NCBI RefSeq assembly: GCF_014982725.1
Contig: NZ_JADCJZ010000001.1
Span: forward strand, 1 to 64,000
Direction of reading: 5' to 3'
Source of the DNA: Thermophilibacter gallinarum
Lineage (GTDB): Bacteria > Actinomycetota > Coriobacteriia > Coriobacteriales > Atopobiaceae
DNA: 64,000 nucleotides
Shown: one piece after another, positions 1 through 64,000 of the stretch
Layout: every line of letters starts with the position of its first letter
How positions within the stretch are numbered: position 1 is the first letter of the stretch
Made by a program: the position numbers and the translations under genes
Notes under the pieces: model-generated
Databases searched by the model: none
Told to the model about the DNA's origin: nothing
The model's input: the letters and a program-made list of their open reading frames with translations, nothing else

Positions 1-2921
1 TCCCCGTCGGTCACGGCGCAGGCCGTGTCGGTGGTGCCGCCGCGGGTCACGGAGTCGTCGGCGGAGACGGGGTACTGGCCGTCAACCTGGTAGTAGTACT
101 CGACCGTGTACTTGGTGTCGGTGTTGGGTGTTAGATCAACCCTGACTTCCGAACCACCGGGGACGTTGTCGAGCTCCCAGCTCTTACCAGCGCCGTCCGA
201 CGTGTCCTTTGCAGAAAACTCGGCGTCCCCGGTCGTAGCCCCTGCCTGCGGAGCGGTGATTTTCGCCGTATAACCGTCGGGAACATTCACGCCAAGCAGG
301 AAGTCGGCACAGTCACGCTCCTCATAGACGTAATCGACCGTGTAGCTCAGGCCATCCTCTGTAGGCGTGAAAATAATGTCCTCGGTCCGGTCGCCCCATT
401 TCGAAGGCTCGATATTCCCATCGACACTGATCTGCTCGCCATTCTTATACACGACAATCGTGATGGTCGAACCGTCGAACTTAACCTGCGTGTAGCGAGC
501 CTGGAACGTTCCGCCCTCGTAGATATTCGAATCGTTCTTCTGAGGCGTCAGCGTCTTGCCGTCGTTCGATAGCTTGACGTTGTACTGAGCAGCGTTGCTC
601 TCGGTAATCTTGACGTTACCGACATACCAACCGTCGAAGGCATAACCCTTCTGGGGGTCTCCTGCAGTTGAACCCTGGGCCGTACCCGACTCGGGGTCAA
701 GAGACTCGCTGGGACGAGTCACAGAACCGCCTTTGGTTGCACTGTAGGTGTACGTCACCTCGGTTACGTACTTTGCGTAGAACGTAACATCTGCCTGAAG
801 GTTCTTGAAGTCGGCAGCGGTCGCCTTATCCGACATCTCGCCGGTTTCGCGGTTGTAGCTCTTATACCAACCGTCAAAGGTGAACGTAACTCCACCATAT
901 TCCTTGGTCTCCGACATATCGGGGACCTGGACATCCTTGCCGATTTCCACGAGCTGGCTTCCCAGGCCACCATCCACAAGCTGGATGCCCGACTGACCAG
1001 GGTCCTTTACATAAAATGCTGCGTTCACGTACTTGGTATCGTGAAGAACAAGGCGTCCATCAACATGCCAGTCATGTGTATTCGTAAGATACACAACCTG
1101 ACCGTTTTCGCCGTCCCACTTATGACTGTTGTTGGAGCCGGCAGCCACAATCGCCTTATCCCAGACGATGCTGAACGTGCCGTCCGCACCGGTTCCCTCG
1201 GTATCGAACTTATACGTTTTGCCGTTGACGGTAATCGTCTTGTCCTTATAGTAATCGCCGGCATCTTCAATCATCGAACTAAGACCCGCGGAAATGATCG
1301 TACCGTTAAGCTCTGCGCTTGCTCGAGGAGCGATAATCACGCCCTCGCCGCCATAGAGCCAGTCGCCAGCCTGATACGCTGCGCCCTCTCCGGGAGTAAC
1401 CCCCGGATACACGAGATAGAAGTACGCCTTCTGCCTCACGTCCCCACTCGTGTTGCGGCGGACGGTGATCCTCACGCTGCCGCTGAGGCCACTTGCGGTA
1501 CGCGCCGTAATGGTGGCGGTGCCGCCGAACCCCTTGCCAGTGACCCTTCCGCTCTGGTCAACGGTAGCAACTGAGGTATCGCTCGAAGACCACGTCACCT
1601 TCTCGTTGGCGTCGGACGGCGTGAGGGTCGCATGAGCCTGGGTGGAATCTCCGGAGGTGATCGTGTCCTTTTCGATGGTCACTTCGATACCGGTAGCAGC
1701 AACAGGCTCAGCAACGACCTCGAAGTAGGTGTACTCGTAATTGTTACCAGTCCAGGCGCCGCTATAGCCAAAACGAACAGTAATCTCAGCACCGACTCTT
1801 ACGCCGTCATTAATAGTCAGTGTCGCACGGGCATCCTCGCCCTCTTGGTAGCCATCCCAAGTCCACCGACCTTCGCTGCCGATACTCGTATTCGACAGCC
1901 TGCCGTATTGAGTTCCATCCGAAATCGACCACTTCGCTCTGTCGCTCTTGTAGTCTTCGGTAATCGTCACGCTCGAGCCGGCGGTAACCTCGTAGGGATC
2001 CCACTCGGTTCCGCTACCGTCCAGAATGCCATTACCCGTGGCGGCCATCAGCGAAATGCTGTTGTCGACGCTCTGGACCGAGTTGGGCGTGGTCTCGGGA
2101 GCGGTCTCTTCATCCTCGACGGTCGTTTCGTCGGTGACGGTGGTGTCGGTCTCGGTCGTCTCCTCCTCGACCGGGGTCTCCGCCTCGGGGACGGCCTCGG
2201 TGGTGACCTTGATCGTGGTGCCGTCGGTCACGTTGGCGGCGGCGAGGGTGTACACGCCGCTGTCGTTGGCGGCGACGTCGGACTCGGCGCTGTCGGAAGT
2301 CACGGCCTTGACGGAGGCAATCTGCTGCCCGTCATCGGGAGTAACCGTGAACTTGAAGTCCTGGGTGGTCTCGACCTTGGCGGTCTTGTCAGCCGTGTCG
2401 GCGGTGACGTTCTTCTCGCCGTCCTGGTTGTAGGTCAGCGTGGCGCCGGTCACGTCGAACTTGAGGGTTGCCGTGGTGTCCTCGGTCTCGGGAGAGGACT
2501 GCTCGTCGGCGGTGGAGTTGCTCGTCTCCTTGGACGGCTCGGTCGTCTCGACCGGCTTGGTCTCCTCGGCCTTCTCGACGGGCTCGGTCTTCTCGGCCGG
2601 CTCGTCCTTCTGCTCCGTCGGCTCCTCGGGGGTGGCGGGCTCGGTCGGCTCCGCGGGCTCCTCCGCCTCCTTGGGCTCAGAAACCGGGGGGGTGTCCTTT
2701 TGCTCGTCGGTCGACTCGGACGGCTCGGTCTCCTCGGCCGGCTTGTCCAGAACGATCTCCTCGCGACCGCTCTCGCCGTCGCCGACGATGACGTCAGCGA
2801 GCGCCTGGATGTTGGAGGACTGCAGCACGAGGACGACGCTCAGGAAGACCGCGAGCACGGCCTTCCACTTCTTCATCGCCTCGCGACGCTTCAGGTTCCT
2901 GCCCTCGCGTCCCTCACTCAT
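1..2921 (-). CDS. large cell-surface protein with Ig-like and InlB-type repeats (3' end outside window)
   Basis: 973 codons are visible; the C-terminus lies beyond the window edge. The start ATG follows the ribosome binding site GAGGTGG. Residues 16-43 form a signal peptide (KK, then a hydrophobic stretch ending in ALA). Residues about 45-145 are a Glu/Pro/Thr/Ser-rich low-complexity stalk with many EPTEP-like units. A Big_2-type bacterial Ig domain lies near 405-488 (typical ATGI...VTWSSSDTSVATV pattern), InlB B-repeat-like units with FDGWY and VTFYAKYV motifs near 670-714 and again about 721-811, and a MucBP-like YTVEYYYQVDG segment near 932. Such proteins are exported and displayed on Gram-positive cells as adhesins. 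A C-terminal sorting signal would be expected but cannot be seen; the class B sortase at 15628-16671 is a possible but unproven partner. The exact ligand is unknown. Confidence 0.85.
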   Translation of the reverse strand, partial: MSEGREGRNLKRREAMKKWKAVLAVFLSVVLVLQSSNIQALADVIVGDGESGREEIVLDKPAEETEPSESTDEQKDTPPVSEPKEAEEPAEPTEPATPEEPTEQKDEPAEKTEPVEKAEETKPVETTEPSKETSNSTADEQSSPETEDTTATLKFDVTGATLTYNQDGEKNVTADTADKTAKVETTQDFKFTVTPDDGQQIASVKAVTSDSAESDVAANDSGVYTLAAANVTDGTTIKVTTEAVPEAETPVEEETTETDTTVTDETTVEDEETAPETTPNSVQSVDNSISLMAATGNGILDGSGTEWDPYEVTAGSSVTITEDYKSDRAKWSISDGTQYGRLSNTSIGSEGRWTWDGYQEGEDARATLTINDGVRVGAEITVRFGYSGAWTGNNYEYTYFEVVAEPVAATGIEVTIEKDTITSGDSTQAHATLTPSDANEKVTWSSSDTSVATVDQSGRVTGKGFGGTATITARTASGLSGSVRITVRRNTSGDVRQKAYFYLVYPGVTPGEGAAYQAGDWLYGGEGVIIAPRASAELNGTIISAGLSSMIEDAGDYYKDKTITVNGKTYKFDTEGTGADGTFSIVWDKAIVAAGSNNSHKWDGENGQVVYLTNTHDWHVDGRLVLHDTKYVNAAFYVKDPGQSGIQLVDGGLGSQLVEIGKDVQVPDMSETKEYGGVTFTFDGWYKSYNRETGEMSDKATAADFKNLQADVTFYAKYVTEVTYTYSATKGGSVTRPSESLDPESGTAQGSTAGDPQKGYAFDGWYVGNVKITESNAAQYNVKLSNDGKTLTPQKNDSNIYEGGTFQARYTQVKFDGSTITIVVYKNGEQISVDGNIEPSKWGDRTEDIIFTPTEDGLSYTVDYVYEERDCADFLLGVNVPDGYTAKITAPQAGATTGDAEFSAKDTSDGAGKSWELDNVPGGSEVRVDLTPNTDTKYTVEYYYQVDGQYPVSADDSVTRGGTTDTACAVTDG

Positions 2922-3468
2922 ACAAACCACCTCTTCAGTGCCGGGGCGCCTCCCGAAGACGCCCATTTGCTTGTGCATCCGCTCTAGAGGCAGCTGTCCC
3001 TAGGCTAGATACTCGAGACGTTAGCACACATTACGCGGCGCTCGCTGGCTCATTTTATGGCCTGTGCTGCTAGGTTTAACGTTAACATTGTGTCTGACGA
3101 TATCTATTTTTATGTTGCAGCAATTTGACAGTTTTTTATCACTTTGCATTCACCTGCGCATTTTTCGAACAAATGCTCTCTCTAGCCGGACTTGAGAGTT
3201 TCGTTAACACATTTTGTTGCCGCGAGTTCAGGTTTCCAAACCGCCCCATTATTCTCTTGGCTGAACTAATGGGTGATGCCCAGAGGCCAGATTTTGTGGG
3301 TGAGCGGCTTTCAGAAAGCACATGTTGGGGAGACGAGCCCTTCTGAGGGGCGGCGTTGGCACTTGCGGTAGGCGAGTTGGGTCGAAAAAATCTCCGGTTC
3401 TGCCGATTTTTTCTCGCTGGGCGGGAGCGCATCTATATTTGTACGCGTTGGCGTGCGGGAAGTTGGCG

Positions 3469-3537
3469 CTCGTGAATTCACGAGAGGCGGGTTTTGGGCG
3501 GAAACGGTGCCCGGAACGGCGCTCGTGAATTCACGAG
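3469..3537. repeat. pair of 16-bp perfect palindromes CTCGTGAATTCACGAG
   Basis: Two identical perfect palindromes sit at 3469-3484 and 3522-3537, 53 bp apart start to start. The same palindrome occurs as a pair again at 24639 and 24691, 52 bp apart. The filler between the copies differs, so the palindromes and their spacing are what is shared. Confidence 0.9.
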
Positions 3538-3600
3538 CTTGGGTTTCTGTCGGCGGGGCGGCGCTCGGGCGAGCGTGGGGCGGACGGCGGACCCCTCCCC

Positions 3601-3606
3601 TATAAT
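3601..3606 (+). promoter_or_regulatory. candidate -10 box TATAAT for the filament operon
   Basis: A perfect TATAAT lies 30 bp before the GTG start of the lipoprotein gene. No good -35 hexamer is seen at the right distance in the GC-rich sequence upstream, so this is a tentative promoter call. Confidence 0.4.
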
Positions 3607-3635
3607 GGCGTCATTGGCCGAAACAGGAGGCTGCC

Positions 3636-4568
3636 GTGCGTTTCCCCCGGAAAAGAGGTGTCGCCGCCATCGCGCTGACCTGCGCGCTCTCGCTGGCGGC
3701 ATGCTCCGGGGGGTCGTCGGGTAGCGCGGGCGGGTTCGACCCCGGCACCACGAGCGGCCCGGCGTGGACGATGCCCACCGCCGCGCTCCTCTCGCCCTTC
3801 TCGGCGGACGCCGTCTCCGCGGCCGAGCCGGTGGTGGACCTCTCCCATGCCTCGGAGGGCTACGTCGCGGCGTCGGCCACCTCCGACGCCCGCCTCAAGC
3901 TGCAGGTGGTCTGCGGGGAGATGAGCTACAACTACGACCTGCCCTCGGACGGCTCGCCGATCGTGGTGCCCCTCAACATGGGCGACGGCGCCTACCGCGT
4001 GCGCGTGATGCAGAACACGAGCGGCAACAACTACGTGGAGGTCTACTCCGTGGGTGCGGACGTGGAGCTGGAGAGCGAGTTCGCGCCGTACCTGCGGCCC
4101 AATCTCTTCTGCGACTACGACGACTCGAGCGCGGCCGTGGCCAAGGCGCGCGAGCTCGCCGCGGGCGCCGAGAACGAGGGCGACGTGATGCGCGACGTCT
4201 GCATCTGGGTCGCCAGCAACATCACCTACGACTACGACAAGGCCGCCGAGCTCTCGGGCACGAGCGGCTACGTGCCCAGCCCGGACGAGACGCTCGCCTC
4301 GGGAACGGGCATCTGCTTTGACTACGCGTCCCTCTCCGCGGCGATGCTGCGGAGCCTGGGGATCCCGTGCAAGGTGGTCACCGGCTACGTGTCGCCGGAC
4401 GGGGTCTATCACGCGTGGAACCTGGTCTACATTAATGGGAGCTGGACGAGCGTCGAGTTCTCCGTGCGCGAGGGCGAGTGGTCGCGCGTGGACCTCACGT
4501 TCGCCGCGGCCGGCGCCGGGGACACAGTGGGCGACGGCACGTCGTACACCGACCGGTACGTCTACTAA
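3636..4568 (+). CDS. lipoprotein with transglutaminase-like domain
   Basis: 310 residues. A GTG start was chosen because an AGGAGG ribosome binding site sits just upstream. The N-terminus is a lipoprotein signal peptide with lipobox LAAC (Cys near residue 22), so the protein should be anchored to the outer face of the membrane. The C-terminal half carries a transglutaminase/papain-like core: GICFDYA with the candidate nucleophile C227, HAW with H259, and an acidic residue at E274 where Asp is usual. Such domains can be proteases, peptidoglycan hydrolases or cross-linkers; the substrate is unknown. The gene is the first of a tightly packed run (9 bp gap to the PilC-like gene), which suggests a role in filament assembly or in processing surface material. 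Membership in the operon is inferred from spacing. Confidence 0.75.
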   Translation: MRFPRKRGVAAIALTCALSLAACSGGSSGSAGGFDPGTTSGPAWTMPTAALLSPFSADAVSAAEPVVDLSHASEGYVAASATSDARLKLQVVCGEMSYNYDLPSDGSPIVVPLNMGDGAYRVRVMQNTSGNNYVEVYSVGADVELESEFAPYLRPNLFCDYDDSSAAVAKARELAAGAENEGDVMRDVCIWVASNITYDYDKAAELSGTSGYVPSPDETLASGTGICFDYASLSAAMLRSLGIPCKVVTGYVSPDGVYHAWNLVYINGSWTSVEFSVREGEWSRVDLTFAAAGAGDTVGDGTSYTDRYVY

Positions 4569-4577
4569 GGAGCGGGG

Positions 4578-5669
4578 ATGAGCGAGAGCCTGAAGAGCCC
4601 GACGGGGCGCGAGGGACGCGGGGCGGGGACGCTGCCGGCGAGCGAGGTCGCGGCGTTCTGCGAGGGCCTGGCGGCCATGCTCGCGGCAGGGATCCAGCTC
4701 GACGAGGGGCTGGGGCTTCTCGGCGAGGGCGCCGCGGGCACGCCGATCGCGCCGGTGTGCGACGAGCTGTACGGGAGCGTCGCCGGCGGCGAGGCACTGT
4801 CGGCCGCGATGGCGGCGGGCGGGCGCTTCCCGGCGCACGCCGTGTCCACGCTGGCGGCGGCCGAGCGCGCCGGGCGCACCGAGCGGGCGCTGCGCGGGCT
4901 GGCGGGCTACTACGCCGAGGAGGCCCGCGTCATGGAGAAGCTCCGCACGGCCGTGGGCTACCCCGCCGCGCTGCTGTGCGTGATGAGCGTGGTGCTGGTC
5001 TTCACCGTGGCCGTCATCCTGCCGGTCTTCATCGGCGTCTACGAGGACATGGCCGGCTCGCTCACGGCGGGCTCGGGCCTGGCGGTGAGCGCGTCGATCG
5101 CCGTGGGCTGGGTCGCGCTGGTCGTGGTGGTTCTCGCGACGGCCGCCGCGCTCGTCGGCGTGGCCGCGAGCAGGAGCGTCCGTGGACAGGCGGCGATCGT
5201 GCGCCTGCTGGAGCGGCTGCCGCTCACGAGTGACGCCATGCGCCAGCTCGCGCTGTCGCGCTTCCTGGGGACGCTCTCCACCTGCCTGGCCGCCGGATCC
5301 AACGAGGACGCCGCGATGGAGGAGGCGCTTCGCACCGTGGAGAGCGAGGGGCTGCGCTCCGAGCTGGAGCCCGTGCTCGCCGCCATGACCGACGTGAGCC
5401 GCGGGCTGGGGCTCGCGCAGGCGATCGCGGAGAGCGAGGTGCTCGAGCCCACGCAGGCGCGCATGCTCTCCATCGGCTCGCGCGCCGGGTCGACCGACGC
5501 CGTGCTCGAGCGGCTCTCCGAGGCGTGCTTCGATGACGCCGTCGCGCGCGTGGACCGCGTCATCGACGCGACCGAGCCCGCGCTGGCGGCGTTTCTCACC
5601 GTGGCCGTGGGCGCGACGCTCGTCTCGGTGATGCTTCCCCTCATCGGCATCATGGGGTCGGTGGGCTAG
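4578..5669 (+). CDS. type II secretion/type IV pilus inner-membrane platform protein (GspF/PilC family)
   Basis: 363 residues, start ATG behind AAGGAG. The protein shows the two-repeat organisation of GspF/PilC: a cytoplasmic helical segment with the pattern FCEGLAAMLAAGIQLDEGL (residues about 29-47), transmembrane helices near 130-160 and 170-200, a second cytoplasmic repeat starting at about 225 (LSRFLGTLSTCLAAGSNEDAA), and a final membrane helix at about 335-360. In known systems this platform couples the cytoplasmic ATPase to pilin extraction and polymerisation. It is directly followed, without a gap, by four small one-pass membrane proteins and a PilT-type ATPase, so it is probably the platform of this local machine. 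The family call is firm; the type of filament is not known. Confidence 0.88.
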   Translation: MSESLKSPTGREGRGAGTLPASEVAAFCEGLAAMLAAGIQLDEGLGLLGEGAAGTPIAPVCDELYGSVAGGEALSAAMAAGGRFPAHAVSTLAAAERAGRTERALRGLAGYYAEEARVMEKLRTAVGYPAALLCVMSVVLVFTVAVILPVFIGVYEDMAGSLTAGSGLAVSASIAVGWVALVVVVLATAAALVGVAASRSVRGQAAIVRLLERLPLTSDAMRQLALSRFLGTLSTCLAAGSNEDAAMEEALRTVESEGLRSELEPVLAAMTDVSRGLGLAQAIAESEVLEPTQARMLSIGSRAGSTDAVLERLSEACFDDAVARVDRVIDATEPALAAFLTVAVGATLVSVMLPLIGIMGSVG

Positions 5670-5984
5670 GTGGGCGCCCGCAGGGACAGACGCGAACGGC
5701 GCAGGTGGCCGTGGGTGCTGGCAGCGGTTGCCGTCGCGGGCGCGCTGGTGGCCGCGGCGGGGCCCGCGGTCGCGGGCGCCCTGCGCGAGCAGGGGGCGGC
5801 GAGCGTGCGCGACGCCGTCCTGCGCGCGGCGGCGCAGTGCTGCGCCATCGAGGGCTCCTACCCCCACACGCTGCGCCACCTGGAGCAGCACTACGGGCTC
5901 ACGGTCAACCATGACGACTACGTGGTCATCTACGAGGCGTACGCGTCCAACGTCACGCCGAGCGTGGTGGTGACGCCGCGATGA
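5670..5984 (+). CDS. small one-pass membrane protein of filament operon (pilin-like)
   Basis: 104 residues. The GTG start follows the stop codon of the PilC-like gene immediately, and the last bases overlap the next start (ATGA), so translation is probably coupled. An Arg-rich cytoplasmic N-terminus (GARRDRRERRRWPW) precedes one membrane helix (residues 15-38) and a small soluble domain with a CC pair and the sequence EGSYPHTLRHLEQHYG, followed by YVVIYEAY. This topology and position match minor pseudopilin-like subunits, but there is no canonical prepilin cleavage site with Glu at +5. I do not recognise a named family. Confidence 0.65.
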   Translation: MGARRDRRERRRWPWVLAAVAVAGALVAAAGPAVAGALREQGAASVRDAVLRAAAQCCAIEGSYPHTLRHLEQHYGLTVNHDDYVVIYEAYASNVTPSVVVTPR

Positions 5985-6511
5985 GCGCGCGCATGGACCA
6001 GCTGCTCGACGCCATCGGCGAGGCGCGCGCGGCGCGCGGCGCCGAGCGCGGCGGGCGCTCGACCCACGTCTTCGCCGTGGCGCTTCTCGCCCTGTTCCTC
6101 CTGGCGCTGCTGGGCAGCGTCGCCTTTGGCACGCAGGTCTACCAGCGCCTCAACGAGCGCTCCGTCGGCGCGGCGGGCGCGCGCTCGCCGCTCGGAGTGA
6201 TCGTGAACGCCGCGCGGGCGACCGACGCCCCCGGCTCCGTGGAGCGCGGCGAGGGGCCCGAGGGCGACGCACTCGTGCTCGTGGAGCGACTGGAGACCGG
6301 CACATACGAGACGCGCTTCTTCCTGTGCGACGGCTGGCTCGTGGAGCAGTATGCCGTCGCGGGCGCACCCTACGAGACCGACGGGGCGACGTGGCTCGCC
6401 GAGGCCGGGTCCTTCTCGCTTGAGCTGGACGACGGGATGCTGACGGTGAGCTGCGACGCGGGGACCGCGCGGGCGGCGCTCCGCTCCCAGGTCGAGGGGG
6501 TGGCGTCATGA
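5981..6511 (+). CDS. DUF4860-type membrane protein of filament operon
   Basis: 176 residues with a 4-bp ATGA overlap on both sides. A charged cytoplasmic N-terminus is followed by one membrane helix (residues about 29-50, ALLALFLLALLGSVAFG) and an extracytoplasmic domain with beta-rich segments (ALVLVERLETGTYETRFFLCDGWLVEQY). The pattern resembles DUF4860, a family seen in Firmicutes and Coriobacteriia next to PilC and PilT genes. Function is unknown; the position suggests a structural or pseudopilin-like subunit. The DUF assignment is from memory of the family pattern and should be checked by HMM search. Confidence 0.6.
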   Translation: MSARMDQLLDAIGEARAARGAERGGRSTHVFAVALLALFLLALLGSVAFGTQVYQRLNERSVGAAGARSPLGVIVNAARATDAPGSVERGEGPEGDALVLVERLETGTYETRFFLCDGWLVEQYAVAGAPYETDGATWLAEAGSFSLELDDGMLTVSCDAGTARAALRSQVEGVAS

Positions 6512-6888
6512 GCGGGCGCGAGGCGATGCGCCCGGCGGCGCCCTGGCGCGGGACGGCCTTCCTCGTGGAGGCGTGCCTGCTGCTCGCCGTGGTCGCGGGC
6601 TGCGTGGCGGTGTTCGCCGCGCTCTTCTCGCGGGCGGGCCTCGAGGGGGCGCGGGCCGAGGAGCTCACGCGCGCCGTGGTGGCCGCGCGCGACGCGGCCG
6701 AGGTCTTTGCCGCCGAGGGGGAGGACGCCGCCGGCGAGCGCGAGGTCGGGGCGCTGAGCGTGCGCGTCGACGTCACGGGCGACGACGAAGTCGCGGGGCT
6801 GCTGCGCGCCGTCATCACCGTGAGCGACGCCGAGGGCGCCGAGGTCTACCGGCTGGAGACCGCGCGTGCGGGAGGTGGTGCGTCATGA
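6508..6888 (+). CDS. pseudopilin-like one-pass membrane protein
   Basis: 126 residues, overlapping both neighbours by 4 bp. After a short basic leader (MSGREAMRPAAPWRG) comes a hydrophobic helix containing a Glu near its start (TAFLVEACLLLAVVAGC), as in type IV pilins, where a Gly precedes the cut and a Glu follows at +5; here the Glu is at about +6. The rest is a small soluble domain rich in Glu/Ala that ends with a beta-strand-like segment. It may be a minor pilin. No prepilin peptidase gene is in the window. Confidence 0.6.
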   Translation: MSGREAMRPAAPWRGTAFLVEACLLLAVVAGCVAVFAALFSRAGLEGARAEELTRAVVAARDAAEVFAAEGEDAAGEREVGALSVRVDVTGDDEVAGLLRAVITVSDAEGAEVYRLETARAGGGAS

Positions 6889-7367
6889 GCCGGGCCCGCG
6901 GGGCGCAGGCCTCGGGCGGCGGGGTCCGCATGGGCCCGGTCAGCCTGTTCGCACTGGTTGTGGCGCTGTGCCTTGCCGTCATGGCCGTGCTCGCCGTGAC
7001 GACGGCGCGCGCCAGCATGGCGCTCGCGGAGCGGCAGGCGGCCTTCACCGCCGACGACTACGCCAACGAGGCCGTGGGGCAGGAGCTCCTCGCGCGCGTG
7101 CGCGCCGTCGCCGACGAGGGCGGCGCGGACGGGGTGGGGGCGCGGCTGGACGACCTTCTCGTCGCCTGCTCCGCCGAGGGCGGGCCGGCCGTGACGGCAA
7201 CCATCAACGAGGGGCAGCTCAGCGCGCACATCGAGTCCGGGAGCGGGCGCTGCCTTGACGTCGTTCTCGCCATCGGCGAGAACGGAGAGGTGAGCGTGGG
7301 GTCCTGGCGGGCGACCACGCTCTGGGACGAGGACACCGGCGACGTCCTGTGGACGGGCCAGAAGTGA
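6885..7367 (+). CDS. pilin-like one-pass membrane protein
   Basis: 160 residues. The start at 6885 was chosen over an upstream in-frame start because it gives the same 4-bp ATGA overlap as the other genes of the operon. A Gly-rich leader is followed by a membrane helix (MGPVSLFALVVALCLAVMAV, about residues 16-40) and a helical stretch (ASMALAERQAAFTADDYANE), a layout typical of pilin N-terminal helices, then a small domain ending in WTGQK. No Glu is seen at +5 after the candidate Gly. The gene ends 11 bp before the ATPase start, so both are probably co-translated from one message. Confidence 0.6.
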   Translation: MSRARGAQASGGGVRMGPVSLFALVVALCLAVMAVLAVTTARASMALAERQAAFTADDYANEAVGQELLARVRAVADEGGADGVGARLDDLLVACSAEGGPAVTATINEGQLSAHIESGSGRCLDVVLAIGENGEVSVGSWRATTLWDEDTGDVLWTGQK

Positions 7368-7378
7368 CGGGAGGCATC

Positions 7379-8452
7379 ATGGATCTGACGGGCTTTCTCA
7401 AGGAGATGGTCGACGAGCGGGCGTCCGACGTGTTCTTCATCGCCGGCCTCCCCGTGACGTACCGCGCGGCCGGGCGGCAGGTCCGCCTGGGCGACGAGCC
7501 GCTCATGCCGGCCGACACCGAGGCCGCCGTGCGCGCGATCCTCTCGGCCGCGGGGCGCCGGACCGACTGGATCGAGGAGCAGGGCAACCACGACCTGGAC
7601 TTCTCGTTTGCCCTGCCCGGCGTGGGCCGCTTCCGCGCGAACGTGTTCCGCCAGCGCGGCTCGGTCTCCGCCGTAGTGCGCGTGATCCCCTTCGGGCTGC
7701 CCAACCCCGGGGAGTTCGGCATCCCCGAGGAGGTGCTGCGCACCGCCGAGCTGCAGAAGGGCCTCGTGCTCGTGACCGGTCCGGCGGGCGCCGGCAAGTC
7801 CACCACGCTGGCGTGCATCGTCGACCGCATGAACCACGGGCGCTCCGGCCACGTGATCACGATGGAGGACCCCATCGAGTTCGTGCACCGGCACGGGACG
7901 TGCATCGTCACGCAGCGCGAGGTTCCGACCGACGTGGCCACCTACGACGAGGCGCTGCGCTCCGCGATGCGCGAGGCGCCCGACGTCATCCTGCTCGGCG
8001 AGATGCGCGACGCCGAGACGATCTCCACCGCCGTGACCGCGGCCGAGACCGCGCAGCTCATCTTCTCCACGCTGCACACGACGGGCGCGGCGGGCACCGT
8101 GGACCGCATCGTGGACGCGTTCCCCGCGAGCCAGCAGCGGCAGATCCGCCTGCAGCTGGCCATGGTGCTGCAGGCCATCGTGAGCCAGCAGCTCGTGCCG
8201 ACGGTCGACGGCGGCGTGACGCCCGCCTGGGAGATCATGGTGAGCACGCCCGCGATCCGCAACCTCATCCGCGAGGAGAAGACGCACCAGATCGACTCAG
8301 CGATCGCGGCGCGCGGGGACCTGGGCATGCGGACGATGGACCAGAGCCTGTTCGCGCTCGTGGAGTCCGGGCGCGTGGCGCGCGACGTCGCGCTGCAGTA
8401 CGCGGTGCACCAGGAGGCGCTCGAGCGGCGCCTGACGGCGGCGGGCCTCTAG
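7379..8452 (+). CDS. pilT: PilT/PilU-type hexameric ATPase
   Basis: 357 residues; the ATG at 7379 has a GGGAGG ribosome binding site, better than an in-frame start inside the preceding gene. The protein has the N-terminal PAS-like region (ASDVFFIAGLPVTYRAAG), Walker A GPAGAGKST with K140, the Asp/His-box region (HVITMEDPIEFVH), Walker B (DVILLGEMRDAETI) and the C-terminal AIRNLIREEKTHQI motif usual for retraction ATPases. In known pili PilT drives disassembly, while PilB drives assembly. Here it is the only ATPase of the operon, so it may power both directions or PilB lies elsewhere. The family call is strong; the filament type is inferred from the neighbours. Confidence 0.9.
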   Translation: MDLTGFLKEMVDERASDVFFIAGLPVTYRAAGRQVRLGDEPLMPADTEAAVRAILSAAGRRTDWIEEQGNHDLDFSFALPGVGRFRANVFRQRGSVSAVVRVIPFGLPNPGEFGIPEEVLRTAELQKGLVLVTGPAGAGKSTTLACIVDRMNHGRSGHVITMEDPIEFVHRHGTCIVTQREVPTDVATYDEALRSAMREAPDVILLGEMRDAETISTAVTAAETAQLIFSTLHTTGAAGTVDRIVDAFPASQQRQIRLQLAMVLQAIVSQQLVPTVDGGVTPAWEIMVSTPAIRNLIREEKTHQIDSAIAARGDLGMRTMDQSLFALVESGRVARDVALQYAVHQEALERRLTAAGL

Positions 8453-8460
8453 GCAACGGC

Positions 8461-8491
8461 ACGGGGCGGGGAGCCTGGCTCCCCGCCCCGT
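8461..8491. terminator. bidirectional hairpin terminator
   Basis: A 13-bp perfect GC stem (ACGGGGCGGGGAG with its complement) lies between the convergent pilT and ribbon-helix-helix genes. There is no long U tract, so it may work in both directions as a strong stem. Confidence 0.7.
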
Positions 8492-8492
8492 C

Positions 8493-8681
8493 TCACTTCT
8501 CGGGCTTGTCGTCCTTCTCGGCTTTGCCCCTCTTGGGGAGCCGGCCTGCGCGGCGCAGGGCGTCGCGCAGGATCCACTCGACCTGGCCGTTGGCGCTGCG
8601 CATCTCGTCCGCGGCCCAGCGCTCGACCGCGGCCCAGACCTCGGGGTCTATGCGGAGCGGGTATTGCTTGCGCGCGGCCAC
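8493..8681 (-). CDS. small ribbon-helix-helix DNA-binding protein (Arc/HicB-antitoxin-like)
   Basis: 62 residues with a GTG start. The sequence KQYPLRIDPEVWAAVERWA followed by RSANGQVEWILRDALRRAG is the strand-helix-helix pattern of Arc/CopG-type proteins that bind DNA as dimers; a basic and acidic tail follows. It lies 12 bp downstream of the SPFH gene on the same strand, a pairing that I recall as common in Actinobacteria and Firmicutes. No toxin partner is visible. A likely role is autoregulation of the SPFH gene, possibly through the palindrome at 9771-9782. Confidence 0.75.
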   Translation of the reverse strand: MAARKQYPLRIDPEVWAAVERWAADEMRSANGQVEWILRDALRRAGRLPKRGKAEKDDKPEK

Positions 8682-8693
8682 GGGTTCGCGCCC

Positions 8694-9713
8694 CTACTGG
8701 TAGAGGGAGCCGGTATTGAGGACGGGCTGGGCCTCGGACTCGCCGCAGAGGACGACCATGAGGTTGGACGCCATCACGGCCTTGCGGTCCTCGTCGAACT
8801 CCACGACGCCGCCGTCGGAGAGCTCCTTGAGGGCCATGTCCACCATGGAGACGGCGCCCTCGACGATCTTCTTGCGCGCGGCGATGATGGCCTCGGCCTG
8901 CTGACGGCGCAGCATCGCCTGGGCGATCTCCGGCGCGTAGGCGAGGTGCGTGAGGCGGGCGTCGTCGACGGAGACGCCGGCCGGGGCGAGGCGACGATCG
9001 AGCTCCTGCTTGAGGGTCTCGGAGACCTCCTCGATGTTGGAGCGCAGCGTGATGGAGCTGTTGGAGGCGTCGTCGTCCTCCATGTGGTCGTAGGCGTAGA
9101 CGCTGGCCACGTGGCGCAGGGCCGTCTCGGTCTGCATGGCAACGTAGCTGGGGTAGTGGTCGACGTCGAAGAGGGCCTTGGCGGTGTCGGCCACGTGCCA
9201 GACCACGACGGTCGCGATCTCGATGGGGTTGCCCATCTTGTCGTTGACCTTGAGGCGGTCGCCGTTGAGGGTGCGGGCGCGCAGGGAGACCTTGGTGGAG
9301 AGCGTCTTGGCGGCCGCGGCGGCCTTCACGGACGGGGTGCCCTCCTCCAGGCTGACGTCGATGGAGGCACCGGTGCCGTCCGAGCCCAGGCTGTGGGAGT
9401 AGAAGGGGTTGACCCAGTAGAAGCCGGACTCGCGGACGGTGCCCACGTAGTTGCCAAAGAGCACGAGCACGCGGGCCTGCCCCGGCTGCAGCGAGAAGAA
9501 TCCGCAGGTGACGATGATGGCCACGATGAGCAGCACGATGCCGCCCACGAGCAGCCCGGGGCCGGTGACGGGGGCGGGCACGCCGGCGTCCTCCGCGGTG
9601 GCGAGGATGATGATGCCCTGGACTATGCCCCAGATGGAGGCGGCATACGCGACGAGGGTGACGAAGAGCATGGGCCAGCCCGATCCGGCGCGGGCCTGCT
9701 TCTCTACAGTCAT
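8694..9713 (-). CDS. SPFH/band-7 domain membrane protein
   Basis: 339 residues. The start ATG (MTVEKQARAGSG) has the ribosome binding site AGGAAAGGA; upstream in-frame starts lack one. Two N-terminal membrane helices (WPMLFVTLVAYAASIWGIVQG and LLVGGIVLLIVAIIVTCGFF) are followed by LQPGQARVLVLFGNYVGTVRE, the classic entry into a band-7/SPFH domain, then helical coiled coil with QEL..RLAPAGVSVDDARLTHLAYAPEIAQAMLRRQQAEAIIAARKKIVEGAV, typical of prohibitin/stomatin-like proteins. Such proteins oligomerise at membranes and organise microdomains or protease access. It probably forms an operon with the ribbon-helix-helix gene. Confidence 0.85.
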   Translation of the reverse strand: MTVEKQARAGSGWPMLFVTLVAYAASIWGIVQGIIILATAEDAGVPAPVTGPGLLVGGIVLLIVAIIVTCGFFSLQPGQARVLVLFGNYVGTVRESGFYWVNPFYSHSLGSDGTGASIDVSLEEGTPSVKAAAAAKTLSTKVSLRARTLNGDRLKVNDKMGNPIEIATVVVWHVADTAKALFDVDHYPSYVAMQTETALRHVASVYAYDHMEDDDASNSSITLRSNIEEVSETLKQELDRRLAPAGVSVDDARLTHLAYAPEIAQAMLRRQQAEAIIAARKKIVEGAVSMVDMALKELSDGGVVEFDEDRKAVMASNLMVVLCGESEAQPVLNTGSLYQ

Positions 9714-9770
9714 TGCAGTTCCTTTCCTGGTGTCGTGCGGGCCCGGGGTGGCCGCCTCGACTGAGGTCAT

Positions 9771-9782
9771 TGTGATATCACA
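9771..9782. promoter_or_regulatory. 12-bp palindrome TGTGATATCACA, candidate operator
   Basis: A perfect palindrome lies 58 bp upstream of the SPFH start codon, in the promoter region. Ribbon-helix-helix dimers recognise such short dyads, so the product of the gene at 8493-8681 is a reasonable candidate binder. This is inference from position only. Confidence 0.45.
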
Positions 9783-9916
9783 TTGGTTTCTGCGCAAATG
9801 GAGAATCCGTCGAGACGGCGGCGAACGGCGCCATGTGCCGGGCGAGCGCGCATGTGGCAGCTAGCGGTAAGTTGCGCCTCGTAAGATGTGGGGCTCTTCG
9901 ATTGGGGAGGTGCCTC

Positions 9917-10885
9917 ATGGGACTGAGCGTCGGGTTCGACTCTTCACTTCGCTACTGGCTCACCAAGACCGCGGACGAAGCGCTCCCGGAACCCGCCGGC
10001 AGCGCCGCCATTGCACGGGCGACCGCCGGGCTTCGGGAGGTGCGGGCGGAGTCGCTGCCGTTCGGCCCGAACGAGCGGCGGCCGCTGCACCTGCTCGTTC
10101 CCGATCGCCGGCTGGGGCATAGGATGGACGGCGCCGTGGCCCACGTGATAAGCCGCCCCCTGCCGGAGGGCTCCCTCTGCCGCCTCTCGGGAGACAACAC
10201 GATAGCCTCGCCCGAGCTCACCTACGCACAGATGGCCGCGTCCGAGCCCTTCATCGAAACCGTGCGCATCGGATGCTATCTCTGTTCCACCTTCTCCATT
10301 GGCGACGACGGCCGCGACTACGTCGGCGAGCGGGGACAGCTCACCACGGTGGAGAGCCTTCGGGCCTATGTTGACCGCCTCCCTCCGGGGACCCGGGGCG
10401 TGCGACGGGCTCGCGAGGCGCTCGCATATGTCATCGACGGTCTGGCGTCGCCGATGGAGGTCTTCCTCGGGATGGGATACGGGATGCCGCCGAGCCTGGG
10501 AGGGATGGGTCCCTTCGTCATGCACGCCAATCAGAGGATCGAGATCGACGAGCGGATACAGGAGCTCCTCGGCTCCCGCTTTCTCAAGGGCGACCTCTAC
10601 CTGCCCGAGTTCGGCACGGACCTCGAATACGACAGCCGCAGGTTCCATACCGGTCAATATCGTCTCGACCACACGCAGGCACGAAGAAACGCGATAGAGG
10701 CCATGGGGATCAAGACCGTATCGGCGACCTATGGCCAGATAGACACCTTCGCGAAGTTCGAGAACTTCACCTGGATGCTTCGGAAGAGGCTCGGGCTCGT
10801 CCAGCCCGAGTACTCGCCTGAGGAGCGGCAGGCACAGATGGCCCTCTACGACACCCTTCTTTCCCCCACAAGCCGCCTGTTTTGA
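9917..10885 (+). CDS. unknown protein with AbiEi-like middle and DUF559/Vsr-like nuclease C-terminus
   Basis: 322 residues; the ATG at 9917 follows GGGGAGG. The N-terminal third has a LHLLVPDRR...VAHVISRPLPEGSL...IASPELTYAQMA pattern, like the C-terminal half of AbiEi-type antitoxins. The C-terminal third reads DLYLPEFGTDLEYDSRRFH, then DHTQARRNAIEAMGIKTV, resembling the D...E-Y-D...R...L...G pattern of DUF559/Vsr-like (PD-(D/E)XK) endonuclease folds. Proteins of this architecture recur in Coriobacteriia without known function. Codon use (AGG, ATA, AGA) is less GC-biased than the neighbours, which suggests an accessory origin. A double-hairpin repeat follows 10 bp after the stop. Nuclease activity is a hypothesis. 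Confidence 0.55.
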   Translation: MGLSVGFDSSLRYWLTKTADEALPEPAGSAAIARATAGLREVRAESLPFGPNERRPLHLLVPDRRLGHRMDGAVAHVISRPLPEGSLCRLSGDNTIASPELTYAQMAASEPFIETVRIGCYLCSTFSIGDDGRDYVGERGQLTTVESLRAYVDRLPPGTRGVRRAREALAYVIDGLASPMEVFLGMGYGMPPSLGGMGPFVMHANQRIEIDERIQELLGSRFLKGDLYLPEFGTDLEYDSRRFHTGQYRLDHTQARRNAIEAMGIKTVSATYGQIDTFAKFENFTWMLRKRLGLVQPEYSPEERQAQMALYDTLLSPTSRLF

Positions 10886-10894
10886 GCCCTCGAT

Positions 10895-11021
10895 TCATCG
10901 AGTCTGTAGTTTTTGGCGCTATCGCGTAGTACAGACTCGATGAGCAGCTCTCCTACCAGCGGTTTCTGTCTCAAAAATCGAGTCTGTACTTCAAGGTACG
11001 CCGAAAAAGTACAGACTCGAT
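10895..11021. repeat. double inverted repeat of CGAGTCTGTA, fixed 31/80-bp geometry (locus 1)
   Basis: CGAGTCTGTA occurs at 10899 and 10979, its complement TACAGACTCG at 10930 and 11010. Arm-to-arm distance is 31 bp in both hairpins and the period is 80 bp. Locus 2 (27679-27799) has exactly the same distances with unrelated filler. The element sits between the nuclease-like gene and the RNA methylase gene. Confidence 0.9.
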
Positions 11022-11160
11022 GAGCCGAAGACCCAAATTGGTCCCGGAGGCCGCGGCGCGCGACGCTTTCAACGGGCGGAGGGTCCTACGAACGACCCGG
11101 AGCCTGTTGGAAGGGGCGCGCGCCGCCTCGGTCGGGTATGCTTGCTGCGAAGGAGGCCCC

Positions 11161-12327
11161 ATGGGATACAAGACCTATACCTGCCCGATCTCCTGGGACT
11201 GCGGCGGCTGCGAGTGGCTCGCCGTTCCCTACCCCATACAGCTGCGTCGCAAGCAGGAGCAGGTCCTCGACCTGCTCGGGGACATGGCCTCCGCCGACGG
11301 CGCGAGCCTCGAGGACATCCGGGGCATGGACGAGCCCGTGCGCTACCGGCACAAGGCCGCGACCCCGTTCGCCCACGCACGTGGCGGCCGCGTGCACTGC
11401 GGCTTCTACGCCGCGGGCACCCACCGCATCGTGCCCTGCGACGAATGCCTCGTTGAGGACCCGCGCGCCCGCGCCATCCTGAACATGGTCGCTCGCGTCG
11501 CCGAGCGCCTCCACATCCCGCCCTACGACGAGGACCGTGGGACCGGCGTGCTCCGCCATGCCGTGGTCCGCTGCGGGTGGAAGACCGATGACGTTCTGCT
11601 CACGCTGGTCACCCGCGTGGCGGAGCTTCGCGACGAGCGTCGCGTGGTCGACGAGCTCCGCGCCGCATGCCCCGATGTCACGAGCATCGTCCTCAACGTC
11701 AACGACCGGCGTACCAACGCAATCCTCGGGCGTCGAAGCCGCACGCTCTTCGGTCCCGGTGTCATGCACGACGAGCTGCTCGGCTGCCGCTTCGAGATCG
11801 GCCCGACCAGCTTCTACCAGACGAACCCCGCTCAGACCGAGGTGCTCTACGAGCTCGCGCTCGAGGGGGCCGGGTCCTCCGGCCACGTCCTCGACGCCTA
11901 CTGCGGCACCGGCACCATCGGCATCTGCGCCGCCGCTCGCTCGAACGAGCTGCAGGTCACCGGCGTGGAGCAGGTGTCGTCCGCCGTGGCCTGCGCCCGG
12001 CGCAACGCCGAGGCGAACGGCGTCGCCGACCGATGTCGCTTCGTGGCCGCCGACGCCACGTCCTGGATGGAGCGCGAGGGTCGCGGCCAGCACTTCGACA
12101 CCGTCATCATGGACCCGCCGCGCGCGGGCAGCACACCCGAGTTCCTCGCCGGCGCCGCCGCGCTCAGGCCGCGGCGCATCGTCTACGTGAGCTGCAACGT
12201 CGTCACGCAGGCGCGCGACCTCGAGGTCCTCCGCGAGCGCGGCTACCGCCTGACCCGCGTCGCCCCCGTCGACATGTTCCCCCACACCAAGCACGTGGAG
12301 TCCGTCGTCACGCTCGAGCGCCGCTGA
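11161..12327 (+). CDS. class I SAM-dependent RNA uracil-5-methyltransferase (RlmD/TrmA family)
   Basis: 388 residues, ATG at 11161 with AAGGAGG upstream. An N-terminal Fe-S-type cluster signature CPISWDCGGCEW is present, with a further Cys in IVPCDECL. The methyltransferase domain shows SFYQTNPAQTEVLYELAL, the SAM loop VLDAYCGTGTIGI, VGVEQ-like acidic residue, FVAADA and the motif IMDPPRAG. Catalytic residues are the Cys of VYVSCN and the Glu of HVESVV. The family methylates U747/U1939 of 23S rRNA or U54 of tRNA; I favour the 23S rRNA branch because of the Cys cluster, but the exact target cannot be settled from sequence. Confidence 0.88.
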   Translation: MGYKTYTCPISWDCGGCEWLAVPYPIQLRRKQEQVLDLLGDMASADGASLEDIRGMDEPVRYRHKAATPFAHARGGRVHCGFYAAGTHRIVPCDECLVEDPRARAILNMVARVAERLHIPPYDEDRGTGVLRHAVVRCGWKTDDVLLTLVTRVAELRDERRVVDELRAACPDVTSIVLNVNDRRTNAILGRRSRTLFGPGVMHDELLGCRFEIGPTSFYQTNPAQTEVLYELALEGAGSSGHVLDAYCGTGTIGICAAARSNELQVTGVEQVSSAVACARRNAEANGVADRCRFVAADATSWMEREGRGQHFDTVIMDPPRAGSTPEFLAGAAALRPRRIVYVSCNVVTQARDLEVLRERGYRLTRVAPVDMFPHTKHVESVVTLERR

Positions 12328-12352
12328 GCGGCCCGCGACCCGACCGAGAACG

Positions 12353-12388
12353 CAGGAGGGACCCGCCCTCACGGGCGGATCCCTCCTG
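12353..12388. terminator. bidirectional hairpin terminator
   Basis: The stem CAGGAGGGA/CCGCCC pairs with GGGCGG/TCCCTCCTG around the loop TCAC between the convergent RNA methylase and purN genes; a short T/A-containing tail follows. Confidence 0.75.
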
Positions 12389-12408
12389 TCGAATACCTGG
12401 GTCGGCCG

Positions 12409-13023
12409 CTAGGCCGGGTCGATCGCCACCGTCAGGTCCTCGCGCACGTGGACGCGCCCGGCGGCGAGCATCCCCACGACCTCGGGGTACAGCTCGTGCT
12501 CGATCTCGTGGATGTGCTCCTCGAGCTCGTCGACCGTCCAGCCCTCCTCGACCGCGAGCGCGCGCTGCGCGATGATCGGGCCGGCGTCGTAGTCGGCGTT
12601 CGCAAAGTGCACCGTCACGCCCGTGACCTTCACGCCGCGCGCGTACGCGTCGTCGATGGCGTGGGCGCCGGGGAAGCTCGGCAGCAGCGCCGGGTGAAGG
12701 TTGACCACGCGGTTGGGGAACGCCGCCAGGATCGGGTCGTTCACCTTGCGCATGTAGCCGGCCATGATGACATAGTCCACGCCGCGACGCGTGAGCTCGG
12801 CGGCGATGATCTCGTCCGCATTCTCCGGATCGGCGTAGATCTCCTTGGAGAGCGTGAGCGTCTGCAGCCCGGCGGCCTCGGCGCGCTTGAGGCCGAAGGC
12901 GCTCGGCCGCGAGCTCACCACGAGCTCGATCGAGGCGTCGAGCGAGCCGTCGGCGATGCGGTCGATGATGGCCTGCAGGTTGGTCCCGCTGCCGGAGATG
13001 AGGACGCCGATCTTAACGCTCAT
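12409..13023 (-). CDS. purN: phosphoribosylglycinamide formyltransferase
   Basis: 204 residues. It transfers a formyl group from 10-formyl-THF to GAR, the third step of purine synthesis. Visible family motifs are SGSGTNLQAIID near the N-terminus (phosphate-binding loop), YMRKVNDPIL, LHPALLPSFPGAHAIDDA with the catalytic His, and DYDAGPIIAQ with the catalytic Asp. The start overlaps the end of purM by 11 bp, so translation is probably coupled. It is the last gene of the purE-sortase-purF-purM-purN run and is followed by a strong hairpin. Confidence 0.95.
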   Translation of the reverse strand: MSVKIGVLISGSGTNLQAIIDRIADGSLDASIELVVSSRPSAFGLKRAEAAGLQTLTLSKEIYADPENADEIIAAELTRRGVDYVIMAGYMRKVNDPILAAFPNRVVNLHPALLPSFPGAHAIDDAYARGVKVTGVTVHFANADYDAGPIIAQRALAVEEGWTVDELEEHIHEIEHELYPEVVGMLAAGRVHVREDLTVAIDPA

Positions 13024-14107
13024 CGTCGTACACCACCTTGCCCTTGGCGCCCGCCTCGCCGGCCACGCACTCGCCCATGACGAAGGTCTCGAGCCCCTGC
13101 TCGGCGAGCAGCTCGCGCGCGCGCTCCACGTCCTCGGGCGCGCAGATCACGCTCATGCCCACGCCCATGTTGAACGTGCGGTAGGCCTCCTCGGTCGTGA
13201 GCCCGGCCGCGCGCACCATGTAGGAGATCACGGGCGGCACATCCCAGGCGGGGCCGTCCTCGCCGCCGCGGTAGACCAGCGCGTCGACGCCCTCGGGCAT
13301 CGCGCGGTCGAGGTTCTCGGTGATGCCGCCGCCGGTGATGTGCGCCATCGCGTGCACGGGCGCACCGGCGCGCAGCGCGGCCAGCAGCTGGCCCGCGTAA
13401 ATCCTCGTCGGGCGCATCACGGCGTCGGCGAGCGACTCGCCGCCCAGCTCAGGAAGCGGCGTCTCCAGCTCCTCAACGCTGCGCCCCTCGATCGCGACCT
13501 TGCGCACGAGCGAGTAGCCGTTGGAGTGGATGCCGGAGCTCGGGATGCCCAGGATCACGTCGCCCACGCGGACGAGCTCGGGACCAAGCAGCTTGGGGCG
13601 GTCCACGACGCCCACCACGAAGCCGGCGAGGTCGTAGTCGTCGGCAGCCATGACGCCGGGGTGCTCGGCCATCTCGCCGCCCACGAGCGCGCAGCCAGAC
13701 TTGCGGCAGCCCTCGGCGATGCCGCCCACGATCTTGGCGACGTGCTCGGCACGCAGCTTGCCAATCGCGACGTAGTCCAGGAAGAACAGCGGCTCGGCAC
13801 CCATCGGGACGATGTCGTCCACGCACATGGCCACCAGGTCCTCGCCCACCGTCTCGTGGCGGTCGAGCAGCTGCGCGATCGCGAGCTTGGTGCCCACGCC
13901 GTCGGTGCCGGAGACCAGGATCGGCTCCTCCATGTCCTTCAGCGCGGCGGCCGAGAAGCACGAGCCGAAGCCGCCCAGCCCGCCGATGACCTCGGGTCGG
14001 TTGGTCGCGGCCACGGCGGCCTTGATCGCGTCCACGGCGCGGGCGCCCTCGGCGGTGTCGACGCCGGCGTCGGCGTAGCTCACGTGCTTGGTGTTCTCGG
14101 CCATCAT
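13013..14107 (-). CDS. purM: phosphoribosylformylglycinamidine cyclo-ligase (AIR synthetase)
   Basis: About 364 residues. Two adjacent ATG codons (14107 and 14104) follow AGGAAGGA; the second has slightly better spacing, so the start is uncertain by one codon. Motifs: VSGTDGVGTKLAIAQ (signature of the PurM/PurL family), VDDIVPMGAEPLFFLDY, GGEMAEHPG and GIPSSGIHSNGYSLVRKV. The enzyme closes the imidazole ring of AIR with ATP. It lies 32 bp behind purF and overlaps purN. Confidence 0.95.
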   Translation of the reverse strand: MMAENTKHVSYADAGVDTAEGARAVDAIKAAVAATNRPEVIGGLGGFGSCFSAAALKDMEEPILVSGTDGVGTKLAIAQLLDRHETVGEDLVAMCVDDIVPMGAEPLFFLDYVAIGKLRAEHVAKIVGGIAEGCRKSGCALVGGEMAEHPGVMAADDYDLAGFVVGVVDRPKLLGPELVRVGDVILGIPSSGIHSNGYSLVRKVAIEGRSVEELETPLPELGGESLADAVMRPTRIYAGQLLAALRAGAPVHAMAHITGGGITENLDRAMPEGVDALVYRGGEDGPAWDVPPVISYMVRAAGLTTEEAYRTFNMGVGMSVICAPEDVERARELLAEQGLETFVMGECVAGEAGAKGKVVYDDER

Positions 14108-14139
14108 GGTCCTTCCTGACGGGCGGTCTTCCTTCTTCG

Positions 14140-15609
<1,470 letters not shown>

Positions 15610-15627
15610 CCGACCCTCCCCGGCGTC

Positions 15628-16671
15628 CTACGCGCCGGCCTTGGGCACGCAGACGAGCAGCGTGCGGCCGTCGTCGCCGTAGTCGTAGTTGCAGGTGCAG
15701 AGCGTGAGCACGTGCGACGCGCCGGAGATGAGCGCCTCGGCGTCCGGGTTCTTGGCCACGGCCCTGCCGAGAAGGTCGGTGAGGTAGGCGCGCAGCTCGT
15801 CGTCCGACTCGAAGGTGAGCTTCCGGGCGTTCTCGTCGCTGCCGTCGGTCTGGTAGACGAGCAGCGGCACGAGGTCGTAGGTGGCCTCCTCGGTCACGTA
15901 CCAGACGTTCGGCACCTTGTCGAACATCTCCTGGTTGGCCAGGTCCGAGACCGCCTTGAACATGGAGCCGTTGCGCATGTGGTGGCCGTAGATGAGCGTC
16001 TGCCCGTCGACCATGCCCGGCGCGGTGTTGGCGTAGTCCATGAAGATCAGGCCGCCCACGGCGTAGCTGCCGTCGGCGCCCGTACGGATGTACTTCTCGT
16101 TGTCCTCAGCCTGGTAGACGGGGAAGCTGACCACGGTCCGCGGGATCTGGACCCAGCCCACGACGTCGTCGTTCACGGCCTTCAGCGCCTCCCAGTCAAC
16201 CGAGGGCGCGGTGGTGCCGTTGTCGGAGACGTCGGCGTAGGTGGCCAGCTCCTCGTTGAGGACGTCCTGCTGGTGGTACTGCCACTGGTTGTAGATCCAG
16301 ATGCCCGCCGCGGCGAGGAGCAGGCCGGCGCCCACCACGAACAGCACGACGGAGACGATGCGGCCGACGCGCTTCCTGGGGTCCTTGCTGCGGCGTCCGG
16401 AGAGGTCGTAGGGGTCGGTCTCCACGAAGTGGGCGCTGTGGCGCCCGCGGCGGCCCGAGCCGCGCTCGTCGGCCCCGGAGACGACGGGGATGTAGCGCGC
16501 CTCTGCGCTGTGGGGCGTGGAGGCCGCGTGGGGGTTGCCCTCCGGGGCGTGGTAGGACTCGTCGCCGCCCTTGCGGGTGCGCAGGCCGGCGCGCGGGTTG
16601 CCGCCCGTCCGGGCGGCGGGGGCGCGGCGGGCGCCGCCCTTCCCCTCAGGCTGTTTGAAGTGCGAGGCCAT
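15628..16671 (-). CDS. class B sortase
   Basis: 347 residues. A long basic, Gly/Arg-rich cytoplasmic N-terminus (about 100 residues, longer than usual) precedes one membrane helix (IVSVVLFVVGAGLLLAAAGIW). The extracytoplasmic domain shows the class B pattern VGWVQIPRT, DQ-like substrate pocket strands, IYGHHMRNGSMF with the catalytic His pair at 230-231, TLCTCNYD with catalytic C327, and R336. Class B sortases attach proteins with NPQTN- or NPxTG-like signals to peptidoglycan or build pili; the substrate here is unknown, but the surface protein at 1-2921 is a candidate. It is embedded between purE and purF on the same strand with short gaps. Confidence 0.9.
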   Translation of the reverse strand: MASHFKQPEGKGGARRAPAARTGGNPRAGLRTRKGGDESYHAPEGNPHAASTPHSAEARYIPVVSGADERGSGRRGRHSAHFVETDPYDLSGRRSKDPRKRVGRIVSVVLFVVGAGLLLAAAGIWIYNQWQYHQQDVLNEELATYADVSDNGTTAPSVDWEALKAVNDDVVGWVQIPRTVVSFPVYQAEDNEKYIRTGADGSYAVGGLIFMDYANTAPGMVDGQTLIYGHHMRNGSMFKAVSDLANQEMFDKVPNVWYVTEEATYDLVPLLVYQTDGSDENARKLTFESDDELRAYLTDLLGRAVAKNPDAEALISGASHVLTLCTCNYDYGDDGRTLLVCVPKAGA

Positions 16672-16719
16672 GGCCCCTCCGTTCTTCTCGCCGCGGCGCG
16701 CCGGGCCCGCGGGCCGGGC

Positions 16720-17181
16720 CTAGGCCTCCGCCATCTGGCGCTTGAACTCGGCGATCTTCTCGCGGTACTCGGGCATGGTGGCGCCGAGGATCTGCGTGGC
16801 GTAGATGGCCGCGTTCTTGGCGCCGTTGATGGCGACGCAGGCCACCGGCACGCCGGAGGGCATCTGCACCATGGAGAGCAGCGAGTCCATGCCGCCGAGG
16901 TCGGAGGTCTTCATGGGGACGCCGATGATGGGCAGCGGCGTGAAGGCGGCAACGACGCCGCCGAGGTGCGCCGCCTTGCCGGCGGCGGCGATGATCACCT
17001 TGAGGCCGCGGTCGGCTGCGGAGCCGGCCCACTCGTGGACCTTGTCGGGGTTGCGGTGCGCGCTGGCAATGACCAACTCGTACGGGACGCCCAGCTCCTC
17101 GAGCTGCGCGGTGCACGCCTCCATGACGGGCATGTCGGACTTGGAACCCATGATGATACCCACGAGCGGCTGGTCTGCCAT
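16720..17181 (-). CDS. purE: N5-carboxyaminoimidazole ribonucleotide mutase (PurE class I)
   Basis: 153 residues, ATG after GAGGAGG. Motifs [30 protein letters not shown] (catalytic His) and [27 protein letters not shown] are those of class I PurE, which moves the carboxyl group of N5-CAIR to C4, giving CAIR. A class I enzyme normally needs PurK, which is not in this window. It is the first gene of the purE-sortase-purF-purM-purN run. Confidence 0.95.
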
Positions 17182-17211
17182 GATGCCTCCTCTGTCGTTG
17201 CATACGCCCCT

Positions 17212-17217
17212 AGTATA
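17212..17217 (-). promoter_or_regulatory. candidate -10 box TATACT for the purE operon
   Basis: TATACT on the minus strand lies 30 bp before the purE start. The -35 region falls into the hairpin that follows the brnA gene and is a poor match, so this is tentative. Confidence 0.35.
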
Positions 17218-17226
17218 GGGACAAAG

Positions 17227-17244
17227 CGGCCGAGAAGGGCCGCC
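17227..17244 (-). terminator. short hairpin after brnA
   Basis: GCGGCC and GGCCGC form a 6-bp GC stem with the loop GAGAAG at the end of the brnA-like gene. The stem is short, so it is a possible terminator only. Confidence 0.4.
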
Positions 17245-17576
17245 TACTTGCGCCCTTTCTCGGAAGTCGGGGGCACGCCGAGGCGCAGGTCGCGCTCCTG
17301 CTCCTCGCGCAGCCGCTCCCAGACCCAGGTGCGCAGGAGGCTCTGGCGCGGCTGGCCGCAGCGGCGCGCCTGGACATCGATCTGCTCGATCATGTCGACG
17401 GGCAGGTCGAGGTTGACCTTCCTGGTGAGGGTGGTGGCGAACACCTCGTCGGGATCGGGCTCGACCAGGCGCGCGCTGTCGTAGTCGAGAAACTCGTCGA
17501 TGTCCTCGCCGTTGTCGAACATCTCGTCGAACTCCTCCTCGGTTATGGCCTTCTTCCCGTCACGCGAGCGAATCAT
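17244..17576 (-). CDS. brnA: BrnA-type antitoxin / ribbon-helix-helix repressor
   Basis: 110 residues. An acidic N-terminus ([19 protein letters not shown]), typical for antitoxins that occupy the toxin, is followed by a ribbon-helix-helix domain: [39 protein letters not shown]. BrnA binds BrnT and represses the brnTA promoter. Here the upstream brnT is broken (17560-17672), so brnA is an orphan antitoxin. A perfect 12-bp inverted repeat upstream (17692-17721) could be its operator. The BrnA name rests on the gene order with the brnT remnant and on the domain pattern. Confidence 0.75.
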
Positions 17577-17672
17577 AGTCCCCCCTCTCCTTCCTTCTCG
17601 AGCGCCGGACCGAGATGATCCGCGTCACGCCCTGCTCTTCTCCGGGTCCCACTCGAACTCTCGCGTCCTCAC
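17560..17672 (-). pseudogene. brnT: brnT toxin remnant with internal deletion
   Basis: From a GTG at 17672 behind GGAGGAGG the minus strand encodes MRTREFEWDPEKSRA and then a stop; the FEWDPEK motif is the N-terminus of BrnT RNase toxins. In a shifted frame, starting at the same junction, it encodes [19 protein letters not shown] and stops inside brnA; RIISxRxxxxxERxxYE is the BrnT C-terminus. About 45-50 residues of the roughly 90-residue family are therefore missing, including the catalytic middle. The remnant keeps the usual overlap with brnA. This indicates a recent deletion of the toxin while the antitoxin stayed intact. Confidence 0.8.
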
Positions 17673-17691
17673 CGTACCTCCTCCCTAGTAG

Positions 17692-17721
17692 AGGTATTGA
17701 ATCGGTATGGATTCAATACCT
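17692..17721. promoter_or_regulatory. perfect 12-bp inverted repeat, candidate BrnA operator
   Basis: AGGTATTGAATC and GATTCAATACCT are separated by 6 bp, 20 bp upstream of the brnT remnant. The AT-rich dyad in the promoter position is what an autoregulating ribbon-helix-helix antitoxin would bind. Inference from position and symmetry. Confidence 0.6.
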
Positions 17722-17944
17722 TTGTGTGTCCGAGCCCTCTGGGAGGAGCGTAGCGGGTGACGCTTCCCGCACGCTGACCGGTGGCTTTCCGCAGGCTGAC
17801 GCGAGACCCGCCCGCCGCAGGTCGAGCGCCGTGCTGGACGACCCGCAGGCTACCGTCAGGTTACGGGCCTCCACGGGACGCCCAAAAGGGCTATGCTGTG
17901 CCCTTGTACGCTGGTCCATCAGTCCGCGGACAAAGGAGAATCCC

Positions 17945-18826
17945 ATGAACAACGCCAGCAATCTGCACCTCTACCAGCGCGAGGGCGGCTACCTGCCGCG
18001 CGTCGCGGCCGTCCACGACCTGTGCGGCTACGGCAAGTGCTCGCTCGGGGTGGCCATCCCCGTGCTCTCGGCCGCCGGCATCGACGTGTGCCCGGTCCCG
18101 ACCTCGCTCTTCTCGGCGCACACGCGCTTCCCCGAGTTCTACATGCACGACACCACGCCCATGCTGACCGAGTACCTCGACGCCTGGGTCGCCGAGGGCA
18201 TCCAGCTCGACGGCGTCTACTCCGGCTTTCTGGGTGCGCCCGAGCAGGTCGACGCCATCACCCGCCTCTACCGCGAGCACCCCGGCGCGCTGCGCCTCGT
18301 GGACCCGGTCATGGGCGACGGCGGCGAGAAGTACCTCACCTACACCGACGAGCTCTGCGACGCCATGAAGGGCTTGGTGGACGGCGCCGACGTGCTCACG
18401 CCCAACCTCACCGAGGCCTCCATCATCACTGGCATCCCCTACGAGGGCCAGGACGTGGACGAGGCCTACGTGCGCCGCGTGACCGACGCGCTTCTCGCCA
18501 TGGGCGCCAAGTCGGTGGTCCTCAAGGGCGTGGTCCACGAGGGCGAGAAGATCATCCGCAACTACGTGGCCGTGGCCGACGGCGACGGCGCGCCCGAGGA
18601 GGTCTCCGGCGAGCTTCTGCCCTACATGCTGCACGGGACCGGCGACCTCTTTGCGTCCGGCCTCGTCGCGGCCGTCTACGCCGGCGAGAGCCTGCTGTCC
18701 TCCGTGAACTTCGCGAGCGAGCTCGTGCGCCACGCCATGCAGATCACGCCCGAGCAGCCCGACTACGAGGTGCGCGGCGTGAGCTTCGAGAGCGTGCTCG
18801 GGGACGTGACGGCGCTTCTCGCCTAG
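17945..18826 (+). CDS. pyridoxamine/pyridoxal kinase
   Basis: 293 residues, ATG behind AAAGGAG. Ribokinase-like fold: LPRVAAVHDLCGYGKCSL at the N-terminus (the serine-rich start typical of PdxY/PdxK-type kinases), VPTSLFSAHT, YSGFLG, LVDPVMGDGG and DVLTPNLTEASIITG, and the anion-hole/catalytic GTGDLFASG near residue 238. It phosphorylates B6 vitamers, giving pyridoxal phosphate in salvage. It is monocistronic, with a terminator behind it. Confidence 0.88.
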   Translation: MNNASNLHLYQREGGYLPRVAAVHDLCGYGKCSLGVAIPVLSAAGIDVCPVPTSLFSAHTRFPEFYMHDTTPMLTEYLDAWVAEGIQLDGVYSGFLGAPEQVDAITRLYREHPGALRLVDPVMGDGGEKYLTYTDELCDAMKGLVDGADVLTPNLTEASIITGIPYEGQDVDEAYVRRVTDALLAMGAKSVVLKGVVHEGEKIIRNYVAVADGDGAPEEVSGELLPYMLHGTGDLFASGLVAAVYAGESLLSSVNFASELVRHAMQITPEQPDYEVRGVSFESVLGDVTALLA

Positions 18827-18854
18827 GGCGACAGAAAAGGACCGAGAAAAGCAG

Positions 18855-18886
18855 GGGGACGGGGCGACGATGCGCGCCCCGTCCCC
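18855..18886. terminator. bidirectional hairpin terminator
   Basis: GGGGACGGGGCG pairs with CGCCCCGTCCCC around an 8-nt loop between the convergent kinase and DUF6273-protein genes. Confidence 0.75.
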
Positions 18887-18908
18887 TGTCATGTCTGGTC
18901 GGGTTGCG

Positions 18909-20726
18909 TCAGAGGCAGAAGCCGGCCACGACGTCGAACTCGTAGAGCGAGTTGCGGCCGCTGGACGGCGAGCCGTCCTTGTCCACGGTCCGCTGCCACT
19001 GCCCGTCGGACGTGAGGCCGCGCAGCCACCAGTAGTCGTCGCACAGCTTCAGGACCGAGGACTGGCCCTCGACGCCCTGGTCGGAGAAGAGCTGGTACTG
19101 GCTGCCCTCCTCGCCGTTGGTCGCCAGGCCCGCCAGCTCGGTCGCCGACAGCAGCCACATGGAGTCGGACGTCTCGCTGAGGTCGCCCGAGGGGGTGCCG
19201 GTCGCCTTGGTGACGGGGACGATGAGGTCCGCGAGGCCCTCGGGCAGCTCGCCCATGAGGCTCTGGTTCATCCACGAGCGCAGCGGCGAGTCCTCCCAGG
19301 CGGTCACGTCGCCCGAGGGGTTGTAGGCCTGCTTGCCGATCGAGCCCAGGGTCACAAACGTGACGCCCGCCACGCCCGACCCGTCGGCCTTCTCGTCGTG
19401 GCGGAAGCCGGCGACGGCCACGGTGACCTTGGTCCCGTCGGTGAGCTCGAGCTCCTTGGTCTGCGTGCCGTCGAGCTTGCCGTCATCGGTGCAGAGGTGG
19501 TACTCGGTCGCGATCGCGACGGCCTCCTCGTCGGAGGGCGCGGCGGCTATGAGCGCGGAGACCTGCGAGAGCTCGTCCCAGCTGTACTCGGCCACGCTCG
19601 CGCGGGGCGCGAGCTCGGAGGGCTCCTCCTCGGCGGGCTCCTCGGCCTCCTCGCTGTCGTCCTCGAGCGGCGGGATGCTTCCGTCCGAGGGCGGCTGCAC
19701 AACGGGCACGTTCTCGTCGCGCGGGGCGAACGGGCCCAGCGGGCTGGTCCCGAACCACACGAGCGCGCCGATCGCGACGGCGAGCGCGACGACGGCGATG
19801 CCGATGATCACGGGCCGCGGCCCCTGCATCTCCTTGACGTACTCGGAGAGCCTGCCGCCCACGGCGGAGAGGTCCTCGCCGGCGGTGGAGAGGGTGTCCT
19901 TGGTGGCGGAGAGCCCGCGCTTGGCCGCGGGGATCACGTCCTCCGAGGCGGCCTCGGAGATGCGGTGGAGAAGCGCGGTGGCGCCGGCGGCGGTCTTCTC
20001 GGCGGCGGAGGGCTCGGGCTCGGCGGCGTCGGGCTCGGGCTCGGCGGCGGGCTCGGGCCCGGCGGGCTCGTCGTCGGCGACGTCCTCCTCAGCAGCGTCG
20101 GCCTCGGGCTCCGTGGCCTCGGCCTCGGGCTCCTCCTCGGGCTCGTCGGCCCCCTCGGGCTCCGGCGCGTCCTCGGCGACGGCGGCCTCCTCGGCCTCGT
20201 CCGCCCCCTCGGGCCCCGGCTCCTCCTCGACGGCCTCCTCCGGCGCGTCCTCCGCGGCCTCGACGTCCTCCTCGGCCTCGGGCGCCTGCTCGGCGGTCTC
20301 CTCGGCCTCCGTCGTCACGTCCTCCTCGACCTCGGACGTCACGTCCTTCTCGACCGTTGGCTCGGCCTCGACCGCGACGTCCTTCTCGGCAGCCGTCTCC
20401 TCGACCGCCGCCTCTGTCGCGGCGTCCTTCTCGCCGAGCTCGTCCTTCTTGGGCTCCGCGTCTTTCTTCTGCTCGTCGGCGTCCGTCCCCAGCGCGCGCG
20501 TGACGGCGCGGGCCAGCCTCCGGTCGCCGCGGGCGGCGGCGCGGGCGGCCCGGGACTCCATGCGGTAGGCACGGGGCGGCGGCGCGAGCGGGACGAGGGG
20601 CACGGCACCGGCCGCGAGCGGCTCCTCCAGGCGCTTGGGCGCGGGCACGTCCTCGACGGGGGTCCCGCAGGCATAACAGAACCGAGCGCGCTCGGGGAGC
20701 TCCTCGCCGCAGTTCTTGCATTTCAT
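18909..20726 (-). CDS. zinc-ribbon, acidic-linker membrane protein with C-terminal DUF6273-like domain
   Basis: 605 residues; the ATG at 20726 follows GAGAGGA with good spacing. Order: N-terminal zinc ribbon MKCKNCGEELPERARFCYAC (two CxxC knuckles), a basic region, a very long Glu/Ala-rich low-complexity linker (about residues 85-260), one membrane helix (VIIGIAVVALAVAIGALVWFG, about 305-325), then an extracytoplasmic domain with VTFVTLGSIGKQAYNPSG, AWEDSPLRSWMNQSLMGELP, SDSMWLLSATELAGL and WWLRGLTSDG, as in DUF6273 (a formylglycine-enzyme/lectin-like fold of unknown role). The protein seems to connect a cytosolic zinc ribbon to a surface domain. Function unknown. Confidence 0.7.
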   Translation of the reverse strand: MKCKNCGEELPERARFCYACGTPVEDVPAPKRLEEPLAAGAVPLVPLAPPPRAYRMESRAARAAARGDRRLARAVTRALGTDADEQKKDAEPKKDELGEKDAATEAAVEETAAEKDVAVEAEPTVEKDVTSEVEEDVTTEAEETAEQAPEAEEDVEAAEDAPEEAVEEEPGPEGADEAEEAAVAEDAPEPEGADEPEEEPEAEATEPEADAAEEDVADDEPAGPEPAAEPEPDAAEPEPSAAEKTAAGATALLHRISEAASEDVIPAAKRGLSATKDTLSTAGEDLSAVGGRLSEYVKEMQGPRPVIIGIAVVALAVAIGALVWFGTSPLGPFAPRDENVPVVQPPSDGSIPPLEDDSEEAEEPAEEEPSELAPRASVAEYSWDELSQVSALIAAAPSDEEAVAIATEYHLCTDDGKLDGTQTKELELTDGTKVTVAVAGFRHDEKADGSGVAGVTFVTLGSIGKQAYNPSGDVTAWEDSPLRSWMNQSLMGELPEGLADLIVPVTKATGTPSGDLSETSDSMWLLSATELAGLATNGEEGSQYQLFSDQGVEGQSSVLKLCDDYWWLRGLTSDGQWQRTVDKDGSPSSGRNSLYEFDVVAGFCL

Positions 20727-20865
20727 GACAGGTCCTCTCGACATTCAGGAAAATGTCAGCTGAGCATCACACAAGGTACCATGAAGCGCCCCCGAACGGG
20801 GCGTTCATGCCGCCTGAGCTGCCAACTTCGCGGCAAGTGGGGCGCAACGGGCGGGCGCGCGGGCG

Positions 20866-21666
20866 CTACTCGTCCTCGGGGAGGGCGCGGACCGGCGTAA
20901 ACGACGTGGTCACCTGGTCGCGGAGCTCGCTCTGGAGCGTCTCGTCGATTCCGGTGATGGTACACGAGAAGTTGACGCCCGTCGCGGACTGCGTCTTCTG
21001 CCAGACGAACGTCATGAACGACGCCACGTCGCCGGTGGGGTTGAGGAAGCCGAAGAGGGTGGAGTGCTGCAGCTCGCCCTCCTCGTCGACGTGGACGCTC
21101 ACGTGGTAGACCACGGTGTCGATGTTGGGGTTGAGCAGCGCGTTGACCGCGAGCGCCGTGGCCTGGACCTGCGAGGACGAGAAGCACTCCAGGGTGTTGG
21201 CCGAGCGTGTGTCGACGACGCTCACCTCGATCCGGCCGGTGTTCTCGTCCGCCTCCTGGACGGTGAACTCCTCGGGGTACTGCGTGAAGCCGTCGCCCCA
21301 CTCGATGCCCAGGCGCAGGGCATCGGCGACGGTGCGCACGCTCGCAGTGTCGGCAAGGTTGGCCGTGCTGGCGCGGCGGATGAAGCCAAAGACGAGCTGG
21401 CCGCCCACCACGAGCACGAGCAGGACGAGCACGAAGGCGACGGTGGTGCGGGTGATGACCTTGCCCACGTCCGAGCCGGAGGGGTCGTCGCCGGAGAGCG
21501 GGTCCACGTCGACGGCGACGCCCTTCTCCTTGCGATGCGCGCGCTGGCGACGGGCACGCTCCTCGTCGGAGTGGCCGCTGTGGTCGACGGTCGAGAACAG
21601 CTCCTCGGCCTCGTCGGCCGAGAGGGCGCCGCGCTGCACGCGGGGACTCGCCTTCCACTTGAACAT
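20866..21666 (-). CDS. membrane protein of unknown function
   Basis: 266 residues; the ATG at 21666 follows AGGAAGG. The N-terminal 90 residues are charged and cytoplasmic (EEARRQRAHRKEKG-like), followed by one membrane helix (TTVAFVLVLLVLVVGGQLVFGF, about 98-120) and an extracytoplasmic domain with RLGIEWGDGFTQYPEEF, VSVVDTRSANTLECFSSSQVQATALAVNALLNPNIDTVVYHVSVHVD and LFGFLNPTGDVASFMTFVWQK. I do not recognise a named family. It is on the same strand as the DUF6273 protein but separated by 139 bp. Its upstream gap holds the 41-bp repeat array. Confidence 0.65.
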   Translation of the reverse strand: MFKWKASPRVQRGALSADEAEELFSTVDHSGHSDEERARRQRAHRKEKGVAVDVDPLSGDDPSGSDVGKVITRTTVAFVLVLLVLVVGGQLVFGFIRRASTANLADTASVRTVADALRLGIEWGDGFTQYPEEFTVQEADENTGRIEVSVVDTRSANTLECFSSSQVQATALAVNALLNPNIDTVVYHVSVHVDEEGELQHSTLFGFLNPTGDVASFMTFVWQKTQSATGVNFSCTITGIDETLQSELRDQVTTSFTPVRALPEDE

Positions 21667-21766
21667 TCCCGGCCTTCCTGACGAACCACGAACCAGCTGT
21701 GCGCCAGTATACCGCGGCGCGCGACGGGCCGGCTGACCTGCCGGAAACGTCCACAAGGGGACCGTC

Positions 21767-22103
21767 CTTCTCGCCGCGCGGGGCGGGTGGCCGCCGCGGG
21801 TGCGTAACGTCCGGGAATCGGCGGGGTTCCGCGGGCGGACGGCGGGGGCGTCCCGGAATCCGGGAGGTTCCGCGGGCGGGCGCGACGCGCGTCCCGGAAT
21901 TGGCGGGGTTCCGCAGCGGAAGGTCCTTCTCGTCCGGGAATCGGCGGGGTTCTCCGCCGGAAGCGCATCGCAGCTGCGGAATCCCGGCGATTCCGGGACA
22001 GCAAGCGAAGGCGCGCGGAGAAGGTCGCCGATTCCGGGACACGTCCTTCTCGCCTGGCGAGAAACCCGGCGATTCCGGGACGGTCGCGGCGCGCGGGCGC
22101 GCG
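21767..22103. repeat. dyad-symmetric array of GTCCCGGAATCGGCGGG-type units with exact 41-bp period
   Basis: Forward units start at 21809, 21850, 21891 and 21932 (three intervals of exactly 41 bp). Complementary units end at 21999, 22040 and 22081 (two intervals of 41 bp). The three inner pairs are symmetric about position 21965.5. About 18-22 bp of each unit are conserved; the remaining 19-23 bp vary but are GC-rich. The array fills the gap upstream of the 20866-21666 gene and downstream of the ABC exporter. The 9-mer CTTCTCGCC occurs twice in the region (21767 and 22046). No cas-like genes are near. Confidence 0.9.
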
Positions 22104-22104
22104 G

Positions 22105-23841
22105 TTAGGCGAACTGCATCTGGTAATAGCGCGCGTAGGTGCCGCCGCGGGCGAGAAGCTCCTCGTGGGTGCCGCGCTCCACCACGCGGCCGCCCTCGAT
22201 GGTGACGATCTCGTCCGCGCGGCGGATCGTGGAGAGGCGGTGCGCGATCACGAGCGTGGTGCGGCCGCGCGCGAGCTCGTCGAGCGACTCCTGGACGGCC
22301 TGCTCGGACTCGTTGTCCAGCGCGGACGTGGCCTCGTCGAAGATCAGGATCGGCGGGTTCTTGAGGAACACGCGCGCGATGGCGATGCGCTGCTTCTGGC
22401 CGCCGGAGAGGTGGCTGCCGCGCTCGCCGACCTGCGTCTCGTAGCCGTCGGGCAGGCTCTCGACGAACTCGGCAATGTTGGCGCGGCGGGCGGCGAGGCG
22501 GATCTCGGCCGCGGTGGCGTCCGGGCAGCCGTAGGCGATGTTCTCGGCGATGGTGCCGTCGAAGAGGTAGACGTCCTGCTGCACCAGGCCGATCGCCTCG
22601 CGCAGGCTCTTCTGCGTGACGTCGCGCACGTCCTGGCCGTCGATCGTGATGGAGCCGGCGTCCACGTCGTAGAAGCGGGGCAAGAGCGCGCACGTGGTGG
22701 ACTTGCCGCCGCCCGACGGGCCCACGAGCGCGATGGTCTCGCCGGGGCGGATGTCCAGCGTGAGGCCGCGGATGACCTCGTCGTCCTTCTCGCCGGGCGC
22801 GTCCTCGTAGGCGAAGTGGACGTCCTCGTAGCGGATGGCTCCCTCGCTCACGCGCAGCGGGCGGGCGCCGGGGCGGTCCTGGATCTGCGGCTGCTCGTCG
22901 AGCACCTCGCAGAAGCGGCGGAAGCCGGCGATGGCCTTCTGGAAGGTCTCCGTGAAGTCCAGGATCTGCGTGATCGGCGCGGTGAACAGCGAGATGTAGA
23001 GCGCATAGGTGGCGAGGTCGGCCGCCTCCATCTGGCCGCGTGCGATGAGCCAGCCGCCGAGGACCACCACGACGGTGTTGAGCGCGCCCATCATGACGGC
23101 AATGGCGGCCTGGTAGCGGCCCATGGCGCGGTACATGCGCGTCTTGGACTCGAGGTAGGCGTCGTTGCTCGCGCGGAACTTCTCGCTCTCCTGCTCCTCC
23201 GCCGCGAAGCCCTTGACCACGCGCATGCCGCCGAGCGCGTCCTCCAGGCGCGAGTTCACGCCGGAGATGCGCACGCGGTTCTCGGTGTAGACCGCGCGCA
23301 TGCGGACGTTGGCCCACACGTTGTAGGCCACGAGCAGGCACGCGATGAGGGCGAGCGCGGCCGTGAGCGGCACGTTGATCGTGAGGAGGATCACGAAGCT
23401 GCCGACGATCTCGACGATGCCGATCAGCAGGAACTCGGGGCCGTGGTGGGCGGCCTCGGAGATGTCGAAGAGGTCCGAGACCAGGCGGCTCATGAGGTCA
23501 CCGGAGCGGCTGCGGTCGAAGAACGAGAAGCTCTGGCGCACGTAGGCGTCGAAGAGGTCCTCGCGCATGCGGCTCTCCATGCGCGCGCCCATGACGTGGC
23601 CCCAGTAGATGACGAAGTAGCGGCAGACGAAGCGCAGCGCGTACATGGCCACGAGGCCGACGGCGATGTAGGCGAGAACGCCGAGGATGGCGTCCGGGCC
23701 CTCGGTGAACAGGCCGCCCGCCAGGCCGCGCAGGATCTGCGGGAAGGCCAGGTCCACGGCGGCCACCGTGACGGCGGCGACGATGTCGGTGACGAAGAGG
23801 TGCAGCTGGCCCTTGTAGTAGGTGAGGAAGCGCTTGAACAT
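22105..23841 (-). CDS. ABC exporter with fused membrane and ATPase domains
   Basis: 578 residues, MsbA/LmrA-like half transporter. N-terminal six-helix membrane domain (residues about 1-310) with the coupling region RMREDLFDAYVRQSFSFFD and SRLVSDLFDISEAAHHGPE. The ATPase domain carries Walker A LVGPSGGGKSTTCAL, Q-loop in IGLVQQDVYLF, signature HLSGGQKQRIAIARVFL, Walker B ILIFDEATSALD, and the H-loop in LVIAHRLSTI. It should work as a homodimer or with another half. It lies 8 bp downstream of the NUDIX gene, so both may be co-transcribed. Substrate unknown (lipids or drugs are possible). Confidence 0.93.
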   Translation of the reverse strand: MFKRFLTYYKGQLHLFVTDIVAAVTVAAVDLAFPQILRGLAGGLFTEGPDAILGVLAYIAVGLVAMYALRFVCRYFVIYWGHVMGARMESRMREDLFDAYVRQSFSFFDRSRSGDLMSRLVSDLFDISEAAHHGPEFLLIGIVEIVGSFVILLTINVPLTAALALIACLLVAYNVWANVRMRAVYTENRVRISGVNSRLEDALGGMRVVKGFAAEEQESEKFRASNDAYLESKTRMYRAMGRYQAAIAVMMGALNTVVVVLGGWLIARGQMEAADLATYALYISLFTAPITQILDFTETFQKAIAGFRRFCEVLDEQPQIQDRPGARPLRVSEGAIRYEDVHFAYEDAPGEKDDEVIRGLTLDIRPGETIALVGPSGGGKSTTCALLPRFYDVDAGSITIDGQDVRDVTQKSLREAIGLVQQDVYLFDGTIAENIAYGCPDATAAEIRLAARRANIAEFVESLPDGYETQVGERGSHLSGGQKQRIAIARVFLKNPPILIFDEATSALDNESEQAVQESLDELARGRTTLVIAHRLSTIRRADEIVTIEGGRVVERGTHEELLARGGTYARYYQMQFA

Positions 23842-23849
23842 GGGGCGGG

Positions 23850-24569
23850 CTACTCCTCCGGCGCCGGCGTCAGTCGGTGCATGACGGAGTCGCAGATGAG
23901 CGCGCCCACCACGGTCTTTGCGTCCTCGATGCGGCCGTCGAGGACCGCGTCCACGAGCTCGCCGAGCGGGACGAGGTCCACGTTGATGAACTCGTCCGCG
24001 TCGGGGTCGGAGCGCGTGAAGTCAAGGCCGGTGGCCATGTAGATGTGGATGAGCTCGTCGGTGAAGCCGTCGGAGGTGGCAATTGTGGTGAGAAACGCGA
24101 TCTTCTCGGCGGACATGCCGGTCTCCTCCAGGAGCTCGCGGCTGGCGCACTCGAGCGGGTCCTCGCCGGGAGCGAGCTTGCCGGCCGGCAGCTCCACGGT
24201 CACGCGTCCCAGCGCCGTGCGGTACTGGCGCACCAGGCAGATGCGGCCGTCGTCGGTGAGCGCGACGACGGCGACGGCGCCGGGATGGCGCACCACGTCG
24301 CGGATGGCCACGCGGCCGTCGGGGAGCTCGACGCGCAGGCGGTCGACGTTGAAGATGCGGCCGGTCCAGGCGACGTCCTCGGTGAGCGGGCGCTCGGCGA
24401 GCGCGGCGTCGCGCGGGTCGTCGTCGCCGAGCACGAGATCGCGGGCCTCCGGCGCGCCTGAGCGGTGGTCGGCGGGGGAGGTGCGGTCGCCGTCGTAGGT
24501 GAACGCCGCGACCGAGGCGCGCATGTCGTCGATGGCCGCCTGCTGCTGGTTCTTATCGGTGTCGGACAT
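23850..24569 (-). CDS. NUDIX hydrolase, ADP-ribose pyrophosphatase type
   Basis: 239 residues, ATG after AAGGAGG. A N-terminal extension of about 75 acidic residues precedes the fold: WTGRIFNVDRLRVELPDGR and VRHPGAVAVVALTDDGRICLVRQYR are typical of ADP-ribose pyrophosphatases, then VELPAGKLAPGEDPLECASR and ELLEETGM, which form the NUDIX box GX5EX7REUXEEXGU. It hydrolyses ADP-ribose or related nucleoside diphosphates and removes toxic or signalling nucleotides. The N-terminal extension is longer than usual. Confidence 0.9.
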   Translation of the reverse strand: MSDTDKNQQQAAIDDMRASVAAFTYDGDRTSPADHRSGAPEARDLVLGDDDPRDAALAERPLTEDVAWTGRIFNVDRLRVELPDGRVAIRDVVRHPGAVAVVALTDDGRICLVRQYRTALGRVTVELPAGKLAPGEDPLECASRELLEETGMSAEKIAFLTTIATSDGFTDELIHIYMATGLDFTRSDPDADEFINVDLVPLGELVDAVLDGRIEDAKTVVGALICDSVMHRLTPAPEE

Positions 24570-24635
24570 ATGTCCTCCTTGGGTGCTAGCTGCTTCCGAA
24601 CCCCCATGATAGGGCAAGCGGCGTGTCGCTGATGG

Positions 24636-24712
24636 GCCCTCGTGAATTCACGAGGGCTGGTTCTTCTCGCTTTTGCGTTAAAAACGGCCGCTCGTGAATT
24701 CACGAGCGGCCG
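24636..24712. repeat. pair of extended palindromes with core CTCGTGAATTCACGAG
   Basis: The core palindromes lie at 24639-24654 and 24691-24706. The first extends to a 22-bp perfect palindrome (24636-24657), the second to 28 bp (24685-24712). The 52-bp distance matches the pair at 3469/3522 (53 bp). They lie between the purD end and the NUDIX start and might also act as transcription terminators for purD. Confidence 0.9.
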
Positions 24713-24751
24713 CCTGCGACGCGGTTGCCCTCCCGTGCGGCGACGCGGACG

Positions 24752-26041
24752 CTATCGCCTGACCGCGCGGGCGCCGATGTCGGTGCGGTAGGTCTTGCCC
24801 TCGAAGTCGATGAGCTCGCAGGCGGCGTAGGCCTGCGCGCGGGCCTCCTCGAAGGTGGGCGCCACGGCGGTGACGTCAAGCACGCGGCCACCGGCGGTGA
24901 CGAGCGAGCCGTCCGCGGCGAGCGCGGTGCCGGCGTGGTAGACGGTCACGCCGGGGAGCTCCTCGGCGCGCTCGATGCCGGTGATGACCTTGCCCTTCTC
25001 GTACGCGCCGGGGTAGCCGGCGGAGGTGAGCACCACCGAGACGGCCCAGTCGTCGTCCCAGGAGACCATGTCCTCGGAGAGCGTGCCGTTATCACACGCG
25101 AGGAAGAGCTCCACGAGGTCGCCCTTGAGGCGCGGCAGCACGACCTGAGTCTCCGGGTCGCCGAAGCGGGCGTTGAACTCGAGGACCTTGGGGCCCTCGG
25201 ACGTGAGCATGAAGCCGCCGTAGAGGCAGCCGGAGTAGGTGATGCCCTCCTCGGCGAGCTCGGCCACGACCTTGCGCTCAACGTCCACCATCGCGGCGAG
25301 CTGCTCAGCCGAGACGAGGTGCTCGGGGACGGGCGAGTAGACGCCCATGCCGCCGGTGTTGGGGCCCTTGTCGCCGTCGAGCGCGCGCTTGTGGTCCTGC
25401 GCGGTGGCGAGCGGCACCACGGTCTTGCCGTCGGTGAGGGCGAGCAGCGAGCACTCGGGGCCATCGAGGGTCTCCTCCACGACGACGGTGGCGCCGGCCT
25501 CGCCGAACGCGCCCGAGAAGCACTCATGGACGCCGGCCAGGGCCTCGTCCAGGGTCTTGGCCACGATCACGCCCTTGCCCGCGGCCAGGCCGTCGGCCTT
25601 GACCACGATGGGGGCGCCGACGCGGCGGACGTAGTCGGCGCAGGACTCCTCGTCGGTGAAGGAGCGGTAGGCGGCGGTGGGGACGCCGGCGCGGCTCATG
25701 ACCTGCTTGGCGAACTTCTTGGAGCCCTCCATCTGGGCCGCGTCGCCGTTGGGGCCGAAGCACGCGATGCCCGCGGAGCGCACGGCGTCGGCGACGCCCG
25801 CCACGAGCGGGGCCTCCGGGCCGATGACCACGAGGCCGATCTCGTGGGCGCGCGCCCACTCGGCCACCGCGACCGGGGACTCGGCGTCGAGGCCCTCGAC
25901 CTTCTCGGCCATGACGTCCATGCCGCCGTTGCCCGGGGCGACGTAGAGCTTGCCCGCGCGCGGCGACTCGGCGAGCTTGGCGAGAAGCGCGTGCTCGCGC
26001 CCGCCGGAGCCGAGCAGCAGGATGTCAACGGTCTTGCCCAT
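24752..26041 (-). CDS. purD: phosphoribosylamine-glycine ligase (GAR synthetase)
   Basis: 429 residues. ATP-grasp enzyme for the second step of purine synthesis. Motifs: ILLLGSGGREHALLAKLA at the N-terminus, VVIGPEAPLVAG, CFGPNGDAAQMEGSK, VVKADGLAAGKGV (ATP-binding loop), GPECSLLALTDG, DHKRALDGDKGPNTGGMGVYSP and LEFNARFGDPETQVVLPRL. It is separate from the purEFMN cluster and follows purA after a 255-bp repeat-containing gap. Confidence 0.96.
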   Translation of the reverse strand: MGKTVDILLLGSGGREHALLAKLAESPRAGKLYVAPGNGGMDVMAEKVEGLDAESPVAVAEWARAHEIGLVVIGPEAPLVAGVADAVRSAGIACFGPNGDAAQMEGSKKFAKQVMSRAGVPTAAYRSFTDEESCADYVRRVGAPIVVKADGLAAGKGVIVAKTLDEALAGVHECFSGAFGEAGATVVVEETLDGPECSLLALTDGKTVVPLATAQDHKRALDGDKGPNTGGMGVYSPVPEHLVSAEQLAAMVDVERKVVAELAEEGITYSGCLYGGFMLTSEGPKVLEFNARFGDPETQVVLPRLKGDLVELFLACDNGTLSEDMVSWDDDWAVSVVLTSAGYPGAYEKGKVITGIERAEELPGVTVYHAGTALAADGSLVTAGGRVLDVTAVAPTFEEARAQAYAACELIDFEGKTYRTDIGARAVRR

Positions 26042-26093
26042 GGGAACCCTCCTTGTCGTGGCCCCTCGCGGGGCCCTCACGCTCCGTCATTTA

Positions 26094-26283
26094 GGGTTTG
26101 GGTTCGGTCGCGCGGTCGCGGGAAAGCGAATCCTGCGGTTTCTCTCGCCGCGCGGGCCTTTGTCCCGTTTTTCGAACCCAAACTCGAATCGGGTTTGGGT
26201 TCGGTTTCAGGCGGCCGGGCGATGGAATCCTGCGGTTTTGTTCGCCGCTACTCGCCGGACACCCGATTTTCGAACCCAAACCC
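26094..26283. repeat. tandemly duplicated ~92-bp inverted-repeat element
   Basis: GGGTTTGGGTTCG at 26094 and 26191 pairs with CGAACCCAAACTC/CGAACCCAAACCC at 26173 and 26271. The unit repeats after 97-98 bp, and both units contain AATCCTGCGGTTT at the same offset. The element fills the purA-purD gap (26042-26296). Confidence 0.85.
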
Positions 26284-26296
26284 GAAAAAGGGACGC

Positions 26297-27577
26297 CTAG
26301 TGCCAGTAGCGGTCGATGGTCTGCTCGCGGTCCGGGCCGACGGTGATGATGGAGACGCGCACGCCGGCGAGCTGCTCGAGGAAGTCGATGTAGTCCTTGG
26401 CCTCGCGCGGGAGCTGGTAGAAGTTGCGGATGCCGGAGATGTCGCACTTCCAGCCGGGCAGGGTCTCGTAGACCGGCTTGGCGTGGTAGAAGACGCTCTG
26501 GTGCTCGGGGACGGTGTGGTACTCCACGCCGTCGCACTCGTAGGCCACGCAGACCTTAATCTCGTCCAGGCAGCCGAGGACGTCGAGCTTGGTGATAGCC
26601 AGGTCAGTGAGGCCGTTGACGCGGGCGGCGTAGTTGACGACGACGGCGTCGTACCAGCCGCAGCGGCGCTTGCGGCCGGTGGTCACGCCGTACTCGTGGC
26701 CGACCTCGCCGAGCTTGTCGCCGATCTCGTCAAAGAGCTCCGTGGGGAACGGGCCCGAGCCGACGCGGGTGAGGTAGGCCTTGGCCACGCCGAGGACGCG
26801 GTCGATGTTGGTGGGGCCGACGCCCGAGCCGGTGACGGCGCCGCCGGCGGTGCAGTTGGAACTGGTCACGAACGGGTAGGTGCCGTGGTCGATGTCCAGC
26901 ATCGTGGCCTGGGCGCCCTCGAAGAGGATGTTCTTGCCGCCCTCGATCTGCTCGTTGAGGAAGAGGCTGCTCTCCACGATGTAGGGGCGGATGCGCTCGG
27001 CGTACGGGAGGTAGGTCTCGCAGATCTGCTCAACAGTGTAGGTGGGCAGCTCGTAGACCTTCTCGAGGATCGGGTTGGTGTAGGCGAGCGCGCTCTCGAG
27101 CTTCTGGCGGAAGATCTTCTCGTCCAGCATGTCCTGGATGCGCAGGCCGGTGCGGTTCATCTTGTCCATGTAGCAGGGGCCGACGCCGCGCTTGGTGGTG
27201 CCGATGAGGTTCTTGCCGAGCTTCTTCTCGTGCGCGCCGTCGAGGTCCTTGTGGTAGGGCATGACGATGTGCGCGTTGCCGGAGATCTTGAGGCGCTCTG
27301 CGGAGATTCCCTGCTCGGCGAGCATGTCAATCTCGGAGAGGAGGATCTCCGGGTCCACGATGCAGCCGTTGCCGATCACGGGGTAGGTGCCCTCGTACAT
27401 GACGCCGGAGGGGACCTGGTGAAGCGCCAGCTTCTTGCCGTTTGCTATGACCGTGTGGCCGGCGTTGGCTCCGCCGGCGTAGCGGCAGACCACGTCAAAG
27501 TCGCCGGAGATGAGGTCGGTGACCTTGCCCTTTCCCTCGTCGCCCCACTGAGTTCCCACGAGCACCGATGCCGACAT
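26297..27577 (-). CDS. purA: adenylosuccinate synthetase
   Basis: 426 residues. The start MSASVLVGTQWGDEGKGK was chosen because the GTP-binding GTQWGDEGKGKVTD motif lies at the N-terminus in this family and an AAAGGG ribosome binding site is upstream. Further motifs: GGANAGHTV, LHQVPSG, GTTKRGVGPCYMDK, FEGAQATMLDIDHGTYPFVTSSN, GVGPTNIDRVLGVAKAYLTRVGSGPFPTEL and GRKRRCGWYDAV. It makes adenylosuccinate from IMP, Asp and GTP. It follows dnaB on the same strand after a gap with the second double hairpin. Confidence 0.96.
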   Translation of the reverse strand: MSASVLVGTQWGDEGKGKVTDLISGDFDVVCRYAGGANAGHTVIANGKKLALHQVPSGVMYEGTYPVIGNGCIVDPEILLSEIDMLAEQGISAERLKISGNAHIVMPYHKDLDGAHEKKLGKNLIGTTKRGVGPCYMDKMNRTGLRIQDMLDEKIFRQKLESALAYTNPILEKVYELPTYTVEQICETYLPYAERIRPYIVESSLFLNEQIEGGKNILFEGAQATMLDIDHGTYPFVTSSNCTAGGAVTGSGVGPTNIDRVLGVAKAYLTRVGSGPFPTELFDEIGDKLGEVGHEYGVTTGRKRRCGWYDAVVVNYAARVNGLTDLAITKLDVLGCLDEIKVCVAYECDGVEYHTVPEHQSVFYHAKPVYETLPGWKCDISGIRNFYQLPREAKDYIDFLEQLAGVRVSIITVGPDREQTIDRYWH

Positions 27578-27676
27578 GTGCGCCCTTTCGTCGCGATTCA
27601 CATACGAATCTACATTATAGGGCAGACGGACATACGGAGGGGACGGGTTCGCTTGTCTCGTTAGTCGACACTCATC

Positions 27677-27803
27677 ACCGAGTCTGTAGTTTTACGGGCA
27701 TCAACACAGTACAGACTCGACGCGCAACGCGTTGACCTGCTGATTCGTTGCCCGACATCGAGTCTGTACTCGGCTGGTCCCCAAAAAACTACAGACTCGA
27801 CGA
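27677..27803. repeat. double inverted repeat of CGAGTCTGTA, fixed 31/80-bp geometry (locus 2)
   Basis: CGAGTCTGTA at 27679 and 27759, TACAGACTCG at 27710 and 27790: arm distance 31 bp and period 80 bp, identical to locus 1 at 10.9 kb, while the filler sequence differs. It lies between dnaB (downstream end) and the purA start, i.e. within the purA promoter region. Confidence 0.9.
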
Positions 27804-27820
27804 GACCTCGGCCAAAACCC

Positions 27821-29203
27821 CTAATCGTGGAAGGCGTCGACCTCGACGAACTTGGTGGAGCCCGGCAGGAAGGTGAGCGGGATGTCCGCGAGCGCGCCGG
27901 AGCGGTTCTTGGCGATGATGAACGTGGTCTCGTTCATGGCCGGACGGTCGTCGCGGGCGGCCTCGTCCTCGCTCATCGAGCGGTCGAGCAGGGCGACGAT
28001 GTCGGCGTCCTGCTCGATGGAGCCGGACTCGCGCAGGTCGGACAGCTGCGGGCGCTTGCCGGTGCGGTTCTCGACGGTACGGTTGAGCTGAGAGAGCGCG
28101 ACGACCGGGACGCCCAGGTCCTTGGCCATGATCTTGATGCCGCGGCTCATCTCGGAGACCTCGGTGGCACGGCTGTCCGCGCGGCGCTGGCCGGCGGGCG
28201 GGGAGATGAGCTGCAGGTAGTCGATGATAACGAGGCCGAGCTTCTTGCCGTGCAGGATGCGGCGGGCCTTGGCGCGGATCTCCGTCACCGTGGTGCCGGG
28301 GGTGTCGTCGATCACGACGTCGAGCTGGGAGAGGTCGTTGGTTGCCTGGAGGATCTGCGGCCACTGCTCGTTGCGGATGCGCGCGGCGCGGATCTCCTGC
28401 AGGCCCACGCGGGCGTTGGCGGCGAGCAGGCGCTGCGCGATCTCCACCTTGGACATCTCGAGCGAGAACATGGCCACGCTCGCGCCGGCGAAGGCCGCGT
28501 TGGTCATGAGGTTGAGCGCGAACGACGTCTTGCCCACGCCCGGGCGCGCGCCGATGACCACCATCTGGCCGGGGCGCAGGCCGAGCAGGCACTCGTCGAT
28601 CTTGGGGAAGCCCGTCTTGACGCCGAGCATGTGGTCCTTGTCGGCGGCGTTGGTGCCGAGCTCCTCGTAGAGGTCGCCCATAATCTCCTCGAGGGACTGC
28701 TCGCTCGAGCGCACGTCGCGGTTGGTGACGTCCAGCAGCAGGCGCTCGGCGCGGTCCACGACCTCCTTGGTGTCCTCGGGCGCGTCGAAGGCGAGCGCGG
28801 TGATCTGGGCGGAGGCATTGATCATGCGGCGCAGCGTGGTGTCGCGGTGGAGCATCTCCACGTGGCGCCGCCAGCCCACGAGCGCGAGCGAGTTGTTGCC
28901 CAGGCCCAGAAGGAAGCTGCGGCCGCCCACGCGCTCCAGGTCGCCGGTGCTCTTGAGGTAGTCGGCGAGCGAGATGGTGTCCACGGGGAGGTTCTTGTCG
29001 AACATCTCCCGCATGGCCACGAAGACGGTGCGGTTGGAGGGGAGGTAGAAGTCGTCGGGCTCGAGGTCGATCAGGCACTCCTGGAGGGCGTCCGCCGAGA
29101 CCATCATCGCCGAGAGGACCGAGGCCTCCGCCTCGACGTCCTGCGGCATGGCCGCACCGGTGTCGACCGTCATCCTGGTGGGGTTCACGTCGTAGTCGCT
29201 CAT
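27821..29203 (-). CDS. dnaB: replicative DNA helicase DnaB
   Basis: 460 residues. The N-terminal domain (PQDVEAEASVLSAMMVSADAL) mediates hexamer and primase contacts; the RecA-like motor has Walker A VIGARPGVGKTSFALN, VAMFSLEMSK, Walker B LVIIDYLQLI, and the C-terminal VALSQLNRTVENR, SDLRESGSIEQDADIVALLDR and FIIAKNRSG motifs. It unwinds DNA at the replication fork. It lies in the conserved order rpsF-ssb-rpsR-rplI-dnaB-purA. No intein is visible. Confidence 0.96.
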   Translation of the reverse strand: MSDYDVNPTRMTVDTGAAMPQDVEAEASVLSAMMVSADALQECLIDLEPDDFYLPSNRTVFVAMREMFDKNLPVDTISLADYLKSTGDLERVGGRSFLLGLGNNSLALVGWRRHVEMLHRDTTLRRMINASAQITALAFDAPEDTKEVVDRAERLLLDVTNRDVRSSEQSLEEIMGDLYEELGTNAADKDHMLGVKTGFPKIDECLLGLRPGQMVVIGARPGVGKTSFALNLMTNAAFAGASVAMFSLEMSKVEIAQRLLAANARVGLQEIRAARIRNEQWPQILQATNDLSQLDVVIDDTPGTTVTEIRAKARRILHGKKLGLVIIDYLQLISPPAGQRRADSRATEVSEMSRGIKIMAKDLGVPVVALSQLNRTVENRTGKRPQLSDLRESGSIEQDADIVALLDRSMSEDEAARDDRPAMNETTFIIAKNRSGALADIPLTFLPGSTKFVEVDAFHD

Positions 29204-29521
29204 GCGCGGGCACTCCTCCTCTTTCTGCGTCCGACCATTCTAACGCGAGCGATGGGGTCCTCACGCCGCATGCGACGAACAACCGGCGGTTTCGGCCAAG
29301 GGGAACAGGCGCTCGGGCGCACGCGCGCGGGCGGCTGTCAAGGGGTGATTTTGGCCGCGGGCGCTCTTCTACAGCACAAGACGGAAACCCATGCGGCGCG
29401 AGCGGGCGATATGTACCGTTTCAACGTTTTCAACAATTTTTTTCTCGCCATTTTGGGCACGTTTCCGACGAGTTTTCGACATTTCGACACGTCGACGGAG
29501 CGCTTCCGGGTCACTGCCCAG

Positions 29522-29673
29522 CTACCTGCGGAGTTGTCCGTCCGTTTGCAAAACCGCAGGTAGAGACTGGTATTACCGATAAGAACCACAAAACGCCCCG
29601 GGCAACGACGTGCTGCCCGGGGCGTTTTCTTACGTTTCGCTGACCTGCGGATATTGTAGAAACCCGCAGTTCA
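29522..29673. repeat. two inverted repeats with ACCTGCGG arms
   Basis: CTACCTGCGG (29522) pairs with CCGCAGGTAG (29554-29563); TGACCTGCGG (29641) pairs with CCGCAGTTCA (29664-29673, one mismatch). They flank the rplI terminator. A single CTACCTGCGGAG half recurs near the origin at 48416. Confidence 0.7.
29590..29628 (-). terminator. Rho-independent terminator of the rpsF-ssb-rpsR-rplI operon
   Basis: A 15-bp stem (AAAACGCCCCGGGCA with its complement) closes a 9-nt loop; on the minus strand the stem ends in TTTT followed by GTGG. The A/T ends make it usable in both directions. Confidence 0.85.
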
Positions 29674-29702
29674 GAAAAACACGGCGTCGAAAAGTGCCGA
29701 AA

Positions 29703-30233
29703 CTACTCGGCGCTCTCCTCGGCCTCGACCTCGACGGTCTCCTCGACGACCGCCTCGGCCGGGGCCTCGTCGGCGGCCGGCTCCTCCTCCGTGACGCCCA
29801 CGAGCACGTTGACCGTGGCCGTGATCTCACGGTAGAGGTTGACCTCGACGGCGTGCTTGCCGGAGGTCTTGATGTTGTTGCCGCGGCCGACGCGCTTGCG
29901 GTCGACCTCGATGCCGAGCTGGGCCTGGATGGCCTCGGCGATCTGGGCGGGGGTGACGGAGCCGAAGAGCTGGCCCTCCTCGCCGATCTTGGCGTCGACG
30001 GTCACCGACTTGCCATCGAGGGCGGCCTTGACGGCCTCGGCGTTGGCGATGCGCTCCGCCTCGCGCTTCTCGATGTTGTGACGGCGCTCCTCGAGCTGCT
30101 TGATGTTGCCCGGGGTGGCGGGCTGGGCGATCTTGTTGGGGAACAGGAAGTTCTCCGCGTAGCCCTGGGCGACGTCAACGATGTCGCCCTCGCCGCCCTT
30201 GCCCCGGAGCTCACCCAAAAGGATGACTTTCAT
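29703..30233 (-). CDS. rplI: 50S ribosomal protein bL9 with acidic C-terminal extension
   Basis: 176 residues. The N-terminal domain MKVILLGELRGKGGEGDIVDVAQGYAENFLFP is the standard rRNA-binding part, followed by the long connecting helix (residues about 40-75) and the C-terminal domain ending near VNVLVGVTEEE. The family is usually about 148 residues; here about 28 extra residues made only of Glu, Ala, Val, Pro, Thr and Asp follow, a tail seen in several Actinobacteria. It is the last gene of the rpsF operon. Confidence 0.95.
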   Translation of the reverse strand: MKVILLGELRGKGGEGDIVDVAQGYAENFLFPNKIAQPATPGNIKQLEERRHNIEKREAERIANAEAVKAALDGKSVTVDAKIGEEGQLFGSVTPAQIAEAIQAQLGIEVDRKRVGRGNNIKTSGKHAVEVNLYREITATVNVLVGVTEEEPAADEAPAEAVVEETVEVEAEESAE

Positions 30234-30296
30234 GTGACACTCCTTAGGTCGGTCGGTCTCCCGACCGCTCGTGTTGCCTAGGTCGTGCCCCCGCCG

Positions 30297-30569
30297 CTAG
30301 CCGCGGTTGCGGCCGCCGCGGCTGGAGACCACGGGAACGGTGTAGGGCAGAAGCGCCATCTCACGGGCGCGCTTGATCGCAAGCGCGATGTCGTGCTGGT
30401 GCTGCGTGCAGGCGCCAGTGACGCGGCGCGGCTTGATCTTGCCGCGGTCGGTCATGTACTTGCGGAGAAGCTGCACATCCTTGTAGTCGATGTACTCGGT
30501 CTCCTCCTTGCAGAACTGGCAGTACTTGCGACGCGGCTGGCGCTGAAAATCCTGCTTCTGCTGAGCCAT
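30297..30569 (-). CDS. rpsR: 30S ribosomal protein bS18
   Basis: 90 residues. [45 protein letters not shown] is the S18 core; the Cys residues in CQFC and GAC, together with His, mark the zinc-binding (C+) form. In the ribosome S18 pairs with S6, encoded upstream in the same operon (rpsF-ssb-rpsR-rplI). Confidence 0.97.
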
Positions 30570-30611
30570 GTCTTGTTTGCCTTTCTGTTGGCGGCGCGGG
30601 GCCGCCGGTGG

Positions 30612-31082
30612 TTAGAACGGGATGTCCTCGTCGTAGACGTCAGCCGACGGCGGGGTCTGGACGGGCGCGGAGTAGCTCTGCTGCGGCGCGGCGGCGGGGG
30701 CGGCGTAGGAGGGCCCAGCCTGCTGCATGGGCGCTCCGCCTCCCTGCTGGTTCCTCGAGGAGAGGAACTCCACCTCGTCGACGATGACCTCGAGCTTGCT
30801 GCGCTTCGAGCCGTCCTTTGCCTCCCAGGAGCTGTACCGAAGCTTGCCCTCGATGGCAACCTTCGACCCCTTGGAGAGGAAGCGGGAGAGCGCCTCGGCG
30901 CGGGCACCGAAGACGACGCAGTCGACGAAGTTGGGAACGTCCTCCCACTCACCGGTCTGCGGGTTGCGGCGACGGTCGTTCACGGCGACGCCGAACGCGA
31001 GGATCGGCATGCCGCCCGCCGTCGAGCGCAGCTCGGGGTCCCTGGTGAGGTTGCCCGAGATGTTGACCCTGTTGATGCTCAT
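30612..31082 (-). CDS. ssb: single-stranded DNA-binding protein
   Basis: 156 residues. OB-fold at the N-terminus (MSINRVNISGNLTRDPELRST, WEDVPNFVDCVVFGARAEALSRFLSKGSKVAIEGKLRYSSWEAKDGSKRSKLEVIVDEVEFL), then a Gly/Gln/Ala/Pro-rich linker and the acidic tip YDEDIPF that recruits replication and repair partners. It lies between rpsF (42 bp gap) and rpsR (42 bp gap), the usual place for the essential SSB. Confidence 0.96.
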   Translation of the reverse strand: MSINRVNISGNLTRDPELRSTAGGMPILAFGVAVNDRRRNPQTGEWEDVPNFVDCVVFGARAEALSRFLSKGSKVAIEGKLRYSSWEAKDGSKRSKLEVIVDEVEFLSSRNQQGGGAPMQQAGPSYAAPAAAPQQSYSAPVQTPPSADVYDEDIPF

Positions 31083-31124
31083 GTCTCGCTCCCTCCTGCG
31101 GGCGCGTACCCGCTACCTCCATGC

Positions 31125-31415
31125 CTAGTCCTTGTCGACGCGACGCACCACCATGTGGCGCTTCACGGCGTCGTTGATGCGCAGAACTCGGTCGAGCTCG
31201 GCGATCACCGTGGGATCTGCGTGGAAGTTGATGAGGGTGTAGTCGCCCTCCGTCAGGTCGTCGACCTCAAAGGCGAGCTTGCGCTTGCCCCAGTCCTCGA
31301 CGCTGTCGACCTTGCCGGTCTCGCCGAGCGCAACCTCGATGCGCTTCATGACGGCGGCGCGAGTCTCCTCGTTGCACGTGGGGTCGACAAAATACAGCAG
31401 TTCATAGGCCTTCAT
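31125..31415 (-). CDS. rpsF: 30S ribosomal protein bS6
   Basis: 96 residues: MKAYELLYFVDPTCNEETR, VEDWGKRKLAFEVDDLTEGDYTLINFHADP and MVVRRVDKD are the S6 hallmarks. First gene of the rpsF-ssb-rpsR-rplI operon. AGAGGAGG is the ribosome binding site. A promoter and a leader hairpin precede it. Confidence 0.97.
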   Translation of the reverse strand: MKAYELLYFVDPTCNEETRAAVMKRIEVALGETGKVDSVEDWGKRKLAFEVDDLTEGDYTLINFHADPTVIAELDRVLRINDAVKRHMVVRRVDKD

Positions 31416-31439
31416 GTGTTCACCTCCTCTGGGCTAATG

Positions 31440-31468
31440 GCTCCGGGACCTGAAGGCGCGCCCGGAGC
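31440..31468 (-). promoter_or_regulatory. leader hairpin of rpsF, possible S6:S18 regulatory site
   Basis: GCTCCGGG pairs with CCCGGAGC around a 13-nt loop in the 5' leader of rpsF, just before the ribosome binding site. Many bacteria repress rpsF through an S6:S18-binding hairpin with a CCG element in the leader; this hairpin is in the right place but the full consensus was not verified. Confidence 0.4.
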
Positions 31469-31487
31469 AGGAAAGGTTCGGCGAAGC

Positions 31488-31515
31488 ATCATAGCACATA
31501 ATGCCTACCTGCCAA
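31488..31515 (-). promoter_or_regulatory. sigma70-type promoter of the rpsF operon
   Basis: On the minus strand: -35 TTGGCA (31510-31515), 16-bp spacer, -10 TATGAT (31488-31493). The leader to the rpsF start is then about 65 nt and contains the candidate regulatory hairpin. Confidence 0.75.
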
Positions 31516-31627
31516 AACTCTCCACGCGTCCCGTTGCTGCGATGGTAGCCGGGGGAGGTGACGCCAATCTGACGTTCGCTTTCCGCTATCTGCCACGCAG
31601 CTCACAAAGCCGAGGCAGATGACGTCA

Positions 31628-31660
31628 GACGCCCTTCCCGCCGGGCGGGCGAGAAGGGCG
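31628..31660 (-). terminator. hairpin after the DUF4013 gene
   Basis: GACGCCCTTCCCGCC pairs with GGCGGGCGAGAAGGGCGTC-type sequence on the other side with small bulges. One arm contains the recurrent 9-mer GGCGAGAAG. Confidence 0.6.
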
Positions 31661-31687
31661 TCGCACATAGGTTCTCCACAAGGAGGG

Positions 31688-32761
31688 CTACTCGAAGGGG
31701 GTGTCCTGGGTCTCGGAGGGGCCGTCACCCGAAGGCGGCTCGGGGTCGGCGGGGGCGACCGGGGACTCGTCCTGTCCGGCGGGGGCCTCCTCGGCGTCGG
31801 GCGCGGGCGAGGGCTCGTCCGCAGGGGCCGGGGCGGGCCTCTCGGCAGGAGCGTCGTCCGCCGCGGGCGCGTCGGCCGTCGGGGGGACGACGGGCGGCAG
31901 CGTGTCCGCCGCCCAGTCCGAGGAGCCGCGCGTCTCGAACGGCAGCGGGTCCTCCTCGCGGCCCCACGAGGGGACGTCGAACTGGCGCATCCACAGCGCG
32001 AGCGCGGTGTAGACGAGCATGGCCAGCACGATCGTCGCCGGGGTGCCCAGGACGTAGAGCACGAGGAGCGCGGGGAGCGCCGCACCGAGGAGCGACGCCA
32101 GGAGCTCGAGGGCGATGGAGGCCTGGAGCGACTCGGCCATGACGGAGCCGTAGTCGTAGAGATACGAGGAGTAGTAGACGAGCGACGGGAGCGCGCTCAT
32201 GAGCGCGACGAGGGTCACGACCGCCGCCGCGAGGGCGATGAGCGCCCCGCCGGCGACCTGCAGGCCAAAGACGCGCATGACGCCGCCGAGGTCGTGCGTG
32301 GCCATCCTCCAGACTCTGGTCACGCGCAGGCCGGCGACGATCTTCTGGTAGATGGTCGCGCGCAGGACGGCGATCATGATCACGAGGCTCACGAAGAGGT
32401 TGACGATGGTCCAGGCGAAGGAGAGCAGGCCGCCGAGCAGCGGGACCATGACGAGCAGGCCGCCGACGACGCCCCAGCAGATGCCCCAGACGAGCATCAC
32501 CACGAAGGCCCGCGCGCCGCTCGCGATGCAGCCGCCCACCTGGACGTTGCGCTGCTTGGGGGAGGAGTTGACGCCCCACGCCGTGAGGCGGGCCCATTCG
32601 ACGATGTAGCCGAGGATGCCCAGCATGCCCACCACGGGCACGAGCGCCGCGGCGGACATGACGAGCACGGGCTTGATCCAGCCCCGGTCGCGCGTGAGGA
32701 GCGCCCAGGCGCGGGAGAAGTAGTGGTCGGGGCGGAAGCCCTCGAGGTCGGCGTCGTTCAT
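31688..32761 (-). CDS. DUF4013-type polytopic membrane protein
   Basis: 357 residues; ATG at 32761 with GAAGGGA upstream, since the earlier in-frame starts run into the tRNA. DHYFSRAWALLTRDRGWIKPVLVMSAAALVP, GYIVEWARLTAWG and repeated segments are typical of DUF4013. About six membrane helices span residues 25-265, with MVPLLGGLLSFAWTIVNLFVSLVIMIAVLRATIY-like runs. The last 100 residues are a Pro/Ala/Glu-rich cytoplasmic or external tail. Function unknown; DUF4013 proteins occur in archaea and Actinobacteria. Confidence 0.75.
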   Translation of the reverse strand: MNDADLEGFRPDHYFSRAWALLTRDRGWIKPVLVMSAAALVPVVGMLGILGYIVEWARLTAWGVNSSPKQRNVQVGGCIASGARAFVVMLVWGICWGVVGGLLVMVPLLGGLLSFAWTIVNLFVSLVIMIAVLRATIYQKIVAGLRVTRVWRMATHDLGGVMRVFGLQVAGGALIALAAAVVTLVALMSALPSLVYYSSYLYDYGSVMAESLQASIALELLASLLGAALPALLVLYVLGTPATIVLAMLVYTALALWMRQFDVPSWGREEDPLPFETRGSSDWAADTLPPVVPPTADAPAADDAPAERPAPAPADEPSPAPDAEEAPAGQDESPVAPADPEPPSGDGPSETQDTPFE

Positions 32762-32828
32762 CCTGATTCCCTTCGTGAAGTCACCTGTCTGTAGGGTACC
32801 CCAGCGATCGGCCATGCGTCGCGGCAAC

Positions 32829-32853
32829 AAAAAACCGGCCCCGAGGGACCGGT
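32829..32853 (-). terminator. Rho-independent terminator of tRNA-Ser(CGA)
   Basis: On the minus strand ACCGGTCCC and GGGGCCGGT form a stem with loop TC, followed by TTTTTTG, 12 bp after the tRNA end. Confidence 0.85.
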
Positions 32854-32864
32854 CTGACGTGCTC

Positions 32865-32954
32865 TGGCGGAGGAGGAGGGATTCGAACCCTCGTACCCCC
32901 GAAGGGGTAAACGGTTTTCGAGACCGCCGCATTCAACCACTCTGCCACCCCTCC
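32865..32954 (-). tRNA. tRNA-Ser (anticodon CGA)
   Basis: 90 nt with encoded CCA. Acceptor GGAGGGG/CTCCTCC with one G-U pair, anticodon loop CTCGAAA giving CGA (reads UCG), a long variable arm (ACCCCTTCGGGGGT) as in all tRNA-Ser, and T loop TTCGAAT. Confidence 0.95.
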
Positions 32955-32962
32955 GAAGGGTG

Positions 32963-32986
32963 ACGTGGCCCCTTGCGGGGCCACGT
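32963..32986. terminator. hairpin between the two tRNA-Ser genes
   Basis: Perfect 10-bp stem ACGTGGCCCC/GGGGCCACGT with loop TTGC. It may terminate tRNA-Ser(GGA) or help processing; there is no U tract. Confidence 0.55.
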
Positions 32987-32994
32987 GAAAGCTC

Positions 32995-33085
32995 TGGCGG
33001 AGAGTCAGGGATTTGAACCCTGGAGACGCTTTAGGCGCCTACACGATTTCCAATCGTGCTCCTTCGGCCACTCGGACAACTCTCC
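32995..33085 (-). tRNA. tRNA-Ser (anticodon GGA)
   Basis: 91 nt with encoded CCA. Acceptor GGAGAGT/ACTCTCC, anticodon loop TTGGAAA giving GGA (reads UCC/UCU), long variable arm (GGCGCCTAAAGCGTC), T loop TTCAAAT. A TATACT -10 box lies 20 bp upstream (33105-33110). Confidence 0.95.
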
Positions 33086-33104
33086 ATGAGATGGTGCAGC
33101 GGAC

Positions 33105-33110
33105 AGTATA
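33105..33110 (-). promoter_or_regulatory. -10 box TATACT for tRNA-Ser(GGA)
   Basis: TATACT on the minus strand 20 bp before the mature tRNA 5' end. No clear -35 hexamer was found in the sequence further upstream. Confidence 0.45.
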
Positions 33111-33247
33111 GCGTATGTTTCGCCGGCTGGCGAGAAGAACTTTACCGGGGGCGCGAGGCGAGAAGAACGTCGGGCGCACGGGTTTCTCGCCTCCGGCGGG
33201 CGTCCGATGCGCCACAATGGGTGGGCCGAAACACCGAAGGAGCGTCC

Positions 33248-33976
33248 GTGCCAGAGCTGTTCACAACCTACCCGGAGCTTGCCGCCGTCTCGCTGCCCAC
33301 GTGGGTCGACCTCGCGTCCGTGATCGTGGGCTCCGCCGGCGGCGTCGCCGTCGCCCGCGCGCGCCACCTCGACGCCGTCGGGTTCGTGGGCCTGGCGCTG
33401 CTGTGCGGCCTGGGCGGCGGCCTCATCCGCGACGTCATGATGCAGGTCGGCAGCGTCTACATGCTGGACTCGCCGTTCGCCATACCCGCGAGTGCGGCCA
33501 CGGCGCTTGTCGCCTTCCTCTTCCCGCGTCCGCTCGACCGGGCCGGCAGTCTGCTGGAGTGGCTGGACATCGCCGCCGTGGCGCTCTTCGCGCTCGTCGG
33601 CACCGACAAGGCCCTAGTCTACGGCCTCCTTCCCGCGTCGTGCCTGCTCATGGGCATCATGACGGGCGTCGGCGGCGGTATGCTGCGCGACGTCTTCCTC
33701 GGCGAGGTGCCGCGCATCTTCCAGCGCTCCAACCTCTACGCCGTCTGCGCGCTCGCGGGCAGCGCCGCCTACTACGCGGCGGTGGTCCTCTTCTCGGTGA
33801 GCAAGCTGTGGGCGGGACTTCTGTGCATCGCCGTGACGATCGGCCTGCGCCGCTGGTCGCTGCGCTTCGACGTGCAGACCCCGGCCGACGTCGACCTCGG
33901 CCCGCGCGTGAGCGAGCCCGTCCGGCGCGCGGCGCGCATCGTGCGGATCACCCGGCGCCGCGCTCGGCGGCGCTAG
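33248..33976 (+). CDS. TRIC-like cation channel family protein (UPF0126)
   Basis: 242 residues; GTG start with GAAGGAG upstream. Two similar halves of three membrane helices each, with the family signature GLGGGLIRDVMM in the first half and GVGGGMLRDVFLGEVPRI in the second. Bacterial TRIC homologues (YicG type) form trimeric cation channels. A basic C-terminal tail (RIVRITRRRARRR) is probably cytoplasmic. It stands alone between a tRNA gene and the convergent typA, ending in a hairpin. Confidence 0.85.
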   Translation: MPELFTTYPELAAVSLPTWVDLASVIVGSAGGVAVARARHLDAVGFVGLALLCGLGGGLIRDVMMQVGSVYMLDSPFAIPASAATALVAFLFPRPLDRAGSLLEWLDIAAVALFALVGTDKALVYGLLPASCLLMGIMTGVGGGMLRDVFLGEVPRIFQRSNLYAVCALAGSAAYYAAVVLFSVSKLWAGLLCIAVTIGLRRWSLRFDVQTPADVDLGPRVSEPVRRAARIVRITRRRARRR

Positions 33977-33979
33977 CGG

Positions 33980-34007
33980 GCGAGAAGGGCCCCGAGGTCC
34001 TTCTCGC
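33980..34007. terminator. hairpin built from two inverted copies of GCGAGAAGG
   Basis: GCGAGAAGG (33980-33988) pairs perfectly with CCTTCTCGC (33999-34007) in the 30-bp gap between two convergent genes. The arms are copies of the recurrent 9-mer described in the findings. Confidence 0.75.
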
Positions 34008-35845
34008 TACTTCTTGACCTTGCCGTTGCGGACGGCCCACTTGCGGCGCTCGATCTCCGAGAGCAGGCGCTTGCGCATGCGGACGCTCTTGGGCGTGACC
34101 TCCACGAGCTCGTCGTCCATGATGTACTCGAGCGCCTCCTCGAGCGTGAACGTGCGCGGCGGCGTGAGCTGCACGGCGATGTCGGCGGTGGAGGAGCGCT
34201 GGTTGCCCAGGCTCTTGGTACGCGCGATGTTGACGACCATGTCGCCGGGCTTGGAGCGCTCGCCCACGAGCATGCCCTCGTAGCACTCGTCGCCGGGGCC
34301 CACGAACAGCGCGCCGCGCTCCTGCAGCGTCCCGAGCGCGTAGGCCACGGCCTTCTCGGTGCTCATGGAGATCATCGCGCCGTTCTGGCGGACGCCGATC
34401 TCGCCGGCGAAGGGGCCGTACTCGAGGAACGTGTGGTAGAAGACGGCCTCGCCGTGGGTGACGTTCAGGATGCGGTTCTTGAGGCCCATGATGCCGCGGG
34501 TGGGGATCTTGAACTCGAGGTGGGTCTGGGTGGTGCCGGAGTCCATGCTCGTCATGGTGCCGCCGGCGTTGCCGAAGACCTCAATGACCTTGCCGGAGTA
34601 CTCGCCGGGGCACTCGACGACGGCCTGCTCGACGGGCTCGGTCATCTGGCCGTTGGCGTCCTTCTTGAAGAGCACGCGCGGGCGGCCCACCTGGAACTCG
34701 AAGCCCTCGCGACGCATGGTCTCCATGAGGACGGAGAGGTGCAGGATGCCGCGGCCGGCGACCTCGACGCCGGTCTTGTCGGGGAGCTCCTCGATGCGCA
34801 TGGTCACGTTGTTCTCGCGCTCCTGCATGAGGCGCTCCTTGAGCTGGCGGCCGCCCACGATGTCGCCCTCGCGGCCCACGAGCGGGCTGGTCGACGGCTC
34901 GAAGACGACGGAGAGCGTCGGCGGGTCGATCTCGATGGGCTCCAGCTCGACGGGGTTGTCGGGGTCGGTGTAGACGTCGCCGATGTCGGTGGAGTCGATG
35001 CCCACGACGGCGGCGATGTCGCCGGCCTGAGCCTCGGCGCACTCCTTGCGGCCCAGGTAGTCGAAGGTGAAGAGCTGCTTGACCTGGCTCATGGCGCGGG
35101 AGCCGTCGTTTTTCACCACGAGGATCTTGTCGCCGGCGTGGATCGTGCCGGAGTAGATGCGGCCGATGCCGATGCGGCCCACGTACTCGGAGTGGTCGAT
35201 CGTCACGCACTGCATGGCGAGCGGGCCGTCCACGTCCACCTCGGGCGCGGGCAGGTCGTTCACGATCATGTCCAGCATGGGGGTCATGTCGGCGTTGTCG
35301 TCGGCGGGGTCCAGGCGCGCGAAGCCGTTCACGGCGGAGGCGTAGATCACGTGCTCCATGGCGAACTCGAGCTGCTCGTCGGTGGCGCCGAGGTCGGCCA
35401 TGAGGTCGAGCGAGGTGTTGACGGCGCGCTCGGGCTCGGCCGCGGGCTTGTCGATCTTGTTGACCACGATCATGATGGCGAGCCCGGCGTCGATGGCGTG
35501 GCGCAGGACGAAGCGCGTCTGGGGCATGGGGCCCTCGGCGGCGTCCACGAGCAGCAGCGCGCCGTCGGCCATGCGCAGCACGCGCTCGACCTCGCCGCCA
35601 AAGTCGGCGTGGCCCGGGGTGTCGATGACGTTGATCTTCACGCCCTGATACTCGATCGAGATGTTCTTGGCCAGGATCGTGATGCCGCGCTCGCGCTCCT
35701 GGTCGTTGGAGTCCAGCACGCGCTCCTGCACCTGCTGGTTCTCGCGGAAGGCGTCGGTGGCCTTGAGCATCTGGTCCACCAGCGTGGTCTTGCCATGGTC
35801 GACGTGCGCGATGATCGCGATGTTCCTGATGTTCTCCTGGCGCAT
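34007..35845 (-). CDS. typA: ribosome-associated GTPase TypA/BipA
   Basis: 612 residues. G1 AHVDHGKTTLVDQML, the effector-loop ERERGITILAKN, G3 DTPGHADFGGEV, G4 NKIDKPAAEP, then domains II, III/V (EF-G like) and the C-terminal TypA domain with YGPFAGEIGVRQNGAMIS and GDMVVNIARTKSLGNQRSS. TypA aids 50S assembly and growth under stress. It stands alone; length is normal for the family. Confidence 0.96.
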   Translation of the reverse strand: MRQENIRNIAIIAHVDHGKTTLVDQMLKATDAFRENQQVQERVLDSNDQERERGITILAKNISIEYQGVKINVIDTPGHADFGGEVERVLRMADGALLLVDAAEGPMPQTRFVLRHAIDAGLAIMIVVNKIDKPAAEPERAVNTSLDLMADLGATDEQLEFAMEHVIYASAVNGFARLDPADDNADMTPMLDMIVNDLPAPEVDVDGPLAMQCVTIDHSEYVGRIGIGRIYSGTIHAGDKILVVKNDGSRAMSQVKQLFTFDYLGRKECAEAQAGDIAAVVGIDSTDIGDVYTDPDNPVELEPIEIDPPTLSVVFEPSTSPLVGREGDIVGGRQLKERLMQERENNVTMRIEELPDKTGVEVAGRGILHLSVLMETMRREGFEFQVGRPRVLFKKDANGQMTEPVEQAVVECPGEYSGKVIEVFGNAGGTMTSMDSGTTQTHLEFKIPTRGIMGLKNRILNVTHGEAVFYHTFLEYGPFAGEIGVRQNGAMISMSTEKAVAYALGTLQERGALFVGPGDECYEGMLVGERSKPGDMVVNIARTKSLGNQRSSTADIAVQLTPPRTFTLEEALEYIMDDELVEVTPKSVRMRKRLLSEIERRKWAVRNGKVKK

Positions 35846-35914
35846 GGGTCCCTCTCGCCTCTGCTCAGCCGGCTCTTCTCGGCCGGCGGTTCCGTATTTT
35901 CGCCATACGGTACT

Positions 35915-36337
35915 TTACAGCAGCGGGGGCACCTCTCCGGCCGGCGCGGGGTCGGTCCACGTGAAACCATCACCTGAGCCGGCGCCGTCCACGAGCGAGT
36001 AGGCGGAGTAGGAGCGCCAGCCGCGCTCGCCGAACTCGAGGAGCAGCGCGTCGGCGAATCCGTCGTCTGCGGCCTCGACGGCGCCCTCGTAGGCGATCGC
36101 GTAACGCCGGGCGCCCGCGACCTGCCCCACCTTGGCGCGGGCTGCGTCCAGGCAGGCCTCCGCGCCGTCGTCGGAGAACTCGAAGCTCGTCACCTCGCCG
36201 GAGGCGTCCTGCACGGCGAGAAGGACGCAGAACGGGTCGCCCGCGGCGAGAAGGTCGAGCGCGTCGCCCATGAGGGTGCTCGCAAGCTCGTCCGTCTCGG
36301 GGGATACCCCGTCGAGCAGCTCGTTCTTCTCGGCCAT
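35915..36337 (-). CDS. small acidic protein of unknown function
   Basis: 140 residues; ATG at 36337 with GAGGAGG upstream. Acidic and without membrane helices: STLMGDALDLLAAGDPFCVLLAVQDASGEVTSFEFSDDGAEACLDAARAKV, VAGARRYAIAYEGAVE, DALLLEFGERGWRSYSAYSLVDG. The pattern suggests a small alpha/beta protein; I do not recognise the family. It sits between typA and the tRNA-Ala gene on the same strand, 69 bp upstream of typA, so it might share its message. Confidence 0.6.
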   Translation of the reverse strand: MAEKNELLDGVSPETDELASTLMGDALDLLAAGDPFCVLLAVQDASGEVTSFEFSDDGAEACLDAARAKVGQVAGARRYAIAYEGAVEAADDGFADALLLEFGERGWRSYSAYSLVDGAGSGDGFTWTDPAPAGEVPPLL

Positions 36338-36418
36338 GTGCCCTCCTCGCGCGCTGATGTGCTGCTGAGATGATACCGCAGCCGACGGTGGGTGCCCGGC
36401 TCGGCGCGCCCACCTCCG

Positions 36419-36495
36419 ATTAACGGGCAAAATTCGATTTCTATATGTATATCCGCAGTTGGTTTTTTCGACGAATTCGAATTTTGTCCGTTAAT
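36419..36495. repeat. 19-bp inverted repeat ATTAACGGGCAAAATTCGA
   Basis: The arm at 36419-36437 pairs with TCGAATTTTGTCCGTTAAT at 36477-36495 (one mismatch), with a 39-bp AT-rich spacer. It is an AT-rich island in the gap between a tRNA-Ala gene and the small acidic protein. Confidence 0.8.
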
Positions 36496-36573
36496 TGGTC
36501 GGCTCGGCGCCAGGTCGGCCCGGCGCCAGAAAAAAGGGCCGCCGGGCGAGAAGCCCGACGACCCGCGTCCTTC

Positions 36574-36649
36574 TGGTGGAGACGATGGGGATCGAACCCA
36601 CGACCTCAGGCTTGCAAAGCCCGCGCTCTCCCGGCTGAGCTACGTCCCC
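36574..36649 (-). tRNA. tRNA-Ala (anticodon TGC)
   Basis: 76 nt with encoded CCA. Acceptor GGGGACG/CGTCTCC (with G-U), anticodon loop in GGCTTTGCAAGCC giving TGC, T loop TTCGATC. Confidence 0.95.
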
Positions 36650-36661
36650 GGAAAAGAATAA

Positions 36662-36696
36662 TCGCCCCAGCGGCGACTCGGCTAACGCTGGGGCGA
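36662..36696 (-). terminator. hairpin terminator between tRNA-Ile and tRNA-Ala
   Basis: TCGCCCCAGCG and CGCTGGGGCGA form an 11-bp stem; on the minus strand it is followed by TTATTCTTTT. This indicates that the two tRNAs are separate units. Confidence 0.75.
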
Positions 36697-36710
36697 CTAT
36701 TGTCAGGAAG

Positions 36711-36788
36711 TGGTGGGCCTGACAAGGTTCGAACTTGTGACCTCCCGGTTATCAGCCGGACGCTCTGACCAACTGAGCTACAGGCCCA
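36711..36788 (-). tRNA. tRNA-Ile (anticodon GAT)
   Basis: 78 nt with encoded CCA. Acceptor TGGGCCT/AGGCCCA, anticodon loop CTGATAA giving GAT, T loop TTCGAAC. A near-perfect promoter lies directly upstream. Confidence 0.95.
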
Positions 36789-36800
36789 ACGCAAGGAGAT

Positions 36801-36829
36801 ATATTACACGGCTCGCGAGACGGGGTCAA
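36801..36829 (-). promoter_or_regulatory. sigma70-type promoter of tRNA-Ile
   Basis: Minus strand: -35 TTGACC (36824-36829), 17-bp spacer, -10 TAATAT (36801-36806), 12 bp before the mature tRNA. Confidence 0.8.
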
Positions 36830-36920
36830 CGCTTTTTTGCAATTTCTTGTCGGCCGCGGGGGAACTGTTGCGAAGCGACCCACAATGGGTAGGATAGGCG
36901 AGCAAGGAAACGGAGGAAGC

Positions 36921-37451
36921 GTGCCGCTGAGAAGGATGGACATAGAGAGCGTCGTGGTGGGCGGGGGCCCGGTTGCGTCCCTGCTCCTGCTGCGCACGCG
37001 CGAGCCCATGGGCGAGAGCTCGCTCAGGCTGCCCATCCGCATCGGGCAGGTCGAGGCCACGGCCATATCCATGGGTGCCCGCGAGCGCTCCGGAGGCCGC
37101 CCGATGACGCACGACCTCCTGGCCTCGACGCTCTCCGCGCTCGGCGCGCACTGCGCGAGCGTCCGCGTCATGGCCGTGCAGGGCACGACCTTCTTCGCGC
37201 AGCTCGAGCTCGTCCGCGAGGACGGCGAGCGCGTCTTCGTGGACGCGCGGCCCTCCGACGCGGTGGCCCTGGCGGTTCGCACGGGCGTCCCCGTCTACGC
37301 GGACGAGTCGGTGCTCGCCACCGCCGCGCTGCCCGACTTCCAGGGCGTCGAGAAGGACGAGCAGGCCGCGGAGCTCGAGGAGTTCCACGCCTTCGTGGAG
37401 AACCTCTCGCCCGAGGACTTCAACGTCACGCACGACGAGAAGAGCGAGTAG
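36921..37451 (+). CDS. bifunctional nuclease family protein (BFN, DUF151)
   Basis: 176 residues; the GTG at 36921 follows GGAGGAAGC, and the upstream in-frame starts have no ribosome binding site. MDIESVVVGG, SLRLPIRIGQVEATAI, RPMTHDLLASTLSALGA and FVDARPSDAVALAVRTGVPVYADESVL are the DUF151 hallmarks; the C-terminal acidic segment contains EELEEFHAFVENLSPEDF as in actinobacterial homologues. The family was named for DNase/RNase activity in plants; the bacterial role is not well known. It faces gyrA and ends in a strong hairpin. Confidence 0.88.
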   Translation: MPLRRMDIESVVVGGGPVASLLLLRTREPMGESSLRLPIRIGQVEATAISMGARERSGGRPMTHDLLASTLSALGAHCASVRVMAVQGTTFFAQLELVREDGERVFVDARPSDAVALAVRTGVPVYADESVLATAALPDFQGVEKDEQAAELEEFHAFVENLSPEDFNVTHDEKSE

Positions 37452-37494
37452 GACGCGCCTGTAAGCTGGGGACTGTCCCCAACCTACAGAAAAG

Positions 37495-37531
37495 GGGCGC
37501 CCGCGAGGCTGTGTCGGCCTCGCGGGCGCCC
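37495..37531. terminator. bidirectional hairpin terminator
   Basis: GGGCGCCCGCGAGGC pairs with GCCTCGCGGGCGCCC around a 7-nt loop between the convergent BFN gene and gyrA. Confidence 0.8.
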
Positions 37532-37552
37532 GTTCTTGTCGCCGTGCGGACG

Positions 37553-40303
<2,751 letters not shown>

Positions 40304-40319
40304 GTGTGGCCTTTCTCTG

Positions 40320-40388
40320 GTGTGGAAAAGGGACAGTCACTTTTCCACATGCTCTCGGTGTGGAAAAGTGACTGTCCCTTTTCCACAC
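40320..40388. repeat. perfect 30-bp inverted repeat with four TTTTCCACA/TGTGGAAAA copies
   Basis: The arms 40320-40349 and 40359-40388 are perfect complements with a 9-bp spacer. Each arm starts with GTGTGGAAAA and ends with TTTTCCACA, so each is itself a partial palindrome around GGGACAGTCAC. It fills the gyrB-gyrA gap and can fold into a long RNA or DNA hairpin. TTTTCCACA equals a DnaA-box variant. Confidence 0.92.
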
Positions 40389-40401
40389 CCCGTCGGGGTG
40401 G

Positions 40402-42441
<2,040 letters not shown>

Positions 42442-42575
42442 GCTCACATCCTCTCGCCGATGGTTTGTCCCAAAAGGCGTCTGTCTTGCTCGGGCTGATA
42501 CCAAAACAGGCATAACCCAAGCAATGATAGCGGTTGTGAGGCTGTGAGAGAGCTTCTAAGGCCCTTCTCAACAAA

Positions 42576-43145
42576 TTAGCTATGTTCTTGCTTCTGTGCT
42601 TGGTAGGACACTCTCATCGCCCGAGAGACGCTGTCGCGCAGCTGCTCGGGAAGCCCCGCGCAGAGCTCGTCCACGCGGCGCTCCTCCTCCGCGGTGAGCT
42701 CCGGGAGGGGTCGCGCGGCCTTCGGGGCCGCCACCGGTCGGGAGGCGTCCGCGCGCCGGTCCAGGTAGCGCTGCCTGGAGAGCTTGAAGCGGACCTCGGA
42801 GAAGCGTAGGCCGCAGGTCGCGAGCCGCGCGGGGTAGATCTCCCGGCGGGCCATGAGGTCGACCTCGCTCGCCTTGCTGTCCACGTAGACCACGAGCACC
42901 GGGTCGACGCCCGCTCGGCGGTCGTCGACGTAGGTCCCCACGGTGTGGGCTCGCTCGTAGTCCCCGTTGACCGAGAACCACGCCCTGCCGACGTTCCACG
43001 TGGAGCGCAGGCCATCGCCCATGTCCTCGTTCGCGGCGACGTCCCCGAGCAGGTCGGCGAGGCTCTCCGCGGCGCGCTCGCGCCGGACGGTCTCCCGCTC
43101 TATCTCGCTTCTCGCCGCGCGGGCGTCTCGGTCTCTCTCACTCAC
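42576..43145 (-). CDS. DUF721 protein, DciA-like
   Basis: 189 residues, GTG start overlapping recF by 8 bp. The central part (ESLADLLGDVAANEDMGDGLRSTWNVGRAWFSVNGDYERAHTVGTYVDDR, then DPVLVVYVDSKASEVDLMARREIYPARLATCGLRFSEVRFKLSR) follows the DUF721 pattern. DUF721 proteins between recF and gyrB are the actinobacterial counterparts of DciA, which helps load the DnaB helicase when DnaC/DnaI is missing. No DnaC/DnaI gene is in the window. The Arg pair at the N-terminus is encoded with a rare AGA inside a CTTCTCGCC motif. Confidence 0.78.
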   Translation of the reverse strand: MSERDRDARAARSEIERETVRRERAAESLADLLGDVAANEDMGDGLRSTWNVGRAWFSVNGDYERAHTVGTYVDDRRAGVDPVLVVYVDSKASEVDLMARREIYPARLATCGLRFSEVRFKLSRQRYLDRRADASRPVAAPKAARPLPELTAEEERRVDELCAGLPEQLRDSVSRAMRVSYQAQKQEHS

Positions 43146-44232
43146 CGAACCTCACCACCTCGGCGGCGGCGAGGAGCTCGGGCGAGAAGTACCCGAGGTT
43201 CGTCGTCGTTATCAGCGTCTGTATGCCGCCCCCCACGAACTCGACCGCCGCGGCGCGGCGCCGCTCGTCGAGCTCGCTCATGACGTCGTCGAGCAGAAGC
43301 ACGGGGCGGCTCCCCAGGATCTCCCCGGCGAGCTCCACCTCCGCCATCTTGAGCGCGAGCACCACGGAGCGCTGCTGTCCCTGCGAGGCGTAGGTCCGCG
43401 CGTCGCGGCCGCCCACCGTGAAGGTGACGTCGTCCCGGTGCGGCCCGACGCAGGTCTGCTGGCGCCGCAGGTCCTCGGGCCTGTTCGCGGCCAGCCGCTC
43501 GAGGAGCAGCTCGCGCAGCTCTTCTCGGCCCATGCCCTCGCAGCCCTCCCCGAGGGTGCACCGGTAGGCGCACGAGAGGCTCTCCCCGCCGGCGATCGCC
43601 TCGTAGGCGCGCGAGACCTTCTCCGCCAGGCGGGTGAACATCCTGAGGCGCGCCGCCAGGAGCGTCGCCCCGCCCAGGGACACCGACGCGTCCCAGGCGT
43701 CGAGCAGGGAGGGGTCGGGGTACTCGTCCCTCAGCAGGCGGTTCCTTTGCTCGACGGAGCGCTGGTAGGCGGCGAGCACGTTGGCGTAGCCGCGGTTCGC
43801 CTGGCGCCCGAAGGCGTCCAGCTCGTCTCGCCTCAGGCGCGCCGAGCCCTTGACCAGGGACAGGTCGTCCGGCGAGAAGAGCACCGACATGAGGTCGCCG
43901 GGCATGTCCGCGGCCTGGCACCGCTTGCCGTTGCGCGAGAAGCGCCGCGCGGAGGGCTCGGTCGTCACGTCGCAGCGAAGCTCTATGACGCGCCCGTCAC
44001 CCTCGAGCCGCGCGTCCAGGCGCGCCGAGCGCTCCCCCTCGCGCACGAGCTCGCGCGGGGAGGGCCGGCGGAAGGACGTGCCCGCGGTGAGCAGCTGCAG
44101 CGCCTCGACCGTGTTGGTCTTGCCCACGGCGTTGTGCCCCACGAGCACGGTCACGGTCGGCGACGGCTCGAGCTCCAGGCGCTCGAAGTTCCTGAAGTCC
44201 GCGAGGGACAGGTGCGTGACGAGAAGCCCCAT
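43138..44232 (-). CDS. recF: DNA replication/repair protein RecF
   Basis: 364 residues. SMC-like ATPase: MGLLVTHLSLADFRNFERLELEPSP, Walker A VLVGHNAVGKTNTVEALQLL, AGTSFRRPS, LFSPDDLSLVKGSARLRR, signature YASQGQQRSVVLALKMAE, and Walker B RPVLLLDDVMSELDERRR. It helps load RecA at gaps through RecOR. It starts 7 bp after dnaN and overlaps the DUF721 gene. Confidence 0.95.
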   Translation of the reverse strand: MGLLVTHLSLADFRNFERLELEPSPTVTVLVGHNAVGKTNTVEALQLLTAGTSFRRPSPRELVREGERSARLDARLEGDGRVIELRCDVTTEPSARRFSRNGKRCQAADMPGDLMSVLFSPDDLSLVKGSARLRRDELDAFGRQANRGYANVLAAYQRSVEQRNRLLRDEYPDPSLLDAWDASVSLGGATLLAARLRMFTRLAEKVSRAYEAIAGGESLSCAYRCTLGEGCEGMGREELRELLLERLAANRPEDLRRQQTCVGPHRDDVTFTVGGRDARTYASQGQQRSVVLALKMAEVELAGEILGSRPVLLLDDVMSELDERRRAAAVEFVGGGIQTLITTTNLGYFSPELLAAAEVVRFGE

Positions 44233-44239
44233 CGAACAC

Positions 44240-45340
44240 CTAGAGGCGCATCGGCATGAGCAGGTAGAGGTAGTTGATCTTGCCGTTGCACTTGAAGATG
44301 CTCGGCTGGTTGGCGCTCTGGAGCTCCAGGCGCACCTCGCTCGCGTCGGAGACGGCGTTCACGCAGTCGAAGACGTAGTGGTAGTTGAGGCCGATCGAGA
44401 GCGTCTGCCCCTCCACCTCGCACGAGATCGTCTCGGAGGAGTCCCCCTGGTCCGGGGAGCTCGCGGAGAGGCGGATGAGGCCCCCGTCGGCGTCGACGTC
44501 AAAGCGGATCGTCGCCTTCTGCTGCGCGATGACGGAGACGCGCTTGAGCGCCGAGGAGAACTCCTCGACGTTGAGGGTCGCCGCGGTCGCGCAGGACTGG
44601 GGAAGGAGCTGACGGTAGGAGGGGAAGTTGCCCTCGAGCTGGCGCGTCACGAACGTCGTCGTCCCGAACGTGAAGACGACCTGGTTCTCGCTCGTCCCGA
44701 TCGACAGGGTGTCGGTCATGGAGGGCATGGCGAGGACGTCGTGGAAGACGGCACCGTTGATGACCGAGCAGAAGGGCTCCTCGGGAGCGGCCTCGACGGA
44801 GGAGTCGCAGACCGCCAGGCGGAAGGAGTCGGTGGCCACGAGCCGGATCGTGTTGTCCTCGACCGTGAGCTGGATTCCCTGCAGGTACTGGCGCGTCGGC
44901 TCCTTCGAGGTGACGCGGTAGACCTTGTCGACCATGCGGGCGAGCAGCTCGCTCGGCAGCTCGATCGTGCGCTGGGCCTCGACCTCGGGGAAGGACGACC
45001 AGTCGGCCGCCGAGAGCGTGTTGAGGCGGAACGTGGACTTCACGCAGGAGATCGTGACCATGCGGCCCTCGGTCTCGAACGTCACGGCCGCGTCCGGAAG
45101 CGTCTTGGCGATGTTGAGGAGCACCTTGCCGGAGACCACGGTCTCGCCCTCCTCCTCCACGTTGGCCGGGACGAGGTGGCGGATGGAGATCGTGAGGTTG
45201 TTCGTCTGGAGCTCAAGGGTCCCCTCCGCCGCGCGGAGATAGATTCCGGAGAGTATGGGCAGCGTCGAGTTGGTCCCCATGCCCTTCGACACGACGGTGA
45301 GGGCCTTCATCAGGGAGGACTGGCTGACTGTGAACTTCAT
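44240..45340 (-). CDS. dnaN: DNA polymerase III sliding clamp (beta subunit)
   Basis: 366 residues with three similar clamp domains. MKFTVSQSSLMKALTVVSKGMGTNSTLPILSGIYL and the C-terminal NYHYVFDCVNAVSDASEVRLELQSANQPSIFKCNGKINYLYLLMPMRL are diagnostic; P-loops are absent as expected. The protein encircles DNA as a dimer and tethers polymerase III. It follows dnaA after a 236-bp gap and precedes recF by 7 bp. Confidence 0.97.
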   Translation of the reverse strand: MKFTVSQSSLMKALTVVSKGMGTNSTLPILSGIYLRAAEGTLELQTNNLTISIRHLVPANVEEEGETVVSGKVLLNIAKTLPDAAVTFETEGRMVTISCVKSTFRLNTLSAADWSSFPEVEAQRTIELPSELLARMVDKVYRVTSKEPTRQYLQGIQLTVEDNTIRLVATDSFRLAVCDSSVEAAPEEPFCSVINGAVFHDVLAMPSMTDTLSIGTSENQVVFTFGTTTFVTRQLEGNFPSYRQLLPQSCATAATLNVEEFSSALKRVSVIAQQKATIRFDVDADGGLIRLSASSPDQGDSSETISCEVEGQTLSIGLNYHYVFDCVNAVSDASEVRLELQSANQPSIFKCNGKINYLYLLMPMRL

Positions 45341-45576
45341 CGGGTGCCCCTTCTTCTAGGTACTTATTAAAAAGAATAAGAACAGTAGTAGTAAAAGAGT
45401 CTGCAGAAAAGAAGAAAAGTCGAGACCCGCGAGGTCAGAGGTAGTTCTTCTCGTCATGTGACGGGGCTTGGAATTCAACAGCTACCGACATCGGAGAGAC
45501 GGCGAGAAAAACGTTCGACATCGATTCCCTCCTTTTCACCCCCTTTCTACAACGTTCCCACAGACGGTCTACAGCG

Positions 45577-47136
45577 TCAGACGTTTCCGGTGATCGACTC
45601 GCGGATCTGCATGAGACGGTCGTAGAAGGTCTTGTCCTCCCGCTTGGCCTCGTCCACGACGCTGATGCTGTGCATGACGGTGGCGTGGCTGCGCCCGCCG
45701 AAGTGCTTGCCGATGTCCGCGAGCGTGCGGTCGCAGAGCTCGCGTGAGAGCCAGATGGCCACGTGGCGCGCCTCCATGAGCCCCTTGTGGCGCTTGTTGC
45801 CCACGAGGCTCGAGTGGTCGATGTCATAGAACTTCTCGACCGCGCGCTGCACGTCCTCGATAGAGACGGCTCGCCCGGAGCTGGGCCAGCACTCCTTGGC
45901 CACGGTCTCGATCTCCTCCTTCGTTATGGAGGAGCCCCTGCGCTCCGCGGTGGTGGCGGCGAAGAGGCAGCGCTGGCAGAAGCCCTCGATGACGCGGATG
46001 TTGTTGCCCGCGCGCTCGGCCATGTAGCTGCGGGCCTCGGGCGGGACGGTGCCCGTCAGGCCGGCCACGTTCTCGCGCACGGCGTCGTCGCGCATGCGCT
46101 CGCAGAAGGTCTCGATGAGGCGGAGCTTGAGCTCGTAGCTCGGGACCTGGATGGGCGTGGTGAAGCCGGCGGAGAGGCGGCTCGTGATGCGCTCGTCGAA
46201 CCCGTCCTTGCCCATGCCGAGCTGTGCCGGGGTCCGGTCGGCGGCGAGCACGATCTGCTTGCCGTTGGCGATGAGCTCGTTGAAGGTGTCGAAGAAGAAG
46301 CCGAGCGTGCCGGCCTTGCCGGACATCTTCTGGACGTCGTCGATGATGAGGACGTCGACGTCGGCATAGCTCTGCCTGAGTGCCGCGGCCGCCGAGCGCT
46401 CGGAGTGGCGCATGGCCTCGGTGTAGTCGGTTATGAAGGAGGACGCGTCGCGGTAGACGCACAGGCGCGACGGGTCGTTCTTTGCCACGTAGTTCTGGAT
46501 GGCGCGCAGCAGGTGGGTCTTGCCGAGGCCGCTCTTGCCGTAGATGAACAGCGGGTTGTAGGTGCTGTTCATGCCGTTGGCCACCTGGAGGGCGGCCTGG
46601 TAGGCGATGTCGTTCTCCTCGCCGCGGACGAAGCGGTCGAAGGTGAGCTTGGAGGTCGTCTGGGAGATGTCCTCGACGAGCGGGTTGTTCCTGCGGCGCA
46701 TCGCGGCGGCCGCGCGGGCCTCCTCGCCGCTGTTCTCCTCCCAGGTGTCCTCGGCGATGACGCGCGTGGTCGGGCCGCTCCAGGTGGCGACGTGTCCGTC
46801 GCCGGTGGCGGCCGCCCAGCTGTCCGCCTCCTCGCGGGACATGGAGGAGGTGGGGGCCGCGGCGGGCCGCGCCTGCGCGGGCGCGAACTCGAGGTCGAGG
46901 CGTATGGGCTCGAAGGCTGCCTGCGAGAGGCACTCCTCGATGATTGAGGCGTTCTTCGAGACGGTCTTGAGCACGAGCCTCATCGGGGTCTCGAGGCGCA
47001 GCGTGCCCCCCTCCATGCTCGTGGGTGTGCAGTTCCTGAGCATGGCGAGCGTCGACTCGGGGAGGTCCCGCGCGGCGAGCAGGTCAAGGGTGTCCTGCCA
47101 CAGAGCCTCGGCGTCTGATTCCAGAGAGAGTTCCAT
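45577..47136 (-). CDS. dnaA: chromosomal replication initiator DnaA
   Basis: 519 residues; the ATG at 47136 (MELSLESDAEALWQDTLDLL) begins domain I, whereas the longer frame upstream runs into the origin region. Domain II is a Ser/Ala/Pro-rich linker. Domain III (AAA+) has KLTFDRFVRGEENDIAYQAAL, Walker A FIYGKSGLGKTHLLRAIQNY, Walker B VLIIDDVQKM and VPSYELKLRLIETFCERM. Domain IV has KHKGLMEARHVAIWLSRELCDRTLADIGKHFGGRSHATVMHS, the DnaA-box-binding helix-turn-helix. It opens the origin and also regulates transcription. Confidence 0.96.
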   Translation of the reverse strand: MELSLESDAEALWQDTLDLLAARDLPESTLAMLRNCTPTSMEGGTLRLETPMRLVLKTVSKNASIIEECLSQAAFEPIRLDLEFAPAQARPAAAPTSSMSREEADSWAAATGDGHVATWSGPTTRVIAEDTWEENSGEEARAAAAMRRRNNPLVEDISQTTSKLTFDRFVRGEENDIAYQAALQVANGMNSTYNPLFIYGKSGLGKTHLLRAIQNYVAKNDPSRLCVYRDASSFITDYTEAMRHSERSAAAALRQSYADVDVLIIDDVQKMSGKAGTLGFFFDTFNELIANGKQIVLAADRTPAQLGMGKDGFDERITSRLSAGFTTPIQVPSYELKLRLIETFCERMRDDAVRENVAGLTGTVPPEARSYMAERAGNNIRVIEGFCQRCLFAATTAERRGSSITKEEIETVAKECWPSSGRAVSIEDVQRAVEKFYDIDHSSLVGNKRHKGLMEARHVAIWLSRELCDRTLADIGKHFGGRSHATVMHSISVVDEAKREDKTFYDRLMQIRESITGNV

Positions 47137-47154
47137 ATGTGTCGCATTCCCGAT

Positions 47155-47194
47155 TGTTGAAAACAGCGACGCATAGTATAGCGATTGTAGATAA
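47155..47194 (-). promoter_or_regulatory. DnaA-box-like sites upstream of dnaA
   Basis: On the minus strand TTTTCAACA (47155-47163) and TTATCTACA (47186-47194), both of the form TT(A/T)TC(A/T)ACA, between dnaA and the ATPase gene. Two more pairs of the same form lie on the other side of the ATPase gene. Probably part of the origin and autoregulation of dnaA. Confidence 0.6.
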
Positions 47195-47209
47195 CTTGGC
47201 CCGGAGAAC

Positions 47210-48157
47210 CTAGACGAGCGTGCGTCCAATCCCGGTGAGCTGATACTTCTGCCCGACCTTGGTCACGATGCCCTGCGCGGCGAGGTTGGAGAGTACCCGC
47301 GACCACGTGGGACCTGACGAGCCGAAGGCTCGCGTGAGGTCGGACGGGCCGGCGCTGCCGCGCGCGGCGATGAGGGAGACGGCGTTGGACGAGCGCTCGT
47401 CGAGCTCGATCGCGGGCATCTGAGGCGCGGCGGGTGCGTGGGCGTACGCCGGCTGCTGTGGGGCCGTCGCGGGCCAGGGTTGCGGCGGGACTGCTGCGGG
47501 CCAGGTCTGCTGCTGCGAGTGCGTCCAGTAGGTCTGCGATGGCGCTCCCTGCCACGCGGGTGCGGCCACGGCCGCGGGTGCCTCCTGCGCGCCGAGGCGC
47601 TCGGCGCCGGATATGCCGCGGGCCTCGTCCGCGGGCCTCGTCGAGAGCGTGACGACGGTGCCGCCGGCTATGTTGTCCTCGACCTCGAGGCTCCCGCCCT
47701 TGTCCTCCATGTACTGCTGGACGTAGGGAAGGCCGCTCCCCACCCCGCGGATGTAGCGCTTCATCTCCTCGGTCGCCGAGGAGGTGCCGAACTCGAGGGC
47801 CAGGCCCTTCTCGCGTATCCCCGGGCCCTGGTCGGAGAAGCGGATGGTGTTGCCGTTGTCGAGGATCGAGATCGTGGGGGCCTGGAAGTAGGCGTGGATG
47901 AAGTTCTCCACGATCTCGCGTATGACCATGAAGGGTATGGCGCCGCCCTGCTCGCGGGCGAGCCTGGTCACGGTCGCCGTTATCTCCTCGAGGTAGGAGC
48001 GCACGTCCTGGGGCTCTATGACGACCACGCGCGGAGCCGCCGAGGCGTCGTCGTAGACGGCCACGCGCGCGGGATGCTCGACCTGGATGGAGCCCGTGCG
48101 CCCGTCCGTGACGTCCGTCTCGCCGTTCTCGACGAATGGATAGAAGTCCTGCGGCAC
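47210..48157 (-). CDS. GHKL-family ATPase with C-terminal winged-helix-like domain, located in the origin
   Basis: 315 residues; GTG start with GAAAGG upstream. The ATPase part has the N box IREIVENFIHAYFQAP, G1 box ILDNGNTIRFSDQGPGIRE, and G2 box VGSGLPYVQQYMEDKGGSL, as in anti-sigma kinases and histidine-kinase ATPase domains, but there is no H box, sensor or membrane helix. The N-terminal 90 residues include EVEHPARVAVYDD-like and VVVIEPQDVRSYLEEI. After a Pro/Gln/Ala/Trp-rich linker (about residues 205-250) the C-terminus reads SSNAVSLIAARGSAGPSDLTRAFGSSGPTWSRVLSNLAAQGIV, a winged-helix-like DNA-binding pattern. Location between dnaA and rpmH, flanked by DnaA boxes, suggests a role in origin or dnaA control. 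Function not known to me. Confidence 0.7.
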   Translation of the reverse strand: MPQDFYPFVENGETDVTDGRTGSIQVEHPARVAVYDDASAAPRVVVIEPQDVRSYLEEITATVTRLAREQGGAIPFMVIREIVENFIHAYFQAPTISILDNGNTIRFSDQGPGIREKGLALEFGTSSATEEMKRYIRGVGSGLPYVQQYMEDKGGSLEVEDNIAGGTVVTLSTRPADEARGISGAERLGAQEAPAAVAAPAWQGAPSQTYWTHSQQQTWPAAVPPQPWPATAPQQPAYAHAPAAPQMPAIELDERSSNAVSLIAARGSAGPSDLTRAFGSSGPTWSRVLSNLAAQGIVTKVGQKYQLTGIGRTLV

Positions 48158-48528
48158 TGCTTACCTTTCGACAACCGTTCGTCACCTGTAGAAAACTTTT
48201 CGCTGAGAATTCTATTCGAATGAAACTTTTCAACAGGCGATAAAAACTTGTTGATAACTCGTCTGACACGGGAGGAAATTCTGAAAAATCATAGCATTGA
48301 AACGACGTGGTTTCTCGATTTGGAAGAATGAATCCATTCTTCGGTTTCGTGAAATCGGGATTTCACGAGCGGCCGAGAAGCGCCGCATGGGCCTTCCTGT
48401 GCTCTCTACCTGCGGAGCAATCGTGAAGATATTCTGTCGTGAAAATTGACAGCGCCCGCGCGAGACCTTTACAATCTCTGAGCTTATTGCTCTATCTGGA
48501 CGTTCATACCCAATCGGGAGGAATAGAA
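48158..48528. other. origin-side intergenic region with DnaA-box-like sites and hairpins (oriC candidate)
   Basis: The 371-bp gap between the divergent ATPase gene and rpmH is AT-richer than the surroundings. It contains DnaA-box-like 9-mers TTTTCTACA (minus, 48187-48195), TTTTCAACA (plus, 48227-48235) and TTATCAACA (minus, 48249-48257), two tandem hairpins (48323-48342, GAAGAATG/CATTCTTC; 48347-48368, TCGTGAAAT/ATTTCACGA), a CTACCTGCGGAG half repeat (48416) and the rpmH promoter. Together with sites 47155-47194 and the dnaA-rpmH context this is very probably the replication origin. Confidence 0.75.
48446..48475 (+). promoter_or_regulatory. sigma70-type promoter of rpmH
   Basis: -35 TTGACA (48446-48451), 18-bp spacer, -10 TACAAT (48470-48475), giving a leader of about 47 nt to the rpmH start. 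Confidence 0.8.
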
Positions 48529-48663
48529 ATGAAGCGTACGTACCAGCCCAACAAGCGCAAGCGCGCCACCACCCACGGCTTCCGTGCCCGCATGGCCACC
48601 AAGGGCGGCCGCGCGGTTCTCGCCCGCCGTCGTGCGAAGGGTCGCAAGCGCCTCACCGTCTAG
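48529..48663 (+). CDS. rpmH: 50S ribosomal protein bL34
   Basis: 44 residues; GGGAGG ribosome binding site 8 bp before the ATG. The sequence [18 protein letters not shown] and [22 protein letters not shown] is the invariant bL34 pattern. First gene of the rpmH-rnpA-yidD-yidC run leading away from the origin. Confidence 0.97.
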
Positions 48664-48667
48664 TGCC

Positions 48668-48991
48668 GTGAAGGGGACCATCAAGTCCAGGGGGGACTTC
48701 GAGCGGGTCTTCTCGCGGGGGAGACGGTCGGGAGACCGCCTCGTTCGCGTCCGCTCGGTCGCGACGGGGGACGGAAGGCCCGGCAGGGTCGCCTTCGTCG
48801 CCGCCAAGCGGCTCGGCAACGCGGTGTACCGCAACAGGTGCAAGCGCGTGCTGCGCGAGGCCGCTCGGCTGGAGGGTCTTCCCGTCGCAGGCCGCGACGT
48901 GATTCTCTTCTCCACGAACGAGACGCACGACAGCAACCCGCAGGAGGTCGCCGCCTCCCTGAGGAAGCTCCTCAAGAAGGTCGACGCATAG
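48668..48991 (+). CDS. rnpA: ribonuclease P protein component
   Basis: 107 residues; the GTG at 48668 just after the rpmH stop was chosen because the upstream frame overlaps rpmH. The family hallmarks are IKSRGDFERVFSRGRR at the N-terminus and FVAAKRLGNAVYRNRCKRVLREAAR, the RNR motif region that contacts P RNA. It matures tRNA 5' ends. The yidD start follows its stop codon directly. Confidence 0.93.
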   Translation: MKGTIKSRGDFERVFSRGRRSGDRLVRVRSVATGDGRPGRVAFVAAKRLGNAVYRNRCKRVLREAARLEGLPVAGRDVILFSTNETHDSNPQEVAASLRKLLKKVDA

Positions 48992-49228
48992 ATGGTTCCC
49001 GGTACTCTGGGCGCGCTCCCCGCACGGGGTGCCCGCGCCCTGATTCGTTTCTATCAGAGGCGAATCTCCCCGCAGCTTCCCGCACGGTGCATCTACTCGC
49101 CCACGTGTTCCGAGTATGCCTATCGCGCCATCGAGAAGTACGGGCTTGTTCGAGGGGGAGCGCTTGCGTTTCGCAGGATTCTCAGGTGTCACCCCCTTCA
49201 CGCCGGAGGTTATGACCCCGTCCCCTGA
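48992..49228 (+). CDS. yidD: membrane protein insertion efficiency factor YidD
   Basis: 78 residues, ATG immediately after the rnpA stop. [34 protein letters not shown] and [24 protein letters not shown] are diagnostic; three Cys residues are conserved. It assists YidC, encoded 23 bp downstream. Confidence 0.95.
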
Positions 49229-49251
49229 GGGAGACGGGCCACGGAGGAACC

Positions 49252-50025
49252 ATGTGGGAATGGTTTATTAGCTTTCTTACGTCCGTCCTCTCGGGCATCG
49301 AGGGGTTCGTCGGGGACTGGGGTCTCGCGGTCATCGTCCTGACGGTGATCATCCGCCTCATCCTCACGCCGCTCATGGCCCACTCCACGAAGTCCACGGC
49401 TCGCATGCAGGTCATGCAGCCCAAGCTGAAGGAGATCCAGGAGCGCTACGCGGACGACCCGACCCGCCAGGCCGAGGAGCTGCGCAAGGTCTACGCCGAC
49501 ATGAAGTTCAACCCGCTCGGCGGCTGCCTCCCCATCATCCTGCAGATGCCTGTCTTCTTCGGCCTCTTCTCGGTTGCCCGCGACATCTCCCAGCTCGACG
49601 CCAACGCGAGCTTCTTCAGCATCCTCCCGTCCATCTCGGTCTCCTGCTCCCAGATGGTGGAGTCCGGGAACTGGGCGGCCGCGGCGCCTTACCTCATCCT
49701 CGTCGCTCTCTTTGGCGTCCTGACTTTCATCCCCATGGTGCTCAACACCTCCATGCAGGACGCCTCCCAGCGCTCCCAGACCATGACGATGGGTGCGGTC
49801 ATGTCCGTCATGATGCTCGTCTTCGGCTGGGGCGTGCCCGCCGCCGTCCTGCTCTACTACGTGACCTCCTCCCTCTGGCAGGTCGTCCAGCAGAAGGTGA
49901 TCACGCAGCGCGTCGTCGAGAAGGCGAAGGCGGAGGCGGAGGCGGAGGCCGAGGCGGCCAGCAGGCCGATCGAGGTTGACGTCGTGCGTCGCGAGAAGAA
50001 GCCGCGTCCGCACAAGAAGAACTAG
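49252..50025 (+). CDS. yidC: membrane protein insertase YidC (Oxa1 family)
   Basis: 257 residues, GGAGGA before the ATG. Five membrane helices: the first in the N-terminal 20 residues, then GLAVIVLTVIIRLILTPLM with the conserved Arg of the hydrophilic groove, PIILQMPVFFGLFSVA, LILVALFGVLTFIPMVL, and AVMSVMMLVFGWGVPAAVLLYYVTSSLWQ. The cytoplasmic loop contains LKEIQERYADDPTRQAEELRKVY. There is no lipobox, so it is an unprocessed Gram-positive-type insertase. A charged C-terminal tail (KAEAEAEAEAE, then KKPRPHKKN) may bind ribosomes. Confidence 0.95.
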   Translation: MWEWFISFLTSVLSGIEGFVGDWGLAVIVLTVIIRLILTPLMAHSTKSTARMQVMQPKLKEIQERYADDPTRQAEELRKVYADMKFNPLGGCLPIILQMPVFFGLFSVARDISQLDANASFFSILPSISVSCSQMVESGNWAAAAPYLILVALFGVLTFIPMVLNTSMQDASQRSQTMTMGAVMSVMMLVFGWGVPAAVLLYYVTSSLWQVVQQKVITQRVVEKAKAEAEAEAEAASRPIEVDVVRREKKPRPHKKN

Positions 50026-50099
50026 CGACAACAGACCAACAACTGTTGTGATAGTAGATTTCTAATTCACTGATTTATCTGTTTTCACAGGAGGCGGAC

Positions 50100-50687
50100 A
50101 TGGCCGAGGACACAGAGACTCAGATCCTTGAGGAGACGGAGGAGCAGAGCGCCCCTACCGTCGTCGAGGACGACTTCTCTGACATCCGCAGCCGATTCGA
50201 GGCTGGCGAGGAGCTGAGCGACGACGAGATGGATCGCATCGCGGACCTTGCCGTCGGCTATCTCAAGGGGATCCTCTCCCTCTTCGGCGAGGACTCCTGC
50301 TCCATCGACGAGTACGACGGCGAGAATGGTGAGCTCATTCTCGACGTGAACGGCGGTGACCTCGCCGTCCTCATCGGACGCCACGGTCGCACGCTCGACG
50401 CGCTTCAGATGGTGCTGACGTCTCTCATGAGCAGCCGCATCAAGTTCTACTATCCCATCGTCGTCGACATCGAGGGCTACAAGTCCCGCCGTCGCAAGAA
50501 GCTTGAGGACATGGCGCGCAGCTCCGCCGCTCGCGCCAAGGAGCGTGGCGGGAAGGTCACGCTGTCTCCGATGAACGCCTACGAGCGTCGCATCGTCCAT
50601 CTGGCGCTCGTCGGTGACGAGGGTGTGACCACGCACTCCGAGGGTGAGGAGCCCGAGCGCAGGGTCGTCATCACGGCGGTTCGCTAG
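50100..50687 (+). CDS. jag: RNA-binding protein Jag/KhpB
   Basis: 195 residues, GGAGG before the ATG. An acidic N-terminal region replaces the usual Jag_N domain; then follow a KH domain with ILDVNGGDLAVLIGRHGRTLDALQMVLTSLM (GRHG-type GxxG loop) and an R3H domain ending in APYERRIVHLALVGDEGVTTHSEGEEPERRVVI-like sequence. KhpB with KhpA binds RNA and influences cell division and elongation. It is separated from yidC by 74 bp and followed by a strong terminator. Confidence 0.9.
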   Translation: MAEDTETQILEETEEQSAPTVVEDDFSDIRSRFEAGEELSDDEMDRIADLAVGYLKGILSLFGEDSCSIDEYDGENGELILDVNGGDLAVLIGRHGRTLDALQMVLTSLMSSRIKFYYPIVVDIEGYKSRRRKKLEDMARSSAARAKERGGKVTLSPMNAYERRIVHLALVGDEGVTTHSEGEEPERRVVITAVR

Positions 50688-50710
50688 GCTTGCATCCATA
50701 TACGAATCGA

Positions 50711-50743
50711 TGGGGAGGGCATGTTGAGTGCCCTCCCCATTTC
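50711..50743 (+). terminator. Rho-independent terminator after jag
   Basis: TGGGGAGGGCA pairs with TGCCCTCCCCA around a 7-nt loop, followed by TTTCT. It ends the rpmH-jag transcript before rsmG. Confidence 0.85.
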
Positions 50744-50793
50744 TGTGACAATTCCTTTTGAGACACTGGTTTCTGTCAGAGAGTGTGACCGAC

Positions 50794-51516
50794 ATGGATC
50801 TTGTTCTGCAACTACGCAAGGAGCTCGCCACCTATGGCATCCCCTGTTCCGAGGAGCAGGGTAATCTGCTCGTGTCCTATCTCGATCTAGTCATCGAGAA
50901 GAACAAGGTCGTTAATCTGACGCGCATCTCAGACCCTGTCGAGGCCGTGACACTGCACCTCGTCGACTCACTGCTGCCGCTTTCCTGTGATGAGATAACC
51001 ATCAGACCTGAGGATAGCTTCCTCGATATGGGAACGGGTGCCGGCTTTCCTGGCGTCCCCGTCGCAGTGCTCACTGGTGCCCAGGCACTTCTCGTCGACT
51101 CTGTCGGAAAGAAGGTTGCAGCGGTCGAAGAGTTTGCTCGACAGCTCAGACTGACAGGGGTTTCGACAAAGCACTCGCGTCTCGAGGATCTTGCTCGTAT
51201 GATCCCTGGTTCACAGGACTACGTCTTCGCGCGCGCTGTTGCACAGACGAACGTGCTCATCGAATACGCTACTCCCTTTCTGAAGCAAAACGGCATGCTT
51301 GTTGTCGAGAAGGGCCGTCCTGAGGACAGCGAGCTCCTCGAGGCAGAGCGTGCCGCTGAGATTTGCGGACTTGCCCTTGTTTCACGTGAAACCTTTGAGC
51401 TTCCACGAGATCTTGGACATCGTGAGATCCTTCTGTATAGGCGTGTCAGAAAGAGCAAGATTAAGCTGCCGCGCAAGGTAGGCATGGCTAAGAACAGTCC
51501 ACTTGGTCTGAAGTAG
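50794..51516 (+). CDS. rsmG: 16S rRNA (guanine527-N7)-methyltransferase
   Basis: 240 residues from the ATG at 50794; a TTG at 50758 in frame is a possible alternative, and neither has a strong ribosome binding site. SAM domain with LVIEKNKVVNLTRISDPVEAVTLHLVDSLLPL, FLDMGTGAGFPGVPVAVL, LVDSVGKKVAAVEEFARQLRL and VFARAVAQTNVLIEYATPFLKQNGMLVVEKG. Codon use is visibly less GC-rich than in yidC. A parS site is embedded near the 3' end and a second overlaps the stop codon. Confidence 0.93.
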   Translation: MDLVLQLRKELATYGIPCSEEQGNLLVSYLDLVIEKNKVVNLTRISDPVEAVTLHLVDSLLPLSCDEITIRPEDSFLDMGTGAGFPGVPVAVLTGAQALLVDSVGKKVAAVEEFARQLRLTGVSTKHSRLEDLARMIPGSQDYVFARAVAQTNVLIEYATPFLKQNGMLVVEKGRPEDSELLEAERAAEICGLALVSRETFELPRDLGHREILLYRRVRKSKIKLPRKVGMAKNSPLGLK

Positions 51517-51598
51517 TTTCACGTGAAACAGCCCGTTTTGACGTAAAACAGAGAGCAAAACAAAATTGAGAAAAGATGTGGATGTTTCACGTGGAACA
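51378..51598. promoter_or_regulatory. three parS centromere sites
   Basis: Matches to the consensus TGTTTCACGTGAAACA: TGTTTCACGTGAAACC (51378-51393, inside rsmG), AGTTTCACGTGAAACA (51515-51530, over the rsmG stop) and TGTTTCACGTGGAACA (51583-51598, upstream of parA), each with one mismatch. ParB should load here and spread; the cluster is about 3 kb from the origin. Confidence 0.92.
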
Positions 51599-51644
51599 TT
51601 CTCGTATCATGCTGACTAGAGCTTGGCTGTGAAACGGAGGTCAA

Positions 51645-52445
51645 ATGAGCTACAAAGATACCAAGCGAGGACTTCCCCAGCGCGACAGCAAGGTGATAGC
51701 TGTCATCAACCAGAAGGGTGGCGTTGGAAAGTCGACGACGGTCATCAATCTCTCTGCGACGTTGGGAGAGAACAAGAAGAAGGTACTTGTTGTCGACTTT
51801 GACCCTCAGGGGAACTCGACGAGTGGCTACGGCATCGAGAAGGAAGAGCTCGAACACGACGTCTATGACGTGATTCTGCACGATTATCCCATCGAGGACG
51901 TGATCTTGGAGACCTGCGAGCCCAATGTCTTCATCGTCCCGGCAACCATCCAGCTGGCGACTGCAGAAATCGAGCTTGTGACTGCGATGGCTCGCGAGTC
52001 TGTCCTCAAGGATGCCCTCGCAAAGGTGAAGGACGAGTTCGACTACGTGTTCATCGACTGTCCCCCCTCACTTGGCCTTCTGACCATCAACGCACTTATC
52101 GCGGCAAACTCGCTGCTCATTCCCATCCAATGCGAGTACTACGCACTTGAGGGAGTTGCAAAGCTCCTCGAGTCGATGGAGATGGTGAAGCGCCGCATGA
52201 ACCCTGACCTCGACATCTTTGGTGTGCTCATGACGATGTACGACAGCAGAACGACGCTCTCAAACCAGGTGGTCGAGGAGGTCAAGGGTTACTTCGGAAA
52301 GAAGATGTTCAACACGATCATCCCGAGGAACGTGAAGCTGTCCGAGGCGCCGAGCCACGGTCTTCCCGTCGTGAAGTACGCACGTGTGAGCAAGGGATCT
52401 CTGGCATACATGAAGCTGGCGAAAGAGGTGGTTGCTCGTGGCTAA
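51645..52445 (+). CDS. parA: chromosome partitioning ATPase ParA/Soj
   Basis: 266 residues. Deviant Walker A KVIAVINQKGGVGKSTTVINLS, VLVVDFDPQGNSTSGYG, YVFIDCPPSLGLLTINAL and IPRNVKLSEAPSHGLPVVKYA are the Soj/ParA hallmarks. It forms ATP-dependent dimers on the nucleoid that ParB-parS complexes follow, and Soj-type proteins also act on DnaA. AACGGAGGT ribosome binding site; its end overlaps parB. Confidence 0.96.
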   Translation: MSYKDTKRGLPQRDSKVIAVINQKGGVGKSTTVINLSATLGENKKKVLVVDFDPQGNSTSGYGIEKEELEHDVYDVILHDYPIEDVILETCEPNVFIVPATIQLATAEIELVTAMARESVLKDALAKVKDEFDYVFIDCPPSLGLLTINALIAANSLLIPIQCEYYALEGVAKLLESMEMVKRRMNPDLDIFGVLMTMYDSRTTLSNQVVEEVKGYFGKKMFNTIIPRNVKLSEAPSHGLPVVKYARVSKGSLAYMKLAKEVVARG

Positions 52446-53307
52446 GAAAACAGGGCTTGGTAAGGGTCTCGGGCTTCTCGTCGGCGAGGCCGACGCCGAG
52501 ACTGCTGGGATGCGCCCGGATTCGACCCTTCCCATCGACCGTGTAAAGCCGAACAAGGGACAGCCGAGAAAGCGCTTCAAGCCGGAGGACCTCGCAGAGC
52601 TGACCGACTCCATCAAGCAGAACGGCATCCTGCAGCCCATCCTCGTTCGCAAGAAGGGCACTGGATACGAGATCGTCGCAGGCGAGCGCAGGTACCAGGC
52701 GGCTCGAGCCGCCGGTCTGACGGAGGTCCCGGTCGTCATTCGCGACATCTCCGACGAGGATGTCTTCAAGCTCGCCCTCATTGAGAACCTCCAGCGCTCC
52801 GACCTCACGCCGCTCGAGGAGGCGAGGGGCTATCGACAGCTGATCAAGGAGAAGGGTCTGACGCAGGAGGAGCTCGCGAAGGCGTTGTCCAAGTCCCGCT
52901 CGGCGATCACCAACACCATTCGCCTGCTCGACCTCCCCAAGGAGGTGCAGGAGCTCGTCGACGACGGGAGTCTGTCAGCAGGGCATGCCCGGGCGATCCT
53001 TGCCGTGCCGAGCGAGGACGGGCGCATCAGGCTTGCCAAGAAGGTCGTCGAGGAGCGTCTGTCGGTCCGTCAGACAGAAAGTCTCGCACCGCTGTTTTCT
53101 GTCAGTGAGCACACGGAGCGGGCAGTGCGTACGCCGATGCCCCAGTCGTTCAAGCGAGCCGCCCGTCAGATGCGCCTTGCCCTGGACACCAACGTTAAGG
53201 TCAGGAGTGTGCGCGGCAAGAACAAGGTCGAGATCGAGTTCAGCGACGAGGAGGAGCTGGCCCACATCGTGGAGCTTCTCGCCGGCCCGAGGTCGTGGTC
53301 CGACTGA
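52438..53307 (+). CDS. parB: chromosome partitioning protein ParB/Spo0J
   Basis: 289 residues; the GTG at 52438 overlaps the parA stop and has GAGGTGG upstream. TGLGKGLGLLVGEADAE is the ParA-contacting N-terminus; the CTPase fold has LPIDRVKPNKGQPRKRFKPEDLAELTDSIKQNGILQPILV, GERRYQAARAAGL and ALIENLQRSDLTPLEEARGY; the parS-binding helix-turn-helix has KGLTQEELAKALSKSRSAITNTIRLLDLP. A C-terminal dimerisation domain follows. It binds the three parS sites upstream. Confidence 0.96.
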   Translation: MAKKTGLGKGLGLLVGEADAETAGMRPDSTLPIDRVKPNKGQPRKRFKPEDLAELTDSIKQNGILQPILVRKKGTGYEIVAGERRYQAARAAGLTEVPVVIRDISDEDVFKLALIENLQRSDLTPLEEARGYRQLIKEKGLTQEELAKALSKSRSAITNTIRLLDLPKEVQELVDDGSLSAGHARAILAVPSEDGRIRLAKKVVEERLSVRQTESLAPLFSVSEHTERAVRTPMPQSFKRAARQMRLALDTNVKVRSVRGKNKVEIEFSDEEELAHIVELLAGPRSWSD

Positions 53308-53543
53308 TGAGGAGAATCGGGGGGACACTACTGCTCGCAACAATTGCCGCGGCGGCTGGCGTGGTCGCCTATAGGTTCCTGCTCTCTGACGCGGCGAAGG
53401 AGTCGCTCAGAGAGTGCGCGTCAGGCGTCCGCGACGCCGCAGACAAGGTGAGCAGAGCGATCGATAGGGATCAGCTCGTCGAGGAAGACGGTCTTCCCAA
53501 CCGGGAGAGGACCATCTCCGACTGGGAGCAGCTCGGATATTAG
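53307..53543 (+). CDS. small membrane-anchored protein of unknown function
   Basis: 78 residues from the ATG that overlaps the parB stop (TGATGA); an in-frame GTG 12 bp earlier is possible. One N-terminal membrane helix (GGTLLLATIAAAAGVVAYRFLL) precedes a soluble helical tail (DAAKESLRECASGVRDAADKVSRAIDRDQL) ending in DWEQLGY. The coupling with parAB suggests co-transcription. The tail resembles YtxH-like small proteins but no firm family can be given. Confidence 0.65.
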   Translation: MRRIGGTLLLATIAAAAGVVAYRFLLSDAAKESLRECASGVRDAADKVSRAIDRDQLVEEDGLPNRERTISDWEQLGY

Positions 53544-53575
53544 AACGTATGTTCTAGTCAAGAAAGACACGAATA

Positions 53576-53604
53576 CGCCCCGGACTCCCTGCGGGTCCGG
53601 GGCG
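53576..53604. terminator. bidirectional hairpin terminator
   Basis: CGCCCCGGAC pairs with GTCCGGGGCG around a 9-nt loop between the convergent parAB operon and rlmN, followed by CTCTTCTCGCC with the recurrent 9-mer. Confidence 0.7.
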
Positions 53605-53631
53605 CTCTTCTCGCCAGGGATGTCGCAGGGG

Positions 53632-54693
53632 CTACCTGCCGCGCTCGACGCGCTGTTTGAGCTGGCCGCACGCGGCGTCGATGTCGGCCCCGCGGGAGTT
53701 CCTCACCGTGGCCTCCACGCCGACCGACGCGAGACGCCGCACAAAGTCCTCGGCTCGGGCGGGCGTGCTCGGGCGCAGCTTGGACCCCTCGACCTCGTTC
53801 AGCTGGATGAGGTTCACGTGGGCGAGCGTCCCCTCGCAGAAGTCGCAGAGCGCCTGGAGCTCGGCATCGGTGTCGTTCACGCCGCCGATGAGCGCGTACT
53901 CGTAGGTCGGGCGCCGCCCGGTCTTGTCGACGTACTCGCCCATGGCGTTGTAGAGGTTCACGAGCGAGTACTTGCGGACGCCGGGCATGAGGGCGTTTCT
54001 CGTCTTCTGGACGGCGGAGTGCAGGGAGACGGCGAGCGTGAACTGCTCGGGCTCGTTCGCGAAGCGCATGATCTGGGGAATCACGCCGCAGGTGGAGACC
54101 GTGAGATGGCGCGCGCCGATGCCGGCGCCCTCGGGGGAGTTCAGACGCCTCAGGGCCGCCAGCGTGGCGTCGTAGTTCATGAAGGGCTCGCCCTGGCCCA
54201 TGAGGACCACGCTCGTGACGCGCTCGCCGAAGTCGTCGCGCACGTGCATGACCTGCTCGTAGATCTCGGCGTCGGTGAGCGAGCGCGTGAGGCCCGCGCC
54301 GCCCGTCGCGCAGAAGGCGCAGCCCATGGCGCAGCCCGCCTGCGTGGAGGCGCAGACGGCGAGGCGGCTGCCGCTCGGCATGCCCACGCACTCGACGCAC
54401 ACGCCGTCGGAGAGGCGAAGCAGGTACTTTCGGCTGCCGTCCGACGAGGCCTGGCGCGCGACCTCCTCGACGGCGCCCAGGGTGAGCCGCTCGGCGAGCT
54501 GCTCGCGCAGAGCCTTGGGGAGGTTGGTCATCTCGTCCCACGAGCGGGCGTTCTTGGACCACACCCACTCCTCGACCTGCTTGGCGCGGAAGCCCGGCTG
54601 GCCGAGCCCGGCGAGGAGCTCCGTGAGCTCGCCGCGCGTGAGGGAGTGGACGTCTCTTCTCGCGTCCTTCTCGGTGTCTGCGTTGGTGCCCAT
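53632..54693 (-). CDS. rlmN: 23S rRNA (adenine2503-C2)/tRNA methyltransferase RlmN
   Basis: 353 residues from the ATG at 54693; the frame runs further upstream into the divergent ddl gene, which I regard as noncoding. Radical SAM enzyme: GCAMGCAFCATG holds the three Fe-S Cys residues; GQPGFRAKQVEEWVWSKNARSWDEMTNLPKALRE is the N-terminal accessory domain; VLMGQGEPFMNYD and LAVSLHSAVQKTRNALMP follow; the second catalytic Cys is in GADIDAACGQL. It also modifies A37 of some tRNAs. Confidence 0.95.
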   Translation of the reverse strand: MGTNADTEKDARRDVHSLTRGELTELLAGLGQPGFRAKQVEEWVWSKNARSWDEMTNLPKALREQLAERLTLGAVEEVARQASSDGSRKYLLRLSDGVCVECVGMPSGSRLAVCASTQAGCAMGCAFCATGGAGLTRSLTDAEIYEQVMHVRDDFGERVTSVVLMGQGEPFMNYDATLAALRRLNSPEGAGIGARHLTVSTCGVIPQIMRFANEPEQFTLAVSLHSAVQKTRNALMPGVRKYSLVNLYNAMGEYVDKTGRRPTYEYALIGGVNDTDAELQALCDFCEGTLAHVNLIQLNEVEGSKLRPSTPARAEDFVRRLASVGVEATVRNSRGADIDAACGQLKQRVERGR

Positions 54694-54790
54694 CTCTGCC
54701 CCTGTCCTCTGCGACGCGTCCGTTGGAGTATCCTCTTCGGGTGAACACTCAGAGAGTCTAGCGCATGCGCGCCGGGGCGAAGGGACACCG

Positions 54791-55762
54791 ATGGACAGAG
54801 AGCAGCTGTTGGGCAAGCGCGTCGTGGTCATTGGCGGCGGTTGGTCGGACGAGCGGGAGATCTCGCTGAGCTCGGCCACGGAGTGCCAGGCGGCCCTCCG
54901 CGAGGCCGGCTTCCAGAGCGTCGACCTGCTCGACCTCGCCGCGCACGACTTCGTGGCGCGGCTCGTCGCGGGGTCCTACGACGTCGCGTTCGTGGCGCTG
55001 CACGGCGTCTACGGAGAGGACGGCTGCGTTCAGGGGCTCCTGGAGGTCCTGCACATCCCGTACACCTTCTCCGGCGTCGCCGCCTCTGCCGTCGCCTCGG
55101 AGAAGCAGCTTGCCAAGGCGGTGTTCCAGGACGCCGGCATCCCCGTCCCCGAGGGCGTCGACCTGCCCGGTGACGAGCCGCTGAGCGAGAAGGCCGCCGA
55201 CGCGCTCGTCGAGCGCCTGGGGCTGCCGCTCTTCGTGAAGCCCGCCGCCAACGGGTCGAGCTACGGCATCACCCGCGTCACCGAGCGCGGCCAGCTCGCC
55301 GACGCCGCGCGGCTCGCCGCGGGCGCCGGCGGCCGCGTGCTGGTGGAGAGCTGCGTCGAGGGCACGGAGATCACCGTGCCCGTCCTCGGCAACGGCGAGG
55401 AGGCCCACGCCCTCCCCATCGTCGAGATCGTGACGGGCTCGGAGTTCTACGACCTCAAGGTCAAGTACGAGCCCTCCGCGATGCACCACGTCATCCCCGC
55501 GCGTCTGGAGCCCGGCGTCTACAAGCGTTCCCAGGAGCTCGCCGTCCGCGCGCACCGCGCGCTGGGCTGCCGCGGCTGCTCGCGCAGCGACTTCATCGTC
55601 CGCGCGGACGGCACACCCGTGATCCTGGAGACCAACACCATCCCCGGCATGACGGCCGAGAGCCTGCTGCCGGACTCCGCCCGCCACGGCGGCATCGAGT
55701 TCCCCGAGCTCTGCACGCGCTTCGTCGAGTACGCGCTCGAGGGCGCCGAGAGGCGCGGCTAG
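54791..55762 (+). CDS. ddl: D-alanine-D-alanine ligase
   Basis: 323 residues, AAGGGA before the ATG. ATP-grasp enzyme of peptidoglycan precursor synthesis. Motifs: VVVIGGGWSDEREISLSSATE, FVALHGVYGEDGCVQGLLEVLHIPYTFSGVAASAVASEK, LFVKPAANGSSYGI (ATP loop), SEFYDLKVKYEPSAMHHVIPA, CSRSDFIVRADGTPVILETNTIPGMTAESLLP. The dinG gene starts 3 bp after its stop. Confidence 0.94.
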   Translation: MDREQLLGKRVVVIGGGWSDEREISLSSATECQAALREAGFQSVDLLDLAAHDFVARLVAGSYDVAFVALHGVYGEDGCVQGLLEVLHIPYTFSGVAASAVASEKQLAKAVFQDAGIPVPEGVDLPGDEPLSEKAADALVERLGLPLFVKPAANGSSYGITRVTERGQLADAARLAAGAGGRVLVESCVEGTEITVPVLGNGEEAHALPIVEIVTGSEFYDLKVKYEPSAMHHVIPARLEPGVYKRSQELAVRAHRALGCRGCSRSDFIVRADGTPVILETNTIPGMTAESLLPDSARHGGIEFPELCTRFVEYALEGAERRG

Positions 55763-55765
55763 CGC

Positions 55766-58711
55766 ATGGCGGAGGGCAGCGCCGCCACGGTGGGCGAGCT
55801 CCTCCTGCCCGGCACGCCCGCCGACGTGCGAGATCGCTACCTGAGCCTCGCCGAACGGGCCCGGGGGCTCGACTTCGGGCCGCTCGAGGAGGACGTGGTG
55901 GTGCTCGACACGGAGACCACGGGCCTCTCGTTCAAGGACTGCGAGCTCATCGAGATCTCCGCCGCGCGCCTCTGCGGGCGCGAGGTGGTCGGCCGCTTCC
56001 AGACCTTCGTCGACCCGGGTATGCCCATCCCCAAGGAGATCGAGCGGCTCACGGGCATACGCAGCGTGGACGTCGCCGGGGCGCCGGACGCCCGGGAGGC
56101 AGTCGCCGCGCTCGCGGACTTCGTCGCCGGCAGCCCCGTGCTCGCGCACAACGCGATCTTCGACCGCACGTTCGTCGAAGCGGTCCCGGGCGGTGCCCGG
56201 GTGAGCGACACCTGGATCGACACCCTCGCGCTCTCGCGCATCGCACTGCCGCGGCTGTCGTCGCACCGCCTCGCCGACATGGCCGAGGCCTTCGGGTGCG
56301 CCTCCGTGACGCACCGTGCCGAGGACGACGTCGACGCGCTCTGCGGCATGTGGCGCATCCTGCTGACCGCCCTCTCGGACCTGCCTGCCGGTCTTCTCGC
56401 CCGCCTGGCGTCGATGCACCCCGAGGTGGACTGGCCGTTCCGACCGGTGCTCTCGTACCTCTCCGGGATCGGCGCGGCTGAGGTCGACCCCGAGCCCTTC
56501 TCGCTGCGCGCGCACCGCGGCGACCTCGTGCGGGGCCTGGGGCGGGACGCGCGGGCGGACGCGGCCCAGCTCGACCGGCTGGAGGCGCCCACGGCGGACG
56601 AGGTCGCGGCCGAGTTCGGCCGCGGGGGCGTGGTCTCGCGCATGTACGAGCACGCCGAGCACCGGCCCGAGCAGGCGGCGATGGCGGCCGAGGTCACCGA
56701 GGCGCTCGCGACGTCGACCCACCGCGCCATAGAGGCGGGGACCGGCGTGGGCAAGTCCGTGGCGTACCTGCTGCCCGAGGTCCTGTTCGCGCAGCGCAAC
56801 CACGTGAGCGTGGGCGTGGCGACCAAGACGAACGCCCTGACCGACCAGCTCGTGAGCCATGAGCTGCCGGCCCTCGCCGCGGCGCTGCCCGGGGGCCTCA
56901 CGTTCACGAGCCTGAAGGGCTACGACCACTATCCCTGCCTGCGGCGGCTCGACCGCGCGACGACCGAGGAGCTCCCGCTCGGGGCGGTCCCGCACGACGG
57001 CCGCTCCGACAACGCCGTGGGCTGCGACATGCTCACGGCCATAGCCGTGACCTACGCGTTCGCCTGCCAGTCGCCGGAGGGCGACCTCGACGCCCTGGGC
57101 ATCCGCTGGCGCTACGTCCCGCGCGAGATGCTCACCACCACCTCGAGCGAGTGCCAGCGCGGGCGCTGCCCGTACTACCCCGGGACCTGCATGCTTCACG
57201 GCGCCCGCCGGCGCGCCTCGTGCTCCGACGTGGTCGTGACGAACCACTCCCTGCTCCTGCGCGACGTGGAGGCCGAGGGGCGCATCCTGCCCCCGATCCG
57301 CCACTGGGTGGTCGACGAGGCCCACGCCTTCGAGGCCGAGGCGCGCCGCCAGTGGGCGGTCGAGGTGTCCGGGAGCGAGGCCAAGGCCGTGTTCGAGGCG
57401 ATCGGCGGCACGCGCTCCGGGGCCCTGCACGCCGCCCTGACGCAGGCGATGCCACTCGAGGGCTCGACGCTGATGGTGGGGCTGCTCACCAAGGCGGCCG
57501 CCTCGGTGGCGCGCTCGTCGGTTGCCGTCGCCGACCTGTTCGAGGCCGTGCACGCCCTCGCGGGCGAGGCGCGCGGCGACGGGGGCTACGACACGCTGAC
57601 GCTCTGGATCGACGCGCAGGTGCGCGAGGGGGCCGGGTGGGCCGCCGTGCGGGACGCCGCGTCGGTGGCGACCGACGCGCTGGACGAGTCCGTGCGCGCC
57701 CTCGTCGACGCGGAGGCGGCGCTGGAGCCGCAGGCCCCGCAGGCGGCGGGCGACCTTGCCGAGAGGACCCGCTACCTGCGCGACCTTCTCGCCGGCATAC
57801 GCCTCGTCTGCGACGGCACCGACGAGAGCTACGTCTACTCCGCGCAGCTCTCCAAGTCCCGCAAGCGAATCGCCTCCGAGCGGCTGGTGGCCGAGAAGCT
57901 CGACGTGGGAGCGGAGATCGCGCGGCGCTGGCTGCCCGAGACGCAGAGCGTGGTCTTCACGTCGGCGACGATCGCCGTCGGGGACGACTTCTCGCACTTC
58001 GACCGCGCCGTGGGCCTCGCCGAGCTGCCGGAGGGGTCGCATCGCGACGTGCGCCTGGACTCGAGCTTCGACTACGACGCGCACATGTCCGTGGTGGTGG
58101 CGCGCGACCTGCCCGCGCCGAGCGAGCGGGGCTACCTCGAGGCCCTGGAGGACCTGCTCTTCGACGTGCACGTGGCTATGGGGGGCTCGGTGCTCACGCT
58201 GTTCACCAACAGGCGCGAGATGGAGCGCGTCTACGAGGGCCTGCGCGATCGGCTCGCCGCCGAGGGGCTGGAGCTCGCCTGCCAGGAGCGCGGGTCCTCG
58301 CCGCGGCGGCTGCGCACGCGCTTCATGGCCGAGAAGACCCTCTCGCTCATGGCGCTCCGCTCGTTCTGGGAGGGCTTCGACGCGGCGGGGGACACCCTGC
58401 GCTGCGTGGTGATCCCCAAGCTTCCTTTTGCGAGCCCCACTGAGCCGCTCGTCCGCGAGCGCGACCTGCGCGAGGAGCGCGCGTGGTGGCGCTACTCGCT
58501 GCCCGAGGCCGTAATCTCGGTGAAGCAGGCCGCCGGCCGCCTGATCCGCAGCGCGTCGGACACCGGCGTGCTGGTGCTGGCGGACTCCCGCGTGGCCACC
58601 AAGCGCTACGGGAGCCTCTTCGTGAGGTCGCTGCCGTCGGGCAACGTCTCGCAGCTCGAGTCCGGCAACGTCGGGCGCTACCTGAGGATGTGGCGCGCGA
58701 GCCACGAGTAG
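55766..58711 (+). CDS. dinG: DinG-family helicase with N-terminal DEDDh exonuclease domain
   Basis: 981 residues. N-terminal exonuclease (residues about 40-200): VVLDTETTGL (DxE), HNAIFDRTF, and HRAEDDVDAL (H...D), as in DnaQ-like enzymes. The XPD-like helicase has Walker A AIEAGTGVGKSVAYLLP, FTSLKGYDHYPCLRRL, an Fe-S cluster region with Cys in CLRR, GCDML, CQRGRCPYYPGTC, the DEAH box WVVDEAHAFE, SVVFTSATIAVG, LTLFTNRREM and the C-terminal QAAGRLIRSASDTGVLVLADSR. Gram-positive DinG has this fusion. It starts 3 bp after ddl. Convergent to the PafC/PafB pair, which is a DNA-damage regulator in other Actinobacteria. Confidence 0.92.
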   Translation: MAEGSAATVGELLLPGTPADVRDRYLSLAERARGLDFGPLEEDVVVLDTETTGLSFKDCELIEISAARLCGREVVGRFQTFVDPGMPIPKEIERLTGIRSVDVAGAPDAREAVAALADFVAGSPVLAHNAIFDRTFVEAVPGGARVSDTWIDTLALSRIALPRLSSHRLADMAEAFGCASVTHRAEDDVDALCGMWRILLTALSDLPAGLLARLASMHPEVDWPFRPVLSYLSGIGAAEVDPEPFSLRAHRGDLVRGLGRDARADAAQLDRLEAPTADEVAAEFGRGGVVSRMYEHAEHRPEQAAMAAEVTEALATSTHRAIEAGTGVGKSVAYLLPEVLFAQRNHVSVGVATKTNALTDQLVSHELPALAAALPGGLTFTSLKGYDHYPCLRRLDRATTEELPLGAVPHDGRSDNAVGCDMLTAIAVTYAFACQSPEGDLDALGIRWRYVPREMLTTTSSECQRGRCPYYPGTCMLHGARRRASCSDVVVTNHSLLLRDVEAEGRILPPIRHWVVDEAHAFEAEARRQWAVEVSGSEAKAVFEAIGGTRSGALHAALTQAMPLEGSTLMVGLLTKAAASVARSSVAVADLFEAVHALAGEARGDGGYDTLTLWIDAQVREGAGWAAVRDAASVATDALDESVRALVDAEAALEPQAPQAAGDLAERTRYLRDLLAGIRLVCDGTDESYVYSAQLSKSRKRIASERLVAEKLDVGAEIARRWLPETQSVVFTSATIAVGDDFSHFDRAVGLAELPEGSHRDVRLDSSFDYDAHMSVVVARDLPAPSERGYLEALEDLLFDVHVAMGGSVLTLFTNRREMERVYEGLRDRLAAEGLELACQERGSSPRRLRTRFMAEKTLSLMALRSFWEGFDAAGDTLRCVVIPKLPFASPTEPLVRERDLREERAWWRYSLPEAVISVKQAAGRLIRSASDTGVLVLADSRVATKRYGSLFVRSLPSGNVSQLESGNVGRYLRMWRASHE

Positions 58712-58744
58712 CGGAGCGACGCGCGGCGAGAAGGACGGGCGCCG

Positions 58745-59668
58745 CTAGGAGAGCTGCTCGCGCGCGTACCTCTCGACCTGGGCCTCGAGCGATGGGTCGT
58801 CGCAGCGCGCGGTGCCGCCGCAGGCCGCCAGCATCCTCACGAGCCACTCCCCGCCGTAGTAGGGCGTCTCTGCGACCACGGGCCGCGCGCCCGGGGCGCT
58901 CGTCACCCGAAGGTCGTGCCAGGGCAGCAGGGTGAGGTAGCGGGGCTCCGAGAACGAGAGCGTGACCGTGCGCGGCTCTTCGGGCGGTGCCGCGGCGGGC
59001 GGCTCGACGCGCTCGGAGAGTTCCGCCTCCGCCATCCGATCGACGCGGAAGGTCCTCGCGTCGTCGCGGTCGAGGTCGAAGGCGTCGAGGTACCAGGCCC
59101 CGTCCTCGCTTCGAAGGCCGGTCACGAGCACGCGCCGCCGCTCGGCCTGCGTATCAGCGGCCTTTCGGTACGAGAAGCGCAGGGCCCTTCTCGCCGCGCG
59201 CGCCCGGGCACAGGCCTCGAGGGCGTCGGCGACGCCGTCCCCTCCGCCCTCGCCGGCCATGAGGCGCCGCACCAGGCCCTCGTCCACGGGCTCGGCGGAG
59301 AGCGACGACTCGAGCCGAGCACGGAGCGGGTCGTCCTCCGGGACGCCCAGGCGCTCGAGCGCGGCCGCGAGGGCGAGCGTCTCGTCGCGGGTGAGGCGCA
59401 GGCGCCTGCCGCGCACCCCGCCGGAGTCGACGAGGGTGAGCGCTCCCCCCTCGTCGGCGAGGGGCAGGCCCGTCCCGCCCACGAGCGTCGAGGAGAGGAC
59501 GAGCCCCACGAGCTTCTCGGCGTGCTCCGCGTCCGTGCCCAGCCGCTCGGCGACCGCGTCCGCGCTCAGGGCGTCGCCGGCCTCCGAGAGGCTGGCGACG
59601 AGCGCGACGAGCTCGCGCGCCTCGTCGAGCGCGCCGGGGCGGCCGGCGCCCTCACGTCTAGCTGCCAT
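58745..59668 (-). CDS. pafC: WYL-domain transcriptional regulator, PafC-like
   Basis: 307 residues; the ATG at 59668 overlaps the pafB stop by 11 bp. N-terminal helix-turn-helix-like part (LVALVASLSEAGDALSADAVAERLGTDAEHAEKLVGLVL), then the WYL domain ALRFSYRKAADTQAERRRVLVTGLRSEDGAWYLDAFDLDRDDARTFRVDRM and the WCX domain. In mycobacteria the PafBC heterodimer activates DNA repair genes after damage. No proteasome genes are near, so the local target is unknown. The Arg pair near residue 165 is encoded AGA AGG within a CTTCTCGCC motif. Confidence 0.83.
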   Translation of the reverse strand: MAARREGAGRPGALDEARELVALVASLSEAGDALSADAVAERLGTDAEHAEKLVGLVLSSTLVGGTGLPLADEGGALTLVDSGGVRGRRLRLTRDETLALAAALERLGVPEDDPLRARLESSLSAEPVDEGLVRRLMAGEGGGDGVADALEACARARAARRALRFSYRKAADTQAERRRVLVTGLRSEDGAWYLDAFDLDRDDARTFRVDRMAEAELSERVEPPAAAPPEEPRTVTLSFSEPRYLTLLPWHDLRVTSAPGARPVVAETPYYGGEWLVRMLAACGGTARCDDPSLEAQVERYAREQLS

Positions 59669-60626
59669 CGCGCATCGCCCCCTCCAGGACGCGTCTCCAC
59701 GCGCCCACGAGCTCCTCGGGCCCGACCGGGCGGACCCCCATGGCCACGGCCCAGCTCGCCGCGGCCTCAACGTCGCTTCCCGGGACGAGAAGGACCAGGT
59801 CTGAGCCGCGCCGCTCAAGACGACCCTGGCGGTCGACCGCGCGACGTACGTCCTCCTCGCGCCCGGCCTCGACGCGGAAGACGGCCTCGAAGGTCGTCGG
59901 CCCCAGCTGGAAGGGGAGGCGCCGCCAGTCGTCGACGGAGAAGTCGGTGGGCAGCTCGAAGGAGGCGCCGGGCTCCTCACGCACGCGTCGGAACCGGTCG
60001 ACGCGGTAGGTGCGGACGTGGTCCGCCACCTCGTTGCCGCTCTCGTCGAGAAGACCCGCCACGAGGTAGAGGACGCCGCGGAGGCCGAAGAAGGCATAGG
60101 GGGCGATGAGGCGCTCCGACTCGTGCCCGCTCGCGTCCACGTAGGTGACGCGGGCGGCACGGCGCCCCGTCAGGCAGCCGCGCAGGGTCGCGACCTCCCG
60201 CCGCGCGCCCGCCCCCACCGCGTCGCCGACCGCCAGGGTCTCCGCGAAGGCGCGCGCGACCTTGGCCAACGCCAGGCGCAGCTCCCGCGCAGGCGGGAAG
60301 GAGGGGTCCTGCGCGAGGGGGCGGCAGGCGAGCTCGAGCGCGGCGGCGCCCGCCGGCGCGAGCTCGGCGCCCTGGGCGAACGAGCGCTCGACGTCCGCCT
60401 CCCAGAGGGCCTCGCCGCCGCCCTGCCGCCGCTCGACGAGCGAGACCCCGCAGGCCTCGAGCATGGCGCGGTCGCGCGAGAAGGCCTTGCGGAAGGCGTC
60501 CTCCCGCAGGTCGGGGTAGTGGGCGCGGGCGATCGCCGAGGTGGGGAGCGGCGAGCGTGCGTTCATGAAGTCGAGTGCGAGCGAGCAGATCCTTCTCGCC
60601 CGCTCGTCGTCGTGCGTGAGCCTCAC
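59658..60626 (-). CDS. pafB: WYL-domain transcriptional regulator, PafB-like
   Basis: 322 residues, GTG start after AGGAGG. Helix-turn-helix at the N-terminus (RICSLALDFMNARSPLPTSAIARAHYPDLREDAFRKAFSRDRAML), WYL core (AARVTYVDASGHESERLIAPYAFFGLRGVLYLVAGLLDESGNEVADHVRTYRVDRFRRV), and a C-terminal WCX domain (TTFEAVFRVEAGREEDVRRAVDRQGRLERRG). It overlaps the following pafC by 11 bp. PafB-PafC heterodimers are activators of the LexA-independent DNA-damage response in Actinobacteria. Confidence 0.83.
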   Translation of the reverse strand: MRLTHDDERARRICSLALDFMNARSPLPTSAIARAHYPDLREDAFRKAFSRDRAMLEACGVSLVERRQGGGEALWEADVERSFAQGAELAPAGAAALELACRPLAQDPSFPPARELRLALAKVARAFAETLAVGDAVGAGARREVATLRGCLTGRRAARVTYVDASGHESERLIAPYAFFGLRGVLYLVAGLLDESGNEVADHVRTYRVDRFRRVREEPGASFELPTDFSVDDWRRLPFQLGPTTFEAVFRVEAGREEDVRRAVDRQGRLERRGSDLVLLVPGSDVEAAASWAVAMGVRPVGPEELVGAWRRVLEGAMRDGS

Positions 60627-60701
60627 GAAACCTCCTGCCCGTCAGACGTTCCCGTTCATTGAGCCTTTGTTGTCTTTCCTGCGTAACGCGAGGACAAGAC
60701 G

Positions 60702-60707
60702 TATACT
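60702..60707 (+). promoter_or_regulatory. -10 box TATACT upstream of the M28-like gene
   Basis: TATACT lies 62 bp before the start at 60769. A convincing -35 hexamer was not found. Confidence 0.4.
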
Positions 60708-60768
60708 CTTTTGATTGTATGCAGGCCTCGCGGCGATGTTCGCGGAACTTGTCAGAAGGATGCTTCGC

Positions 60769-62865
60769 ATGGCCATGACGCACGACTATCTTGACTTCCT
60801 GAACAGCAGGATCGACATCTCCCCCGCAAACAGCCAGGAGGAGCTCCAGGCGGCCGAGGTCATCTCCGACCTCATGGCCCAGCACGACGTCGAGGTGAGC
60901 ACGGAGGAGTTCGACGAGCCCGTGGTCTCCGGCCTCACGCCGGCGATTCTCGCCATCGCGTCGCTCGTCGGCATCGTGCTCGTGGGGGTGGGCGTCCTCC
61001 CGCTCACGCTGATCGGGTTCCTTCTTGCCGTCGCCCCGGCGGCCGTCTCCGTCGCCCGCCTCTTCGGGCACCGCTTCTCGATCTCCTTCGGCCCGCGCGC
61101 CCAGAGCCAGAACGTCGTGGCCGTCCACCGCGCCACGGGCCCGCTCGTGACCAAGGGGAGCAGGACCATCGTCGTGGTGGCCCACTACGACTCCCCGCAC
61201 GAGAACCCCCTCTACACGTCCCCCGTCGCCCCGTACCTCACGCTCGCGAGCCGCCTCACGGTCCCGTGCGCGCTGGGCGTGGCGGCCTGCGCCTTCATCC
61301 AGATCCTCGGCTTCCTGCCGGGCGCGTTCCGCGTCCTCTTCTGGGTCGTGGGCATCCTCGCGGCGGTCCCCGCGGCCGTGCTCGCGGTGGGCTCGATCGC
61401 GGAGCGCATGGCCCCCTGTACCGAGGGCGCCAACGACAACAAGTCCGGCGTGGCCGCCCTTCTCGGCATCCTCGAGAACGTGCGCCCGAGCGGCGCCGAG
61501 CCCCGTGCGCGCGAGGTCGCGAAGCCCGAGCAGCCGGAGGCCGACGAGAACGGGGCGCCGTCCGAGGAGGCCGGTGCCGTCGAAACGGACGCCGCCGCGC
61601 CCGTCGTCGCCCCTGCCGCCGACGAGCCCGTGCTGGGTACCCGCCACGGCGAGGAGGTGCTCCGCTCGCTCGGCATCCTTCCCGAGAGCTGCGAGATCGA
61701 GTACGTCGTCCCCGCCGCGCCGGAGCCCGCCGCCACGATGGCGTTCGACGTCGCCGCCGACGCGGAGACCACGCGCGAGGACCTGATGTCGACCGGCCGC
61801 TTCTCGGTCATGGACGAGGGCGGTGAGGGCGTCGGCCCCAAGGACGACGCCGGCCTCTCCGAGCTGGTCGAGGACTTCGACCCCGACGCCACGCGTCCCT
61901 CCGCGCCCGTCGAGCGCCCCGACGCCCCGAGCGACCCCGAGTGGGGCAAGACCAGCTATCGCCCGCAGCTCTCGAGCGTCGCCCGCCGCGCCTCGCTCTT
62001 CGACCTCCCCGACCCGTCCGAGAACGAGGCCGACCCCTTCGCCACCGACCCCCAGGCCACGCGCGTCCAGGCCCCGGGAGGGGCCGTGCACGGCGCGGCT
62101 GCCGAGCCGGCCGAGGCTCCCGCCCCCGCCGTTCCCGTCGACACGATCACGCCCGAGGACGTCGCCCGTGCGGGCGAGAAACCCAAGCGCGGCCTCCGCT
62201 CCCTCCTCGGCAGGTTCCGCGGCAGGCCGTCCTCCGACGCCGACGCCGAGCCGGATGGCGACGCCCCCGAGGACGACGGCACCTGGCGCGGCGGCGCCGC
62301 CCCGCGCGCCGGCCTGCGCCTCGTCGAGGACGACGAGTCCGTCGCCGACGAGCAGCCCGCCGAGGACGAGCCGAGCGAGGAGGAGCTGCGCGACGCCGTC
62401 CTCACCCTCGGCGACGACGCGCTCCTCGCGCACGACATCTGGTTCGTCGCCCTGGGCGGCTCCTCCCTCGGCAACGCCGGCATGCGCGCGTTCCTCGCGC
62501 GCCATCGCTCCGACATCAGGGGCTGCTTCGTGGTCAACCTCTCCTGCGTGGGCGCCGGCCACCTCACCGCCCTCAAGACCGAGGGCCTCGAGGAGACCCG
62601 CCGTGCCGACCGCAGGATGGTCCGCCTCCTCTCCGGCGTCGCCTCCGACCTCCACGTGGAGCTCGCCCAGGAGCCCCACGACTGGGAGGACACGGACGCC
62701 ACGCCCGCCATGCGCTCGTCGCTGCGCTCCGTGACGCTCATGGGCCTCGGCCCCAACGGCCTGCCCGCGCTCTCGCGCACCGCGGACGACGTCGAGGACA
62801 ACGTCAACGGCGACAAGGCCGCCCAGGTCGCGGCGCTCGTCACGGAGATGATCCGCCGCTCGTAG
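60769..62865 (+). CDS. membrane-anchored M28-peptidase-like protein with large disordered insertion; catalytic Glu pair missing
   Basis: 698 residues; the ATG at 60769 follows AGAAGGA. Residues about 5-45 are a normal aminopeptidase cap (YLDFLNSRIDISPANSQEELQAAEVISDLM), then two membrane helices (ILAIASLVGIVLVGVGVLPLT, near 65-105), VVVAHYDSP with His and Asp (about 140), two more helices near 165-215, and GANDNKSGVAALL with Asp (about 222). Then follow about 330 residues of Asp/Glu/Pro/Ala-rich low complexity. The fold resumes with IWFVALGGSSLGNAGMRAFLARH (about 560), where active M28 enzymes have the EE pair before GLxGS. The His and Asp ligands are there but the catalytic and metal Glu pair is not, so activity is doubtful. 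Divergent from pafB. Confidence 0.65.
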   Translation: MAMTHDYLDFLNSRIDISPANSQEELQAAEVISDLMAQHDVEVSTEEFDEPVVSGLTPAILAIASLVGIVLVGVGVLPLTLIGFLLAVAPAAVSVARLFGHRFSISFGPRAQSQNVVAVHRATGPLVTKGSRTIVVVAHYDSPHENPLYTSPVAPYLTLASRLTVPCALGVAACAFIQILGFLPGAFRVLFWVVGILAAVPAAVLAVGSIAERMAPCTEGANDNKSGVAALLGILENVRPSGAEPRAREVAKPEQPEADENGAPSEEAGAVETDAAAPVVAPAADEPVLGTRHGEEVLRSLGILPESCEIEYVVPAAPEPAATMAFDVAADAETTREDLMSTGRFSVMDEGGEGVGPKDDAGLSELVEDFDPDATRPSAPVERPDAPSDPEWGKTSYRPQLSSVARRASLFDLPDPSENEADPFATDPQATRVQAPGGAVHGAAAEPAEAPAPAVPVDTITPEDVARAGEKPKRGLRSLLGRFRGRPSSDADAEPDGDAPEDDGTWRGGAAPRAGLRLVEDDESVADEQPAEDEPSEEELRDAVLTLGDDALLAHDIWFVALGGSSLGNAGMRAFLARHRSDIRGCFVVNLSCVGAGHLTALKTEGLEETRRADRRMVRLLSGVASDLHVELAQEPHDWEDTDATPAMRSSLRSVTLMGLGPNGLPALSRTADDVEDNVNGDKAAQVAALVTEMIRRS

Positions 62866-63333
62866 CGCCCCTAGGCGACGGCCGCGCGCCAGGGCCGTCG
62901 CGCTCGTCCGGCGTGTCCCACGGCGGGGTTGCTCCGACCGCGGGGCAGGTCGCCTCCCCTCGGAGAGGAGCGCGGGGACCCCGTTCTTCTCGCCGTGCGC
63001 GCCGTCGCGCCGAGTGCTCTCTCTGACATCGGGCCTCCTGTCCTCTCGGGGATGGGAGGCCTCACGTTACGCGGCGCGGCTTCCCCCACTGTGACGCTCG
63101 CTTGCCGCCCGCTGCCACGAAGCTGCCCCGGCGCCCCGTGCGAGCGCGTCGCCGCCGGCAGGGGGCTCGGTCAGAAATCGACGCCGGGTCACCCGCCCGA
63201 CGTCGGGACCGTCCGCCGCCACGGACTCTCCACGTCACCTCGCCGCCCGCCGCGTGTGCTTTCGGCGCGCCTTGCCCGCCGGCGTCGCGGCAGGGTATAC
63301 TTCTCCATGCGCCGGAGCGTCTGGCGTGTGATC
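62866..63333. other. 468-bp gap upstream of tRNA-Gly
   Basis: The first part holds a hairpin, GCGACGGCC (62875-62883) with GGCCGTCGC (62893-62901), a probable terminator of the M28-like gene. The 9-mer CTTCTCGCC occurs at 62986. The tRNA promoter lies at 63272-63301. No gene, domain or known RNA element was recognised in the GC-rich middle. Confidence 0.55.
63272..63301 (+). promoter_or_regulatory. sigma70-type promoter of tRNA-Gly
   Basis: -35 TTGCCC (63272-63277), 18-bp spacer, -10 TATACT (63296-63301), 33 bp before the tRNA. Confidence 0.65.
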
Positions 63334-63408
63334 GCGGGCATCGCCAAGTGGTAAGGCATCAGCTTCCCAAGCTGACATTCGCGGGTTCGAGTCCCGTTGC
63401 CCGCTCCA
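63334..63408 (+). tRNA. tRNA-Gly (anticodon CCC)
   Basis: 75 nt with encoded CCA. Acceptor GCGGGCA/TGCCCGC, anticodon loop TTCCCAA giving CCC (reads GGG), T loop TTCGAGT. Confidence 0.94.
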
Positions 63409-63417
63409 GAACAGCCG

Positions 63418-63442
63418 GGGCCCCACGCCGGGGCCCTTTTTT
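63418..63442 (+). terminator. Rho-independent terminator after tRNA-Gly
   Basis: GGGCCCC pairs with GGGGCCC around a 5-nt loop, followed by TTTTTT. Confidence 0.85.
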
Positions 63443-63480
63443 GTTGCCGCCGCCCGCCCGCGGGCCGAGGAAGGAAGACC

Positions 63481-64000
63481 ATGGCAGACATCCCCATGAC
63501 CGACGAGGAGTGCCGCATCGCCACGGAGCGGCTCTCCGAGCAGCTCGACCTTTACGCCGCCCTGCTCGTCCGCAAGGGCGTGGCCCTGCAGCGCGGCCAG
63601 GAGCTTGTGCTCGAGGCGCCCGTCGAGCGCGCCGACTTCGCCCGTCGCGTGGTGCGCGCCGCGTACCGCAACGGCGCCTCGCACGTGACCGTGATCTGGG
63701 CGGACGACGAGGTCACGCGCCTGACCTACGAGAACTGCCCGCTCGAGGCCTTCGAGCACACCCCGTCCTGGAAGGTCGAGCAGCTCAACTCGCTCGCCGA
63801 GGCCGGTGCGGCGTTCTTGTTCCTGGAGGGCCAGGACCCCTCCATCCTGCGCGGCATCGACCCCGCCAAGCCGGCGGCCGCGTCGCGCGCCCGCAACACC
63901 GAGTGCCGCTCGTTCCGTGACGGAATGGACTTCGGCCGCAACGCCTGGTGCATTGCCGGCGTGCCGGTCCAGGCGTGGGCGAGCGAGGTGTTCCCCGAGC
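63481..64000 (+). CDS. M29-family aminopeptidase (3' end outside window)
   Basis: 173 residues visible, ATG after GAGGAAGGA. LYAALLVRKGVALQRGQELVLEAPVERADFARRVVRAAYRNGASHVTVIWADDEVTRL is the N-terminal domain of thermophilic aminopeptidases of the AmpS/PepS type (M29), followed by AAFLFLEGQDPSILRGIDPAK and the start of the catalytic part (NAWCIAGVPVQAWASEVFP). These metallo-aminopeptidases remove N-terminal residues in the cytosol. The metal-binding residues lie beyond the window. Confidence 0.88.
   Translation, partial: MADIPMTDEECRIATERLSEQLDLYAALLVRKGVALQRGQELVLEAPVERADFARRVVRAAYRNGASHVTVIWADDEVTRLTYENCPLEAFEHTPSWKVEQLNSLAEAGAAFLFLEGQDPSILRGIDPAKPAAASRARNTECRSFRDGMDFGRNAWCIAGVPVQAWASEVFPE

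Follow-up and report, generated by a model that had tools for sequence, protein, structure and literature searches.

According to current descriptions, pilins, a prepilin peptidase, an extension ATPase and a membrane platform are present in every type IV filament system (PMC10191384), and a superfamily-wide survey regards assembly by PilB as indispensable in every family (PMC6668835). The cassette analysed here, seven plus-strand reading frames spanning positions 3636-8452 of the window (the whole stretch of 64,000 nucleotides of Thermophilibacter gallinarum DNA), can be compared with several of the described systems. Like the Com pilus of monoderm bacteria (comGA-comGG), it combines in one operon a platform, major and minor pilin-like proteins and a single ATPase, and it does so without PilM/N/O and without a secretin. 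In contrast to the Com pilus, its motor belongs to the PilT family and not to ComGA, stands last in the gene order and serves four pilin-like proteins instead of five; class III signal peptides are absent and a transglutaminase-like lipoprotein is present. Neither a ComGA motor nor a ComGC major pilin, the defining components of a Com pilus, was found in the cassette. With the pseudopilus of type II secretion systems (T2SS) the cassette shares a GspF-type platform, subunits resembling G, J, I and K, a K-like subunit devoid of Glu5 and a possible lipoprotein partner, which in T2SS is exemplified by PulA, whereas GspE, GspL, GspM, GspC, the secretin and GspO are missing, PilT replaces GspE and the subunits bear no cleavage site. 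The Tad system, with its bidirectional CpaF/TadA motor, also depends on a single motor to run an entire filament system, but the cassette contains no TadA family motor, no TadB/TadC, no Flp pilins and no TadV. Regarding the core parts of type IV filaments (PMC10191384), the platform is present and the pilin fold is seen in the predicted structures of two small proteins, with fold-search E values that are not significant, while a dedicated extension ATPase and a prepilin peptidase are lacking both in the operon and, above the search cut-off, in four carrier genomes (G303, G374, G020 and G023).

At the level of gene organization, the cassette starts with a lipoprotein of the Transglut_core family (TG; 3636..4568, lipobox LAAC/S, Pfam E 3.2e-22), followed by a GspF/PilC-type membrane platform (4578..5669) that matches T2SSF in two stretches (E 1.5e-30) and scores below the equivalog cut-offs of the GspF, PilC and ComGB models. 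Four one-pass proteins, named p1 (5670..5984, GTG start), p2 (5981..6511, DUF4860, PF16152 E 3.2e-10), p3 (6508..6888) and p4 (6885..7367), precede a PilT-family ATPase (7379..8452) carrying a Walker A motif at residues 137-142, GEMRD at 207, STLHT at 230 and AIRNLIRE at 292. The distances between neighbouring genes are +9, 0, -4, -4, -4 and +11 bases. The sequence-only reading had described seven tightly packed genes of these families, and coordinates, junctions and HMM assignments all agree with it, as does the absence of PilB/GspE, prepilin peptidase, secretin and PilM/N/O genes from the operon in family searches.

This seven-gene set is a conserved system of many gut bacteria and not the quirk of a single genome. 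A protein search with the PilT of the window yielded 80 loci, whose reading frames were then searched with the seven proteins of the window, and the order platform-p1-p2-p3-p4-PilT was recovered in 73 of them, in lineages of two phyla that include Coriobacteriia and Clostridia (Eggerthellaceae, Atopobiaceae, Coriobacteriaceae, Lachnospiraceae, Oscillospiraceae, Peptococcaceae and Erysipelotrichaceae). Cultured commensals such as Gordonibacter pamelaeae and Gemmiger formicilis are among the carriers. Contig ends truncate most of the loci that lack the full set, and one of these loci (L077) encodes an ordinary type IV pilus (T4P). Exactly four small genes separate the platform from the motor in 67 of the 73 loci. 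Beyond the seven genes, no flanking gene is conserved in both phyla, the neighbours being lineage-specific only, and PilM, PilN, PilO and PilB are absent from the conserved neighbours of the cassette loci. Models of the seven families also locate the set in independently sampled genomes; under even sampling, DUF4860 is present in 31 of 150 Coriobacteriia genomes and p1, at E 1e-20 or better, in 15 of 195 genomes of the class to which G028, a Pseudobutyrivibrio, belongs. When compared with the nearest named relative of the window genome, Olsenella sp. An270 (PilT identity 96%), all seven genes display dN/dS ratios of 0.15-0.47, which indicates purifying selection. The recurrence of the gene order in 73 loci of two phyla and these ratios argue that the cassette is not due to chance. 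No description of it as a known, characterised family set was found in the literature searched.

The identity of the motor is well defined. The cassette ATPase reaches 407.2 bits against the PilT model TIGR01420 (cut-off 319.1) and only 119 bits against the ComGA model (cut-off 300), and its closest solved structures are those of PilT (2gsz, 2ewv and 3jvu); by score and by nearest structures it is a true PilT. The catalytic motifs are intact: at least 97% of 80 PilT sequences retain K140, E163, E208, H233 and R298, a set that includes the Walker A lysine, the Walker B glutamate and the His box. These features, together with the AIRNLIRE motif, liken it to the PilT of type IVa pili, from which it differs in its phylogenetic position and in having no PilB partner in most genomes; the PilM, PilN, PilO and PilB that accompany PilT in a type IVa pilus were not found with the cassette. 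In a tree whose T4P PilTs were drawn from PilB-bearing operons, some of them in the same genomes as the cassette, the 39 cassette PilTs form one clade apart from the T4P PilTs (SH-aLRT 99, quick method). Because of this separate clade, the cassette PilT is a dedicated paralogue rather than a borrowed retraction motor. The AIRNLIRE motif is kept in the PilT of the window and in many, although not all, of its relatives, and it has been tied to retraction (PMC4471445). Its retention counts against the proposed assembly by the cassette PilT.

The four small proteins are diverged pilin-like subunits, a case built on fold class and gene context, since the Foldseek E values are not significant on their own. 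Family searches with p1, p3 and p4 gave scattered weak matches only, none of them convincing, and fold comparison was therefore used instead; structure models cover p1 and p2, whereas p3 and p4 were placed by sequence features. In p1, C57 is found in 68 of 68 sequences, E61 in 66, and G62 and P65 in 67 each. The resulting motif, C-x-x-x-E-G-x-Y-P, resembles a segment of GspG-type major pseudopilins with the pattern Y-x-x-x-x-G-x-Y-P. The AlphaFold model of p1 (pLDDT 94.8) consists of an N-terminal helix of 59 residues (3-61), a short helix and two strands, and its top PDB match in Foldseek is the pilin PilA4, with other pilins also listed, at a non-significant E of 0.7. No pilin family was matched by p1 in family searches, and its profile retrieved nothing among PDB sequences. 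The model of p2 (pLDDT 90.5) shows a helix from residue 2 to 67 followed by eight strands, and seven of its nine top Foldseek hits are minor pseudopilins of T2SS (XcpW, the Xcp pseudopilus model, and chains from the EpsI-EpsJ and XcpV-XcpW complexes); their probabilities are 0.93-1.00, but their E values only 0.05-0.1. Structure prediction, put forward earlier as a check on the small proteins, has in this way produced pilin-like models for p1 and p2, with individual fold-search E values short of significance. Regarding p3, an invariant glutamate (E21, 68/68 sequences) lies inside the membrane helix, and the pilin Tt1218 family is hit by a single member (E 1.4e-4). In p4, a glycine (G17) is invariant where the membrane helix begins (68/68), the residue at +5 is always hydrophobic, and single members give weak PilX_N and Pilin matches. 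Comparison of p3 with p4 by hhalign detects a short match (E 2.7e-5 over 28 columns), and profile comparisons of p1 with p3 and of p2 with p3 are insignificant. From these features, p1 would be the major subunit, p2 a GspJ/GspI-like minor pseudopilin in the J-like position, p3 the I-like (GspI/PilV-like) and p4 the K-like (GspK/PilX-like) subunit.

An alternative reading is that the cassette encodes a competence-type pseudopilus for DNA uptake, replacing comGA-GG and feeding ComEC. The succession of platform, major and minor subunits does resemble comGB-GC-GD-GE-GG, ComEC is encoded in 47 of 47 carriers, and DNA uptake is elsewhere powered by PilT retraction (PMC4471445). However, ComEC is nearly ubiquitous, being also present in 10 of 14 controls, so that its co-occurrence means little, p1 matches no pilin family, and no role in this process is known for a transglutaminase-like lipoprotein. 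A function in DNA uptake is for these reasons considered quite improbable.

A second trait of the subunits is the lack of a recognizable processing site. Glycine at -1 combined with glutamate at +5, the signature of class III signal peptides, is found in none of the 68 sequences in any of the four small families, which not only bears out the missing canonical cleavage site of the original proteins but makes it general. The looser combination of alanine at -1 and glutamate at +5 is present in six p3 members. Five residues before the invariant glutamate, the 68 p3 sequences carry arginine (the commonest), asparagine, threonine or alanine and never glycine; the p3 of G374, which is outside this group, does have glycine at that position, and no peptidase was detected in G374. 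In p1 and p2, neither Gly(-1) nor Glu(+5) is conserved. Processing of p4 in the window genome may nevertheless occur, as the protein keeps a glycine where a cut could take place and the genome encodes an A24 peptidase.

The extension motor and the prepilin peptidase could in principle be supplied from another locus, in which case the cassette would make an ordinary pilus with PilB or TadA/TadV acting in trans. In the window genome (99.3% complete), the sole other T2SSE ATPase is TadA, whose gene belongs to a Tad locus (C1:417 kb), and a search for pilB and pilD returned no PilB and one short peptidase A24 gene at C1:371.9 kb, about 45 kb from TadA. Both could be called upon for such help, and an A24 peptidase is also present in most carriers, but TadA normally serves its own TadB/TadC and the cassette subunits offer no cleavage motif to cut. 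A match of the PilB/GspE type, defined as a full-length T2SSE profile match or the split one of G030, was detected in 8 of 34 cassette genomes and was lacking in the other 26 (G035, a T4P control without the cassette, is outside this count); among 14 further Clostridia carriers, 4 have such a match and 10 do not. Furthermore, in G303, G374, G020 and G023 no T2SSE other than the cassette PilT exceeds the cut-off, and a search at E up to 1 finds no A24 peptidase above cut-off either. Absence of the peptidase was judged only at this setting because of the sensitivity effect seen in G048, which was dropped as a peptidase-free carrier when the wider E setting found an A24 peptidase; a second T2SSE is also present there. 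In G303, whose genome measures approximately 3.0 Mb, the cassette with all seven genes is carried by a contig of 2,969,292 bases, and since this contig covers nearly the whole genome, missing sequence is an unlikely cause of the absence; the assemblies of G374, G020 and G023 are fragmented and constitute weaker evidence. Help in trans is accordingly regarded as very improbable. The remote PilB that had been contemplated is excluded for the window genome and for the majority of the other carriers, and the notion of a self-contained set with a PilT-type ATPase only is supported and extends to other carriers.

The lipoprotein that opens the operon carries a papain-like triad, noticed in the sequence-only reading, which is real: Cys227, His259 and Asp286 are invariant in 64 of 64 aligned TG sequences, and by this triad the protein belongs to the transglutaminase-like superfamily. 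On sequence grounds, cross-linking, cleavage and binding are all conceivable as its activity. Its gene adjoins the cassette in 57 of the 63 loci with enough upstream sequence; it is inverted in L016 and L150, and inspection of the neighbourhood shows it to be missing near the cassettes of L017 and L028-L032; TG is therefore not strictly required. The strongest rival to a pseudopilus is a mechanical transducer derived from type IV filaments and making no filament, in which PilT and GspF would drive a static, uncut complex that opens, positions or activates the lipoprotein enzyme. FtsEX is proposed to act on wall hydrolases and provides an analogy. Such a device would suit the lack of a cleavage motif in every subunit, of an extension motor, and of a detectable prepilin peptidase in some carriers, as well as the persistence of an invariant-triad lipoprotein beside the cassette even when inverted. 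It is at odds with the major-pilin-like motif and fold kept by p1, which suggest polymerization, and with the cassettes that have no TG nearby. The transducer is deemed unlikely, though less so than the other alternatives.

The interpretation we favour, and consider somewhat probable, is a short membrane-anchored pseudopilus that works with an external transglutaminase-like enzyme and is served by one PilT-type motor. The major-pilin-like p1, together with p2, p3 and p4 in the likeness of the J, I and K tip-complex subunits of type II secretion pseudopili, would sit on the GspF platform and be driven by a single PilT-family hexamer. Presumably uncut at their N-termini, the subunits would remain single-pass proteins with an N-in/C-out topology and would build a short pseudopilus that stays anchored in the membrane. 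The motor would turn the platform to raise the pseudopilus, lower it or both, as CpaF does in both directions in Tad. On the outer face, the TG lipoprotein would constitute the working end, and the tip of the pseudopilus would present, move or switch it against the wall or a surface protein. That a single PilT-type motor could power a short pseudopilus is made plausible by the bidirectional CpaF motor of Tad (PMC11300603, PMC12019362) and by the requirement for PilT in MSHA extension, even if an extension motor operates alongside it there (PMC9815625). Of the earlier proposal that the machine needs a novel way to assemble, the missing extension motor stands; the wording presupposes a filament, and precedents for single-motor systems exist.

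Judged from sequences and predicted structures, the set is best classified within the type IV filament family, as a variant that lacks both an extension motor and a cleavage site. A widespread and conserved set of this kind contradicts the stated universality of these components. The cassette constitutes a natural minimal system for asking whether a PilT-type motor drives assembly and whether pilins work uncut. In addition, DUF4860 gains a likely role as a minor pseudopilin, and the cassette points to an uncharacterised machine of the cell envelope in bacteria that are common in the gut.

In p1, the major-pilin-like protein of the operon, Cys57 (codon at window positions 5838-5840) is invariant in all 68 aligned sequences; this residue is located on the outer part of the protein and is often preceded by Gln in the same set.

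On its left side, the operon is flanked by a divergently oriented gene (window 3-2978, minus strand) that continues past the left end of the window and encodes a surface-type protein of at least 992 residues that contains a Big_2 domain as well as a region rich in Glu, Pro and Thr. On the right, convergent with the operon, window 8493-9797 on the minus strand holds the gene for a Band 7/SPFH protein and, after it, an ORF of 62 residues whose product resembles Arc-type DNA-binding proteins.

Among the loci compared, the cassette of L152 (4504-7266, genome G279) contains the platform gene and all four pilin-like genes. PilT is absent beside this cassette, the transglutaminase-like lipoprotein gene (TG) is missing from it, and no T2SSE ATPase was found in genome G279. 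It may represent a variant devoid of the ATPase or else a copy in decay. The L055 and L066 contigs are labelled Coriobacteriia/Eggerthellales, yet their cassette PilT clusters with Clostridia sequences, a mismatch that may reflect lateral transfer or misbinning. In about 24 Clostridia loci (including L044, L047, L057 and L063), two extra genes recur upstream of TG, at a distance of approximately 5-6 kb from the PilT end. One of them resembles a SARP/BTAD-type regulator; this may point to lineage-specific control.

Follow-up and report, generated by a model that had tools for sequence, protein, structure and literature searches.

A conserved GHKL ATPase–winged-helix gene beside dnaA in the predicted replication origin of Thermophilibacter gallinarum and related Actinomycetota

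Among the fold matches listed, the protein reported here comes closest to DIP2311 of Corynebacterium diphtheriae (PDB 3LMM), a GHKL ATPase–winged helix-turn-helix (wHTH) protein of the COG2865 type. DIP2311 also bears a C-terminal wHTH, and proteins of its type typically have an AlbA_2 N-terminal domain and a match to HATPase_c_4; to our knowledge it has no linkage to dnaA. The SpoIIAB/RsbW switches are single-domain proteins that work with a STAS partner. YabA, SirA, Hda and DiaA act directly on DnaA or the origin complex in other systems, and the control of initiation beyond E. coli and B. subtilis has yet to be understood. According to one study, no homologs of DnaA regulators have been identified in many bacteria, among them mycobacteria, and DciA, specified by an origin-adjacent actinobacterial gene of unknown function, turned out to act in replication (PMC5720831).

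The window analysed in this study, 64,000 nucleotides of Thermophilibacter gallinarum DNA, carries between dnaA and rpmH a gene for a 315-residue protein, as a first-pass annotation of the same DNA had described. The features of the gene and its product are as follows.

47213..48157 (−): GHKL ATPase–wHTH protein gene, 315 aa, GTG start, stop codon 47210–47212 (open reading frame and homologs)
47624..48088 (−): GHKL ATP-binding domain including the conserved N-terminal strand pair, residues 24–178 (AlphaFold2, fold search)
47903..47917 (−): N box E81-x-x-x-N85; E81 and N85 invariant in 32/32 homologs
47816..47833 (−): G1 box DQGPGI, residues 109–114; D109, G111, P112 and G113 invariant in 32/32
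47732..47746 (−): G2 box GVGSG, residues 138–142; G138, G140 and G142 invariant in 32/32
47213..47410 (−): C-terminal wHTH, residues 250–315; pI 10.3, pLDDT about 97, MarR-type fold matches

The N, G1 and G2 boxes that the first-pass annotation had recognized are borne out by a Pfam match to HATPase_c at residues 77–172 (E 3.6e-10), and the same family (PF02518) is matched by 32/32 members of alignment A1, the set of diverse homologs on which residue invariance and the family profile are based. The fold prediction that had been called for gave two confident domains, the GHKL domain (residues 24–178; mean pLDDT 83.5, pTM 0.83) and a wHTH (residues 251–310; pLDDT about 97), both from AlphaFold2. 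The latter corresponds to the winged-helix-like C-terminus suspected at first; it is also matched at residues 264–313 by HVO_A0261_N, a Pfam wHTH family (E 5.1e-8, slightly below its cut-off), and resembles the MarR class in the fold search (e.g., 2fxa_D: Z 12.1, rmsd 1.9, 68 aligned). Its columns are filled to at least 0.96 in an alignment of 85 homologs, and it is basic (pI 10.3) in an otherwise acidic protein. The linker joining the domains is Pro/Ala/Gln-rich and predicted to be disordered, and it varies in length and sequence among members; the two domains do not. In the nearest relative (locus L160, genome G004), which is 95% identical, the frame is broken within the linker, either by a sequencing error or by a real change. 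Neither NCBIfam nor Pfam holds a model of the whole protein, and the 32 diverse members match generic domains only.

Since HATPase_c is common to histidine kinases, and the near relative L160 has a broken frame, the gene could be read as a histidine kinase fragment or as one in decay. However, the 20 Pfam families that the 32 members of A1 match include no phosphoacceptor (HisKA-type) family, none of the 32 has a membrane-like stretch (19 residues with hydropathy of at least 1.6), in agreement with the first reading that this is no histidine kinase, and both domains and the ATP site are conserved over several classes. Fragmentation or decay is thereby refuted as a general explanation, and we give it almost no credence.

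The suggestion that the protein is an anti-sigma-like factor fared less well than the domain assignments. A switch of the SpoIIAB/RsbW type, whether anti-sigma factor or serine kinase, would agree with the Glu-xxx-Asn N box, with the weak similarity to the SpoIIAB model seen in 14/32 members, and with the SpoIIAB chains that match the GHKL domain at Z 8.9–9.5 (histidine kinases and SpoIIAB together span Z 8.7–9.6). Against this, the GHKL domain lies well above SpoIIAB in its similarity to DIP2311 (3lmm_C: Z 14.1, rmsd 2.8, 148 aligned; the next is at 9.6 among the matches listed), and DIP2311 is also the best match of the full model among the fold matches listed (Z 13.6). The wHTH half is present throughout, and between rpmH and dnaA the block holds no gene other than this one. 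The suggestion thus finds little support and is improbable.

The surroundings of the gene have the character of a replication origin, with the following features.

45577..47136 (−): dnaA, the next gene on the same strand (TIGR00362, over its cut-off)
48529..48663 (+): rpmH, on the opposite flank in divergent orientation (from sequence)
47155..47163 (−): DnaA box TTTTCAACA in the GHKL–dnaA gap (conserved column block)
47186..47194 (−): DnaA box TTATCTACA in the GHKL–dnaA gap (conserved column block)
48187..48195 (−): DnaA box TTTTCTACA in the rpmH–GHKL gap (conserved column block)
48227..48257: convergent DnaA box pair TTATCAACA-N13-TGTTGAAAA, with boxes at 48249–48257 (−) and 48227–48235 (+)
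48288..48296 (−): putative extended −10 TGCTATGAT of the GHKL–dnaA transcript (conserved block in a 75-sequence alignment)
47175..47180 (−): putative −10 (TATACT) for a promoter close to dnaA, between two DnaA boxes (block in a 71-sequence alignment)

All five DnaA-box-like 9-mers listed by the first-pass annotation are present on the two sides of the gene, beginning at 47155, 47186, 48187 and 48249 on the minus strand and at 48227 on the plus strand. The rpmH–GHKL gap of the window (371 bp) has three boxes where 0.035 would be expected and the GHKL–dnaA gap (73 bp) has two against 0.006, counts that were reached in either gap by 0/20,000 shuffles, and the first 400 kb of the contig contain only ten occurrences of TTWTC[A/C/T]ACA, five of them at this locus. 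Across 203 loci, which overlap in genomes, the rpmH–GHKL gaps hold 362 copies of TTWTC[A/C]ACA where 4.9 would be expected, and 177 of the loci have one or more. Facing box pairs are also recurrent: in named Atopobiaceae-type loci their commonest spacer is 13 bp (28 pairs), in a diverse locus set spacers of 14–15 and 2–3 bp recur, and convergent pairs of fixed spacer (2–3 or 13–15 bp) stand upstream of dnaA or the GHKL gene across the phylum, with or without the GHKL gene. For the putative extended −10 of the GHKL–dnaA transcript, the pattern TGNTANNNT was matched in 75/79 named gaps, a count made with a loose pattern and without a control. An origin is usually marked by a minimum of cumulative GC skew; over the 400 kb examined here the extremum, at about 55 kb, is a maximum and so opposite in sign, and this turn agrees only roughly, but is broadly consistent, with an origin at the locus. 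With boxes and skew turn both here, the objection that the origin might map elsewhere does not hold, and the position of the GHKL gene inside oriC is supported.

The linkage to dnaA is constant wherever the flank is long enough. With homologs found by sequence alone and in locus sets that overlap in genomes, dnaA lies downstream on the same strand in 67/67 fetched regions (L057–L136; 13 with too little flank unscored), in 78/78 named loci (two unscored for the same reason) and in 26/30 short-flank loci (L001–L056; 26 unscored). The four misses (L037, L043, L045 and L048) have flanks of only about 1.5 kb, and for one of them, genome G301, a longer region (L065) does show dnaA. The homologs thus adjoin dnaA and do not lie at unrelated loci, which would have spoken against a role at the origin. 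A divergent rpmH is found upstream in 54/54, 67/70 and 77/77 cases (L001–L056, L057–L136 and named loci, respectively). L063 carries an inversion in which DnaA boxes, GHKL gene and dnaA have turned together, as one block, relative to dnaN–recF and rpmH, while in L118 and L124 rpmH is gone and boxes still precede the GHKL gene (the L118 contig ends before dnaA); the gene is therefore linked to the boxes and dnaA rather than to rpmH. In 119/150 loci the dnaA frame begins no more than 100 bp from the GHKL stop codon, in 31 of these at or before it, this opening being the earliest possible start, such that true gaps may be longer. So short a distance suits one transcriptional unit.

The gene is widespread among the relatives of T. 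gallinarum. Sequence searches alone found a homolog in 50/60 relatives and, at E ≤ 1e-6, in 161/396 genomes of the phylum, a few of the weakest of which may be kinases. Using profile A1 at E ≤ 1e-15, the gene is present in 142/149 genomes and 72/75 genera of the window's own class, counts that are by themselves no test of position; taken with the placement of dnaA in 67/67 and 78/78 loci, conservation at the same position holds within the class, as the first-pass annotation had asked, and extends beyond it. The same profile finds the gene in 16/18 genomes of the class of G063, 21/23 of the class of G070 (probably Rubrobacteria), 38/80 of the class of G073, 11/20 of the class of G250 and 0/59 of the class of G082 (presumably Actinomycetes). 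Presence follows families in the split classes: in that of G073 families f24, f36 and f106 are nearly all positive and f30, f38, f47, f51 and f64 all negative, and whole families of the classes of both G073 and G250 are without the gene. In 30 phylum genomes scored as negative no open reading frame near dnaA matches the profile, so the gene is truly absent there and was not overlooked. It is usually present in one copy per genome. Median pairwise identity of the matched segment over 49 genomes is 42%, compared with 35% for DnaN, 37% for YidC and 53% for DnaA, which puts its conservation on a par with that of core genes. Its absence from the class of G082 and from whole families of two other classes shows that lineages can dispense with the gene over evolution. 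In a search of contigs, the best 80 of 319 relatives were from the window's own class or labelled just as actinobacterium or bacterium. A mobile origin was considered and rejected, as no relative was found in the plasmids, phages or viral contigs searched.

Searches for enriched k-mers and dyads in both gaps found no conserved operator. Besides promoter elements and DnaA boxes they yielded a single palindrome, CCACA-N2-TGTGG, which occurs in 30/77 diverse loci against 0.02 expected; a longer form has one site per genome in 3/8 genomes searched. The palindrome was tried as the operator of a dimeric wHTH and ruled out, because it is also found upstream of dnaA in 13/30 genomes without the GHKL–wHTH gene; it is therefore a DnaA-box pair independent of that gene.

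The lack of an operator in the two gaps bears on two other explanations. In the main rival explanation, the protein would act directly on DnaA or the origin complex, the wHTH holding it at the origin and ATP binding by the GHKL domain serving as a clamp or switch. This would suit a gene that moves as a block with boxes and dnaA and has no operator of its own in either gap, and has a precedent in DciA (PMC5720831). On the other hand, a wHTH would be more usual in a transcription factor and none of the co-variation tested points to a surface of DnaA, and direct action appears rather unlikely. Second among the rivals, the protein may be an ordinary transcription factor that serves other genes, its adjacency to dnaA reflecting shared transcription or selection for dosage near the origin and no control of initiation. 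Such a factor need have no operator at the locus and could be missing from whole families, both of which are seen, but the gene stays next to dnaA despite inversion or the loss of rpmH and does so in several classes, which exceeds what dosage would call for; we regard this reading too as unlikely, and somewhat more so.

Our preferred reading, held at a little short of even confidence, is that the protein is dedicated to the dnaA locus, a single-copy regulator that responds to ATP, binds DNA and controls the operon it forms with dnaA, and hence initiation. It builds on the position, orientation and conservation of the gene, the intact ATP-site residues, the predicted wHTH fold and the boxes on both sides. 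The protein would be made from a promoter inside oriC upstream of dnaA, usually as one transcriptional unit with it. Its GHKL half would bind ATP, dimerise and change shape with the nucleotide, and its basic wHTH half would bind DNA, presumably origin-proximal DNA or the dnaA promoter. The putative −10 elements at 48288–48296 and 47175–47180 would place the operon promoter and a dnaA promoter beside DnaA boxes, and DnaA and the GHKL–wHTH protein could therefore act on the same short stretch. In this way nucleotide state or another signal might be coupled to dnaA expression and through it to initiation; the first-pass proposal, that ATP or a signal is coupled to dnaA expression or origin firing, likewise remains an inference. 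A bolder reading, held with somewhat less confidence, is that this is an ancient ATP-switched protein, built into the origin of deep-branching Actinomycetota and absent from the presumed Actinomycetes. It would then be an initiation regulator of a new kind, one that senses nucleotide state and works on dnaA or the origin complex. A single-copy gene that keeps its place before dnaA across several classes of the phylum, and that combines a complete ATP site with a DNA-binding domain, makes a strong candidate for a regulator so far missing.

The boxes themselves deserve comment. In E. coli DnaA, the residues that contact box bases include D433, H434 and T435 (PMC7561715). The window's DnaA has S-H-A at these positions and, in loci L057–L216, Atopobiaceae-type DnaA proteins have S or T for D433 and A for T435 (E. 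coli numbers), with boxes that lack C at position 6. Among these 160 loci, 47 were without the motif, seven without a scorable gap, and 106 were scored. Gaps of the 50 with [S/T]HAT hold 47 TTWTCAACA, 27 TTWTCTACA, 24 TTWTCGACA and no TTWTCCACA, compared with 76 TTWTCCACA, 35 TTWTCAACA and four of TTWTCTACA and TTWTCGACA together in the 49 with DHTT or DHST; the remaining seven have rarer motifs. Since box and reader changed together, the 9-mers fit real DnaA boxes, the two groups being also two lineages. DnaA of this bacterial family has altered base-contact residues, and the boxes of the family read TTWTC[A/T/G]ACA. With recognition residues and consensus altered, a search with TTWTNCACA misses the boxes of gut and oral Coriobacteriia, which matters for origin prediction. 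Boxes of the altered consensus (TTTTCAACA and TTTTCGACA) also occur at 29427–29481, between rplI and a gene that by its sequence is probably dnaB (27821–29203; putative replicative helicase), about 220–270 bp upstream of the latter.

A TW motif in the wHTH recognition helix was also compared with the DnaA change: 70 loci have both, one has the DnaA change only, 11 the helix only and 64 neither, with 40/186 unscored. This co-variation is strong but confounded by descent and was set aside as evidence. Eleven of the 81 TW helices stand beside an unchanged DnaA, and these exceptions show that the helix can change without the DnaA change.

Some other features of the window may be recorded. The gyrB–gyrA gap (40311–40390) forms a perfect hairpin with a stem of about 31 bp and a loop of 9, at −58.7 kcal/mol compared with −19.9 for shuffles, and contains four TTTTCCACA; no counterpart was seen in the other loci examined, few of which reach the gyr genes. 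For the ParB homolog at 52432–53307 (+) the top-scoring model is Noc (nucleoid occlusion), though below its cut-off. A 189-aa open reading frame (42576–43145, −) lies between recF and gyrB, where mycobacteria have dciA; it matches nothing in Pfam or NCBIfam and is possibly a divergent DciA.

Compared with known systems, the GHKL-then-wHTH architecture is not new as a kind of protein, because it exists in proteins of the DIP2311 type. No title or abstract in our literature search described a family of this sort fixed at dnaA, which is no proof of its being unpublished. The window protein has the same GHKL fold and C-terminal wHTH as DIP2311 at 15% identity, but AlbA_2 and HATPase_c_4, typical of the DIP2311/COG2865 type, are absent from the 20 Pfam families matched by the 32 members of its family. 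With SpoIIAB/RsbW it has the GHKL fold and the ExxxN N box in common; unlike them it has a fused wHTH and, as adjoining genes, rpmH and dnaA and no STAS partner. It shares HATPase_c with its N, G1 and G2 boxes with two-component histidine kinases, whereas its family is without their phosphoacceptor domain and without a membrane-like stretch. DciA (DUF721), an origin-linked helicase operator, is unrelated in its domains and sits between recF and gyrB in mycobacteria, where the window has the separate unnamed open reading frame at 42576–43145. The likeness to DciA is one of circumstance, for it too was a conserved gene of unknown function beside oriC, in mycobacteria, and was later recognized as a replication protein (PMC5720831).
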